DNA of 46,445 nucleotides from Firmicutes bacterium ZOR0006 (GTDB taxonomy: Bacteria; Bacillota_I; Bacilli_A; Culicoidibacterales; ZOR0006), in contig JTLC01000037.1 of NCBI GenBank assembly GCA_000798955.1, positions 36,325-82,769 of the forward strand. Direction: 5' to 3'. This document shows positions 1 to 46,445 of the stretch, piece by piece. Below the pieces are notes generated by a model. The model did not search any database. It was given only the letters and a program-made list of their open reading frames with translations, and had not been told where the DNA came from. The number at the start of each line of letters is the position of its first letter. Position 1 is the first letter of the stretch. Both the position numbers and the translations under genes were made by a program.

Positions 1-497
1 TCAAAATAAATTTCAATAGCTTGCGCTTCAAAACCTAAACGTTCATAGTATGCTTTAACTGCCGCTTTTTGTTTTTCAACTAAGAGCGAAAGTGGTAACT
101 GTGTTTGTTCACCTGCCGCAAGAATTAATTTTTTTGCTATTCCTTGCCCTTCATGGCTAGGTGCAACCGCTAATGAATCAATATAGGCAGTATTTACTAT
201 CGCTTCTTGTGGGAAGCGGTAGCCGTTCCCCGTGATTTTCGCCATTTCTTCGATAAAGGCGAGTTCATCGGCTGCTGCGTAACTGACAATACAGCCAACG
301 ACTTGGCCGTCAATTTCGTACACGAGCGTGTTCTTGAGAGAAAATTTTGTACACTCGTTCAAATACATTTTCGCAAACAGTTCCTCATGTGCCTGTTGCT
401 CATCTTGATGTAGTGCATGCGCAAAAACAAATTGCGATGCGCGAAAAACAAGTGCACATACTTGTTCTAAATCAGTTATTTGTGCTTGTCGAATCAT
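1..497 (-). CDS. GNAT-family N-acetyltransferase, C-terminus cut by window edge
   Basis: The reading frame is open from an ATG at 497 to the window edge (165 codons, no stop). AGGAAG precedes the ATG at good spacing. The product starts MIRQAQITDLEQV and continues through an acceptor-side region to TAYIDSLAVAPSHEGQGIAKKL, the beta4 strand and acetyl-CoA pyrophosphate loop (Q/R-x-x-G-x-G/A) of GNAT enzymes, then VEKQKAAVKAYYERLGF, the usual beta5/alpha4 end. GNATs move an acetyl group from acetyl-CoA to an amine; the substrate cannot be read here. It has its own promoter and is separated from the permease by a shared terminator hairpin, so it is probably monocistronic at its 5' side. Only the last few residues should be missing. 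Family assignment is firm, function unknown. Confidence 0.85.
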   Translation of the reverse strand, partial: MIRQAQITDLEQVCALVFRASQFVFAHALHQDEQQAHEELFAKMYLNECTKFSLKNTLVYEIDGQVVGCIVSYAAADELAFIEEMAKITGNGYRFPQEAIVNTAYIDSLAVAPSHEGQGIAKKLILAAGEQTQLPLSLLVEKQKAAVKAYYERLGFEAQAIEIYF

Positions 498-536
498 CGT
501 GACACTTCCTTTCAGTCTATTTTCTTCTATACTTTC

Positions 537-565
537 ACTATACAAGCTTTTAGAAAATTTGCCAA
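537..565 (-). promoter_or_regulatory. sigma-A type promoter of the GNAT gene
   Basis: On the minus strand TTGGCA (560-565) is followed after 17 bases by TATAGT (537-542), about 40 bases before the start codon at 497. Confidence 0.7.
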
Positions 566-567
566 TC

Positions 568-594
568 AAAAAGACGTGCGAACACGTCTTTTTT
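568..594. terminator. bidirectional intrinsic terminator
   Basis: A-rich arm with AAGACGTG, loop CGAA, CACGTCTT and a T run. It directly follows the stop of the minus-strand permease, which it should terminate. Confidence 0.8.
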
Positions 595-599
595 CATAA

Positions 600-2060
600 T
601 TATGCTTCTTGTTCTGTCATCACGCCAGCTTGTTGCTGTTCGCGTTTTGCTAAGAACGGTAAAATTAATCCTAATCCGAGTAAAATCACTGGTGTTAAGA
701 AGTTTAACGCAACAGTGAATAGCCACTGTGAACTGAAGACTTCAACATCCGTTGGGAACATCCCCATAATACAGGCAAACATCGTGAAGGCAAAACACCA
801 CATTCCAATGATAATTCCGAGTTTATTACTCTTGACAAATTTATAATCTGATTGAATTTTGCTTGCCGCTTTCTTCAACATAATATATGCGAAGAAGACC
901 CATAAATAACGCATTGGCATTACGACAGCATTTAATTTCACTAACATGTTAAATAAACCGTTTGTGTCGCCACTTCCAAGCGCTGGCACAATAATCAAAA
1001 TCGAAACAAGAACGGCAGTCATCACATAACCATTGACTAAGACACCATTTTTATTCGTTTTTGTTAACGCTTTTGGAATAAATTTCGAATCAGCATCACC
1101 TAATAGCACACGTAATGGTGCATCAATTGAGAAGACAATTGCCGATAATTGTGCAGCCGTATTCGCTAAACCATAGATAATAACAAATAAACTTCCTAAA
1201 CCATAGTGCTCCCCTAATAATTGGAAGGCATAGTATTGTCCGTTCATCATTAAATCGGCTGGAATCGCATTGGCATTGAACATCATTCCCATTGCAACTG
1301 ATCCTAACAAGGCACAAATTGCCACCATGGCCGCCAAGGCCAACATCCCTTTCGGGAAGTTTTTACTTGGGTTTTTCGTATTATTGACATATGGTGCAAT
1401 TTTTTCGGCACCACCTACTGCAAAGACAAGCATTGCGAGCGTTGTTAAATAGGCAAAATCGAACTTTGGAATAAATGAACTCGCCGTAATATCCGGTGTC
1501 GCCATTTCACCAGTAATCGCTGGTGCGGCAATTCCTAACACGATGAAGAGTAATGACATGACAAACATCGATGTTCCGGCAATACTCCCGACAACTTTCA
1601 GGATTTTAATTCCTTTTGTTGAAACGTAGAGTAACACGAGGAAAATTACTAACACAATTGTTTGCAAAATCATTGGGCTCAATGCTTGGATTGTGCTCGC
1701 TAATTCCCCATTTGGGCTAATTGCCCATGAAAGTGCAACTAACAGTGACTGTGGCTTTTGAGCTAAATACGGTACATGTACAACCCAATACGTCCACCCA
1801 GCAATGAATGCCAAGAATGGTGTTGATGTTGAACGAATCCATGATGAAACGCCACCTTGTGAGTTTTTAAAAGCTGATCCTAACTCACCAACCATGAGTG
1901 CATATGGCACAAAATACAAGGCAATAAGTAAGACCCATGAAAAGACTACTGACAGTCCTTGTGTCGCAAAGTTGTTCACGACATTTCCAAATCCCCAAAC
2001 CATTACGAATCCCATTAACGCAACGTTTGACCAATTTAAATTTCTGTTTTGATTTGACAT
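600..2060 (-). CDS. APC-superfamily amino acid permease (YjeM-like)
   Basis: 486 residues, strongly hydrophobic, with about twelve predicted membrane helices. The N-terminus has the APC start of helix 1 (GFVMVWGFGNVVNNFA) with the glycine-rich unwound segment, then a helix-2 region ending YALMVGELGSAF. The overall pattern, GFGN followed by FVPYALM, reminds me of the E. coli YjeM branch of amino acid/polyamine/organocation transporters, but that is recognition by eye. It should take up or exchange an amino acid across the membrane; the substrate cannot be told. Start at 2060 is supported by GGAGG nine bases upstream. It has its own promoter and a terminator, so it is likely a single-gene unit. 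Confidence 0.85.
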   Translation of the reverse strand: MSNQNRNLNWSNVALMGFVMVWGFGNVVNNFATQGLSVVFSWVLLIALYFVPYALMVGELGSAFKNSQGGVSSWIRSTSTPFLAFIAGWTYWVVHVPYLAQKPQSLLVALSWAISPNGELASTIQALSPMILQTIVLVIFLVLLYVSTKGIKILKVVGSIAGTSMFVMSLLFIVLGIAAPAITGEMATPDITASSFIPKFDFAYLTTLAMLVFAVGGAEKIAPYVNNTKNPSKNFPKGMLALAAMVAICALLGSVAMGMMFNANAIPADLMMNGQYYAFQLLGEHYGLGSLFVIIYGLANTAAQLSAIVFSIDAPLRVLLGDADSKFIPKALTKTNKNGVLVNGYVMTAVLVSILIIVPALGSGDTNGLFNMLVKLNAVVMPMRYLWVFFAYIMLKKAASKIQSDYKFVKSNKLGIIIGMWCFAFTMFACIMGMFPTDVEVFSSQWLFTVALNFLTPVILLGLGLILPFLAKREQQQAGVMTEQEA

Positions 2061-2119
2061 TGATTTTTTCCTCCAAAATCATTTTTTCGTCATAAAGTCG
2101 ATTAAAAATCGCAGTTTTC

Positions 2120-2147
2120 ATTATACTCCCTCTGAAAACATTGTCAA
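2120..2147 (-). promoter_or_regulatory. sigma-A promoter of the APC permease
   Basis: Consensus TTGACA (2142-2147), 16-base spacer, consensus TATAAT (2120-2125), ending 60 bases before the start codon at 2060. Confidence 0.8.
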
Positions 2148-2351
2148 TTTGCTGAAAAGTCACATTCTCTATTATTTTTAATGAACTTTGTTTTTTGTTT
2201 TTACCTTTAAAAGCATACGATATTTTTCAGTTAAAACATTTCGTTCTCAACTTCTTAGCCCTTTTGGAGAAAGCCTTACCATCATGATAACCACTCGTAC
2301 TTTCTCGCCTGTCACTAAATATTTTTAATCGAAATTCTTTGTTTCAACAGC
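2148..2351. other. gene-free stretch between permease promoter and rbsK terminator
   Basis: The gap between the permease start and the rbsK stop is 338 bases. Besides the promoter on one side and the terminator on the other I see only AT-rich sequence here: no reading frame with a ribosome binding site, and no clear repeat or riboswitch. Confidence 0.5.
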
Positions 2352-2384
2352 AAAAAAACGAGCCACCTTCAAGATGGCCCGTTA
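2352..2384 (-). terminator. intrinsic terminator of rbsK
   Basis: Minus-strand hairpin AACGGGCCATCTT / AAGGTGGCTCGTT (with two G-U pairs) followed by seven T, just after the rbsK stop at 2399. Confidence 0.8.
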
Positions 2385-2398
2385 CTGATTTATACTGC

Positions 2399-3310
2399 TT
2401 ATGGTTGCATAAACTCCATTACCTCGGTTTGTGTCGGAATTGCCGTCGCTGCTCCACGCTTAGTAACTGCTAAAGCACTTGCTTGGATTGCATACTCAAC
2501 TGCTTGCGAAAATGCCATTTTTTCGCTGATAGCACTCGCTAAAGCCCCAATAAATGTATCACCTGCCCCGGTTGTATCCACAACGGGAACTTTTTGAGCC
2601 GGTCGAAACTCACAGTGATTCCCATCATGAAAATATACACCGTTTCCTCCAAGCGTAATCACAATTTGTTTGATTCCAAGAAGGCGTAATTTGGCTATTG
2701 CTTGTTCAGCATCTCCAAATGTGCTAACCTGAATCCCCGTCAATTGTTGACACTCACTTTCATTGACGACAAGAATATCGACAACTGTCCATAATGTCTC
2801 ACTTACCTTTTGTATCGGTGCCGGATTAAAAATTGTCACTTTTTGCGCACTTTTTGCGATTTGAAAGGCTACTTCAATACTCGCTTGGGGAATTTCCAAT
2901 TGGGCTACGATGATATCACTCGCTTGCACTAATGTCCGTTGTGTCCTCACCACCTCAGGAGTCACTGTTGCGTTTGCCCCCGGATAAATAATGATTCGAT
3001 TTTCACCCTGCTCCAGTATAATCGTAGCCGTACCCGTGGCTACTTCAGGATGAATTTGCAAACCGGTGCACGCTAACTTTTCCGTTTGCAAAAATGCTTG
3101 CAAGGCCTGACCAAAGGCATCGGCACCAATTGCACCAATTAAGCTTACTTCACTCCCCAATCGGGCTGCTGCAATTGCTTGATTCAGCCCTTTTCCACCT
3201 GGCAACATTTGAAAATCACTGCCCATCACCGTTTCTCCTGCTTGTGGCATTTTGGTTGTCATAATTGAGAGATCCATATTCAAGCTCCCAATAACACATA
3301 CTTTTCCCAT
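2399..3310 (-). CDS. rbsK: ribokinase (PfkB family)
   Basis: 303 residues; phosphorylates D-ribose to ribose-5-phosphate in the cytosol. The sequence shows the PfkB signatures: N-terminal VIGSLNMDL, sugar-binding PGGKGLNQAIAAARLG (GGKG at 38-41), and the C-terminal ATP/anion-hole motif VDTTGAGDTF with the catalytic Asp at about 251. Length and motif spacing match ribokinases rather than fructokinases. Two ATGs are possible; the second (3310) lies seven bases after AGGAG, while the first (3316) is too close, so 3310 is preferred. No ribose transporter or rbsD is adjacent, so it stands alone with its own promoter and terminator, divergent from bioY. Confidence 0.9.
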   Translation of the reverse strand: MGKVCVIGSLNMDLSIMTTKMPQAGETVMGSDFQMLPGGKGLNQAIAAARLGSEVSLIGAIGADAFGQALQAFLQTEKLACTGLQIHPEVATGTATIILEQGENRIIIYPGANATVTPEVVRTQRTLVQASDIIVAQLEIPQASIEVAFQIAKSAQKVTIFNPAPIQKVSETLWTVVDILVVNESECQQLTGIQVSTFGDAEQAIAKLRLLGIKQIVITLGGNGVYFHDGNHCEFRPAQKVPVVDTTGAGDTFIGALASAISEKMAFSQAVEYAIQASALAVTKRGAATAIPTQTEVMEFMQP

Positions 3311-3338
3311 ATTCATACTCCTTTGTGCTTTTGTTCTT

Positions 3339-3344
3339 ATTATA
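3339..3344 (-). promoter_or_regulatory. extended -10 promoter of rbsK
   Basis: TGC-TATAAT extended -10 box on the minus strand, about 30 bases before the rbsK start; no good -35 at 17 bases, which fits an extended -10 promoter. Confidence 0.55.
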
Positions 3345-3402
3345 GCAAAATTTACTGAAAATCATTTAATTTCTCGTCCTTTACCTTTCTGTATTACTTA
3401 GT

Positions 3403-3431
3403 TTGACATTCAAAGTAGTTTCCGTTATACT
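3403..3431 (+). promoter_or_regulatory. sigma-A promoter of bioY-DUF1284
   Basis: Consensus TTGACA (3403-3408), 17-base spacer, TATACT (3426-3431). AGGAGG at 3448-3453 precedes the bioY ATG. I found no BirA-type operator overlapping it. Confidence 0.8.
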
Positions 3432-3461
3432 CTGAATATGAAAAACTAGGAGGTTATAACT

Positions 3462-4007
3462 ATGAAATTAACTGCTCGAGATGTCGCACTTGGTGCGATT
3501 TTTGCTGCCTTAACGGCAATTATCTCGCAAATATCGATTCCTTTTGCGAGTGGTGTTCCGTTTACATTACAAACATTTATGATTCAACTGCTCGCGTTCT
3601 TACTTGGAGCTCGCCTGGGAACCCTGACAACCGTCCTGTATTTATTACTTGGTGCAATTGGCTTACCCGTCTTTGCGCAAATGACAGGTGGTCTACAAAT
3701 TTTAGTGGGACCAACCGGTGGATTCTTACTTTCTTTCCCCCTGATGGTCGTGATTATCGGCGTCGTGTTGCAACGGACCAATCAGTTTCTTCCCTTATTT
3801 TTGGCTGCTCTTGTTGCGACTTTCATCAACTTGTTGATTGGAACAGGGCAATTTATGCTTGTCAGCCAAGTTAGCTTTTCCGAAGCGATGTTGGCGTGTT
3901 TTTGGCCCTTCGTCTTTTTCGGTGTTATCAAAGCAGGGCTAGCTGTTTTTTTCGGTCAACGTTTACAGCGGCATAAAGCATTTCAAAGCGTGGTGCTGGT
4001 ACGATGA
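3462..4007 (+). CDS. bioY: BioY, biotin-specific S component of an ECF transporter
   Basis: 181 residues, six hydrophobic segments. It has the BioY N-terminal pattern (LGAIFAALTAIISQISIPF followed by GVPFTLQTF) and the central segment GLPVFAQMTGGLQILVGPTGGF, which is typical of BioY: the invariant G-x-P-V-F and the G-P-T-G-G-F-L turn. BioY binds biotin in the membrane and works with the shared EcfAAT module, which is not in this window. The start follows AGGAGG at nine bases. Its TGA overlaps the ATG of the next gene (ATGA), so the two are translationally coupled. Family assignment is firm. Confidence 0.95.
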   Translation: MKLTARDVALGAIFAALTAIISQISIPFASGVPFTLQTFMIQLLAFLLGARLGTLTTVLYLLLGAIGLPVFAQMTGGLQILVGPTGGFLLSFPLMVVIIGVVLQRTNQFLPLFLAALVATFINLLIGTGQFMLVSQVSFSEAMLACFWPFVFFGVIKAGLAVFFGQRLQRHKAFQSVVLVR

Positions 4008-4420
4008 TTGTTTTACGCCCTCACCACCTACTCTGTACTTTTGCCTACCGTGGCAAAGGCTATTCACCCGCTTTTGTTGCCAACTTTGATCATTATTTAG
4101 CACAATTGCATGAACCAGGAGCTGAAATTACGCTCCAACAAACAAATGATGTTTTCTGCCAAGCTTGTCCTCAACAGGCCTCCGCTACGCACTGCCAAAC
4201 CGAGCAGCATATCCAAACACTCGATTCTGCAGTATTAGCGACATTTGGGTTAGAGACTGGTCTTGTCTATCGTTACCAAGATGTGCAAGATCACTTACTC
4301 GCAACAATGACACCCGAAAAATTTCGTCACTGTTGTCAGACTTGTAGTTGGTATGAATTTGGGATTTGCGAACCAATTTGGTGCTCCCAATCACAGCAAG
4401 CTACGCCTGTAAAAAGCTGA
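4004..4420 (+). CDS. DUF1284 cysteine-rich protein
   Basis: 138 residues beginning MIVLRPHHLLC, the hallmark of DUF1284. There are nine cysteines: C11, C52, C55, C64, C110, C111, C114, C122 and C127, in CxxC-like pairs (FCQAC, CCQTC). Such spacing suggests a metal or iron-sulphur site, but no function is established to my knowledge. It overlaps the bioY stop by ATGA and shares its promoter, which hints at a job linked to biotin uptake or use. Its own stop codon lies inside the stem of the terminator. It is soluble, with no signal peptide or membrane helix. Confidence 0.8.
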   Translation: MIVLRPHHLLCTFAYRGKGYSPAFVANFDHYLAQLHEPGAEITLQQTNDVFCQACPQQASATHCQTEQHIQTLDSAVLATFGLETGLVYRYQDVQDHLLATMTPEKFRHCCQTCSWYEFGICEPIWCSQSQQATPVKS

Positions 4421-4441
4421 GTAAATGCTCAGCTTTTTTTT
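4411..4441 (+). terminator. intrinsic terminator of bioY-DUF1284
   Basis: AAAAAGCTGAG, loop TAAATG, CTCAGC and eight T. The DUF1284 TGA is part of the left arm. Confidence 0.85.
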
Positions 4442-4449
4442 GTTCTCAT

Positions 4450-4479
4450 TTGACTTCTCCTATCAATTTCCGCTAAACT
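4450..4479 (+). promoter_or_regulatory. promoter of the MscS channel gene
   Basis: TTGACT (4450-4455), 18-base spacer, TAAACT (4474-4479), 22 bases before the start codon at 4502. Confidence 0.6.
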
Positions 4480-4501
4480 AAAGGTCGATGAGGTGAAATA
4501 T

Positions 4502-5317
4502 ATGAATGTAAATCAATTAGTAGAAAACTTTTTATCGTGGTTTGTTCCCAATTTTTTCCAATTTCTTATTGGTATGCTTATTTTGTTAATCGGGTGGAAG
4601 TTAATTAATCGCTTTGCTAACATGCTATTACGATTAATGCGTAAACGCAATATTGAAGAAACACTCGTTGTTTTCTTAGAAGCAATCGTGACCGTTTTCC
4701 TCCGAGCACTCTTAATTTTAATCGTGATGGGTATCGTTGGTCTTGATACTGCGAGTCTTGCAGCCCTCTTTGCATCCGCAGGGTTAGCAATTGGTCTCGC
4801 TATGCAAGGCAGTCTCAGCAATTTTGCTGGTGGTGTCATTATTCTCTTTTTGCGTCCCTTTAAAGTCGGTGATTATATTTCCGATAATACACATCGTGGG
4901 ACTGTTGAAGCAATTAAGATTTTTTATACCCAACTGGTCACTGTAGATAACAAAGTTGTCTATATTCCCAATGGGTCGTTAGCCAATGGGTCGATTACGA
5001 ACTATACACAAAAGCCTGTTCGTCGCTTAGAATTTCTCTTTAGTATCAGTTATCAAGGCGATATTGCGCAAGCAAAGGCAGTTATTGCCGACGTTATCGC
5101 CCAACACCCGGAAACGCTCAAGGATCCAGAACCGTTTATCGGTGTCAGTGAACATGCGGCTAGTTCGGTGAATCTCGTTGTTTGGGTCTGGTGCGAAACC
5201 GAAAAATATTGGCCAGTCCATTATGATATTATTGAGGCTGTGAAACTGGCATTTGATGCTAATGCCATTGAAATTCCTTACCCTCAACTTGACCTCCATC
5301 TCAAAAATCATAGTTAA
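4502..5317 (+). CDS. small-conductance mechanosensitive channel, MscS family
   Basis: 271 residues. Three N-terminal membrane helices are followed by the pore-lining TM3 (ASAGLAIGLAMQGSLSNFAGG) with the alternating Gly/Ala pattern of MscS, then the conserved FLRPFKVGDYI that opens the cytoplasmic beta domain, and VVYIPNGSLANGSITNYT. The protein should open under membrane tension and release solutes on hypo-osmotic shock. Length is close to the E. coli MscS core (286). GAGGTG lies six bases before ATG 4502; a GTG at 4493 overlaps that ribosome site and is unlikely. Convergent with the ABC operon across a shared terminator. Confidence 0.92.
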   Translation: MNVNQLVENFLSWFVPNFFQFLIGMLILLIGWKLINRFANMLLRLMRKRNIEETLVVFLEAIVTVFLRALLILIVMGIVGLDTASLAALFASAGLAIGLAMQGSLSNFAGGVIILFLRPFKVGDYISDNTHRGTVEAIKIFYTQLVTVDNKVVYIPNGSLANGSITNYTQKPVRRLEFLFSISYQGDIAQAKAVIADVIAQHPETLKDPEPFIGVSEHAASSVNLVVWVWCETEKYWPVHYDIIEAVKLAFDANAIEIPYPQLDLHLKNHS

Positions 5318-5321
5318 CAAC

Positions 5322-5355
5322 AAAAGGAATCCGTTCTCATGAAAGGATTCCTTTT
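5322..5355. terminator. bidirectional terminator between MscS gene and ABC operon
   Basis: AAAAGGAATCC and GGATTCCTTTT form an 11-bp perfect stem with a 12-base loop, with A and T runs on the two sides. Confidence 0.85.
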
Positions 5356-5357
5356 TA

Positions 5358-7301
5358 TTATTTACGTAATGACTCAATTGGATCAACTTTTGATGCTTTA
5401 ATTGCCGGGAATAGACCACCAATACCACCAATTAAAATCGCAACAATAATCGCAACTGCAATGATTATCACAGTAATATCAACAATATTCAATTCGTAGA
5501 GCTGTTGTGAAATATTATTTGCAATCAAAGCAATAATCCCAGCAACGCTAATGCCAGCAAGTCCACCAACAAAGCCAGTCACACTTGCTTCGGTAAAGAA
5601 AATTCGGCGAATTTCGGCTTTTTGGTAACCGATTGCTTTTAATAAGCCAATTTCTTTTTGTCGTTCGACAACATTTACAAACATGACAATTCCAATCATT
5701 GCACTCGCAACAATCAAGGAAATTGAAGCGATTGCCGTTAATACTACGCGAATTGTCGCGAAAATTGTATCGACTGTTTGCAATGTTGTTGCTGATGTGA
5801 CGACCCGAATTTCATCACTTCCATAATCATCAATGATTTGTTGAATTTGCACCTCATCTTTGGCAACCCCAGACATTGACGACAAGTTTAATTCATCCGT
5901 ATTGATTGAATCTTTTGCGAGTTGTTCACTCATGCGATCACTGAAAATTACTGGTTGGCTGCCAGTTTCATCAAAATAAATGCCAGTAATCGTCAATTGT
6001 GGAACGGTCACAACATCACCTTTTAAGCTTGCTAACGGATTGACATAATATCCGCTTAGATCCACTTGTTCACCAACCGCCAATGCAAATTGATCTGCCA
6101 TCTGTTCACTAATAGCAATTTCTGTAGGATCATCCCACGTTGGTGCGACACCGTCAACAAATTCATATTGTGTCGGAATACTCAAAAATGGTGAGAGCGT
6201 TTGAATATCGCCACCAAAAAAGCTCGCAAAACTAAAACTATTAGCATCTTCTTCAATTGGTAACGTTGTTGTTTCTCCAGCAATCACAAAACTTGGTTCT
6301 GCAATACCAATATCAAACCCGGTCCGAATACCATATGTATCTGCTAACTTCATCAAATCAGCATCGTCAAAGCCATCATTAATAGAAGACACTTCAAAAG
6401 CGAGCAAATCTGCCCCACGGACAAATGCATCTCGGATATTCGTTTGCACTGCGCCACCAAGGGAAAGTGTTAACACGACCGAGGCAATCGCAATCGCCGA
6501 GGCAATGCTTAAGAAGGCGGTGCGCCCAAAGCGATACCGAATATTTTTGATACCTAAAACGATTGATTGCCAATATCCGATCCGTTTTTTGAAATGGAGT
6601 GGGGGTGAGGCTTCGCTCTGTAGTTGTCCAACGACTTGTGTCGTATCACTTTTGACAACACCGTAATCTAATTCAACAACCCGTTGGCATTGATTTGCTA
6701 ACTCCCGGTTATGTGTAACAATTAAAACTAATTTCCCACTTGCGGCAATTTTTTGCAGTATTTCAAAGACAATCGCTGCTGTATTTGAGTCCAGTGCTCC
6801 AGTTGGTTCATCGGCTAAAATAATTTTAGGATTATTAGCGAGTGCTCGTGCAATTGCAACCCGTTGTTTCTGACCACCAGAAAGCATTGTCACCTTTTTA
6901 TTTTGATAGTTTGCTAAGCCAACATCTGCTAGCAATGCTTTTGCTTGTATTTGTTTTTCACTTGGTGTTAATTTTTGTTTGTTGAAAGCAAGAAGCACAT
7001 TATCTAAGACCGATAAGTGCGGCACTAATTGAAATGACTGAAAAATAAAGCCAACATCTTCAAGACGATAATTATCTAAATTCAGTGATTTCAGGGCAAC
7101 GCCATCAAGTAAAATATCACCGTCATAGTCATTATCCAGTCCACCAAGTACATTTAATAGTGTTGATTTCCCACATCCTGATTTCCCAAGAATTGCAACG
7201 AGTTCACCATCAGCAAATGAGAGATTCATCTGCTTCAATACGGCAAGTGGTGAGCCGTCTGGTAATTTATACGCTTTATTCACATTTTGTAATTGTAACA
7301 T
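5358..7301 (-). CDS. MacB-like ABC transporter, ATPase fused to FtsX permease (second of a pair)
   Basis: 647 residues from ATG 7301, which has AGGAGG seven bases upstream. The frame stays open upstream, but that part overlaps the previous gene and has no ribosome site. Residues 1-230 are the ATPase: Walker A GKSGCGKST (39-47), signature LSGGQKQRVAIARAL, Walker B IILADEPTGALDS, H-loop VTHN. A first membrane helix (about 285-310) leads to a roughly 230-residue extracytoplasmic domain, and three C-terminal helices form the FtsX domain (from IASISLIVASAMIGIVMF, ending FPAIKASKVDPIESLRK). This MacB topology suggests mechanotransmission-type export or extraction of a peptide or lipid-linked substrate. 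With its neighbour it probably forms a heterodimer. Substrate unknown. Confidence 0.88.
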   Translation of the reverse strand: MLQLQNVNKAYKLPDGSPLAVLKQMNLSFADGELVAILGKSGCGKSTLLNVLGGLDNDYDGDILLDGVALKSLNLDNYRLEDVGFIFQSFQLVPHLSVLDNVLLAFNKQKLTPSEKQIQAKALLADVGLANYQNKKVTMLSGGQKQRVAIARALANNPKIILADEPTGALDSNTAAIVFEILQKIAASGKLVLIVTHNRELANQCQRVVELDYGVVKSDTTQVVGQLQSEASPPLHFKKRIGYWQSIVLGIKNIRYRFGRTAFLSIASAIAIASVVLTLSLGGAVQTNIRDAFVRGADLLAFEVSSINDGFDDADLMKLADTYGIRTGFDIGIAEPSFVIAGETTTLPIEEDANSFSFASFFGGDIQTLSPFLSIPTQYEFVDGVAPTWDDPTEIAISEQMADQFALAVGEQVDLSGYYVNPLASLKGDVVTVPQLTITGIYFDETGSQPVIFSDRMSEQLAKDSINTDELNLSSMSGVAKDEVQIQQIIDDYGSDEIRVVTSATTLQTVDTIFATIRVVLTAIASISLIVASAMIGIVMFVNVVERQKEIGLLKAIGYQKAEIRRIFFTEASVTGFVGGLAGISVAGIIALIANNISQQLYELNIVDITVIIIAVAIIVAILIGGIGGLFPAIKASKVDPIESLRK

Positions 7302-7312
7302 CAAAACCCCTC

Positions 7313-9247
7313 CTATTCTGTCCGTAGTGCAATCACTGGATCTTTTCGGGCGGCAATAATTGCTGGAATAATTCCCCCGAGTAAGCCCATCGTCATCGCA
7401 ATGAGTAAGGCTCCAGCGAAGGATGTCCAAGGAATTTGCACAATATTAAAGCCAATGAGATCATAAAAGCCAACATTCAGTCCAAAACTAAGTAAATATG
7501 CCACGAGACAACCAGCGAAACCAGTGATAAAGCCAATTGCCACCGATTCGCCAAGGAAAATCCGACCAATATCAAATCGGCGATAACCAAGTGCTCGCAT
7601 CAAGCCAATTTCTGTCGTGCGCTCAATGACTGAAATATACATGACAATCCCAATCATCATACCAGCAACAAAGACACTGATAAAGCCGATACTTGTCAAG
7701 ACAATCCGAATCCCATCAAACAATTGATTAATGGTTCCAATGACATCAGCAACGGCAACTGCGCGATAGCCTTCATCTCGAGCCAAAGCGGCAATTTCTT
7801 TTGCAGGATCAATTTCTGCAGTATAGACACGATATTCAAGTTCCTCATTGTCAACACCACTTGATTGATCAATGATTTCTTGATTGAGTGCCAGTGATGT
7901 CACATAATTGACACCATTTGCCGAACGTGGACCAGAATCAAATGAACGTCCATTTTCATCTTTGGGTTCACCAAAAATCCCAGTCACAACAGCTTCAATT
8001 TGGACTGGCTGTGCATCTTCACGGTAGCCACTTGCCATTAACGTAACTGTTTTCCCCAGTAACGTCTCTGGATCTTCAACCAATTTTAACGCATAGTCTT
8101 CTTGCAAGGCCAATTCAAGTTGATCACTTGCAGGCAACTCACCACTGATGATATTCATGCGTTCAGCTTGGTTCGCTGTCAATTCTGGAACGCTAATGAC
8201 CGGACTTCCTCCGGCTAAAACTTCCTCATACATTACTTGTGTTAAAATAATCGGATAGGCTGTTTCCACGCGTTCAACTCGCTCATCTGCTTGTAACTCA
8301 TTGATAAAATTCGCATCAATTTTTTCAGAACGATCCGTCGTTGTAATCACAACTTCTTTCGGATTGAACTCACGATCTACTTGATTTTCTAAATAGAGCT
8401 GTGCTCCTACCCCTAGTGATGTTGTTAAAATCAAGGAGACAATCCCAATTGAAGCGAATCCAGCCATAACCGCATTTCGAGTTTTACGCTGCCATAAATT
8501 CCGGCCAATCAGAACACCAGAGCGTCCCCAACTAAACTGCGGTTTTTTCCATGTCAATTGTTTCGTGAGTTGATCATCAGGAGGACTTTGCAAAATTTGA
8601 CCATCCTGAATCCGGGCAATGTAATCACATTGCTTCGCAATATCTTCATCGTGTGTCACAATAATGACAATTTTCCCATCTTCTTTAAATGAAAGTAACA
8701 GCGATAAAATTTGTGCTGCTGTTTCACCATCTAATGCACCAGTTGGTTCATCGGCGATAATAATTGTTGGATTTTTGACAAGGGCCCGAGCGATTGCGAC
8801 CCGCTGCTTTTGGCCACCAGATAAGAGATTTGCTCGTACTTGGGCAAAATCACTTAAATCAACTTGTTGTAACACTGCTTCGATTCGAGCCTGGGTTTCT
8901 TGTGCTGAAAGTTTCAGCGGCATCAGTCCTAAACGAATATTCTCATAGACTGTTTGTTGTTCAAGTAAGTAAAAAGATTGGAATACGAAGCCGATTTGAT
9001 TAAGTCGGTAACTATCATAAAACTTCATATTTTTGCGATTCAGACATTGCCCAAATAAACACACTTCCCCTTCGTATGCATTGTCTAAGCCACCAATAAT
9101 ATTCAATAATGTTGATTTTCCACTTCCAGATGGTCCAAGTAATGCGGTCGCTTTCCCACTTGGAAAATTAATTGAGACATCTTTTAAGACCTGTTCTTCA
9201 TTTTTACCAAAGTAATACGTCTTATTTAAATTATGAACGGATAACAT
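7313..9247 (-). CDS. MacB-like ABC transporter, ATPase fused to FtsX permease (first of a pair)
   Basis: 644 residues with the same plan as the next gene: ATPase with Walker A GPSGSGKST, signature LSGGQKQRVAIARAL, Walker B IIIADEPTGALDG and H-loop VTHD. Then come a helix around residue 265-285, a large extracytoplasmic domain, and three C-terminal FtsX helices ending IPAIIAARKDPVIALRTE. Its TAG overlaps the ribosome site of the following gene, so the pair is one operon. The start is fixed by alignment of MLSVHNLNKTYYF with MLQLQNVNKAYKL of its partner, yet no Shine-Dalgarno stands at normal distance. A strong one is placed 5' of a hairpin (see leader). Both ATPases look intact, so a two-site heterodimer is likely. 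No histidine kinase or regulator of Bce type is next to it. Confidence 0.88.
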   Translation of the reverse strand: MLSVHNLNKTYYFGKNEEQVLKDVSINFPSGKATALLGPSGSGKSTLLNIIGGLDNAYEGEVCLFGQCLNRKNMKFYDSYRLNQIGFVFQSFYLLEQQTVYENIRLGLMPLKLSAQETQARIEAVLQQVDLSDFAQVRANLLSGGQKQRVAIARALVKNPTIIIADEPTGALDGETAAQILSLLLSFKEDGKIVIIVTHDEDIAKQCDYIARIQDGQILQSPPDDQLTKQLTWKKPQFSWGRSGVLIGRNLWQRKTRNAVMAGFASIGIVSLILTTSLGVGAQLYLENQVDREFNPKEVVITTTDRSEKIDANFINELQADERVERVETAYPIILTQVMYEEVLAGGSPVISVPELTANQAERMNIISGELPASDQLELALQEDYALKLVEDPETLLGKTVTLMASGYREDAQPVQIEAVVTGIFGEPKDENGRSFDSGPRSANGVNYVTSLALNQEIIDQSSGVDNEELEYRVYTAEIDPAKEIAALARDEGYRAVAVADVIGTINQLFDGIRIVLTSIGFISVFVAGMMIGIVMYISVIERTTEIGLMRALGYRRFDIGRIFLGESVAIGFITGFAGCLVAYLLSFGLNVGFYDLIGFNIVQIPWTSFAGALLIAMTMGLLGGIIPAIIAARKDPVIALRTE

Positions 9248-9290
9248 TTTTTACCGTACTAGCCTGTTCTCACTAGTACGTCCCTCCCTT
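9248..9290 (-). promoter_or_regulatory. hairpin between Shine-Dalgarno and start codon of the ABC operon
   Basis: Reading the minus strand: AAGGGAGGGA (9290-9281), then CGTACTAG (9280-9273), a ten-base loop, CTAGTACG (9262-9255), then seven bases and the ATG at 9247. The Shine-Dalgarno is 35 bases from the ATG in linear sequence, but nine when the perfect 8-bp stem folds. The same inverted repeat could instead be a DNA operator. Confidence 0.65.
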
Positions 9291-9313
9291 CATGGTTCAC
9301 TTGTATGTTGCAT
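9290..9313 (-). promoter_or_regulatory. seven-codon upstream ORF (MQHTSEP) in the ABC leader
   Basis: ATG at 9313 with an ideal Shine-Dalgarno (AGGGGAG, eight-base spacing), reading MQHTSEP then TGA at 9292-9290. The last base of the stop is the first base of the second Shine-Dalgarno AAGGGAGGGA. A ribosome on this ORF would touch the hairpin that governs the transporter start, so a role as leader peptide is plausible. Confidence 0.5.
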
Positions 9314-9330
9314 CGCAGCCTCTCCCCTTT

Positions 9331-9360
9331 TGAGTAAAAACAAAAAACAGGATTGCTGTT
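9331..9360 (-). terminator. weak terminator-like hairpin in the ABC leader
   Basis: AACAG, loop CAATC, CTGTT followed by TTTTGTTTTT on the minus strand, just before the uORF ribosome site. The stem is only 5 bp, so it may terminate the upstream nuclease transcript or act as an attenuator. Confidence 0.4.
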
Positions 9361-9420
9361 GCTTTGACGTGCTCCTCTAGAAACAACTACCGAAGCAAAA
9401 CATTTGCTATGCGTGTTCCT

Positions 9421-9449
9421 ATTATCAAGCTTTTAGTCGTCATTTACAA
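9421..9449 (-). promoter_or_regulatory. promoter of the ABC operon
   Basis: TTGTAA (9444-9449), 17-base spacer, GATAAT (9421-9426). It would give a leader of roughly 165 bases before the ATG at 9247. Confidence 0.6.
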
Positions 9450-9468
9450 CTTTTTTCCTGCTTTTTGT

Positions 9469-10377
9469 TTAGTCTTTAGTGACATTTTGTTGAGACTTTA
9501 AGTATTCCTCGTGATCAGAGTGTGGCGCATAATGGACTTCACGATGGCAGTTTGGGCACAATGCCACACAATTCGCTATCGTGTCAGGTCCACCAGCCTC
9601 GAGCGGTATTACATGATGCACTTCTAAAAATGGTGTCCCGTCTGCTAATCGAAACGGTGCTGGTTGTTCGCAAAGTTGACATCGTCCGGCCGCTTGTTTC
9701 AAAGTATAGGCGCGGACATGTGGATTGCGTTGCCATTCTTTTCGGATGCGAACACGGGCTTGGGCAAATGGTGGTGCTTGGTTCGCTATTTGCTGCAACG
9801 TTGTTAAATCGAGGGTGTGATCAGTCACTGGCATCACCTCATCGACTTGACTGGCTGCTAATAATTCTATGACTGCGTGCAACTCGCCTTCGTTCCGTTC
9901 CAACGATTGCGGGGCAAATGTTTGCCAGAGCTTTGTTTCAGCTAATGGTGGTGTCTGCACGTGGCGTCCAAGCCATTGTGGTGTTGGTTGGAAATTCTCA
10001 TCTGCTTGAAAGAGGGCACAAATTTGTTGTGCATAGCGTTTGGCTACATATTCATTTGGACATTCGAGAATCGCGAATTGAAAATGGTCTTGCATATAAG
10101 CTTCGATTTCGGCTTCTGTCACTTTCAATTGCTGCAAATAGCCACGAATATTACTTTGAGTTTTACCGTAGAAGACTTGGCGCCAACGCCGACTCATATT
10201 CCCACTGTAGCCAATATACACAATCCGCTCCATATCATAATAACGTTCACAGTGATCAAAAAGAAAAAGAATCCCTGCTTGTGTTGTAATTTCTTGCTTG
10301 ACTGGCATGCTTATTCTTGGCAGTGCTCGAGCAAGTTGGTGTATTGTTTTTGTGTATTCAGATACCATTGTATTCAC
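9469..10377 (-). CDS. putative nuclease with degenerate GIY-YIG-like N-terminus and C-terminal HNH domain
   Basis: 302 residues. The C-terminus (233-302) is a complete HNH nuclease of the zinc-supported type: CQLC (C233, C236), LEVHHVIPLEAGG (H254, H255), N269, and LCPNCHREVH (C274, C277, H278). The N-terminus resembles a GIY-YIG fold: GIL at 35-37 in place of GIY, a good YIG at 54-56, then SGNMSRRW with the expected Arg. By hand alignment the usual catalytic Glu before the final Asn (about N128) is not obvious, so this half may bind DNA rather than cut. Start is GTG 10377 or ATG 10368; neither ribosome site is strong. It has its own promoter, no methyltransferase next door, and lies divergent from the peptidase gene. 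HNH is firm; the GIY-YIG part is tentative. Confidence 0.75.
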   Translation of the reverse strand: MNTMVSEYTKTIHQLARALPRISMPVKQEITTQAGILFLFDHCERYYDMERIVYIGYSGNMSRRWRQVFYGKTQSNIRGYLQQLKVTEAEIEAYMQDHFQFAILECPNEYVAKRYAQQICALFQADENFQPTPQWLGRHVQTPPLAETKLWQTFAPQSLERNEGELHAVIELLAASQVDEVMPVTDHTLDLTTLQQIANQAPPFAQARVRIRKEWQRNPHVRAYTLKQAAGRCQLCEQPAPFRLADGTPFLEVHHVIPLEAGGPDTIANCVALCPNCHREVHYAPHSDHEEYLKSQQNVTKD

Positions 10378-10391
10378 TCACTTTCCCACGA

Positions 10392-10420
10392 ATTATACCA
10401 CACCGTCATGTAATTGTCAC
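10392..10420 (-). promoter_or_regulatory. sigma-A promoter of the nuclease gene
   Basis: GTGACA (10415-10420), 17-base spacer, TATAAT (10392-10397), 14 bases before the GTG at 10377, so the leader is very short. Confidence 0.7.
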
Positions 10421-10612
10421 TTCGACAAAAAAGTATCGACCTTTTTGGGAAATCTTCAGGTTACTCGTAAATATTTCAAACTTAGTCATTTTGCTAAAAA
10501 AAAAACGATTTTTTTCAACCTTCTTTCACAAAATATTGAAAGAAGTTTATACTTTTATGATGAATGAGTGTGCTAGAATAAGGTGACAAATTCAATAAAG
10601 GAGGCTTGCTGT

Positions 10613-11281
10613 ATGATGCAACTGCTACTCAGTCAAAATAATTTTGACAGTGATTGGGCTTTTCGCCAGCTAACCCCACATTTAAAACCAGGCACAAAAG
10701 TGCTGATTCTGCCTTTTTCTTTTAGTTCAAAACTCTTGAAAACTTCTCGTGATTGGGAACAAAGTTATGGAAAAAATGGCACTTATTATCATGATATCGT
10801 TGCTCCATTCCTCAAGTATGGTATTTTCGAAAGCGATATTAAATGGGTGAATTTTTTTGAAGATTCACCTGAGAAAATTATTGATTTAATGAATAAATGC
10901 GAGGTTGTCTTTCTTCCTGGTGGATTGCCACAACAGCTTCAAGAGCGAATTATCAAAAAAGAACTCGTCGAAGCTTTACGGACAATTCCTAAGCTTGTCA
11001 TTGGTGTCAGTGCCGGGGCACTCGTCCAATTACCGTATTACTCAGTTTCACCAGATCGAAAATTTAAGCACTTCGAAGCGTTATCAGGCTTAGCTATTAC
11101 TGATTTACCTTTCTTAATCGAAGTCCACTACAGTGCTACGGATCGGCAACAAGAATTCATTCGTTGTGCCTTAGCTGAAACAACTCACCTCGTTTACGCA
11201 CTTTCAAATAGTGGCGGGCTCTTTATCACCGATGGTGTTGTCAAAGAACTCGGAAAGGTTACACGCTTTCATAACAAATAA
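10613..11281 (+). CDS. peptidase E-like protein (family S51)
   Basis: 222 residues in the type 1 glutamine amidotransferase-like fold of S51 dipeptidases. Visible are FLPGGLPQQL, the nucleophile elbow VIGVSAGALVQLP with Ser at about 133, and an IEVHYSATDRQQEF stretch carrying the likely catalytic His. PepE enzymes cleave N-terminal Asp-X dipeptides; the substrate here is inferred from the family only. The ATG at 10613 follows AAAGGAGG at eight bases; a GTG further up (10583) lies before that site and is rejected. A TGC-TAGAAT extended -10 around 10571-10579 is a possible promoter. Ends in a perfect palindromic terminator shared with aspS. Confidence 0.8.
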   Translation: MMQLLLSQNNFDSDWAFRQLTPHLKPGTKVLILPFSFSSKLLKTSRDWEQSYGKNGTYYHDIVAPFLKYGIFESDIKWVNFFEDSPEKIIDLMNKCEVVFLPGGLPQQLQERIIKKELVEALRTIPKLVIGVSAGALVQLPYYSVSPDRKFKHFEALSGLAITDLPFLIEVHYSATDRQQEFIRCALAETTHLVYALSNSGGLFITDGVVKELGKVTRFHNK

Positions 11282-11305
11282 AAGCACATCGTACGATGTG
11301 CTTTT
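11280..11305. terminator. bidirectional terminator between pepE-like gene and aspS
   Basis: Perfect 26-base palindrome AAAAGCACATCG-TA-CGATGTGCTTTT followed by T-rich sequence on both strands. Confidence 0.85.
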
Positions 11306-11312
11306 GTTTTGA

Positions 11313-13049
11313 TTATTTTTTCAATTGAATATGTAATTCTGTTAATTGCTTTTCCGCAACAAATGATGGTGCATCCATCATTAAGTCACGTGCTGATGCT
11401 GTTTTCGGGAATGCAATTACATCACGAATTGATTCTGAATCCGTTAATAACATCACAACACGATCTAATCCTAAGGCAATTCCACCATGTTCTGGTGCAC
11501 CGTATTCATAGGCATCAATCAAGAAACCAAATTCCGCTTGCATTTGTTCGTCACTAAATCCAAGCGCGCGGAACATATCACGTTGAATCTCTGGATTATT
11601 GATTCGAATTGATCCACCACCGATTTCAAATCCATTTAAGACAACATCATAGGCTTGTGCGTAACATTGTCCTGGATCCGTTGCTAGCATGCTTAAATCA
11701 CATGCTTTTGGCATTGTGAACGGATGGTGTGCGGCAATATGGCGGTTGTTATCAGCATCATATTCAAATAATGGCCAATCAATGACCCATAAGAAATTGT
11801 ACGTATCTGCTGGAATTAAATCTAATTCTTTTGCTAAACGTAAACGAAGTGCGCCTAAACTATCAGCAACTACATTTGTTTCATCAGCAACGAAAAGAAT
11901 TAAGTCATCATGTCCAGCCGCAACAGTTGCTAACAACGTCGCTGCTTGTTCTTCAGTGAAGAATTTCGCAATTGGTCCTGTTAACGCATTATCTACGACT
12001 TTGAGCCAAGCTAATCCTTTTGCTCCATAAACACCAGCAAATTCCGTTAATTTATCGATATCTTTCCGTGAATAACGACTTGCTGCACCTTTTGCGACAA
12101 TCGCTCTAACTTGAGCTGCTTGTGTGAAAACTTTAAACTCAATCGTTTTAGCAAAGTCTGTTAAGTCAACTAACTTCATCTCAAAACGCGTATCTGGCTT
12201 GTCACTTCCGTACTCATTCATTGCTGTTTCATATGTCATAACTGGGAATGGTTTTGCAATTTCAATCCCTTTTACTTCTTGCATCATATTAATAAGCATA
12301 TCTTCCATGAGTGAGCGAATTTCTTCTTCACTCATAAAGCTCATTTCCATATCAATTTGCGTGAATTCTGGTTGGCGGTCAGCACGTAAATCTTCATCAC
12401 GGTAACAACGAGCAATTTGGTAATAGCGATCAAAACCTGCAATCATTAACAACTGTTTGAAAATTTGCGGTGATTGTGGTAAGGCATAAAATTGACCAGC
12501 ATTCACACGACTCGGTACTAGATAATCACGAGCACCTTCCGGTGTTGATTTTGTCATTGTTGGTGTTTCAATATCAATAAAATCTGCTGTATTTAAGAAG
12601 TTACGAACTGACTGTACAACTTTATGACGCGTAATCAGTTTTTCTTGCATCGCTGGACGACGTAAATCTAAATACCGGTACTTGAGACGGGTATCTTCTA
12701 AGGCATCAGTTTCATCGGCGATGATCAGTGGCGTTGTTTTCGCTTTATTGATAATTTGTAACTGCTCAACAGTAATTTCAATCTCACCTGTCGCAATATT
12801 TTTATTTTTTGCTTCACGTTCAATTACGATTCCACTGACTGTGACTACATACTCACTACGAATACTTTTTGCCAGTTCATATTGTGGATGCTCAGGGTGA
12901 ATCACGACTTGTGTCACACCAAAACGGTCACGTAAATCAATAAAAATTAAACCACCTAAATTTCGTTCTTTTGCTACCCAACCTTTTAAGGTTACTTTTG
13001 TTCCTACTTGTTCTAGGCGTAATTGCCCACAATTATGTGTACGACTCAT
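11313..13049 (-). CDS. aspS: aspartyl-tRNA synthetase
   Basis: 578 residues, class II. The N-terminal OB fold binds the anticodon ([19 protein letters not shown]). The catalytic core has motif 2 ([20 protein letters not shown]), the bacterial insertion domain, and motif 3 ([15 protein letters not shown]). Charges tRNA-Asp with aspartate. The length is a little short of the usual 585-595 but no domain is missing. GAGGAAG stands seven bases before the ATG. It follows the small GNAT gene by 15 bases and is under the same T-box leader, so it is induced when uncharged tRNA-Asp accumulates. hisS, a common neighbour, is separated from it by the sucrose operon. Confidence 0.97.
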
Positions 13050-13064
13050 ATTTTCTTCCTCACT

Positions 13065-13328
13065 TTATACTAAATTATCAATCGGATGATCTGCAAAATA
13101 TTTGACAGCATATGGACAAATAGGATGTACATATAACTGTTCAGCACGAGTATATGCTAAAGCTGCTAGTGTCAGTCTTTCCGCTGTTCCTTGATTGCGG
13201 TAATTTGGTTGGACAAAAATCGAATGGATACTCAGTGTTTGACCTTCAATGGTAAAAGTTAGCGAACCAATTCCCATTTCCCCATCATACGCACCAAAGC
13301 GGGTTTCTTCACGTTTAATCTCAATCAT
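13065..13328 (-). CDS. small GNAT-like acetyltransferase (YidJ/GNAT_acetyltr_2 type)
   Basis: 87 residues. The core LSIHSIFVQPNYRNQGTAERLTLAALAYTR has the acetyl-CoA loop pattern (RNQGTA), and the ending YVHPICPYAVKYFADHP matches the short single-domain GNAT family that ends with a conserved Cys-P-x-A-x-x-Y/F-F-x-x-H-P. These proteins are widely annotated but the substrate is unknown. It is the first gene after the T-box, ahead of aspS, so its level follows aspartyl-tRNA charging. AAAGGA lies 11 bases before the ATG. A short upstream ORF overlaps its start. Confidence 0.8.
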   Translation of the reverse strand: MIEIKREETRFGAYDGEMGIGSLTFTIEGQTLSIHSIFVQPNYRNQGTAERLTLAALAYTRAEQLYVHPICPYAVKYFADHPIDNLV

Positions 13329-13347
13329 GTCTCATCAATCCTTTCAT
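13321..13347 (-). promoter_or_regulatory. eight-codon upstream ORF overlapping the GNAT start
   Basis: ATG 13347 with AGGAG (13356-13360) at eight bases, reading MKGLMRHD and stopping with TGA at 13323-13321, just past the GNAT ATG at 13328. A small hairpin (ACACTC/GAGTGT, 13371-13387) precedes it. It may couple or limit GNAT translation; it may also be chance. Confidence 0.3.
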
Positions 13348-13420
13348 TCTTAGGTCTCCTCATGAGTCGAACACTCGCATAGAGTGTATCACGATTAGTT
13401 GTGCGATTCAACCGATGAAC

Positions 13421-13660
13421 AAAAAGAAAACCGCGAGCATTTCCTAGGGACGAAAATGCTCGCGGTACCACCCTAATTAAAAATCAGTTTCCTGACTTTT
13501 CACTCTTTCCTTAACGCGGATCAACGGTCAAAATTGACAACCTCCAAAAGTGTCTTCATTCTGCCTTATCAAACGTTTTCACCAACCACGTTCTCTCTTA
13601 GATAAGGGTGAGAATTACTCCTCTTTTATCTTTAGCTTTTATTTCACTATTGTGCTTTCT
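13421..13660 (-). promoter_or_regulatory. T-box leader, Asp specifier, controls GNAT-aspS
   Basis: The minus strand shows the T-box sequence AGGGTGGTACCGCG (13474-13461). Its last bases start a terminator: CCGCGAGCATTTT (13465-13453) pairs with AAATGCTCGCGG (13442-13431), then a T-rich run (13430-13421). Upstream, stem I carries an AGTA element, AGAGAGAA, and on the 3' side GAA-GAC-A; GAC (13554-13552) is the aspartate codon and so the likely specifier. Uncharged tRNA-Asp should bind GAC and the UGGU bulge, favour the antiterminator and let transcription reach GNAT-aspS. Confidence 0.93.
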
Positions 13661-13666
13661 GTGAAA

Positions 13667-13695
13667 ATTATACGCAAATTTTCCAAAAAATGCAA
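13667..13695 (-). promoter_or_regulatory. promoter of the T-box/aspS operon
   Basis: TTGCAT (13690-13695), 17-base spacer, TATAAT (13667-13672); lies directly against the gntR stop codon. Confidence 0.8.
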
Positions 13696-13700
13696 GCCAT

Positions 13701-14435
13701 TTAAATTTTTTGACGCATCATTTTAAACTCAATTAAGTCAGAGACAAAATATTCTTCTGTCCATAGTACTGGTTGCTTATGCTGATCATAATCAATTTCA
13801 TCCAAATAAAGCAATAATGTCCCTGGTGTAATTCTCATTTTTGCAGCGAGCGTATCTTCAGCAAGCAGCGGTTTGACAATTGACAAGTTCGTATCAATTT
13901 GAATATCACAGCGTTTCGCAAAAAATTCTAATACACTCCGATGAAACTCCTCAAAGAGATACGGCCCATTTAAGAGTGACTCTAAAAAACATTGTACAAT
14001 ATACACGGCTGGTTGCCCTTGCGCACTAAATAGCCGTTCCACGCGAACAATTCGTGTCCCTACTGGAATAGATAAGCGCTCGGCTACCTGCGTTGTTGCT
14101 GGAATAATTTGAAGATCAACATGTATCATCTCTGATTCATATCCAGCCTCAGCAATGGCTTTTTCTACAATTAAATCAATATCTAATCGTGGTTTGGCGG
14201 CAATAATATGCTCATTAATTATTGTTCCAACTCCTCGTTTTCGTGTAATAAATCCGAGTGTTTCAATGCTACTCAGCACATCGCGCAACACTGTTCGGCT
14301 AATCCCCAATTGCTGAGCTAATTCCGCTTCTGCCGGTAATTTTCGTTCTGGAAATTCATAATTACAAATCATTGACAATAATTGTTCGAGTGCATGACTC
14401 GCCAATGTTTCCCCCGTTTGCCGTTTTGTCCGCAT
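13701..14435 (-). CDS. GntR-family transcriptional regulator with UTRA effector domain
   Basis: 244 residues. The N-terminal winged helix-turn-helix (about 20-85) shows KLPAEAELAQQLGISRTVLRDVLSSIETLGFITRKRGVGT, as in the GntR family. The rest is a UTRA ligand domain of the HutC branch: VGTRIVRVERLFSAQGQPAVYIVQCF near the middle and a closing VLWTEEYFVSDLIEF. UTRA regulators often sense sugar phosphates or amino-acid derivatives. AAGGTGG stands about seven bases before the ATG. It lies between the sucrose operon and aspS with its own promoter, and a strong terminator separates it from scrK, so it is not clearly the sucrose regulator (ScrR fills that role). Target unknown. Confidence 0.88.
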   Translation of the reverse strand: MRTKRQTGETLASHALEQLLSMICNYEFPERKLPAEAELAQQLGISRTVLRDVLSSIETLGFITRKRGVGTIINEHIIAAKPRLDIDLIVEKAIAEAGYESEMIHVDLQIIPATTQVAERLSIPVGTRIVRVERLFSAQGQPAVYIVQCFLESLLNGPYLFEEFHRSVLEFFAKRCDIQIDTNLSIVKPLLAEDTLAAKMRITPGTLLLYLDEIDYDQHKQPVLWTEEYFVSDLIEFKMMRQKI

Positions 14436-14468
14436 ATCATACCCACCTTAAAAGAAATGTTATTACAT

Positions 14469-14497
14469 ATTGTACTGAATTTTGCTTAACTTGTACA
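14469..14497 (-). promoter_or_regulatory. possible promoter of the GntR/UTRA gene
   Basis: TGTACA (14492-14497), 17 bases, TACAAT (14469-14474). The -35 area carries TTGTACAGACATGT-like dyad sequence that might be an operator. Confidence 0.4.
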
Positions 14498-14616
14498 GAC
14501 ATGTTTACTCGCAACGGCTAGCTGTTACTCTTAATCATACACCGTTGTTACTATTCCCTTAAACGTTACCTTACAGCTCATAAGCCAAAATTCGCAGTGT
14601 GCTAGCTTGCCTAAAT

Positions 14617-14658
14617 AAAAACACCCAATTATTTTTCACTACAAATAACTGGGTGTTT
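14617..14658 (-). terminator. terminator of the sucrose operon
   Basis: AAACACCCAGTTATTT and AAATAATTGGGTGTTT form a long stem with one wobble pair on the minus strand, followed by TTATTT; it lies 20 bases after the scrK stop and can also work on the plus strand. Confidence 0.85.
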
Positions 14659-14677
14659 CCTATTGCTTTAGTTCATA

Positions 14678-15631
14678 CTATTGTATCTGTTCTTCGACTT
14701 CTGATAACTGCGGCATTGCTGCCATTGCTCCATAATTCGTACATGTTAAGGCCCCTACAACATTCGCAAAACGAATAATTGTCTGCCAATCCGCAAATGT
14801 TAACGTTGTCGGATTCGTAACTTTGCTAACTTGATATAAAACACCACCAACGAAGGCATCACCCGCTCCAGTTGAATCTAGTTGCTGAATGGGAATCGAA
14901 CCAATTGTAACTTGTTGGCCATCCAGACTTAATAGCGTCCCAGCTTTCCCCAATGTTACAGTGACCACACGTGTTCCTAAGTCATGCAAGCGACTGACAG
15001 CTGCTTCTAACGTTGTCGCACCTGTAATCAGTAATGCCTCCTCATCACTGACTTTGACAAAGTCAGCAAGTGCCAAGAAAGCTTGCGAGTCCGCAATAAA
15101 GCTGGCTTCAAGTTCTGGCGTATCAATGAGTGCATCTCGATAATTGGGATCAAAACTGATAAATTGTTGCTGTGTTTTCGCACTCTGAGCTAGTTTAAAA
15201 TAAGTTGTTCGTAAATCACCAGGTAAAAAGGCCGTTGCCGAACCAAAGTGAATCATTCCCGTTGTTGTCAAAGTCGTGATTTGCTCCGGTGTCAATGTGT
15301 AGTCACCATCACCACCACGATTAAATTGAAAGCTACGTTCCCCATGCTCATCAATTGAAACAAACGCTAATGTTGTCTGTCCCGCTTGCGTCAAATACTT
15401 TGTTTGAATCGCTGCTTGTGTCAAGACATCAGCTAAGTACGTACCAAAGGCATCCGCACCAACTTGCCCAAGAAAAGCAGACTCCCCTCCAAGTTTGGCA
15501 ATTGCCGCAGCGACATTCGCTGGTGCGCCGCCAGCTTTTTTTTCAAACGTTGTCGCTTGTGCTAATGAGACCCCTTTGTCTTTACAAATAAAATCAATTA
15601 ATAATTCACCAATACAATAAACTGTTTGCAT
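14678..15631 (-). CDS. scrK: fructokinase (PfkB family) of the sucrose operon
   Basis: 317 residues. PfkB fold with N-terminal YCIGELLIDFI, the sugar-side KKAGGAPANVAAAIAKLGG, and the ATP motif LDSTGAGDAFVGG with the catalytic Asp at about 258. The GGAPANVA form and the operon context indicate fructokinase rather than ribokinase. It phosphorylates the fructose released by ScrB to fructose-6-phosphate. Its ATG overlaps the ScrB stop in TAATG, so translation is coupled. Many lactic acid bacteria use a ROK-family fructokinase here, so the PfkB type is worth noting. Confidence 0.9.
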   Translation of the reverse strand: MQTVYCIGELLIDFICKDKGVSLAQATTFEKKAGGAPANVAAAIAKLGGESAFLGQVGADAFGTYLADVLTQAAIQTKYLTQAGQTTLAFVSIDEHGERSFQFNRGGDGDYTLTPEQITTLTTTGMIHFGSATAFLPGDLRTTYFKLAQSAKTQQQFISFDPNYRDALIDTPELEASFIADSQAFLALADFVKVSDEEALLITGATTLEAAVSRLHDLGTRVVTVTLGKAGTLLSLDGQQVTIGSIPIQQLDSTGAGDAFVGGVLYQVSKVTNPTTLTFADWQTIIRFANVVGALTCTNYGAMAAMPQLSEVEEQIQ

Positions 15632-17076
15632 TATTTTTTCCCCTTTTCTGTATGTGTAATTGTCATCGCCCCTAGTTCGCAGTATGCGATTGTGGCAGCT
15701 ATTGCCGCTAATTCTACTGTCAGTATTGTTGGTCTGTGCTCATGGAACGTTCGCGCGGTAAACACATTGCGTCCATCTTGCAGAAAAATTTCAACACTTG
15801 AGGTATCTTTTAAAATCGTCAGTGTCAAATTTGTCGTTTCTTCCAACTGACATTGCCGAATTCCAGGTAAATATGCGCCTGTTCGTCGTAATGTTGCTAG
15901 CTTTTGATTAAAATCAAGCTCTAGAGTATGTTCATGATCAAAAGCTAATGTACATGTCCCAGTTGTTGGGAGTGTATCCCATGTTAACTGGAGTTCATAG
16001 CAATCACTGACAGTATGTTCACTGTGCCCACTTGGTAAAACTTGTTCCTGCAGTGCGGTTTTCCGCAACGCTTGTAATTCTCTTATTGGCTGTTGGCATA
16101 AAATCCCATCCCGAATCGTTAAGTGACGCGGGACCGTTAAGGCGTGGACCCAGCCAGCTTCACATGTCGGTTGAGCTTCTTCTTCTGGCAACCCCATCCA
16201 AGCTAGTAAAATTACCCGCCCTGATTCATCTGTAAATGTTTGTGGTGCATAAAATTCAAAGCCTCGATCAAGTTCACGGAATGTTCCATGCTGCAATCGC
16301 GCTGTTGGCAGATCAAAACTTCCTAATAAGTAGCCAGATTGGTAAATATTTGCATATTCCATCCCTTGCTGCTCCACTCCTTGAGGTGAAAAAATCAGCA
16401 CATCTTGATTATCAACTGTCAATAGATCTGGGCACTCCCACATATAGCCAAACTGGCGCGTATACTTTGTTTGTAATTCACCATGAAATGCCCACTTCAT
16501 CGCATCGCGACTTGTGAACAAAAGTACCGTTCCTTGTTCTTGGCATGTTTGTGCCCCGAGGATAGTTACCCACTGCTGTGTTTCTTGGTCAAACCAAATT
16601 TTCGGATCGCGAAAGTGACGCGTATAGCCTTCAGGAATTTCGCAATCATCAATTACAACTCCTAGTTTTTCGACACTTTGATCAGCTTGGACACGTGCCA
16701 AACATTGGTATGCTTGTCGATTCCCTGCTTCATCTTTAACATTCCCTGTATAGAACAAATGCACATGATCATCTTTAATAAAGGCACTGCCAGAATAACA
16801 TCCATTTTTATCATACCAATCTGTTGGTAAAAGTGCGACATCTTGTTGCTGAAAATCAATAAAATTTGTTGTTGTCAGATGATTCCACGTTTTATTTTTA
16901 TGTTCACAACTCCATGGATTCCATTGATAAAATACATGAAATACTCCATGATGCTGTACTAATCCATTTGGATCGTTTAATAAGCCCACGGGTGGCTGAA
17001 TATGGAATTTTAATCGATTTGGTTCATCAATCATCGTATGGGTCAGTGCTGCTGCTGTTTCGAATACTACTGCCAT
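15631..17076 (-). CDS. scrB: sucrose-6-phosphate hydrolase (GH32)
   Basis: 481 residues from ATG 17076, preceded by AGGAG. Upstream in-frame codons overlap the end of scrA without a ribosome site. GH32 landmarks: the nucleophile motif LLNDPNG (Asp about 35), the transition-state stabiliser RDP (156-158), and the acid/base in WECPDL (Glu about 214); a C-terminal beta sandwich follows. It cuts the sucrose-6-phosphate delivered by ScrA into glucose-6-phosphate and fructose. No signal peptide, as expected for a cytosolic enzyme. Lies 49 bases after scrA and overlaps scrK by one base. Confidence 0.95.
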   Translation of the reverse strand: MAVVFETAAALTHTMIDEPNRLKFHIQPPVGLLNDPNGLVQHHGVFHVFYQWNPWSCEHKNKTWNHLTTTNFIDFQQQDVALLPTDWYDKNGCYSGSAFIKDDHVHLFYTGNVKDEAGNRQAYQCLARVQADQSVEKLGVVIDDCEIPEGYTRHFRDPKIWFDQETQQWVTILGAQTCQEQGTVLLFTSRDAMKWAFHGELQTKYTRQFGYMWECPDLLTVDNQDVLIFSPQGVEQQGMEYANIYQSGYLLGSFDLPTARLQHGTFRELDRGFEFYAPQTFTDESGRVILLAWMGLPEEEAQPTCEAGWVHALTVPRHLTIRDGILCQQPIRELQALRKTALQEQVLPSGHSEHTVSDCYELQLTWDTLPTTGTCTLAFDHEHTLELDFNQKLATLRRTGAYLPGIRQCQLEETTNLTLTILKDTSSVEIFLQDGRNVFTARTFHEHRPTILTVELAAIAATIAYCELGAMTITHTEKGKK

Positions 17077-17125
17077 TTTCTTCTCCTGCTCTCTTTGAAA
17101 TATTACTGATATGGGCACACTTTTC

Positions 17126-18553
17126 CTATTCTTCAGGATTTTTCCCGCGTTTTTGTTGTACCTTATAAAAAACAATTGTGAGTATCATGGCAACACCAAC
17201 GGCTAAAATCAGCCCAATAATGTAATTTCCGAGGCCACCAACTTGAACAAGTGGGATGCCAGGAATACCAGTGGCACCAACGCCGACCATCATTGTTTTC
17301 GTCCATGTAATCCAAGCTCCACCGACGGCTCCACCAATAGCAGCTGCTAAGAATGGATAACGCAGTTTTAAGTTAATCCCAAACATTGCCGGTTCGGTAA
17401 TACCGAGAACTGCTGACAATGCACCTGGGAGTGCAATTGATTTCATTTTTGCATTTTTAAGCATAAAGAACATCCCCAAGGCGGCTCCACCTTGTGCAAC
17501 ATTGGCCATTGACCAAATCGGTAATAAGAAGTTAGCTTTAATCGCTGGATCTGCGAGTAATTGGGCTTCAAATCCATGGAATGAATGATGCATACCAGTT
17601 AAAACAATCGTCGAATACGAACCACCTAAAACAGCTCCACCAAATGCACCAAATGTATGATACATCCAGACTAATCCTGTTGCGACAGCATCACCAATTC
17701 CGCGAGTCACTGGACCAATGAAGAAGAAAATGATAAATCCAGTCAGGAGAACTGTTAAGAATGGTGTCACTAATAAATCAACGACATTTGGTACATACTT
17801 ATGCAACGTGATTTCAATTTTGGACATAATCCAGGCTGATACTAAAATCGGTAAAACTGTTCCTTGGTAACCAATTAGTTCTAATTGCACGCCAAAAACA
17901 TCAATGACATTAGCAACTTGATCAGGTTTTCCGTAGTTCCATGCATTTAACAAATCTGGATGGACCATAATCATCCCGATTACCGCTCCCAAAATTGGAT
18001 TCCCACCAAAGCGCTTAGCAGCCGTAAATCCAAGTAAAACCGGGAGGAAGACGAATGAAGCATTTGCGAACATATTCAGTAATGACGCAAAGCCTGCTAC
18101 TTGTGGATACATTTGAATCAACGATAATGTCTCATGAAACAATCCGGGTTGTGATAATAAATTATTCACACCCATGAGTAACCCGGAAGCAACCAAGGCG
18201 GGAATAATAGGGACAAAAATATCAGAAATCATTTTAAAGAATTTTTGAAATGCTGAGAGATTCTGCTCACTTGCGGCTTTTACATCACTTGTCGAAGCTT
18301 GCTCCAAGCCTGTTAATTTAACAAACTGTTCGTGGACTTTATTGACAATCCCGGTTCCAAAAATAATTTGATATTGACCGGCCGACTCAAAAGTTCCTTT
18401 GACTTCGGCTAAATCGTTTAAAGCTGCTTCATCAACTTTTTTGCTATCCTTGAGAGCAAGTCGTAAGCGTGTTGCACAATGTGCTGCTGAAATAATATTC
18501 TCTTTGCCACCAAGAGCTTTGAGTGTTTGTTCTGCTAGAGTTTGATAATTCAT
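17126..18553 (-). CDS. scrA: sucrose-specific PTS enzyme IIBC
   Basis: 475 residues from ATG 18553, which follows AGGAGGAG. Residues 1-90 are the IIB domain, with the phosphorylated Cys at about 26 in SAAHCATRLRLALKD. From about 105 to the end is the glucose-family IIC membrane domain with some ten helices, including ILGAVIGMIMVHPDLLNAW and GITEPAMFGINLKLRYPF. It takes up sucrose and phosphorylates it to sucrose-6-phosphate. There is no IIA domain; the chain stops at VFYKVQQKRGKNPEE. IIA must therefore come from another protein, as for many sucrose and trehalose systems. Gene order and the operator directly upstream support the sucrose assignment. Confidence 0.93.
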   Translation of the reverse strand: MNYQTLAEQTLKALGGKENIISAAHCATRLRLALKDSKKVDEAALNDLAEVKGTFESAGQYQIIFGTGIVNKVHEQFVKLTGLEQASTSDVKAASEQNLSAFQKFFKMISDIFVPIIPALVASGLLMGVNNLLSQPGLFHETLSLIQMYPQVAGFASLLNMFANASFVFLPVLLGFTAAKRFGGNPILGAVIGMIMVHPDLLNAWNYGKPDQVANVIDVFGVQLELIGYQGTVLPILVSAWIMSKIEITLHKYVPNVVDLLVTPFLTVLLTGFIIFFFIGPVTRGIGDAVATGLVWMYHTFGAFGGAVLGGSYSTIVLTGMHHSFHGFEAQLLADPAIKANFLLPIWSMANVAQGGAALGMFFMLKNAKMKSIALPGALSAVLGITEPAMFGINLKLRYPFLAAAIGGAVGGAWITWTKTMMVGVGATGIPGIPLVQVGGLGNYIIGLILAVGVAMILTIVFYKVQQKRGKNPEE

Positions 18554-18591
18554 AAGACGACTCCTCCTCGAGTTGTGGTTCATTTAATTAA

Positions 18592-18603
18592 GGGAACGTT
18601 CCC
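18592..18603. promoter_or_regulatory. ScrR operator upstream of scrA
   Basis: Perfect 12-base palindrome GGGAACGTTCCC, 38 bases before the scrA start, in the gap between scrR and scrA. Its core GGAACGTTC is shared with the site before scrR. I see no convincing promoter of its own for scrA, so it may act as a roadblock or serve a weak promoter. Confidence 0.75.
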
Positions 18604-18621
18604 ATAAGAAAGGAAAAATTA

Positions 18622-19608
18622 TTACTCGCAACTTGCACGAGTAATAAAATATGTTGGTAACACTGTCTGCAATGGTGTACTTTCATCAAAAATTCGTTTC
18701 ACGGCCAGTGAACCGGCCTCAACATACGGGTAATGGACACTTGCTAACTGTGGTTGGATCATCAACGCAAATGGCGAATCCCCAAAACCAGCAACAGCAA
18801 TTTCTTGGCCAATTACAATTTTATGTTCGCGTAAATACTCAATGACACCAACAGCAATTGTATCCGTTGCGGCAATAATACCACCAATTTCTGGATTGCG
18901 AACGAGTAACCGTTTCGTTGCTTCATAGCCACCATTCGCTGTAAAATCAGCTAATTCCAAGGTGAGTTGGCGACTGTTCGTTTTGGCCGCTGCTTGGACA
19001 CCCGCTAAACGCTCAATCCCAATCGCATAATCATCAGTCGAAACTCCGATATAACCAATTTTTTCGCATCGTTGAAAGAGTGCATTGGCAACTTGCTTTG
19101 CACCATCAATTTCGTCAAATGCAACACTGGCAGTAAAATCAGCTTTTTGGGCTAAAATCACAACCGGAACCGGACTTTTACGAATAATTGCTTCGTGTTC
19201 TGCCGTAATTTGCCGGGCCATAAAAATAATTCCTTGCACACCTTGCCGCGAAAAATAGTTGAGATAATACAATTCTTTCTCGACATCTAAGTTTGTGATT
19301 CCCAAAACGATATTTGTATTGGTTTCATTCAGTTCAAGGTTAATCCCATGTACCATTTGGGCAACGGCTTGCGATTCAATCCGGGGAATAACAACAGCGA
19401 TTGTATCCTGACGTTGCGTTTTAAGCGTTTTGGCCGCTTCATTTACCATAAAGCCAGTTGCTTCAACAACCTCTAAGACTTTTAGCCGTGACTTTTCACT
19501 GACATAGCCGCTTTGGTTCAACACTCGGGAAACGGTACTTTTGGAAACACCAGCAAGTTTCGCAATTTCAACAATTGATTTTGGGGTTTGATTCCTCATT
19601 ATACCCAC
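18622..19608 (-). CDS. scrR: LacI-family sucrose operon repressor
   Basis: 328 residues. The N-terminal LacI helix-turn-helix reads SIVEIAKLAGVSKSTVSRVLNQSGYVSEKS, followed by the hinge and a periplasmic-binding-protein-like effector domain (DTIAVVIPRIESQ ... GIIAATDTIAVGVIEYL). It should bind the GGAACGTTC palindromes and release them when a sucrose-derived sugar is present. Start is uncertain: GTG 19608 has AAGGAA at nine to ten bases, ATG 19599 has only GGTGGG. It is the first gene of the sucrose transcript and its promoter carries an operator, so it is autoregulated. Confidence 0.92.
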   Translation of the reverse strand: MGIMRNQTPKSIVEIAKLAGVSKSTVSRVLNQSGYVSEKSRLKVLEVVEATGFMVNEAAKTLKTQRQDTIAVVIPRIESQAVAQMVHGINLELNETNTNIVLGITNLDVEKELYYLNYFSRQGVQGIIFMARQITAEHEAIIRKSPVPVVILAQKADFTASVAFDEIDGAKQVANALFQRCEKIGYIGVSTDDYAIGIERLAGVQAAAKTNSRQLTLELADFTANGGYEATKRLLVRNPEIGGIIAATDTIAVGVIEYLREHKIVIGQEIAVAGFGDSPFALMIQPQLASVHYPYVEAGSLAVKRIFDESTPLQTVLPTYFITRASCE

Positions 19609-19836
19609 CGTACCAATTCCTTCAGTTATTCTTTAAATTCGGTGGAGTAACGCTCGCTGCCGCTCAAATTTAAGAATATACCTCTTTGTCCGAATTGGCT
19701 GCCTTTCTTATTTTTTCATATTTGCAGAATCCGTTAAGAAATTTGTCTTTGTCGCCTGCTAGGCATTTCTCACGTTTACGCATAATGTGCTTTTTACTGC
19801 TATTTTTAAAAGACTATACTAGTTGACTTCTTTTCT
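19609..19836 (-). other. long untranslated leader of scrR with a hairpin
   Basis: About 230 bases lie between the operator and the scrR start. Near the gene is an imperfect inverted repeat TATTCTTAAATT / AATTTAAAGAATA (19627-19678) enclosing a GC-rich loop, able to form a stem of about 12 pairs. A second -10 candidate TATAGT is seen near 19814-19819. No reading frame with a good ribosome site was found. Confidence 0.4.
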
Positions 19837-19886
19837 TGTGGGAACGTTCTCACAGATATCTTATCAGCTTTTTAAACAACTGACAA
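19837..19886 (-). promoter_or_regulatory. scrR promoter with overlapping ScrR operator
   Basis: Promoter TTGTCA (19881-19886), 17 bases, TAAGAT (19858-19863). The near-perfect palindrome TGTGAGAACGTTCCCACA (19837-19854) starts four bases after the -10 and covers the expected start point, the classic place for repression. Confidence 0.75.
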
Positions 19887-19892
19887 GACTTT

Positions 19893-19928
19893 TACGAAAA
19901 AATCGAGATACAACTCGTATCTCGATTT
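19893..19928 (-). terminator. intrinsic terminator of hisS
   Basis: AAATCGAGATAC, loop GAGTT, GTATCTCGATTT: a 12-bp perfect stem followed by a T run, right after the hisS stop and only some seven bases before the scrR -35. Confidence 0.9.
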
Positions 19929-19935
19929 CAAACGG

Positions 19936-21207
19936 TTATTGATTCGCCTGTAAGTAGGCAACAACATCATTTAAGGCAATCGTCTCTTGCGTCGCTTCAA
20001 CAAGATTTTTGACTTGGCACACATGATTTGCTAATTCTTCTTCACCGAGAATAATGGCATACTTAGCTTGGACACGATTTGCTGCTTTAAACATTGCTTT
20101 CATTCCACGACCTTGGTAGTCCATTTCACCACTTAAGCCAGCTTGGCGCACTTGGTTTAACAATTTGGCACTCGCTGTTTTCGCATTTGCCCCTAATCCC
20201 ATCACGTACACATCAAGTTGATCTGTAATTGGAAGGGTCACATTTTGTTGTTCTAATGCTAAAATCAATCGTTCAATTCCAAGGCCAAATCCAATTCCTG
20301 GCGTTGCGGGACCGCCAAGTTGTTCAACAAGACCATTGTAGCGTCCACCACCACACAGTGTCGTTTGGGCACCAAAATTTGGATCATCGAGCATAATCTC
20401 AAAAGCCGTGTGGTTATAGTAATCTAGTCCTCGTACGAGCGTTGGGTCAACTACATACGGAATTTCCATTTGTGTGAGCGTTGCTAAAACTGTTTCAAAA
20501 TACACCCGTGATTCGTCGTTTAAATAATCAATAATTTTTGGTGCTGTCGCCATACTTGGATGTTTAGCGTCCACTTTACAGTCTAAAATGCGTAGTGGAT
20601 TCTTCTCTAATCGTGATTGGCAGTCTTGGCAGAGTTCCTCAACCACTGGTGTAAAGTGAGCGACTAATGCTTGGCGGTGTGCCAGACGACTCTCCAAATC
20701 ACCAAGAGTATTAATAACTAATTTGATATTTGCTAATCCAAGGTTTTGATAAAAATCCATAGCTAACGCAACAACTTCCGCATCAATCATCGGATCAAAG
20801 CTGCCTAGTGCTTCAATCCCAAATTGATTAAATTGGCGCAAACGTCCTTTTTGTGCCCGTTCATACCGGAACATTGGTCCTAAATAATACAACTTTTGGA
20901 TATCCGTTTCACCATATAATTTATTTTCAACATACGCACGGACAGTACTCGCTGTGCCTTCAGGACGGAGCGCAATATGACGGTTCCCTTTATCAAAGAA
21001 ATCATACATTTCTTTACTGACAATATCTGTCGTATCACCAACACCGCGCTTAAATAATTCGATATGCTCAAACATTGGTGTCCGAATTTCTTTATAATTA
21101 AAACGTGTACATGTTTCACGAAGTTGTTGTTCAATATATTGCCAAATTGCAATTTGTTTTGGTAAGACATCTTGTGTCCCACGTGGTTTTTGGATTGTTG
21201 TTGCCAT
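19936..21207 (-). CDS. hisS: histidyl-tRNA synthetase
   Basis: 423 residues, class II. Motif 1 region RGTQDVLP and TPMFEHIELFKRG, motif 2 (GPMFRYERAQKGRLRQFNQFGIE), the histidine-binding LVRGLDYYNHTAFEI, motif 3 (GIGFGLGIERLILAL), and a C-terminal anticodon-binding domain (about 325-423). Charges tRNA-His. It has an extended -10 promoter and its own terminator, and I find no T-box before it although hisS-aspS operons of Firmicutes often have one. Ribosome site AAGGAG lies about eight bases before the ATG. Confidence 0.97.
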   Translation of the reverse strand: MATTIQKPRGTQDVLPKQIAIWQYIEQQLRETCTRFNYKEIRTPMFEHIELFKRGVGDTTDIVSKEMYDFFDKGNRHIALRPEGTASTVRAYVENKLYGETDIQKLYYLGPMFRYERAQKGRLRQFNQFGIEALGSFDPMIDAEVVALAMDFYQNLGLANIKLVINTLGDLESRLAHRQALVAHFTPVVEELCQDCQSRLEKNPLRILDCKVDAKHPSMATAPKIIDYLNDESRVYFETVLATLTQMEIPYVVDPTLVRGLDYYNHTAFEIMLDDPNFGAQTTLCGGGRYNGLVEQLGGPATPGIGFGLGIERLILALEQQNVTLPITDQLDVYVMGLGANAKTASAKLLNQVRQAGLSGEMDYQGRGMKAMFKAANRVQAKYAIILGEEELANHVCQVKNLVEATQETIALNDVVAYLQANQ

Positions 21208-21241
21208 AACTAAGTTTCTCCTTCGGTGTTTTTTCTCGCTT

Positions 21242-21247
21242 ATTATA
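21242..21247 (-). promoter_or_regulatory. extended -10 promoter of hisS
   Basis: TGC-TATAAT, 35 bases before the hisS start; the -35 position falls in the T run of the preceding terminator and is poor. Confidence 0.55.
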
Positions 21248-21257
21248 GCATAAAAGC

Positions 21258-21286
21258 AAAAAAATGAACACTTTCACATGTCCATT
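21258..21286 (-). terminator. terminator of the exopolysaccharide operon
   Basis: AATGGACA, loop, TGTTCATT and seven T on the minus strand, about 100 bases after the last gene. A second hairpin (AATTAGC/GCTAATT, about 21367-21391) overlaps the stop codon but lacks a T run. Confidence 0.6.
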
Positions 21287-21384
21287 TCTCCTGAGTTATC
21301 CTGAATTTTCTCTTAAATGCGCCGTTGCTTCGAAGTTGGCAAATACCGAACTACATATCAGCTCCCAAATTAGCTATTCTTTCG

Positions 21385-23364
21385 CTAATTATTCCCTTTA
21401 TTTTGTTTCATTCGTTTGACAATCAGATATCCACTTATGACAATCCCGATTAGACTCGTCAAAATAATCGGCAGAATTGCTTCCCATTGAAGTGCTTCAA
21501 ATTTTTCAGCACCTGTCGTATTGATGTCAGCTTCAGCTTGTTGAACAACACGGTCATTTTCAAACAGCAAGCTCGCTGCTTGTTGCGGTAAAGTTTCGCG
21601 GCGGTATGCTTGAATAATGTTTTGCATTTCCGCTGGTGTTTGTGCACTTACGATGACAAGTGGCTGCTCCTGTACAAACTGTATCTGGCCAAGATCCGTT
21701 GCGACTTGGACAAATTCTGTTTGATTCACTATTTTCCCATCTGTTGTGAGTGGAAAAAATGTGTTTTGTGTATATGTTTGGAGTGCTGCTGTTGTCGGTT
21801 GACCAATAATCAGCCCTGTTTCACTCGCTTCCGTAATCGTCGTTTCAACTTGTAAATATGCCACTCCATTTGCTGCGCCAGTTAACGTCGTAACAAATTG
21901 AACAAAATCTTCAAGATGCACACTCTCAGGCTCAACTTGAATCATTCCTGCTGCCTGACCAGTCTCATTTTGGAGCACTCCAGCTGCAATGCCGACAAAA
22001 TAATTTGTGCGTGGCTGTGTTGTCAAATCATAAGTACTCTCACTCGCTGACACTTCCGCCCAGGCTTGATTATGTGGGCTAGTTTCACAATTTGAGCTTG
22101 CCACTGTCAACTGAAAACGTAACTGGATTGCCCATTGCCCCTGAGCTGCTAAATCTTCAGGCAACTCGACAGTAATCAACTGTTCGTCTACATTTGGTTC
22201 TAAGTATACTGTGCGTAGTGTCCGATTATTCACACGAATTTCAACAAAAGAATCTGCTTGACTCACAAGTTCACTACTCCGGACGGCGAAAGTAAAGGCT
22301 GCTTGCTTAACTTCTTGACGTAATGGTGACGTCACATAATAATTGAGTGTCTGTTCCCCAATCCCTTGGACTTTTTGTGTCTCATACCCATAGTCTGCGA
22401 AACTTCCTTGTAGTGCCATTGGCTCCATTGCTCGTGGTGCCAATGGCTGCAAGTGATAACTTGATTGTTGAATTTGCTCGGTTACATCAGAAAAGGCTAA
22501 TGTCTCAATTAGTAATTTGAGTTGTTCTGGTGTTTCTGAGCTCAAAAAGAGATACCATTGTTCCCCAATCAACTGATAATGAATACCACCATTCTCAGCA
22601 AATCGTTGGTGTTGATCTTTTTGGTTCGCAAATACCGTTGGAAATTGCTCCTGGATTTGCTCAAGCGTGCCGATAACCACAACCGGCTGTGATTGCTTTG
22701 CTTTCCCCGCTTCAACAATTTTAAAGTCAACATCCTGCCCCAATTTGCGTTGACGTTGTTCGATAACACTAGTAATATTCACTAGTTGCTCATAATTAAA
22801 AGCCGTCATTTCTTTCGGAACAACAAGTGCCACTTCCCCTGATGGTGCCGTCACTTGCTGAAGCCACTGGGCAATCTCTGGTTGCATTACCAACTTGTAG
22901 GTCAGTGCCGAATCACTCGTCAACACAGCCCAGTTGATCTCATCTGTCGGCTCACAAACGAGCTCGGTCGACTTTAAAAAGCCACTAATAGTGATGACAT
23001 TGTCTTGTTTTAATTTTGCTACTGGGATTTCTAGTTTTACCGTTGTTGTTTTGCCAATATTCAAACGTCCCGATGTCAGTGGTTCGCCATTAATTGCCAC
23101 AGTATAAAAGGCGCGTTCTGGTAACAACGTTGGGCTCGTTTGGAAGTTTAATTGTAAACTCATCTGATTAATTTGAGCTCGTTGTGGAATCGTGACGGGA
23201 ATCGTAATTGTTTGTTGACTGTAGAGCGTCTGCTCAGCCAAAGCATAGTTATACGTTTTTTCTATCCCGCGTTCTGTTTGTGCTTGAACCCGATTCAGTG
23301 GTAAGAGCGTCATCAAACAGAGAATGAATATCATCAAACTACTATATTTCCAAAAAATCTTCAT
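21385..23364 (-). CDS. BcsB-like polysaccharide synthase accessory subunit
   Basis: 659 residues from ATG 23364, seven bases after AGGAGG. A signal peptide ends near NRVQAQ, a large extracytoplasmic region follows, and one C-terminal membrane helix (WEAILPIILTSLIGIVISGYLIVKRM) anchors it. The extracytoplasmic part has the BcsB plan of repeated jelly-roll carbohydrate-binding domains, with TVAINGEPLTSGRL and SFVEIRVNNRTLRTVYLEPN, and flavodoxin-like parts (VVVIGTLEQI, QPLVIVSAQT). BcsB guides the nascent glucan out of the synthase. It is the last gene of the operon, 11 bases after the synthase gene. The polymer itself cannot be told from sequence. Confidence 0.85.
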   Translation of the reverse strand: MKIFWKYSSLMIFILCLMTLLPLNRVQAQTERGIEKTYNYALAEQTLYSQQTITIPVTIPQRAQINQMSLQLNFQTSPTLLPERAFYTVAINGEPLTSGRLNIGKTTTVKLEIPVAKLKQDNVITISGFLKSTELVCEPTDEINWAVLTSDSALTYKLVMQPEIAQWLQQVTAPSGEVALVVPKEMTAFNYEQLVNITSVIEQRQRKLGQDVDFKIVEAGKAKQSQPVVVIGTLEQIQEQFPTVFANQKDQHQRFAENGGIHYQLIGEQWYLFLSSETPEQLKLLIETLAFSDVTEQIQQSSYHLQPLAPRAMEPMALQGSFADYGYETQKVQGIGEQTLNYYVTSPLRQEVKQAAFTFAVRSSELVSQADSFVEIRVNNRTLRTVYLEPNVDEQLITVELPEDLAAQGQWAIQLRFQLTVASSNCETSPHNQAWAEVSASESTYDLTTQPRTNYFVGIAAGVLQNETGQAAGMIQVEPESVHLEDFVQFVTTLTGAANGVAYLQVETTITEASETGLIIGQPTTAALQTYTQNTFFPLTTDGKIVNQTEFVQVATDLGQIQFVQEQPLVIVSAQTPAEMQNIIQAYRRETLPQQAASLLFENDRVVQQAEADINTTGAEKFEALQWEAILPIILTSLIGIVISGYLIVKRMKQNKGNN

Positions 23365-23375
23365 GTTATATCCTC

Positions 23376-24686
23376 CTAAAAGCGTTTGGTTTTTTCCCAC
23401 TTAAATTCACGTTTAAACAGCTTATCACCGATAAATGAAACCAGTGCTTGTAGTGAGATAACTAAAAAAAGTTGTGAGTACGTAAAATACGTTATAAACG
23501 ACAATAAAAAGTTTTCAATCGTACTTTGTCCTTTGTCAAAAGCAAGAGCTAAGTTGATTTGTAAAGCATAAATCAGTGCCAAGCAAATCCAAGCTGCTGT
23601 AAAATTCAGATAAATCCGCAAATGGAGGATTTGTGCCAATGTTGGAAAAAATGGTGACAAAATAATCCCTAGAATTCCTGCTAAAAAGAGGATATCGGAA
23701 ATAATAACAGTCAATAAAAACCAAAAATAGGTTGCTGTATAAAAAAACAATTCTAATTTGATTCGCCAGGAATATTCACTACCAAAGAAATGGCGAAAAT
23801 TTTTGACAACAACATAAAAATTGCCTTTAGCCCAGCGTTTCCGTTGTTTCATATAGACAGCTAATGTTTCTGGTTCCTGTTGGTATGCTTCCGAGCGTGT
23901 TTCTAAAGCAATTTTTTTCCCTGCTTGTAAAATTGCAAAACCTAAGTCGGTATCTTCGGTTAAGGCCGCCGTATCCCAGCCGCCAATTTTCTGCAGAAAT
24001 TCCCGTTCGATGATAAAATTTGTACCTGGGATTTGTCCTAAGCGAAATAAAAACCACCGGCCTGTATGGATAATACGCTGACTCACAATCAATTCCAAAT
24101 TAATGCTTTTTGTCAAAAAATTCCGATTACGATTTCGAGCTTTATTGCGCCCATAGACAGCAACATATTCAGTGCTTTCCAAATACTTTAACACAAGTAA
24201 GAGTAATGCATTTTTTTCCGGTGCAGCATCCGCATCATAAATGGCAATTAAATCTGTTGTCACGGTTTCGAGTGCTAGATTTAACGCATGGGCCTTCCCT
24301 TTTCCACCATTCTCAGCTGTGGTTGTCAGCACTTGAAATGGACGCTCCGGAAATTCACGTTGTACAAGGCGTAGTTGTTCACCAGTTTCATCACTCGAAT
24401 TATCATTAATTACCAATAAATGTAATTTATCGGCCGGATAATTCATCCTTAAAATTCTGCGAACAGTTGTGGCAATAACGAGGGCTTCATTGTGTGCTGG
24501 GACAAAAATCGTGACACTTGGTAAATGGCTAGTTTCTGTCGGAATATGTAACGGTTGTCGTTGCTCAACATAGAAGCTCGCAATCGCTCCAACCATTAAA
24601 ACCAGGGAAATAATGACCGAAAACCACATAGAAAACATCACAAATAGATATAAAAGTTCGATAAAATATTGACTAATAACGATCAT
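23376..24686 (-). CDS. processive family 2 glycosyltransferase, BcsA-like synthase without PilZ domain
   Basis: 436 residues. One or two N-terminal helices, then a GT2 catalytic domain: VPAHNEA, D95 in VINDNSSDE, DAD at 151-153, TED at 243-245, and QRKRW at 281-285 (the QxxRW motif of processive beta-glycan synthases). About four helices follow. It should polymerise a sugar nucleotide on the cytosolic face and pass the chain through its own membrane channel to the BcsB-like partner. Unlike proteobacterial BcsA the chain ends just after the helices (FKREFKWEKTKRF), with no PilZ domain for c-di-GMP; that role may lie with the GGDEF-like neighbour. The ATG follows GGAGG and overlaps the previous gene by 14 bases. 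Confidence 0.88.
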   Translation of the reverse strand: MIVISQYFIELLYLFVMFSMWFSVIISLVLMVGAIASFYVEQRQPLHIPTETSHLPSVTIFVPAHNEALVIATTVRRILRMNYPADKLHLLVINDNSSDETGEQLRLVQREFPERPFQVLTTTAENGGKGKAHALNLALETVTTDLIAIYDADAAPEKNALLLLVLKYLESTEYVAVYGRNKARNRNRNFLTKSINLELIVSQRIIHTGRWFLFRLGQIPGTNFIIEREFLQKIGGWDTAALTEDTDLGFAILQAGKKIALETRSEAYQQEPETLAVYMKQRKRWAKGNFYVVVKNFRHFFGSEYSWRIKLELFFYTATYFWFLLTVIISDILFLAGILGIILSPFFPTLAQILHLRIYLNFTAAWICLALIYALQINLALAFDKGQSTIENFLLSFITYFTYSQLFLVISLQALVSFIGDKLFKREFKWEKTKRF

Positions 24687-25434
24687 TTTCTCCTCCGAAT
24701 TTTCTTGCCGTCATAATTCGTGCACTCATAATAACAACAGTGACAGCCACAATCCCAATGGCGAATAACAAAATAATTGACCACGCAAGATTTTCAATTC
24801 CTTCGTAGCGACTCACTGGCTCTAGGTAATGAAATTGTACTGGTACCGTCGCAAGCGGTGTGTAACTATTTTGCACGAATTGAATGATACTCCGATTGAA
24901 AGTATCGGGTTCGATGATGACATACGTCACACCTGTTTCTTGCTTCGGTAATTGGATACTAGCACCGATTTGATCGGACATATGCACTATTGTCTGTGTT
25001 TCACTCATTTGTGGTTCGACAATCCCATTTTCAAAATCAACATAGAATTCAAACGGGAAACGGGCAATTTTCGGTGGTGAAAATAACAATTCTTCAGCTG
25101 ACAATGTTGTTTTCGTTACTGCAAAACGAATACCAGTTTGGTAATACTGTTCAAGCACTTGCAAAGTTTGAAAATTATAGCGAGCTTCAGGATGCAACAA
25201 AATATGCGGCATTAGCTTTTGTGCTATAAGCTCATCCATTTGTTCTTGCAATGTATCAACTGTCGTTGTTGGTTGTAAATGATAAAAAAATTGTACCGTT
25301 TGCTGTGCTGAAACCGGCAACCAATTCAGACAACAAAAACTAATACTCAGGAGTAATATCCACTTCCGTTTGCTTTTGCAACTCCAAGAAAATCTTTTCA
25401 AATTTTTGGAAATCTTCAAATTTGTGTGGTTCAT
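24673..25434 (-). CDS. membrane-anchored extracytoplasmic protein of the exopolysaccharide operon
   Basis: 253 residues of a family I do not recognise. The N-terminus has a basic stretch and a hydrophobic segment (WILLLSISFCCLNWLPVSAQ), read as signal peptide. Residues 45-215 are extracytoplasmic, and one C-terminal helix (WSIILLFAIGIVAVTVVIM) ends in a short basic tail. Position between the receptor and synthase genes suggests an assembly factor of the secretion complex, like the small accessory proteins of the Listeria Pss locus. Start 25434 has AGGGGTG seven bases upstream but overlaps the preceding gene by 95 bases; a later non-ATG start would shorten the signal peptide. Confidence 0.65.
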   Translation of the reverse strand: MNHTNLKISKNLKRFSWSCKSKRKWILLLSISFCCLNWLPVSAQQTVQFFYHLQPTTTVDTLQEQMDELIAQKLMPHILLHPEARYNFQTLQVLEQYYQTGIRFAVTKTTLSAEELLFSPPKIARFPFEFYVDFENGIVEPQMSETQTIVHMSDQIGASIQLPKQETGVTYVIIEPDTFNRSIIQFVQNSYTPLATVPVQFHYLEPVSRYEGIENLAWSIILLFAIGIVAVTVVIMSARIMTARKFGGENDRY

Positions 25435-26215
25435 ACATAATCACCCCTGTTTTTATTGTCGGTTTGAATTTTTTATGATTCCGATCAAAAAGTTCAATCG
25501 TGTCAAAACGCATTTTAATTCGCTCATCAACGACTTGAAAATGTTGCTTCGCCGTTAGGGGCAATACAATCACAAAAGTGCCTTCGGTGACCGTAAATTT
25601 ATAATCTTCAATCCGAATTTCCGACTTGAGGATTTGGGAAATTTCTCGTAATAGCAATTGGTAACTTTGTTGACCAAGTATATTTCGTGTCGTTTCCAGA
25701 AAATCAATTCGCACCATCGCAACGCTAAACGTATAGTGATCATAACGTTTCGCTAAATGGGATTGTTTAATTAACAAGTCAACAAGTGGTTGCAAAGTAT
25801 CGAGTTCTGTTAGCGGATCGACGACGGAGATTTGTGCCGCCTTTTTTTGTAAAGCCAGTAATTGCTTTTGCTCCTTTTGATAACTTTGATGCGTATAAGC
25901 AGCAATAATCGTGATAAACGGCACAAAAAACAACACAAAATAGGCAAAAGCATTCACCGCTTCTGGTACAAAAACGGCAATGCCGATCGCAAATAAAAAG
26001 AATAGACCAATATAAACAAACCCTGCTAAAACACCAAAGAAAAAACCAATGAAACTTCCGAGAAAAATAGCAATCGTCAATAAGAACATATTAAAGGTAT
26101 AACTTTGTGTTTGATAGACAAATAAGTAAATAATTAGTTGGAACATCATGGCACTTAATAAAAACGTCCCCATTCCTAATGGAAATTCTGAATTATTGCG
26201 CTGTTTTTTCATCAT
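25340..26215 (-). CDS. membrane protein with degenerate GGDEF domain, probable c-di-GMP receptor
   Basis: 291 residues. Four or five membrane helices (about 12-110), a short coiled linker (QKEQKQLLALQKKAAQ), then a GGDEF-like domain. The DPLTELDTL start is recognisable, but the GGDEF signature is TEGTF (210-214), so cyclase activity is unlikely. The inhibitory-site motif RxxD is intact as RIED at 201-204, exactly five residues before the signature, as in active and receptor-type GGDEF proteins. PelD and Listeria PssE work this way as c-di-GMP sensors for polysaccharide export. It probably replaces the missing PilZ domain of the synthase. Start is 26215 or the next codon 26212, which has better spacing to AAAGGAG. 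Overlaps the GH8 gene by 23 bases. Confidence 0.8.
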   Translation of the reverse strand: MMKKQRNNSEFPLGMGTFLLSAMMFQLIIYLFVYQTQSYTFNMFLLTIAIFLGSFIGFFFGVLAGFVYIGLFFLFAIGIAVFVPEAVNAFAYFVLFFVPFITIIAAYTHQSYQKEQKQLLALQKKAAQISVVDPLTELDTLQPLVDLLIKQSHLAKRYDHYTFSVAMVRIDFLETTRNILGQQSYQLLLREISQILKSEIRIEDYKFTVTEGTFVIVLPLTAKQHFQVVDERIKMRFDTIELFDRNHKKFKPTIKTGVIMYEPHKFEDFQKFEKIFLELQKQTEVDITPEY

Positions 26216-27356
26216 TTTTCTCCTTTATTGGTTGTGTTTTGGCAACGGCAATCAGCGTTTGCAGTTGATCATAGGCAATCACTGTTTGTGTTTCTGAATT
26301 CCCAAGGGCACCATCTAAAGCGTGCTCTGAATCATGAATTTGATACTGCCAAATTTTCGCAATCGCTTGCTCATATAATTTTTGATTTCCAATTTCCGCA
26401 GCTGTTTGAGCAATGAGGGCGTAGACAGCACTCGATTGTTCAGTAGTGACTGGGGTTCCCGTTGTATCATAATACGCATAGATTGCGTCCTCAATATGCG
26501 CTTCTAGCCAAGCAATTGTCGTCTCATTAATCTGATTAATTTCCGCCAAATGTTTGACGACTAACATCGTTTCAATCATATTAATCGTCGGTTTTTGTTC
26601 TAACAAAAGCGTCTCAACATAAAATTGTTGGTGATAAAAAGGAAAATCATCACTTACGTAACTCTGTTCCACCACCGCTAAACTTTGCTTCCGTAAATCC
26701 GCTAATTGAATTTTCTCGCTCAACGATAATTCCGACTGAAGTGTTTCCAAAGCAGAAAAATCAAGATAACTCAAAAAGAGTGTTGCCGTCTTCTGTTTGG
26801 TCTCATAGTTAAACCCATTTATAATGAAGCCATTATTTGTACCAACACTAAAAAAGTGATCAGCATATGCTTGAATTGCTGGAGTCAATTCAGATGCTAA
26901 CTCCGGCCATTGTTTGCGTGCTAAAATCAATTGCTGGACAATTTGCAAATCATCAATGGTTGCCGTAAAGGGCTCATTTGTATCAAGGTTTCCAGAAATT
27001 CGCCACTGATAATGGCCATTAGGAAGTTGTAAATAGGTTGTTAAAAAATCAAATGTTGTCAAAAATAATGCTTTGTTTTCTGTTAGGCGGGCATATTCTA
27101 ATAATAAGCCTTGTGATTCCGATAAGACTGCATGACCCGTTGTCACAGGATCCGCTTGATTATAGGGCTCATCAAGCCACGTTGTTTTTATTCCCCCAAC
27201 GTGATTCACGAGCTCAGTCAAAACAAATTCTGCCAATTTATCGCTTGCCCCTCTATCAATATTTGCTGTTAATTGTTGCGTCTTTGGCCAATAGATAATC
27301 AAGCCAACTAGCAATAATATAAATAGACCCACATACTTAAATCCCCACTTTTTCAT
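26193..27356 (-). CDS. membrane-anchored glycoside hydrolase family 8 protein (BcsZ/PssZ-like)
   Basis: 387 residues. An N-terminal helix (YVGLFILLLVGLIIYW) is an uncleaved anchor or signal; the rest has the alpha/alpha-barrel pattern of GH8. The likely acid Glu is in HAVLSESQGLLLEYA (about E80), with an Asp pair near 135-136 in TIDDLQIVQQL. GH8 members linked to cellulose and Pss loci cut the polymer being exported and tune its amount. First gene of a five-gene transcript in which nearly all genes overlap. AAGGTGA lies seven bases before the ATG. A TGC-TAAAAT extended -10 (27376-27381) is seen, but it would leave almost no leader, so the promoter is uncertain. Confidence 0.78.
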   Translation of the reverse strand: MKKWGFKYVGLFILLLVGLIIYWPKTQQLTANIDRGASDKLAEFVLTELVNHVGGIKTTWLDEPYNQADPVTTGHAVLSESQGLLLEYARLTENKALFLTTFDFLTTYLQLPNGHYQWRISGNLDTNEPFTATIDDLQIVQQLILARKQWPELASELTPAIQAYADHFFSVGTNNGFIINGFNYETKQKTATLFLSYLDFSALETLQSELSLSEKIQLADLRKQSLAVVEQSYVSDDFPFYHQQFYVETLLLEQKPTINMIETMLVVKHLAEINQINETTIAWLEAHIEDAIYAYYDTTGTPVTTEQSSAVYALIAQTAAEIGNQKLYEQAIAKIWQYQIHDSEHALDGALGNSETQTVIAYDQLQTLIAVAKTQPIKEKNDEKTAQ

Positions 27357-27448
27357 CCGCTCATCACCTTATTTTATTTTAGCATAGATAATGCTGAAAG
27401 TTGTGTGAATCATTGTTTTTTATTTAAGCTTAATTTTCGGATAATGAC

Positions 27449-27473
27449 AAAAAAACGTATATTTCTATACGCT
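27449..27473 (-). terminator. terminator of the VTC-DUF4956-DUF4353 operon
   Basis: CGTATA, loop GAAA, TATACG and seven T on the minus strand, 44 bases after the DUF4353 stop; it separates this operon from the exopolysaccharide operon. Confidence 0.85.
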
Positions 27474-27516
27474 TTTCTTTGATTATATTTCATTATTTAC
27501 GCCTGTCACTCATACA

Positions 27517-28959
27517 TTATGGCCGTCTTCCGCCCGGTTGTGGTCCACTCATCTGATTGCCACTTTCACTGCCATCATTGGTCGTAATCACACCGCCGTT
27601 ATTGGCATATGTACCACTTGCATCAATGGCTGTATTGCCATTTCCAGTACATGTTAGATTGAGCGTGCCACCATTAATCGTCAGAGTCCCATTCGAATCT
27701 AAACTATCACCATCAGACACAACGGTAATTGTCCCATCATTAATCGTAATCGCTGCACCTTCCGTCGTGGCAAAGGGGTCATTGCCACCATTGAAGCCCG
27801 AACCATCCGTTCCTCCACCGGCATTAAAACCATCATCAGTTGTCGTAATATCATAGTCCCCACCATTAACGGTAATTTCGAGCCCTTCAATGCCTTCATA
27901 GGCAGATGGGATGCGAAACATCCCATCGCTTAATAGTACGGCAGCATCAGAGTGAATTGCATCATCACCACTTGTCAAGGTAAAGGTTCCATTACCGATA
28001 GTAATGTCGCCTGCCGCGTGAATGCTATCATCAACGGTATCAATGATGAATTCGCCACTATTAATCAATATTTCTTGCTCACTTTTTAAGCCTTTTTGAC
28101 TGACAGTTTCACTACTTGTTGTCCCACTTCCAGTTGTAAGTGTGTAATTTCCACCCTCAATTTGTAAAAAGCCACTCGTACTGATTGTATCTCCATCCGC
28201 CTGAATCGACATCGTGCCATTTTCCATATAGAAAAATCCTTTTTCAGGATCTGTTGTATGTTCAACTTGAATGCCATCCTTACCACTTGTAATTTGCACG
28301 TCACCATCAGCAATCCGCACACTGTTATTTGCTGAAACTCCGTGATTGGCAGCGGTCACAAGATAGGTCCCACTCGTAAATACAACATCATCTTTCCCAA
28401 CAATCCCGTGCCCTTGGGCAGCATTAATTTTCAAAGTTCCTGATCCGTTAAAGGTAATGTCACTTTTGGCAAAAATAACGCCATCGACATTATTTTCTGT
28501 ATCAGCAACAAAAGCCCCCGTCGTGTTCAAGGTATTAGTAGTCCCAGCTGCCAAGGTAACAAATACCTTATTGGCAGATTTAACATAAATAGGTGCTGTA
28601 TTTTCAGCGGTAATCGTGACATTATTCAGCACAAGTTGTACTTTTTCTGTATCAGCAACATCGATAATCACTTGTCCATCAGTCAGCGTTCCGGACAGAA
28701 CGTAGATTCCTTCTTTATCAATCGTCACATTTTCATTCGCAAGAGTGATTGCCGTCGCATTACTTTCATCATAGCCAATTTCTTTATCCCGTGCAGTAAA
28801 CATTTCATCAGTTGTTTCTTCGGTCGTGCTTTCATCTGGTTCAACTATTGTCGGTGCGGTTTCCGCTCCTTCTAACTGTGACTGATCAGTGTTCGTACAA
28901 GCAGTTAAAAATAATAATAATGCCAGACTTAGTCCTTGAGTAAATGTTTTTTTCATCAT
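27517..28959 (-). CDS. DUF4353 carbohydrate-binding-like lipoprotein
   Basis: 480 residues from ATG 28959 (AAGGAG, six to seven bases upstream). A lipoprotein signal ends LFLTAC with the lipidated Cys at about 21, then an acidic Ser/Thr/Glu linker (about 25-60). The body is built from repeated short strands with Gly, Asn and Asp turns (for example TLKINAAQGHGI, DGIQVEHTTD, GTFTLTSGDDAIHSD, GTITVVSDGDSLDSNG), a right-handed beta-helix pattern seen in DUF4353. The ladder of Asp-rich turns suggests calcium or sugar binding. The tail is Gly/Pro-rich (GPQPGGRRP). It sits on the outer face of the membrane and is the last gene of the VTC operon, ten bases after DUF4956. Binding target not known. Confidence 0.8.
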   Translation of the reverse strand: MMKKTFTQGLSLALLLFLTACTNTDQSQLEGAETAPTIVEPDESTTEETTDEMFTARDKEIGYDESNATAITLANENVTIDKEGIYVLSGTLTDGQVIIDVADTEKVQLVLNNVTITAENTAPIYVKSANKVFVTLAAGTTNTLNTTGAFVADTENNVDGVIFAKSDITFNGSGTLKINAAQGHGIVGKDDVVFTSGTYLVTAANHGVSANNSVRIADGDVQITSGKDGIQVEHTTDPEKGFFYMENGTMSIQADGDTISTSGFLQIEGGNYTLTTGSGTTSSETVSQKGLKSEQEILINSGEFIIDTVDDSIHAAGDITIGNGTFTLTSGDDAIHSDAAVLLSDGMFRIPSAYEGIEGLEITVNGGDYDITTTDDGFNAGGGTDGSGFNGGNDPFATTEGAAITINDGTITVVSDGDSLDSNGTLTINGGTLNLTCTGNGNTAIDASGTYANNGGVITTNDGSESGNQMSGPQPGGRRP

Positions 28960-28969
28960 TATGTTCTCC

Positions 28970-29662
28970 TTATAGTTCATTAGTCACCGTTTGCAGCGGT
29001 GAAACTGTGATTTCCAAATTTCCATTTCGAACTCGAAGCTCATCAATAAAAGCTTTTTCATCTTCAGCCTTCTTCAACGTAATATTGTAGGTAATCTTAA
29101 AGAGACTCCCTAAATTTGTCGTTTTCACACGAGTGATTGTATGTTCTGTTGTGTATTGATCCATCACGTCATCAAAGATTGTTGTGTAGTTTAAATCTTC
29201 TGGAATTGTCACTGTTAATGTTTTATCGAGCGGTTTTTTATTTTCACCAAAATTACTCTGGTTATAAATAAAATTAATCACCGATACGATAATCGTAAAC
29301 AATACCGCATACCCTAGGTATCCCATACCAAGCATTAATCCCGCACCCATTGCAATAAAAATGGCGCCGATTTCTTTAGCCGTACCTGGTACACTTCTAA
29401 ATCGTACGAGTGAAAAAGCACCCGCAACGGCAACACCCGTACCGAGATTACCATTGACCATAAGAATAACAACACAGACGATAACTGGCAAAGTTGCCAG
29501 GGTGACAATAAAGCTTTTAGAAGCATGATTCTTGTAGGCGTAGACCAGGGCAAGAAAAAATCCAACTCCTAAAGAAACGCCGACACAGAGCAGAAAATGA
29601 GTGAGTGAAATTGTTGGGGTTAAAGTTGAATCGAAAATTCCTTGAAATAAATTAAAAGACAT
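28970..29662 (-). CDS. DUF4956 membrane protein
   Basis: 230 residues. About four N-terminal helices (20-135) frame the family hallmark AGAFSLVRFRSVPGTAKEIGAIF, a basic loop with conserved Arg residues between helices. A soluble C-terminal domain (about 140-230, VTIPEDLNYTTIFDDV ... FKITYNITLKKAEDEKAFIDEL) looks like a small ferredoxin-like fold. No function is established to my knowledge. It follows the VTC gene by 10 bases, and in many bacteria the two families occur together, so it may be the membrane partner or conduit of the VTC enzyme. Confidence 0.85.
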   Translation of the reverse strand: MSFNLFQGIFDSTLTPTISLTHFLLCVGVSLGVGFFLALVYAYKNHASKSFIVTLATLPVIVCVVILMVNGNLGTGVAVAGAFSLVRFRSVPGTAKEIGAIFIAMGAGLMLGMGYLGYAVLFTIIVSVINFIYNQSNFGENKKPLDKTLTVTIPEDLNYTTIFDDVMDQYTTEHTITRVKTTNLGSLFKITYNITLKKAEDEKAFIDELRVRNGNLEITVSPLQTVTNEL

Positions 29663-29672
29663 ATTTTTTTAC

Positions 29673-30368
29673 CTACTTTCTTGTGCGTATTGCTTTGTAT
29701 GTATTTCCATATTTGGAAAATGATGTTTTATAAATATTATGTGCTGTCAGAAATTGGGTCAGCCACAGTGGAATCCCTCCAGCAACTTTCACTTCCATCA
29801 AGGCCATATCCTCATGAATGAGTCGATTCCCATATTTTTGACTATTCAGACTCAGTTCCTCATCTCGCCAAACAATATTTTCATCAAATGTAATTCGCAC
29901 CTCGGAATCATCGATAGCAAAAAATGCTTCACGATCATAGGCGATAAAGACTCGTGGTGCAATTCCCGTATATAGCGTTTTAAAATAGTTGATTTCTTTC
30001 GCAATTTGCGTTTCTGGCAACAAATATGTTCCCGTAAAATATTGGCTTGCCTCTTTAGCCGATAGTGATAGTCTCCGCTTATAGACAACAGCTTCATATT
30101 TTTTCTTTAATTCTAAAAATACTTCTGTATCGTCATCCGCTCGACCATAACTGCGAAGTCGCAACTTTTCTTTATAGACAGCTGGCTTTTCGATACTGCG
30201 GCGGATGATGAGAAAATCTGGGGTATCATAGTAGATATTGAAAATACTATTTTTCCCAAATTCATCTGGGCGCATACGATTTTTAAACAGTTCTAATAAT
30301 GCCTCTTTTTGGCTCTTAGTAATAAAATATTTCAATTCATAACGTTTGAACGTCGTTTTGGGGTTCAT
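29673..30368 (-). CDS. VTC-domain protein, polyphosphate polymerase-like
   Basis: 231 residues, a single VTC domain of the CYTH/triphosphate-tunnel type. Tunnel strands are visible in order: RYELKYFIT, FNIYYDTPDF, YKEKLRLRSYG, VFLELKKKYEAVVYKRR, RVFIAYDREAF, VRITFDENI, MALMEVKVAGGIPLW, and SFSKYGNTYKA. The alternating Lys/Arg and Glu residues are those that hold phosphate and metal in yeast Vtc4, which makes polyphosphate from ATP. The SPX domain and membrane anchor of Vtc4 are absent; DUF4956 may provide membrane contact. Whether the bacterial protein makes polyphosphate or transfers phosphate elsewhere is open. Start has GGAGG eight bases upstream; first gene of its operon. Confidence 0.87.
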   Translation of the reverse strand: MNPKTTFKRYELKYFITKSQKEALLELFKNRMRPDEFGKNSIFNIYYDTPDFLIIRRSIEKPAVYKEKLRLRSYGRADDDTEVFLELKKKYEAVVYKRRLSLSAKEASQYFTGTYLLPETQIAKEINYFKTLYTGIAPRVFIAYDREAFFAIDDSEVRITFDENIVWRDEELSLNSQKYGNRLIHEDMALMEVKVAGGIPLWLTQFLTAHNIYKTSFSKYGNTYKAIRTRK

Positions 30369-30399
30369 ATCAATTCCTCCTCTTTATTTGCTTACACTC

Positions 30400-30431
30400 A
30401 GTATATTCTCTGAACCTAAAATTTACTTAAA
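30400..30431 (-). promoter_or_regulatory. promoter of the VTC operon with CiaR-like direct repeat
   Basis: TTTAAG (30431-30426), TAAAT, TTTAGG (30420-30415), nine bases, then the -10 TATACT (30405-30400). The same layout stands before the response regulator gene. No usual -35 at 17 bases, which fits an activator-dependent promoter. Confidence 0.7.
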
Positions 30432-30450
30432 GCTGCAAAAAAAATGTCAA

Positions 30451-30484
30451 AAAAAAAGCAACCTTCTCAAAGGCTGCTTTTTGT
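30451..30484 (-). terminator. terminator of the two-component operon
   Basis: AAAGCAGCCTT, loop TGAG, AAGGTTGCTTT then a T run (one wobble pair). It is about 90 bases after the kinase stop. An inverted repeat TGAAGTCAT/ATGACTTCA (30539-30547 and 30571-30579) spans the kinase stop codon as well. Confidence 0.8.
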
Positions 30485-30565
30485 GGTGGGCATGACCGTA
30501 TGCATTCAATTTCATCTCAGCATGTGAACACCTTTGACTGAAGTCATAGGCGCTCTAGCTTAAGT

Positions 30566-31780
30566 CTATAAAATGACTTCAACCGTAATTGCTTTGCCAT
30601 CGTTGCTCTTTGCCGTGATTTTCCCTTTATGTTTTTCAACAATTGATTTTGCGAGTGCTAACCCAATACCAAAACCTCCTGTTGCGGAATTTCGTGATTC
30701 ATCTTTGCGATAAAAACGATCAAAAAATTCATTGTGCTTGCCGATTTCAAGTTGTTCGACTGCATTCGTCACAGTCAGTGACACCTTATCATGCTTACGC
30801 ACAAGCGAAAAATGAATTTCACCATTTTCCACCGAGTATTTAAATGCATTATCTAATAAGATGTAACAAAGTTGACTCAACGCCTGTTCGTTTCCAGTAT
30901 AAAAAACATCCGTTTGGATCTCAGCGACAAAATGTTTCTGCGAGTTAATTGCGAGACCTTGATAGCTTTCGGAAACCATCTCACATAACTGTGATAAATC
31001 AAAACTTTCTCGGACTAAATTATCAGTTTCTTCCATACGTGCGAGAGCTACTAAGCGATTAACAAGTTCGGTTAACCTTCCGACTTGTTCCTTCGAATTT
31101 TTCGTCCACTTACTTTCTCCTGCTCCCATTTCAATAATATCTAAATTTGCGGAAATAACCGTCAATGGCGTTTTTATTTCATGCGACGCATTCGTAATAA
31201 ACTTTTTCTGTTTATCATATGCTTCTATAATCGGCTTAATCGCAATCGCGGAAAGAAAGTAAGAAATCACTGCTACTAGCAGCAATGCTACTAACGAAAG
31301 CAAACTATTTGTCGTGACAAAGCGGATGAGTATATCCACATCTTTCGCAGCATCGACGAATATAATACTATCTGTACCATTTATCGTCGTATGTAAAAAT
31401 TTATACCCATCGATAAAACCTGTCTCTTGTCCTCGTGCCAAAACTGCTCCAGCATATTCTTGGGCTTCTTGCGAGCTTGTCGCATAAATATTTCTTGTAT
31501 CCGTTGCTAAAATTTCATTTTGATTGCCCAGATAGACAATAAAGTATCTTGTATCAAATATGGCTTCTCGTGGGAGGTTATCTAGCTCTCCTGGTCGTTC
31601 TTTTCCACCAGGCTTAGGCAAGGTACCTCCATTATCGGCTATCAAATTGACGAGTTGATCGGTCCTTTGGTCTAAATCAAGATAATTCCAAAAACTTGTA
31701 CTCACAACCATCACAAACAACATACAAAAGACCGAAATCGTTGAAACGAGCACAAATTTTTGTTTGAGCTTATTGACCAT
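30566..31780 (-). CDS. sensor histidine kinase of the OmpR-type two-component system
   Basis: 404 residues from ATG 31780 (GGAGG six bases upstream). Helix 1 at about 9-31, an extracytoplasmic sensor of about 125 residues, helix 2 at about 160-182, then the phospho-acceptor box NASHEIKTPLT (His about 200). The ATP domain has the N box (LLDNAFKYS) and a G2 box (GGFGIGLALAKSIV). The G1 box is altered: where DxGxGI is expected the chain reads VTNAVEQLE, then FFDRFYRKDESRN. Some kinases of Firmicutes share this form, so activity is still likely. Overlaps the regulator gene by about 11 bases. Confidence 0.9.
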   Translation of the reverse strand: MVNKLKQKFVLVSTISVFCMLFVMVVSTSFWNYLDLDQRTDQLVNLIADNGGTLPKPGGKERPGELDNLPREAIFDTRYFIVYLGNQNEILATDTRNIYATSSQEAQEYAGAVLARGQETGFIDGYKFLHTTINGTDSIIFVDAAKDVDILIRFVTTNSLLSLVALLLVAVISYFLSAIAIKPIIEAYDKQKKFITNASHEIKTPLTVISANLDIIEMGAGESKWTKNSKEQVGRLTELVNRLVALARMEETDNLVRESFDLSQLCEMVSESYQGLAINSQKHFVAEIQTDVFYTGNEQALSQLCYILLDNAFKYSVENGEIHFSLVRKHDKVSLTVTNAVEQLEIGKHNEFFDRFYRKDESRNSATGGFGIGLALAKSIVEKHKGKITAKSNDGKAITVEVIL

Positions 31781-32453
31781 CAAGAACCTCCAATGTATAA
31801 CCTAAGTTACGAACAGATTTAATCTTCACATTAGATTCTAGATTTTCTAATTTTTTACGAACTGCTGACAAATGAGCCCAGACGACATTGATTTCACTAT
31901 CGCTATCATAACCCCAGATTCGCTCCATAAACTGTTCAGAAGCGATATACCTCCCCTGATTGCGGAAAAGAAGTTCTAATAATTGATATTCTTTATTGGC
32001 GAGTGGTAGTCTTCCTTTTGCAGTCGCGACTTCGTAAGTAACACGGCTCAAGATTGTATTACCTACTTGTAAATCAGATGTTAATTCTTCCTTTTCGCGC
32101 CGTGTCATCGCTCGAATACGAGCAAGGAGTTCTTTGGCAGCAAACGGTTTGGTCAAATAGTCGTCAGCGCCACTATCGAGTCCTAATACCTTATCATCCA
32201 CTTCACTCTTGGCGGTCAGCAATAAGATTGGTGTTTTATTTTTATTGGCTCGTAACGTTTTTAATACGGAAATTCCGTCCACTTTTGGGAGCATAATATC
32301 TAAAATGACCCCATCATAAGCGCTATCACTCATTAAATAATCAAGTGCCTCCTGCCCATCAAAAACAGTATCTACCGAGTATTTGTTCAAGGTTAAAATT
32401 TCTGTTAACGCCTCAGCCAGTGCTTTTTCATCTTCAACAACTAATAAACGCAT
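31770..32453 (-). CDS. OmpR-family response regulator
   Basis: 227 residues. The receiver domain (1-120) has acidic residues E7/D8, the phospho-acceptor D52 in VILDIMLPK, Thr in LLLTAK and Lys in LTKPF. The C-terminal winged helix (130-225) ends KIKSVRNLGYTLEV, and the recognition helix includes INVVWAHLSAVRKKL. Members of this family bind direct repeats; such repeats lie before this gene and before the VTC operon, suggesting autoregulation and control of the polyphosphate-like operon. It is not a close match to CiaR by eye although the boxes are similar. Confidence 0.92.
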   Translation of the reverse strand: MRLLVVEDEKALAEALTEILTLNKYSVDTVFDGQEALDYLMSDSAYDGVILDIMLPKVDGISVLKTLRANKNKTPILLLTAKSEVDDKVLGLDSGADDYLTKPFAAKELLARIRAMTRREKEELTSDLQVGNTILSRVTYEVATAKGRLPLANKEYQLLELLFRNQGRYIASEQFMERIWGYDSDSEINVVWAHLSAVRKKLENLESNVKIKSVRNLGYTLEVLDGQ

Positions 32454-32481
32454 CCAACCACTCCTTTTTGTTATTAACTCT

Positions 32482-32513
32482 ATACTATCAATTGTACTTA
32501 AATTCTACTTAAA
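32482..32513 (-). promoter_or_regulatory. promoter of the two-component operon with CiaR-like direct repeat
   Basis: TTTAAG (32513-32508), TAGAA, TTTAAG (32502-32497), nine bases, then a -10-like TAGTAT (32487-32482). Matches the spacing of the site before the VTC gene. Confidence 0.7.
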
Positions 32514-32544
32514 CTGATAGTAGCAAATCACTAAAAAAGCTAAT

Positions 32545-32588
32545 AAAAAAATAAGAGGCTACCTCGTTTGCACACGAGACAGCCTCTT
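32545..32588 (-). terminator. terminator of rel-dtd
   Basis: AAGAGGCTGTCTCGT and ACGAGGTAGCCTCTT pair on the minus strand, followed by ATTTTTTT; it stands right after the dtd stop. Confidence 0.88.
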
Positions 32589-32595
32589 TGCTTCA

Positions 32596-33045
32596 TTAGG
32601 CGAGTTCGGTCGAATCAATCACAATTGTGACTGGTCCGTCATTGATTAAACTGACTTGCATATCGGCTCCAAAAATTCCTGTTGCTACCGGAATCCCAGC
32701 AATACGTAGTTGTTCATTAAACGCTTCATATAGTGGAATTGCTTGTTCAGGACGCGCAGCACGCGTAAATGACGGCCGGTTCCCTTTTCTACAATCACCA
32801 TACAATGTAAATTGTGAAATCGATAAAATTTCACCACCAACACGTTCAATATTCCAATTCATCTTCCCGTCTTCATCTTCGAAAATCCGCAATCCGACAA
32901 TCTTTTTAACCAGTTTCGCGACTGTTTCCGTTGTATCTTCAGCACAAAAACCGACTAGAATTACAAATCCATGCGAAATTTGTCCAACAACTTGTTGATC
33001 AACTTCAACTTTTGCTGCCTTTGCTCTTTGAATTACTACTTTCAT
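32596..33045 (-). CDS. dtd: D-aminoacyl-tRNA deacylase
   Basis: 149 residues, usual length for DTD. Signature sequences: N-terminal [16 protein letters not shown], the active-site [11 protein letters not shown], and the C-terminal INDGPVT, the NxGPVT cis-Gly-Pro motif that selects against L-amino acids. It removes D-amino acids (and glycine from tRNA-Ala) wrongly attached to tRNA. Follows rel by 24 bases with GAGAGGA before the ATG; the rel-dtd order is widespread in Firmicutes. Confidence 0.96.
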
Positions 33046-33069
33046 CTTGATATCCTCTCATCTGCTGTA

Positions 33070-35277
33070 TTATTTTGTCGTTCGTTCAATGGTATACACA
33101 CCAGAGATTTTCTGAATACTTAGTTTAATTTTATCTAACTGCATTGTATCTACGGCTGTCACAGTTAATCGAGTTGTCACTGTACTATCATGATTGACCG
33201 TTGAAGTAATATCAATAATATCCGTTTTAACCGCATATAACGAATTAATAATTTCACTCAACAAACCTGGTCGATCAAAGGAAATAACTCGTAGGTAGAC
33301 TTTATGTTTCGTTTTTTCAATATTTTCTGCCCAACCAACATTGATAAAACGTTCACCCATTTGTTTCACACTTGGACAGTCGGTACGATGCACAATAATC
33401 CCTTTCCCTTTACTAATATAACCGACAATGGGATCATTGGGAATTGGTGCACAGCAGTTCGCTAAATTGATTAAGACATTATCAACGTCATTTCCAATAG
33501 TAATCACATTTTTTGGTGTTTTGACTGGCGCTTGTGGTTCATTTTTGATAATCGTATTATTATCATCACTATGTAAATCTCGCGTATCTTTTGGCTGACC
33601 TAATAGTTTATTGATAAAGACACGAACCGATAGGCTCCCACTTCCAATCGCAATATAGGCTTCTTCCAATGATTTTTGACCGTATCGCTCTAAAGTTGCA
33701 TTCAGATCCGAAGAATTGATAAAATCTTGCCATTCTAATCCCCGAATTTCAAGTTCACGCTCAATAAAGTCTTTCCCATGCATAATATTTTCATCACGAC
33801 GAATGTGTTTAAAATATTGTCGAATTTTTGATTTCGCATGGCCAGTCTTCACAATACGTAACCATGATTCCGATGGCTTCGCTGACGACGAAGTCAAGAC
33901 TTCTACAACATCTCCGGTTTTTAATTCGTATGAAATTGGGACAATGCGATTATTTACTTTAAATCCTGTCGCTTTATTTCCGACCTCTGAGTGAATACGA
34001 TACGCAAAATCTAGTGGTGTCGCACTGCTTGTTAAACTATAGACATCGCCTCGTGGTGTAAAGACATAGACGTTTGCTGATAGCACGTCTGCCTTCACTG
34101 CTTCGATAAATTCAGTTTCATTCGTTGTATCATCAGCATCTTCAATAATCGCTTTAATTTCTTTGAAAATTTTGACTTCTTGTTCCATCTGCCGCTGTTC
34201 TTGTTCCGAAGTCATCACGTTATTCTCTTTGTATGCCCAGTGAGCTGCGATTCCGTATTCGGCAATGCGATCCATTTCATGCGTCCGAATTTGCACTTCG
34301 AAAATTGTGCCTTGGTCGCCTAACACCGTTGTATGCAATGATTGGTACATATTCGGTTTTGGCATAGCAATATAATCTTTGATTCGGTTTGGAATAGGCC
34401 GATATTCGTTATGAATAAACCCTAAAATTGCATAGCAGTCACGGACTGTATCTGTTAAGATCCGAATTGCAAGTAAATCAAAAATTTCGTTAAAGTCTTT
34501 GCCCTTTTCAACAACCTTTTTGTAAATACTATACATATTCTTGATACGTCCCTGAATTTCAAATTCAATTTCTTGTTCATCTAAAATCGTCGAAATTCGT
34601 TTCATCATCGCATCAAGAGCGTGTAGCCGTTCTTCTTGGCGCTTATTGACTAACGCCGCCATTTCGTAATAGTGATCACGATGTAGAATTTTAAAAGAAA
34701 TATCCTCAAGCTCTGATTTAATTTTATAAATTCCGAGTCGATGGGCAATTGGTACTAAAATATCCATCGTTTCTTGGGCAATGCGTTTTTGTTTTTCTTC
34801 GCGTAAATTTCCAATTGTGCGCATATTATGTAAACGATCAGCCAATTTAATAATAATCACGCGGACATCTTCAACCATTGAAATAATTAATTTCTGATAA
34901 TTTGCCGATGTCGCATCACTAGCACGATATTGGAGCTTATCTAATTTTGTTACGCCACTGACAAGCTTTGCCACTTGGGGACCAAATTCTTTCGCAATTT
35001 CCTCTAAAGTAATTGGTGTATCCTCAACAACATCATGTAAAAATCCGGCAGCAATTGTTGCTGGCCCGACCGTTAATGTTGTTAAAATATACGCAACACT
35101 AATTGGGTGAATAATATATGGTTCTCCAGATTTGCGATATTGATTTTCATGAGCCTTTTTTGCCCATTGATATGCTCGTTCAATCAAGTCGATATCTTCT
35201 GGTTTTGTGATATATGTCCGCACATTTTGCATTACTTCTTCATAACTATAGGTAGCGCGTTTACGCTCTGATTTCAT
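33070..35277 (-). CDS. rel: bifunctional (p)ppGpp synthetase/hydrolase
   Basis: 735 residues from ATG 35277 (GAGGGTGG just upstream; a TTG seven codons earlier lies before that site). Order of domains: HD hydrolase (AGFLHDVVEDT, H81-D82), synthetase (about 230-350, with DYIAMPKPNMYQSLHTTV and RTHEMDRIAEYGIAAHW), TGS (VFTPRGDVYSLTSSATPLDFAYRIH), zinc-finger/helical region, and a C-terminal ACT domain (YLRVISFDRPGLLSEI). Both catalytic halves look intact, so it can make and degrade (p)ppGpp in the stringent response on ribosomes. Two genes further is apt-recJ, the usual neighbourhood. Confidence 0.96.
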   Translation of the reverse strand: MKSERKRATYSYEEVMQNVRTYITKPEDIDLIERAYQWAKKAHENQYRKSGEPYIIHPISVAYILTTLTVGPATIAAGFLHDVVEDTPITLEEIAKEFGPQVAKLVSGVTKLDKLQYRASDATSANYQKLIISMVEDVRVIIIKLADRLHNMRTIGNLREEKQKRIAQETMDILVPIAHRLGIYKIKSELEDISFKILHRDHYYEMAALVNKRQEERLHALDAMMKRISTILDEQEIEFEIQGRIKNMYSIYKKVVEKGKDFNEIFDLLAIRILTDTVRDCYAILGFIHNEYRPIPNRIKDYIAMPKPNMYQSLHTTVLGDQGTIFEVQIRTHEMDRIAEYGIAAHWAYKENNVMTSEQEQRQMEQEVKIFKEIKAIIEDADDTTNETEFIEAVKADVLSANVYVFTPRGDVYSLTSSATPLDFAYRIHSEVGNKATGFKVNNRIVPISYELKTGDVVEVLTSSSAKPSESWLRIVKTGHAKSKIRQYFKHIRRDENIMHGKDFIERELEIRGLEWQDFINSSDLNATLERYGQKSLEEAYIAIGSGSLSVRVFINKLLGQPKDTRDLHSDDNNTIIKNEPQAPVKTPKNVITIGNDVDNVLINLANCCAPIPNDPIVGYISKGKGIIVHRTDCPSVKQMGERFINVGWAENIEKTKHKVYLRVISFDRPGLLSEIINSLYAVKTDIIDITSTVNHDSTVTTRLTVTAVDTMQLDKIKLSIQKISGVYTIERTTK

Positions 35278-35415
35278 ATTTCCACCCTCTAATTCCAAAT
35301 TAATATATATTCAAAACTTTAGCAGAAAAAGCACTGAATGTCACCTATATTATGATATTTCACTGTTTTGGTTTTTCTGTCATTTAAAATAAAAGCGATT
35401 CTCATCCTATTTTTG

Positions 35416-35443
35416 TTGCTTTCAACAGCTAAAAGCGTATACT
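35416..35443 (+). promoter_or_regulatory. promoter of the small membrane protein gene
   Basis: TTGCTT (35416-35421), 16 bases, TATACT (35438-35443), about 35 bases before the ATG at 35479. Confidence 0.55.
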
Positions 35444-35478
35444 CGTAACAACAATTATTCTGAAAGTAGGGATGACTT

Positions 35479-35955
35479 ATGAATGAAAAATTACAACATC
35501 GCTTGCATTTGGCAAGTACACTCGGGGTTGTGGGATCAATTTTGGCAATCATCACATCAACACTCGCAACATTAGGAAGTTTAATCACAATTCTTGTCGG
35601 CAGTGTTATTTCATCAGCAACACTTGGTGCTTGGTTAGAACCTGTTCTCAAATCGCCTTATTATACTGATCAACTTGATTCGATGATGATTTTACAAAAT
35701 CTTGATTTTCTCAAAGGCGGCATCGTTATTTCAGGAATTATTGTCTTTATTCTCGGGCTACTCTTTATCTTCTTTTCCGTAAAAATGTTACATTTCTCTC
35801 GTGAATATCGCACTGATTTAAACCATCAACACGCTATTTATATGATTGTTTTTTCTGTTTTCCTCATTTTTTCAGGACGTCCTCTCTGCGGTGCCCTTTT
35901 ACTCACAAGTGGTATTCTTGCTTACACTGTCAAAGAGCAATTGCTTGAAACATAA
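35479..35955 (+). CDS. small integral membrane protein, possibly DUF4064-like
   Basis: 158 residues with four hydrophobic segments: about 10-35 (GVVGSILAIITSTLATLGSLI), 38-55, 75-97 (GGIVISGIIVFILGLLFIFFSV) and 115-148. Short polar loops, no catalytic motif. The layout of two helices, a short extracytoplasmic segment with DSMM, and two more helices reminds me of DUF4064-type proteins, but this is weak. The only plus-strand gene between rel and apt, with its own promoter and a terminator shared with apt. Function unknown. Confidence 0.7.
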   Translation: MNEKLQHRLHLASTLGVVGSILAIITSTLATLGSLITILVGSVISSATLGAWLEPVLKSPYYTDQLDSMMILQNLDFLKGGIVISGIIVFILGLLFIFFSVKMLHFSREYRTDLNHQHAIYMIVFSVFLIFSGRPLCGALLLTSGILAYTVKEQLLET

Positions 35956-35965
35956 TGAAATCAAA

Positions 35966-35991
35966 AAAAGAAGCGGTTTGCCGCTTCTTTT
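35966..35991. terminator. bidirectional terminator between membrane protein gene and apt
   Basis: AAAAGAAGCGG, loop TTTG, CCGCTTCTTTT: an 11-bp perfect stem with A and T runs. Confidence 0.88.
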
Positions 35992-35998
35992 TACTCTT

Positions 35999-36514
35999 TT
36001 AGTAGTTCATTACCGTCATGACATTATAACCAGCTAATTTTTCACGCCCGTTTAAATCGTCTAATTCAATTAAGAATCCTAATCCGGCAACAACGCCACC
36101 TAATCCTTCAATTAGGTTAACAGTTGCTTCAACAGTTCCACCAGTAGCTAATAAATCATCAATAATGACAACACGTTGTCCTGGTAAAATTGAATCTTTA
36201 TGCATACATAATGTATTTGATCCGTACTCTAAATCGTACTCTAACTCAACTGTTTCACGTGGTAATTTTCCTGGTTTCCGCACAGGTGCAAAACCAATAC
36301 CTAATTCAAATGCTGCTGGACATCCAAAGATGAATCCACGTGCTTCTGGACCAACGATTACGTCTGCATTACACTCACGTGCAAAATCAACAAATAATTG
36401 CGTAGCATATTTATACGCTTCACCATTGCTCATCAACGGCGTAATATCGCGGAATAAAATTCCTTCTTTTGGGAAGTTCTCTACATCAGCTACAAATTGT
36501 TTTAAATCCATCAT
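35999..36514 (-). CDS. apt: adenine phosphoribosyltransferase
   Basis: 171 residues, typical length. The PRPP-binding motif is [13 protein letters not shown] at about 115-127; the N-terminal [14 protein letters not shown] and [10 protein letters not shown] are Apt-specific. Salvages adenine to AMP. Its ATG overlaps the recJ stop (ATGA), so translation is coupled, and AAAGGAGAG lies just upstream inside recJ. The recJ-apt order is conserved in Firmicutes, usually followed by rel; here a small divergent membrane protein gene separates apt from rel. Confidence 0.97.
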
Positions 36515-38673
36515 TTATTCTCTCCTTTAATTCCATGTTCAATCAACAAGCGAACATTATTTGGATCTCTTAAAATCGTTGCCAACGATTGTTGATGCAT
36601 TAACTTGCGATACATCGCTGACTGATTCAGATCCACCTTCTGTACTTGTGGTTTGAACTGAATAACACCACTATCAATTATAACAAATTCTAGCTCCGAA
36701 AAGACAGTTAGAATGCTATTAAGATAGGCTTGTGATAATTGCAGATGCTGCCACACATAGTGTTCTAAATCATTGACCGTTATATGTTGGTATTGTTGTA
36801 ACAATCGGTAAACGGTAATGAAATCCGGGCGACTCACTTGTCGGTGTTGGTAAAACCGTTGGTGAATCAAAATTTTATTTTTATCTTGGACAAGTTGTCG
36901 CAACGTCGCAACGTCAGCGGGAACAGACTCGATGAAGATGTCATTCTCATCTAATGTGACCGGTGGTTGGCAGTATTCAATTGCTTGTGTATTCGCACGG
37001 AGCGTTTCAAGCATTAACTGTGGTTTATCGATGTTACGCCATGTATTGACATTCAGCGTACCAATAACATCAAAATAGGCTGGTGTTTGCAAATGCTGTG
37101 CCAGTGCTCCTTGTTGAAAGCCAACGACATCAATTGCTTGTTCAACTTGCATAATCTGCATTTTCAAATGTTTTTGATCACTTCCCATTGTTTTCGCATC
37201 TGCGACACTCACTTGTGGAATGCAAATAATTGGTTTCGGATTCCCAATCCCAAAAGGTGCCAAAAAGTCGAGTGCTTTAATTGCTTCAACACTAATTTGA
37301 TCAATAGATGTTAATACATCAATCTGAATCGCTTCTTGACAAACAATATGGTGCTCTTCAAAATATGTTTGAATTGCTAGTTGAAAGGCCTCAATATTTT
37401 CTACAGGTAACGTAATTCCGGCTGCGTGCTGGTGACCACCAAAACGTGTCAAGAGTTCGCCCATCGTGAGCAGCATCTCCATTAGGTGTAAATCACCAAA
37501 CGCTCGGGCCGACCCTGTCGCAGTTCCTGTTGTTTCATCAATCACCAAGCTAATGACCGGCTTATGAAAATGATGCATCAATCTCGTGGCCACAATTCCG
37601 GCAACACCTTTATGATTATATGTGCTTGCATGTACAAGACAATCATATTGAGTCGTCCCTTGTGCTTCAAGTTGCACAATTGCTTGTTCTGCAATTTCAC
37701 TAACAAGTTGCTGACGCTGCTCATTTAAGCTTTGAAGTTCATTGGCAATATCTTCGGCTAAATATTCATCGTCGGTCATAAATAATTCGACTACGAGTGA
37801 GGCGTCATCTAGTCTCCCAGCTGCATTCATTCGTGGCCCCATATAAAAACCAATACTTTCTTCATCAAGAAATTCTTGTGACAAGCCACAAACTCGAATC
37901 AAATGCTTTAAACCGAGTTCTTGTGTTGTTTGCAATGTCCGTAAGCCTCGCTTGACAAGGTAATGATTTTCATCAATTAACGGTACCATATCCGCAACCG
38001 TTGATAATGCTGCGTACGCATAAAACTGTTCTGGAACTGTCTCTAACAATGCTTGGGCAAGTTTAAACGCAACACCACCACCACTTAAGCCTTTAAAAGG
38101 ATAGGCTTCATCAAGTTGCGGATGTAAAATTGCATACGCCGGTGGGAGTTCAGGTTTCGGATCATGGTGATCAGTCACAATGACATCAATGCCTAATGAT
38201 TGGGCATGAGCAACAGCTTCGATTGCCGCAATTCCATTATCAACAGTAATAATGATTTTTGCACCACGTTCATGGGCTTCATCTACAATTCGCTCATTAA
38301 TCCCATAACCATCAATAAATCGATTCGGGATGATGAAATCAGCATGTACCCCAAGTTGACGAAATGTTTGGAGCACAATTGTTGTGGCACTCATACCATC
38401 GACATCATAATCGCCACAGACAAGAATTGGTTCATCCTGAGCAATGGCTGTTCGTAAACGCGTCACGACTTTTTGCATTTCAGTAAATAAATATGGTGAA
38501 TGTAAGCTTTGCTCGCTCATTTGGACAAAGTTAGCAATTGCTTCTTTCGTTGTTAATCCCCGATTCATACATAATTCGACAACGAGCCGCGGGAGTTGTA
38601 ACTGTTGCATCAAAGCTGTAACCAATTGTTCATCCACCATCGCAGGGAATTGCCACTTTTTTTGATTTATCAT
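36511..38673 (-). CDS. recJ: single-stranded-DNA-specific exonuclease RecJ
   Basis: 720 residues. DHH-family motifs appear in order: [15 protein letters not shown] (metal-binding Asp), a region with [17 protein letters not shown], the STVADMVPL segment, then the DHHA1 end with [11 protein letters not shown]. An OB-like domain and the long C-terminal extension found in Gram-positive RecJ follow. Degrades single-stranded DNA 5' to 3' in recombination and mismatch repair. Ends in the ATGA overlap with apt. Confidence 0.95.
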
Positions 38674-38788
38674 AAAAATTCTTCCTTTTACCTTTATTCT
38701 TCCGAATCCGCTAACTCAAAAATGTCTTGAGCACAATAGTTTATGATACGGTATTTAGGCAAAAAAAACAAGTAGTGATGACCAAATT

Positions 38789-39559
38789 TTAGTCGAGTAA
38801 TCCAAGTTGTTTCACTGCTTTTGCTAAACCATTTTCAAGTACACCATCGGTTACATATGTTGCTAAAGCTTTTACTGTTGGATGGGCAGCCCCCATTGCG
38901 ATACTTGTTTTTGCCAATTCAAACATTTCGATGTCATTTAAACCATCACCAAAGACGATTAAATCCTCTGGTGTTAAGTTCACATGGTTTAAGAATTGCG
39001 TTAATCCATTTGCTTTTGAACCTGTCTTCGAAACAATATCGGCAGCAGCTGGATGGAATCGCACCATCCGAATCGCACCATCTGTTGGGAAGGCATCATT
39101 GGCTGGATGATTTTCGGGAACAAATGCCCAAAGTTGATAAATTGGTGTTGTTTGGTAAAAATTCGGATCGATATCATATGTATCTAACCAATGGCGCATC
39201 ACTTCGGCAACGGCTTCATTTTTTTCTGATAACTTCGTATCATGCTCACCAATACATCCATAGGCAAACCCATGTTCATTACAATACGCAATTGCTTGCT
39301 CAACATCTTCACGGGGAATTGGGTTATGGTAAATGCGTTCATTTTGATATTCTACATACTGTCCATTAATTGTCACGCAGGCTTGAACTGGTAATTGCTC
39401 AATTACCCACTCGGCAAAATAACGGGCACGACCTGTGGCAATACCAATAATATGGCCTTTTTCTGCTAATGCCTGAATTGCATCAATTGCGCTTTGGGGT
39501 AATGTGTGGCTCTCCTTATCAACTAAAGTATCATCAATATCAAAAAAAATTGCTTTCAT
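38789..39559 (-). CDS. HAD-superfamily Cof-type phosphatase
   Basis: 256 residues. Motif I FFDIDDTLVDKE with the nucleophile Asp and DxD, motif II in GIATGRARYFA, a C2 cap (about 80-185), motif III Lys in KTGSKANGL, and motif IV VFGDGLNDIEMFELA. This is the HAD-IIB (Cof) group, which hydrolyses sugar or flavin phosphates with broad specificity. Single gene between recJ and rnjA; no strong terminator seen after it. Substrate unknown. Confidence 0.9.
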   Translation of the reverse strand: MKAIFFDIDDTLVDKESHTLPQSAIDAIQALAEKGHIIGIATGRARYFAEWVIEQLPVQACVTINGQYVEYQNERIYHNPIPREDVEQAIAYCNEHGFAYGCIGEHDTKLSEKNEAVAEVMRHWLDTYDIDPNFYQTTPIYQLWAFVPENHPANDAFPTDGAIRMVRFHPAAADIVSKTGSKANGLTQFLNHVNLTPEDLIVFGDGLNDIEMFELAKTSIAMGAAHPTVKALATYVTDGVLENGLAKAVKQLGLLD

Positions 39560-39655
39560 CTGTCTCTACTCCTCTGACTTTTTCTGTGTTTATTGTATCA
39601 TAACTTGTTTTAGAATGCTAATTTCACTTTTTACCGACTCTGCAAGCGGTTGTAT

Positions 39656-39684
39656 TAGACAAGTAGTCAAAAAAAGCATATAAT
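39656..39684 (+). promoter_or_regulatory. promoter of rnjA
   Basis: TAGACA (39656-39661), 17 bases, TATAAT (39679-39684). A second TATAAT follows 17 bases on, so there may be two start points. The leader has a small GTTTCC/GGAAC hairpin. Confidence 0.65.
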
Positions 39685-39779
39685 GAATACAGCTATAATC
39701 GTTCGGATTTTACAAGTTTCCCTTCAGGAACGTTTTAAAATACAAAAGATATCGAAAATTGAAAGGAGTTTGTTTCTAT

Positions 39780-41462
39780 ATGGAATTTTTAAAACCACAT
39801 GAAACTGCCGTTTTCGCTCTCGGGGGCCTAAATGAAATCGGTAAAAACTGTTATTGTGTTGAACACAAAGACGAATTATTAATTATTGATGCCGGGATTA
39901 AATTTCCCGATGATAGCTTATTCGGAGTTGACTACGTCATCCCTGATTACAGCTATTTGGTTAAGAACCAAGAAAAAATTGTTGGGCTTGTGATTACACA
40001 TGGACATGAAGATCATATCGGAGGAATTCCCTTCTTATTAAAACAAGTACCAGTGAAGAAAATTTATGCTGGTCGCCTTGCTGCTGGCTTAATTCGCAAT
40101 AAACTTGAAGAACACCGCCTTTTACGAAAAGTTGAACTTATTGAGATTAGCGATGCGGACGTCCTCAAATTCAAGCATTTATCTGTAAGCTTCTTTACAA
40201 CAACTCACAGTATTCCTGATTCTTATGGGTTAGCGGTTAAAACACCAAATGGTACAATTGTTGAAACTGGAGACTTCCGCTTTGACTTTACACCGATTGG
40301 TGAACCTGCAGATTTAACAAAAATGGCTGAAATTGGTGCTCGTGGAGTTACCATGTTAATGTCTGATAGTACCAATAGTGAAATCCCTAACTTTACAATG
40401 AGTGAACGTAAGGTTGGTAAAAGCATTAAAAGTATTTTCCATAAAGCCAACGGTCGTGTTATTGTTGCAACCTTTGCTTCAAATGTGCACCGTGTTGCGC
40501 AAATTGTCGATGCTTCTTTACAAGCTGGGCGAAAAATTGCAATTTTCGGTCGGAGCATGGATAATGCCATTCGTCTTGCTCAAGAGCTCGGACATATTAC
40601 AGTTCCGGAAAATACCTTTATCTCTGAACGAGAAATTAATCAGTTACCAAGTAACGAAGTAACGATTATTTGTACTGGTTCTCAAGGAGAGGCTTTAGCA
40701 GCATTATCACGTATTGCGAATGGAACACACCGTCAGGTTTCAATTATCCCTGGTGATACTGTGATTTTCTCGTCATCACCAATTCCTGGTAATGCCAATA
40801 GTGTGAATCGTGTAATTAACCTTTTATATCGCGCCGGAGCAAATGTTATTCATGGAAAATTGAATAATGTCCATACATCAGGACATGCTTCACAAGAAGA
40901 ACAAAAATTGATGCTTCATCTAATCAAACCAAAATACTTCACACCGATGCATGGTGAATACCGTATGTTAAACTTACATGCGAAAATCGCCACTGAATGT
41001 GGTGTTCCAGAAGAAAATAATTTCATCATCCAAAATGGTGATGTTTTAGCGATGAACTGTGGTCGTGTCCGCCAAGCAGGCTCTATTCCGACTGGTGATG
41101 TTTACATTGATGGGAATAGTATTGGTGGAATTGGAAATGTCGTCATTCACGATCGTAAAATTCTTGCTGAATCTGGACTCCTTGTGGCAGTTGCTAGTGT
41201 TGATATGAAAACACGCCAATTGCTCTCAGGACCAACCATTGTTTCCCGTGGTTTTGTCTACGTAAATGAATCAGGAAATCTGATTAACAATGCTGAACGT
41301 TTAGTGCGTGAACGTCTTCGTGAAACACTAGCAAGTTCAAAGAAAACAATTACGTTTACTGATTTAAAACAAAGCTTTGCGGATGATTTGAAAAAATTCA
41401 TCATCGAACAAACAGGACGTGAACCAATGGTGCTACCAGTCATCATGGATATCAAAGAATAA
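39780..41462 (+). CDS. rnjA: ribonuclease J1
   Basis: 560 residues from ATG 39780, 11 bases after AAAGGAG. An earlier in-frame TTG overlaps that site. Metallo-beta-lactamase/beta-CASP RNase with FALGGLNEIGKN at the start, the zinc motif HGHEDHIGG (H74, H76, D78, H79), ETGDFRFD, the beta-CASP insert, SGHASQEEQ, and a C-terminal domain. The complete zinc motif and the GGLNEIGKN form fit J1 rather than J2. It acts in mRNA decay and rRNA maturation as a 5' exonuclease and endonuclease. Its TAA stop is the second to fourth base of the repeat array that follows. Confidence 0.94.
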   Translation: MEFLKPHETAVFALGGLNEIGKNCYCVEHKDELLIIDAGIKFPDDSLFGVDYVIPDYSYLVKNQEKIVGLVITHGHEDHIGGIPFLLKQVPVKKIYAGRLAAGLIRNKLEEHRLLRKVELIEISDADVLKFKHLSVSFFTTTHSIPDSYGLAVKTPNGTIVETGDFRFDFTPIGEPADLTKMAEIGARGVTMLMSDSTNSEIPNFTMSERKVGKSIKSIFHKANGRVIVATFASNVHRVAQIVDASLQAGRKIAIFGRSMDNAIRLAQELGHITVPENTFISEREINQLPSNEVTIICTGSQGEALAALSRIANGTHRQVSIIPGDTVIFSSSPIPGNANSVNRVINLLYRAGANVIHGKLNNVHTSGHASQEEQKLMLHLIKPKYFTPMHGEYRMLNLHAKIATECGVPEENNFIIQNGDVLAMNCGRVRQAGSIPTGDVYIDGNSIGGIGNVVIHDRKILAESGLLVAVASVDMKTRQLLSGPTIVSRGFVYVNESGNLINNAERLVRERLRETLASSKKTITFTDLKQSFADDLKKFIIEQTGREPMVLPVIMDIKE

Positions 41463-41604
41463 CCAAGTGCTGAGCACGGTTTTACAGATAAAGTATCCAA
41501 GGTAAAATCACTTCCGTTATGCCAGAAAATCTTCAGCAATTGAACAAAGCTATTCAAATTGATGGGGATGTCTGGCGAGGAAGTGAAGTGCGAAGCATGT
41601 TGCA
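41459..41604 (+). repeat. hairpin repeat unit 1 (146 bp)
   Basis: Starts with the boundary motif ATAACCAAGTGCTGA, ends GAAGCATGTTGCA. Holds hairpin 1 (TTTTAC/GTAAAA, 41480-41507) and hairpin 2 (TCACTTCC/GGAAGTGA with inner GCCAGA/TCTGGC and CAATT/AATTG, 41508-41586). Identical to unit 3. No credible gene; reading frames across it are just copies of each other. Confidence 0.85.
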
Positions 41605-41751
41605 ATAACCAAGTGCTGACACCGTTTTTCACAGCCTAGTATCTAAAGTGAAAAAGTGATGGCAACGAAAAAAAGGAAGTGATTGAATTATCAGAAAATG
41701 AGTTCAGTCACTTTCGTTTTTCAGCCAATCACTAGGTGGAAGCATGTTGCG
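41605..41751 (+). repeat. hairpin repeat unit 2 (147 bp), diverged interior
   Basis: Same boundary (ATAACCAAGTGCTGA) and end (GGAAGCATGTTGCG), but the inner sequence differs from units 1 and 3 while keeping the fold: hairpin 1 is TTTTTCAC/GTGAAAAA (41625-41655), hairpin 2 is AGTGATGGC/GCCAATCACT (41655-41733) with an inner GAAAAAAAGGAAGTGA / TCACTTTCGTTTTTC pairing. Confidence 0.8.
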
Positions 41752-41913
41752 ATAACCAAGTGCTGAGCACGGTTTTACAGATAAAGTATCCAAGGTAAAA
41801 TCACTTCCGTTATGCCAGAAAATCTTCAGCAATTGAACAAAGCTATTCAAATTGATGGGGATGTCTGGCGAGGAAGTGAAGTGCGAAGCATGTTGCAATA
41901 ACCAAGTGCTGAC
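41752..41913 (+). repeat. hairpin repeat unit 3 (146 bp) plus partial boundary
   Basis: 41752-41913 repeats 41459-41620 without a mismatch (162 bases). The last 16 bases are a fourth copy of the boundary motif (from 41898). The following 25 bases lead to a terminator. Confidence 0.85.
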
Positions 41914-41938
41914 CGTGGTGCTAAATATACTCAAAAGG

Positions 41939-41974
41939 AACAAGCAAGTAATGCATACTTGCTTGTTTCTTTTG
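41939..41974. terminator. terminator after the rnjA repeat array and of the alkD-like gene
   Basis: AACAAGCAAGTA, loop ATGCA, TACTTGCTTGTT, then TCTTTT: a 12-bp perfect stem, usable on both strands. Confidence 0.88.
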
Positions 41975-41977
41975 ATA

Positions 41978-42691
41978 TTATTTTCGCTTTTTTATTGCTA
42001 GATACCTTTTTCTTGTTGGCTCTTCAAAATGCTCAATGGCATATCGCAGCATTGTTCGTGGCATTTGATCTGCAACTTCATCTAAAAATGTGCATAATTT
42101 TTGTTGATTATCTTTTCCTGCTTCTCGTAAAAGCCAGCCTACGGCTTTATGCATTAAATCATGAGGATGCGATAAGAAATGTCTCGCAAGTTGATATAAC
42201 AACTCATCCTCTCCCGCTTTCAGCCATGCAAACTGACTAATAACCGCCATTCGTTGCTCAAATAAGTTTTTGCTAGTCGCAAGTTGCCAAACATCTGCAC
42301 TTTTATTGGTTGAATAAAGATAGGGCCCGACTAAATGTGGTCCAATTGTATCGACTAAATCCCAGTTGTTGATTGCTTGAGAATTTGCCCGATACCACTG
42401 ATAAAAAATTTCGCGTTTATGCGGATTTTTTCTTCCCTGTTCATTCATAATAATAACTGCTAATAAGCGAACCTCATGCGATTCATGACTCCACAATTGC
42501 TGTAAAATTCCCCATTCACAATCGCGGTACTGTTTTGCAACTTTCCGTATTTCAGGGTTAGTCACTCCCCAAAAATGATCTGGAAACCCATAGCCACCCG
42601 GAATAGCTTTGAGATACAGCTGACTCTTTTGTGCCCGTTCTTGCTGAGCAAATACTTGTAATGATTGTAAAATTGCTTGCATTCCACTCAT
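41978..42691 (-). CDS. AlkD-like DNA alkylation repair protein
   Basis: 237 residues made of paired helices, the HEAT-like fold of AlkD. Visible family motifs are YGFPDHFWGVTNPEIRKVAKQY, the helix with HEVRLLAVIIM, and NNWDLVDTIGPHLVG, where the Asp corresponds to the catalytic Asp of Bacillus cereus AlkD; W and H residues for stacking lie near. Removes N3- and N7-alkylated purines. It could also be one of the non-enzymatic relatives. GAGGGATCGAG precedes the ATG. Confidence 0.88.
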   Translation of the reverse strand: MSGMQAILQSLQVFAQQERAQKSQLYLKAIPGGYGFPDHFWGVTNPEIRKVAKQYRDCEWGILQQLWSHESHEVRLLAVIIMNEQGRKNPHKREIFYQWYRANSQAINNWDLVDTIGPHLVGPYLYSTNKSADVWQLATSKNLFEQRMAVISQFAWLKAGEDELLYQLARHFLSHPHDLMHKAVGWLLREAGKDNQQKLCTFLDEVADQMPRTMLRYAIEHFEEPTRKRYLAIKKRK

Positions 42692-42766
42692 CTCGATCCC
42701 TCATTTCTCTTTCTCTTGCGTATTACTTTACGTTTTCTCTTCACAATTGTCAATTTTTTCAAAGAA

Positions 42767-42797
42767 AAAACAGCAGGGGCTACATCCCTACTGTTTT
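42767..42797 (-). terminator. terminator of the infB-rbfA operon
   Basis: AAAACAGTAGGG and CCCTGCTGTTTT on the minus strand with a T run, 40 bases after the rbfA stop; a further small hairpin (ACCAG/CTGGT) lies in between. Confidence 0.8.
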
Positions 42798-42837
42798 GAC
42801 TTTTGCTTACCAGCAGCTACATTACTGGTATCAATTT

Positions 42838-43176
42838 TTATTTTAAGTTTTGTAAAATTTGTTCAATATGTGTCCCATACTTGAACGATGTATCAATTTT
42901 GAATACCAATGTTGGTACTGCACGCATTTTGACACTATGTGCTAATTCGCGACGAATAAAAGTTTTGGCACGATTGAGTGCTTCCATACCAGCGGCCTCA
43001 TCTTTTTCGCCACCCATAAATGTGACAAAAATTGTTGCTACTGATTGGTCTCCAGTTAATTCAACAGCAGTAATTGTCATTAAACCAACTGAAGGATCTT
43101 TTACTTCGCGTGAAATAATTTGTGTTAAAGCTTTTTGGATTGAACCAGCCAAGCGTTGTGTTTTCACATTTGCCAT
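42838..43176 (-). CDS. rbfA: 30S ribosome-binding factor A
   Basis: 112 residues, usual length. KH-type RNA-binding fold: RLAGSIQKALTQIISREVKDP at the start, LMTITAVELTGDQSVATIFVTF in the middle, and LAHSVKMRAVPTLVFKIDTS with the conserved R-x-x-P-x-L/I-x-F. Helps mature the 5' end of 16S rRNA and the 30S subunit. Lies 15 bases after infB, the standard order of the nusA-infB operon; AGGTGAC is before the ATG. Confidence 0.96.
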   Translation of the reverse strand: MANVKTQRLAGSIQKALTQIISREVKDPSVGLMTITAVELTGDQSVATIFVTFMGGEKDEAAGMEALNRAKTFIRRELAHSVKMRAVPTLVFKIDTSFKYGTHIEQILQNLK

Positions 43177-43191
43177 TTACTGTCACCTCAA

Positions 43192-46098
43192 TTACTTACG
43201 TTTACGTTCAACTTCTTCAAGTTTAGCAGCTTCAATAATGTCGCCTTCTTTGATATCGTTGAATTTTTCTAACATCATACCACACTCATAACCGGCAGTA
43301 ACTGTTTTCGCATCGTTTTTCTCACGTTTTAATGAAGCTAATTTACCTTCGTAAATAACCACACCATCACGGATTACACGCGCAATACTATCACGCTCGA
43401 TTACACCGCTTGTAACCATACATCCGGCAATTGTTCCGACTTTTGAAACTTTGAATGTTTGACGAACTTCAGCTTGCCCAAGAATTTTTTCTTCGAATTC
43501 TGGATCAAGCATTCCGTGCATTACTGATTCTAATTCTTCAATTGCTTTGTAAATGATATTGTGAAGACGGATTGACACTCCTTCACGGTCTGCCATTTCA
43601 CGTGTTTTCGCATCAGGACGCACATTGAATCCATAAATGATTGCTTGTGATGCAAGTGCTAAAGTCACATCAGACTCAGTAATTGCTCCAGCTGCTGCAC
43701 GGATAATTTTTACACGTACCCCATTTACATCGATTTTATTGAACGATCCAACAACGGCTTCAACAGAACCTTGCACATCGGCTTTAACGATAACATTTAC
43801 TTCTTTAATGTCACCTTCTAAAATTTGTTGTGTTAAGTCTTCTAAGCTCATTGCTGAAGATGATGAACGTTGTTGTGCTAATGCTAATTTCGCACGTTCT
43901 TCACCGATTTGACGTGCTTGTTTTTCGTTATCGAAAGCAACAAATTTGTCTCCAGCTGCTGGCACCCCAACTAAACCTGTTAATTCAACTGGCGTTGATG
44001 GTCCGGCTTCAGTTAAACGGTTTCCAAAATCATCTTCCATTGTACGCACACGTCCGTATGTATTCCCAACTACTACTGGGTCACCAACACGTAATGTTCC
44101 TGCTTGGACTAATAAAGTTGCAACTGGTCCACGGCCTTTATCAAGACGTGCTTCAATTACTGTTCCGACTGCAAGACGATCTGGATTTGCTTTATACTCA
44201 TTTACTTCAGCAGTTAAAAGAATCATTTCGATTAATTCATCAATTCCAGTGTTAGCTTTTGCCGATACTTGAACAAAGATTGTTTCTCCACCCCAAGCCT
44301 CAGAAAGAACACCTAACTCTGCTAATTCTTGCATAACGCGATCTGGATTTGCTCCAGGTTTATCCATTTTATTTACAGCCACAATCATTGGTACTTCAGC
44401 GGCTTTTGCATGCTCAATTGCTTCACGCGTTTGTGGCATAACACCATCATCCGCTGCAACAACAATAATCGCAATATCCGTTACCTGAGCTCCACGTGCA
44501 CGCATTGTCGTAAACGCTTCGTGACCTGGTGTATCTAAGAATGTTAATAATTTCCCATCATGCTCAATTTGGTAAGCACCAATATGTTGCGTAATCCCAC
44601 CAGCTTCACCGGCAACAACACGCGTATTACGAATTGTGTCAAGTAAAGTTGTTTTACCGTGGTCAACGTGTCCCATGATTGTAATCACTGGTGGACGTGA
44701 TGATAATACTGTTCCTTCAGCTTCTTCGAAGAATTTATCAAGATCCGTTGCATCAGTTGAAACTTCACGTTCTACAACGGCGTTGTTCTCTGCTGCTAAT
44801 AACTCAATTGTCTCCTCATTTAATTCTTGGTTTAAGGTCGCCATTACTCCTAATTCAAGAAGCAAATACTTAATAATTTCACTTGCTTGAATTCCTAGTT
44901 TATGAGCAAACTCACCAACTGTTAATGAATCGACATATTTAATCTGTTTTGGTCCAGCATTTTTACGTGCTTCCTCTTGACGACGACGATTTTCTTCTTG
45001 TTGTTTTTCTTTTTGACGGCGACGCATTTCACGACGTTCTTCGTCTTTACGTTGTTTGATTGATTTTTTTTCTTCACGCTCAGTAACGACATCAATCCAG
45101 TTTTTCTCTTCACGTTTTACACGTGGGCGATCTTCACCACGAAGTGCTACTTGTGCTTGTGCATCTGTTTTAATATCAGCAATTTGGCGCTCTAAGCGAC
45201 CACCTTGTCCACCTTGACGGTTTCCACCACGGTCATTGTTATTGAAGCGTCCTTGTCCGCCTTGTCCACCTTGTCGGTTTCCACCACGGTCATTGTTATA
45301 ACGTGGGCGATCTCCATCACGTTGTGGACGATCATTATTATAACGTGGACGGTCTCCACCTTGTTGTGAACGATCATTATTGTAACGTGGGCGGTCTCCA
45401 CCTTGTTGTGAACGATCATTATTGTAACGCGGGCAATCTCCACCTTGTTGTGGACGATCATTATTGTAACGTGGACGGTCTCCACCTTGTTGTGGACGAT
45501 CGTTGTTATAACGTGGGCGTTCGCTACGTTTTGGCATTGCACGGTATGAATTTGGCAATTGCTCTCCATCCGTAACACCACGAGTTTTATTGTTATAATA
45601 TGGACGACGTTCTCCCGGTGCTTCTAACGGTTCTAAGCGCTCTCCAGCTGATGGGCGATACTCACGACGTGGGCGGTCGTTATTATATGGACGACGCTCA
45701 CCATCGCGTTGTGGACGATCATTATTGTACGGACGGCGTTCTCCATCACGTTGTGGACGGTCTCCATCACGTTGTGGACGATCATTATTGTATGGACGGC
45801 GTTCTCCGTCACGTTGTGGACGGTCTCCATCACGCCGTGGACGATCGTTATTATATGGACGACGCTCACCATCGCGTTGTGGACGATCTCCATTATTCTC
45901 ACGACGTTGTGCATTTCCAGCATCTAACAATGTTTTAAAATCACCTTTTTTATCATTTAATTGTTGTACTTCTTGTGGCGAAAGTAAAGTCATTGCATTG
46001 CGGACATTCATTTTTAATTGTTGCGCAACTGTCACTACGTCACGAGCCTGTAAATTATTCTGTTCTGCGTACTCACGTACACGAATTTTTTCAGTCAT
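43192..46098 (-). CDS. infB: translation initiation factor IF-2 with long Arg-rich repeat region
   Basis: 968 residues from ATG 46098 (GAGGTG nine bases upstream). The order is N-terminal IF2_N domain (1-55), a low-complexity repeat region (about 70-300), a charged helix ([23 protein letters not shown] in part), a second IF2_N (about 385-440), G domain with G1 GHVDHGKT (476-483), DTPGH, NKMD, then domains II-IV ending [12 protein letters not shown]. Brings initiator tRNA to the 30S subunit and joins the 50S as a GTPase. The repeat region is much richer in Arg, Asp, Gly, Asn and Gln than I would expect. A TATAAT lies upstream, so it may have its own promoter in addition to read-through. Confidence 0.97.
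45199..45893 (-). repeat. in-frame tandem peptide repeats in infB
   Basis: Residues 70-300 contain two repeat types: [18 protein letters not shown]-like units (about 70-145) and [14 protein letters not shown]-like units (about 192-275), then two [11 protein letters not shown] units. The DNA repeats imperfectly with about 36-48 base periods, all in frame. One unit carries a Cys (DCPRYNND), the rest Arg. Confidence 0.9.
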
Positions 46099-46129
46099 AT
46101 AAAAATTCACCTCTAATTGATTTGTTTCT

Positions 46130-46135
46130 ATTATA
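46130..46135 (-). promoter_or_regulatory. possible -10 box before infB
   Basis: TATAAT 32 bases before the infB start, without a convincing -35. The gap to the upstream gene (113 bases) also has an inverted repeat TGAAAC/GTTTCA. Confidence 0.35.
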
Positions 46136-46211
46136 CCGCTTTATTTTCATTAATACGGTATGAAACGATTATTTGTTTATTATGTTTCAATTTGCATTTC
46201 GTTATCAATCG

Positions 46212-46445
46212 TTATTTCGACTGATTTTCTTGTCGGTTTTTTTGGTGCATCGCTTTGCGATCGCCTTTTCGTTGCGGTGGACGTCCACCACGTGCAGCAT
46301 CACGTTCAGCATCACGTTGTTTTTCTTCGAGGCGACGTGCAACTCCGACTTTTCCATCACGTTGTGGGCGATCTCCATCACGGCGTGGGCGGTCACTATT
46401 GAAGCGACGTTCTCCATCGCGTTGTGGACGATCTCCGTCACGGCG
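46212..46445 (-). CDS. C-terminal tail of an Arg/Asp/Gly-rich protein, 5' part outside the window
   Basis: The frame is open from the window edge to TAA at 46214-46212 (77 residues). It opens [20 protein letters not shown], the same peptide repeat as in IF-2, then VGVARRLEEKQRDAERDAARGGRPPQRKGDRKA and a Gln/Lys-rich end. In Firmicutes the gene before infB is usually a small L7Ae-like protein (YlxQ) after YlxR; this could be such a protein with a grown tail, or another RNA-binding protein such as a helicase. The visible part has no domain to decide. Confidence 0.7.
   Translation of the reverse strand, partial: RRDGDRPQRDGERRFNSDRPRRDGDRPQRDGKVGVARRLEEKQRDAERDAARGGRPPQRKGDRKAMHQKNRQENQSK

Follow-up and report, generated by a model that had tools for sequence, protein, structure and literature searches.

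The closest described systems are CiaRH of the streptococci and its homologue BAS0540-BAS0541 of Bacillus anthracis. CiaR recognizes a direct repeat, TTTAAG-N5-TTTAAG (PMC3091779), which is given for S. mutans as NTTAAG-N5-WTTAAG (PMC8317062). In the CiaR csRNA consensus, the third T, the second A, and the final G have been reported as invariant in both half-sites (PMC3091779). Purified BAS0540 binds NTTAAG-N5-TTTAAG sites, its own promoter included, and is predicted to control 23 annotated genes; the main text of that report mentions polyphosphate and VTC nowhere (PMC4938410). In Gram-positive bacteria, VTC-DUF4956 gene pairs have been described among the accessory genes of pel exopolysaccharide loci, in a report whose main text nowhere mentions a two-component system (PMC7112168).

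The window considered here is a stretch of 46,445 nucleotides of Firmicutes bacterium ZOR0006, whose genome (G000) comprises 1.97 Mb. It carries an operon in which the genes of an OmpR-type response regulator (31770-32453) and a HisKA kinase (30566-31783) overlap, and a second operon consisting of VTC, DUF4956, and Cthe_2159-type genes, the last with its likely start at an ATG at 28959 or 28956, past AGGAG. Given the terminator-like hairpin between the kinase and VTC, the VTC gene probably needs its own promoter. An earlier note on this DNA had described one shared element upstream of both operons, and its reading is correct to the base: the VTC promoter has TTTAAG-TAAAT-TTTAGG, nine bases, and TATACT (30431-30400, minus strand), and the regulator promoter has TTTAAG-TAGAA-TTTAAG, nine bases, and TAGTAT (32513-32482, minus strand). 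Repeat, N5 spacing, and distance to the -10 thus agree, as TTTAAG-N5-TTTARG lies nine bases before the -10 in both cases, the spacers being TTCAGAGAA (VTC) and TACAATTGA (regulator). The two boxes are 2.1 kb apart and each is followed by a gene start 43-46 bp downstream.

Table. Coordinates of the regulator-kinase and VTC operons and of their promoter elements in the window
Feature	Position	Strand	Basis or remark
Cthe_2159-type carbohydrate-binding protein, gene 3 of VTC operon	27517..28980	-	Pfam Cthe_2159, 312 bits
DUF4956 membrane protein, gene 2 of VTC operon	28970..29662	-	Pfam; behind VTC in most loci
VTC-domain protein, 231 aa, probable polyphosphate polymerase	29673..30368	-	Pfam VTC, 143 bits
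-10 element TATACT, VTC promoter	30400..30405	-	nine bases past box; kept in sister species
CiaR-type direct repeat, VTC promoter	30415..30431	-	TTTAAG (30431-30426)-TAAAT-TTTAGG (30420-30415); unchanged in sister species
Terminator-like hairpin and T run, kinase/VTC gap	30453..30482	-	-15.3 kcal/mol, z -3.8
Sensor histidine kinase, partner of the regulator	30566..31783	-	Pfam HisKA and HATPase_c
OmpR-type response regulator, 227 aa, presumed binder of both boxes	31770..32453	-	Pfam Response_reg and Trans_reg_C
-10 element TAGTAT, regulator promoter	32482..32487	-	nine bases past box
CiaR-type direct repeat, regulator promoter	32497..32513	-	TTTAAG (32513-32508)-TAGAA-TTTAAG (32502-32497); kept in sister species
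Terminator-like hairpin, gap between dtd gene and regulator promoter	32553..32588	-	–

The element had been called a CiaR-like box, a designation that holds for the direct repeat, the N5, and the place, but less well for the protein, which is of a sister clade and shares 38% identity with CiaR. Other regulators of the same genome are nearly as good against CiaR (147, 145, and 140 bits), and the sequence used for identity, scores, and tree is taken by us to be that of CiaR. In the tree, it groups with sequences of G002/f17 (100/99), the clade of the window's regulator lies outside, and both fall inside a 97/88 superclade. By this topology, the window's regulator is a sister of CiaR and not its orthologue.

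As in streptococcal CiaRH, the direct repeat with N5 is found just upstream of the -10, the regulator is of the OmpR type, and the system is apparently autoregulated: the autoregulatory site NTTAAG-N5-WTTAAG is present before the -10 of the regulator promoter (TTTAAG-TAGAA-TTTAAG, nine bases, TAGTAT). The VTC site departs from the invariant CiaR positions in its second half, TTTAGG, where the second A is replaced by G. Within the CiaR-like clade, the autoregulation box was read in few loci only. Some of the system's relatives have htrA beside the kinase, whereas the window's own genome has neither an htrA box nor a large regulon, and the main target would be the VTC operon, which was not found among the listed CiaR targets. 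HtrA is a main target of CiaR, but the regions upstream of htrA in this genome, in its sister species, and in G002 all lack the box, and htrA was consequently rejected as a target in the window's genome. In nine loci (L007, L018, L020, L031, L035, L042, L051, L071, and L083), a trypsin-like HtrA gene is found close to the regulator-kinase pair, and some of the HtrA genes so placed have a box, recalling the CiaRH-htrA link. When csRNAs were considered, a scan limited to sites with a -10 at up to one mismatch, and hence to the stronger promoters, gave three genome-wide, each before a protein gene. With BAS0540-BAS0541, the system shares its nature as a CiaRH homologue outside the streptococci and its NTTAAG-N5-TTTAAG sites, own promoter included, and differs from it in regulon, with 23 predicted genes there, as far as a comparison by description goes. 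Judged from sequence, the window's system works like CiaR and belongs to a sister family, so that its element is best named a CiaR-type box of a sister family.

Conservation is most telling among the near relatives. In the sister species (G001, the nearest relative; L004 is the same contig), alignment of the intergenic regions shows the 32 bases that span box and -10 to be identical at 29/32 positions for VTC and at 31/32 for the regulator, the remaining aligned intergenic bases being identical at 58/125 and 44/100, respectively (~45%). The 22-mer TTTAAGTAAATTTTAGGTTCAG is unchanged there, letter for letter. The G001 contig breaks directly past the VTC promoter (L004 8480-8584; L250 1-80), and an inverted repeat made up of AAATTGGACCAAA and TTTGGTCCAATTT lies at the two contig ends, a sign that the VTC leader of that species may harbour a mobile element. 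G002 belongs to a different family of the same order. It has a perfect box, TTTAAG-CCTCT-TTTAAG-N10-TATACT, upstream of a VTC-DUF4956-Cthe_2159 operon (from a locus box scan that included this VTC gene, with L148 and L151 left out), and its CiaR-like regulator has TTTAAG-GTTGA-TTTAAG-N10-TAAACT at its own promoter; a regulator of the window's type was not found in G002 at E 1e-50.

The comparison was extended to eighty loci with regulators 57-86% identical, mostly from Clostridia together with one Carnobacteriaceae and one Erysipelotrichaceae member. In 41 fetched loci, the regulator has a VTC gene no more than a few kb away, which runs in either direction and in most cases is followed by DUF4956 and then Cthe_2159. 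Unseeded motif discovery, run separately on 100 regulator and 35 VTC upstream regions, yielded the same repeat and -10, with a log-likelihood ratio of 766 in the regulator set (141-155 in shuffled sequence) and 341 in the VTC set (103-108 in shuffled sequence). Counted at up to two mismatches with TANNNT at 8-11 bp, box and -10 occur together in 56/98 regulator promoters and 21/35 VTC promoters, as compared to 23/635 control regions taken upstream of the remaining ORFs in these loci, a background that is if anything overstated because some of these matches are regulator or VTC genes with another start codon, and to at most 1 in shuffles. The distance from box to -10 peaks sharply at 9 and 10 bp. 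In the second half-site, G replaces the second A in 10/76 regulator sites and 8/28 VTC sites, and TTTAGG can thus be regarded as a tolerated variant. Co-variation between the two boxes of a locus is no more than marginal (p about 0.05), and some VTC genes directly abut the preceding gene and have no space for a box. Several VTC promoters of the Ruminococcaceae type (L044, L052, L056, L064, L057, and L069) present TTTCAG-N5-TTTCAG or mixed repeats, and the regulator promoters in those loci have a different first half-site. The distant loci are related by descent, hence not independent, and it is the sister-species and G002 comparisons that carry weight. Dozens of gut bacteria that are only distantly related have the boxes at these two genes, and the link between regulator and VTC looks like a real, widespread regulatory one and not like chance.

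Taken as a whole, these observations are best explained, with a probability of roughly 80%, by a local regulator that would bind both boxes and drive both operons. What speaks against it is the related box of a paralogous regulator in this genome, together with the marginal co-variation of paired boxes, the deviating Ruminococcaceae promoters, and the VTC genes that leave no space for a box. The earlier note had considered autoregulation and direct control of the VTC operon very likely, and the sister-species footprints, the perfect VTC box of G002, and the independent motif discovery bear it out: both now appear strongly supported in silico. In mechanistic terms, we infer that the response regulator (31770-32453) recognizes the direct repeat and, when phosphorylated, would sit as a head-to-tail dimer on its two half-sites, one DNA turn (11 bp) apart. 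Counted from the -10, these half-sites would cover about -38 to -33 and -27 to -22 and replace the missing -35. The bound regulator would recruit RNA polymerase to its own promoter, giving autoregulation of regulator and kinase, and likewise to the promoter of VTC-DUF4956-Cthe_2159. The kinase presumably senses an envelope signal, and the output would be a membrane-linked VTC polymerase module together with a surface carbohydrate-binding protein.

The earlier note had also offered the pattern as a means of finding the rest of the regulon, with the proviso that it should not be common at random in an AT-rich genome. It is not, as exact TTTAAG-N5-TTTARG has 3 matches in 1.97 Mb, two of them the window sites (the reversed control pattern has 9). 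With TANNNT nine bases on, the two window sites are the only matches in 1.97 Mb at up to one mismatch; two mismatches give twelve matches, of which nine are inside ORFs and one more is not followed by any gene start over the next 200 bp. The genome scan could thus be run, but it returned one further exact site only, and the rest of the regulon would accordingly be small or degenerate. A large regulon was rejected on the grounds that no third site exists at up to one mismatch with a -10 at N9, that reversed controls are commoner, and that two-mismatch matches are mostly intragenic. An operon of MFP, ABC, permease, regulator, and kinase genes (G000:C2:71756; L243 1343-5942) has an upstream box-like site with a high matrix score, at 3 mismatches and with the operon's own regulator nearby.

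The third exact site (C27:3412-3444, N10) lies ahead of three genes, coding for an ABC ATPase, an FtsX-type permease, and a protein that matches no Pfam family, and in the sister species the same N5 is found upstream of an FtsX-like permease, ~5 kb from a paralogous regulator. At its own promoter, this paralogue, a member of the same superclade, carries a related box, TTTCAG-GTTCA-TTTCAG, with TACAAT following after ten bases (L221, G000:C7:23270-23302), and the FtsX-type transporter site may therefore belong to the paralogous system. Such a promoter also lends some substance to the idea that the boxes are real and that a different member of the superclade, for instance the paralogue (G000:C7:23333), reads the VTC box, alone or jointly with the local regulator, as does G002, where a perfect VTC box occurs without a local-type regulator and is presumably read by the CiaR-like one. 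We consider this unlikely, as the half-sites differ (TTTAAG versus TTTCAG), both window boxes have N9 and the paralogue's site N10, and the VTC operon accompanies the local-type regulator in about 40 loci.

Slightly less probable still is that the regulator occupies both sites and represses the VTC operon, or acts oppositely at the two promoters. A sigma-70 scan found a -35/-10 pair at neither the VTC nor the regulator promoter, which fits dependence on an activator bound in the -35 place, and a box in that position combined with the missing pair is the layout of an activated promoter; the direction is thus probably activation. That the two boxes agree by mere chance in AT-rich DNA, where the pattern alone at up to one mismatch is unremarkable and expected about once per window (2 found versus 1.1), can be dismissed, given how rare it is genome-wide together with a -10, the sister-species footprints at both promoters, and the independent recovery of the motif and its counts in distant loci.

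As for what a locally acting regulator would control, the VTC domain (PF09359) scores 143 bits against a cut-off of 23, and the predicted fold (pLDDT 87.5) finds its best structural match in yeast Vtc4 (E 3e-12). E11, K13, R70, R72, K88, K90, R146, E192, K194, and K219 are invariant in nine VTC homologues, and we take these basic and acidic residues to be those of the Vtc4 active site (tunnel). The window's protein keeps the basic tunnel residues of Vtc4 and, unlike it, is a stand-alone domain of 231 aa with ~22% identity and no SPX domain. Stand-alone bacterial VTC proteins have, to our knowledge, little assigned function; fold and residues make the present one a probable polyphosphate polymerase, and polyphosphate the presumable product of the operon. 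Behind the VTC operon lies an EPS-synthase-like operon (21385-27356, minus strand) that encodes a 387-aa protein without a Pfam match, a GGDEF protein, a 253-aa protein, a GT2 enzyme (PgaC/cellulose-synthase-like), and a BcsB-like protein, and that the sister species lacks at the orthologous position. Its control by the box was rejected in view of that absence and of a weak TTCACA-N5-TTCAGC look-alike as the only candidate site. A polyphosphate-polymerase-like gene and a DUF4956 module beside exopolysaccharide genes recall the Gram-positive pel loci (VTC/CotH/DUF4956, PMC7112168), whereas the window is without CotH or pelDEADAFG among the proteins scanned and has Cthe_2159 as the third gene.

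Beyond this genome, it is likely that a two-component system of the clade sister to CiaRH directly controls VTC-DUF4956-Cthe_2159 through TTTAAG-N5-TTTARG in Clostridia and several Bacilli lineages, a regulon of which no description was found in the literature searched. The findings suggest that the CiaR box belongs to a wider superclade of regulators, and a TTTAAG-N5-TTTAAG site alone is therefore not assignable to CiaR. If the proposed control holds, an envelope-sensing type of system would be tied to a bacterial VTC polymerase and a surface-polysaccharide module, and the conserved neighbouring regulator with its exact promoter element would provide a handle on when, and in response to which signal, VTC is made.
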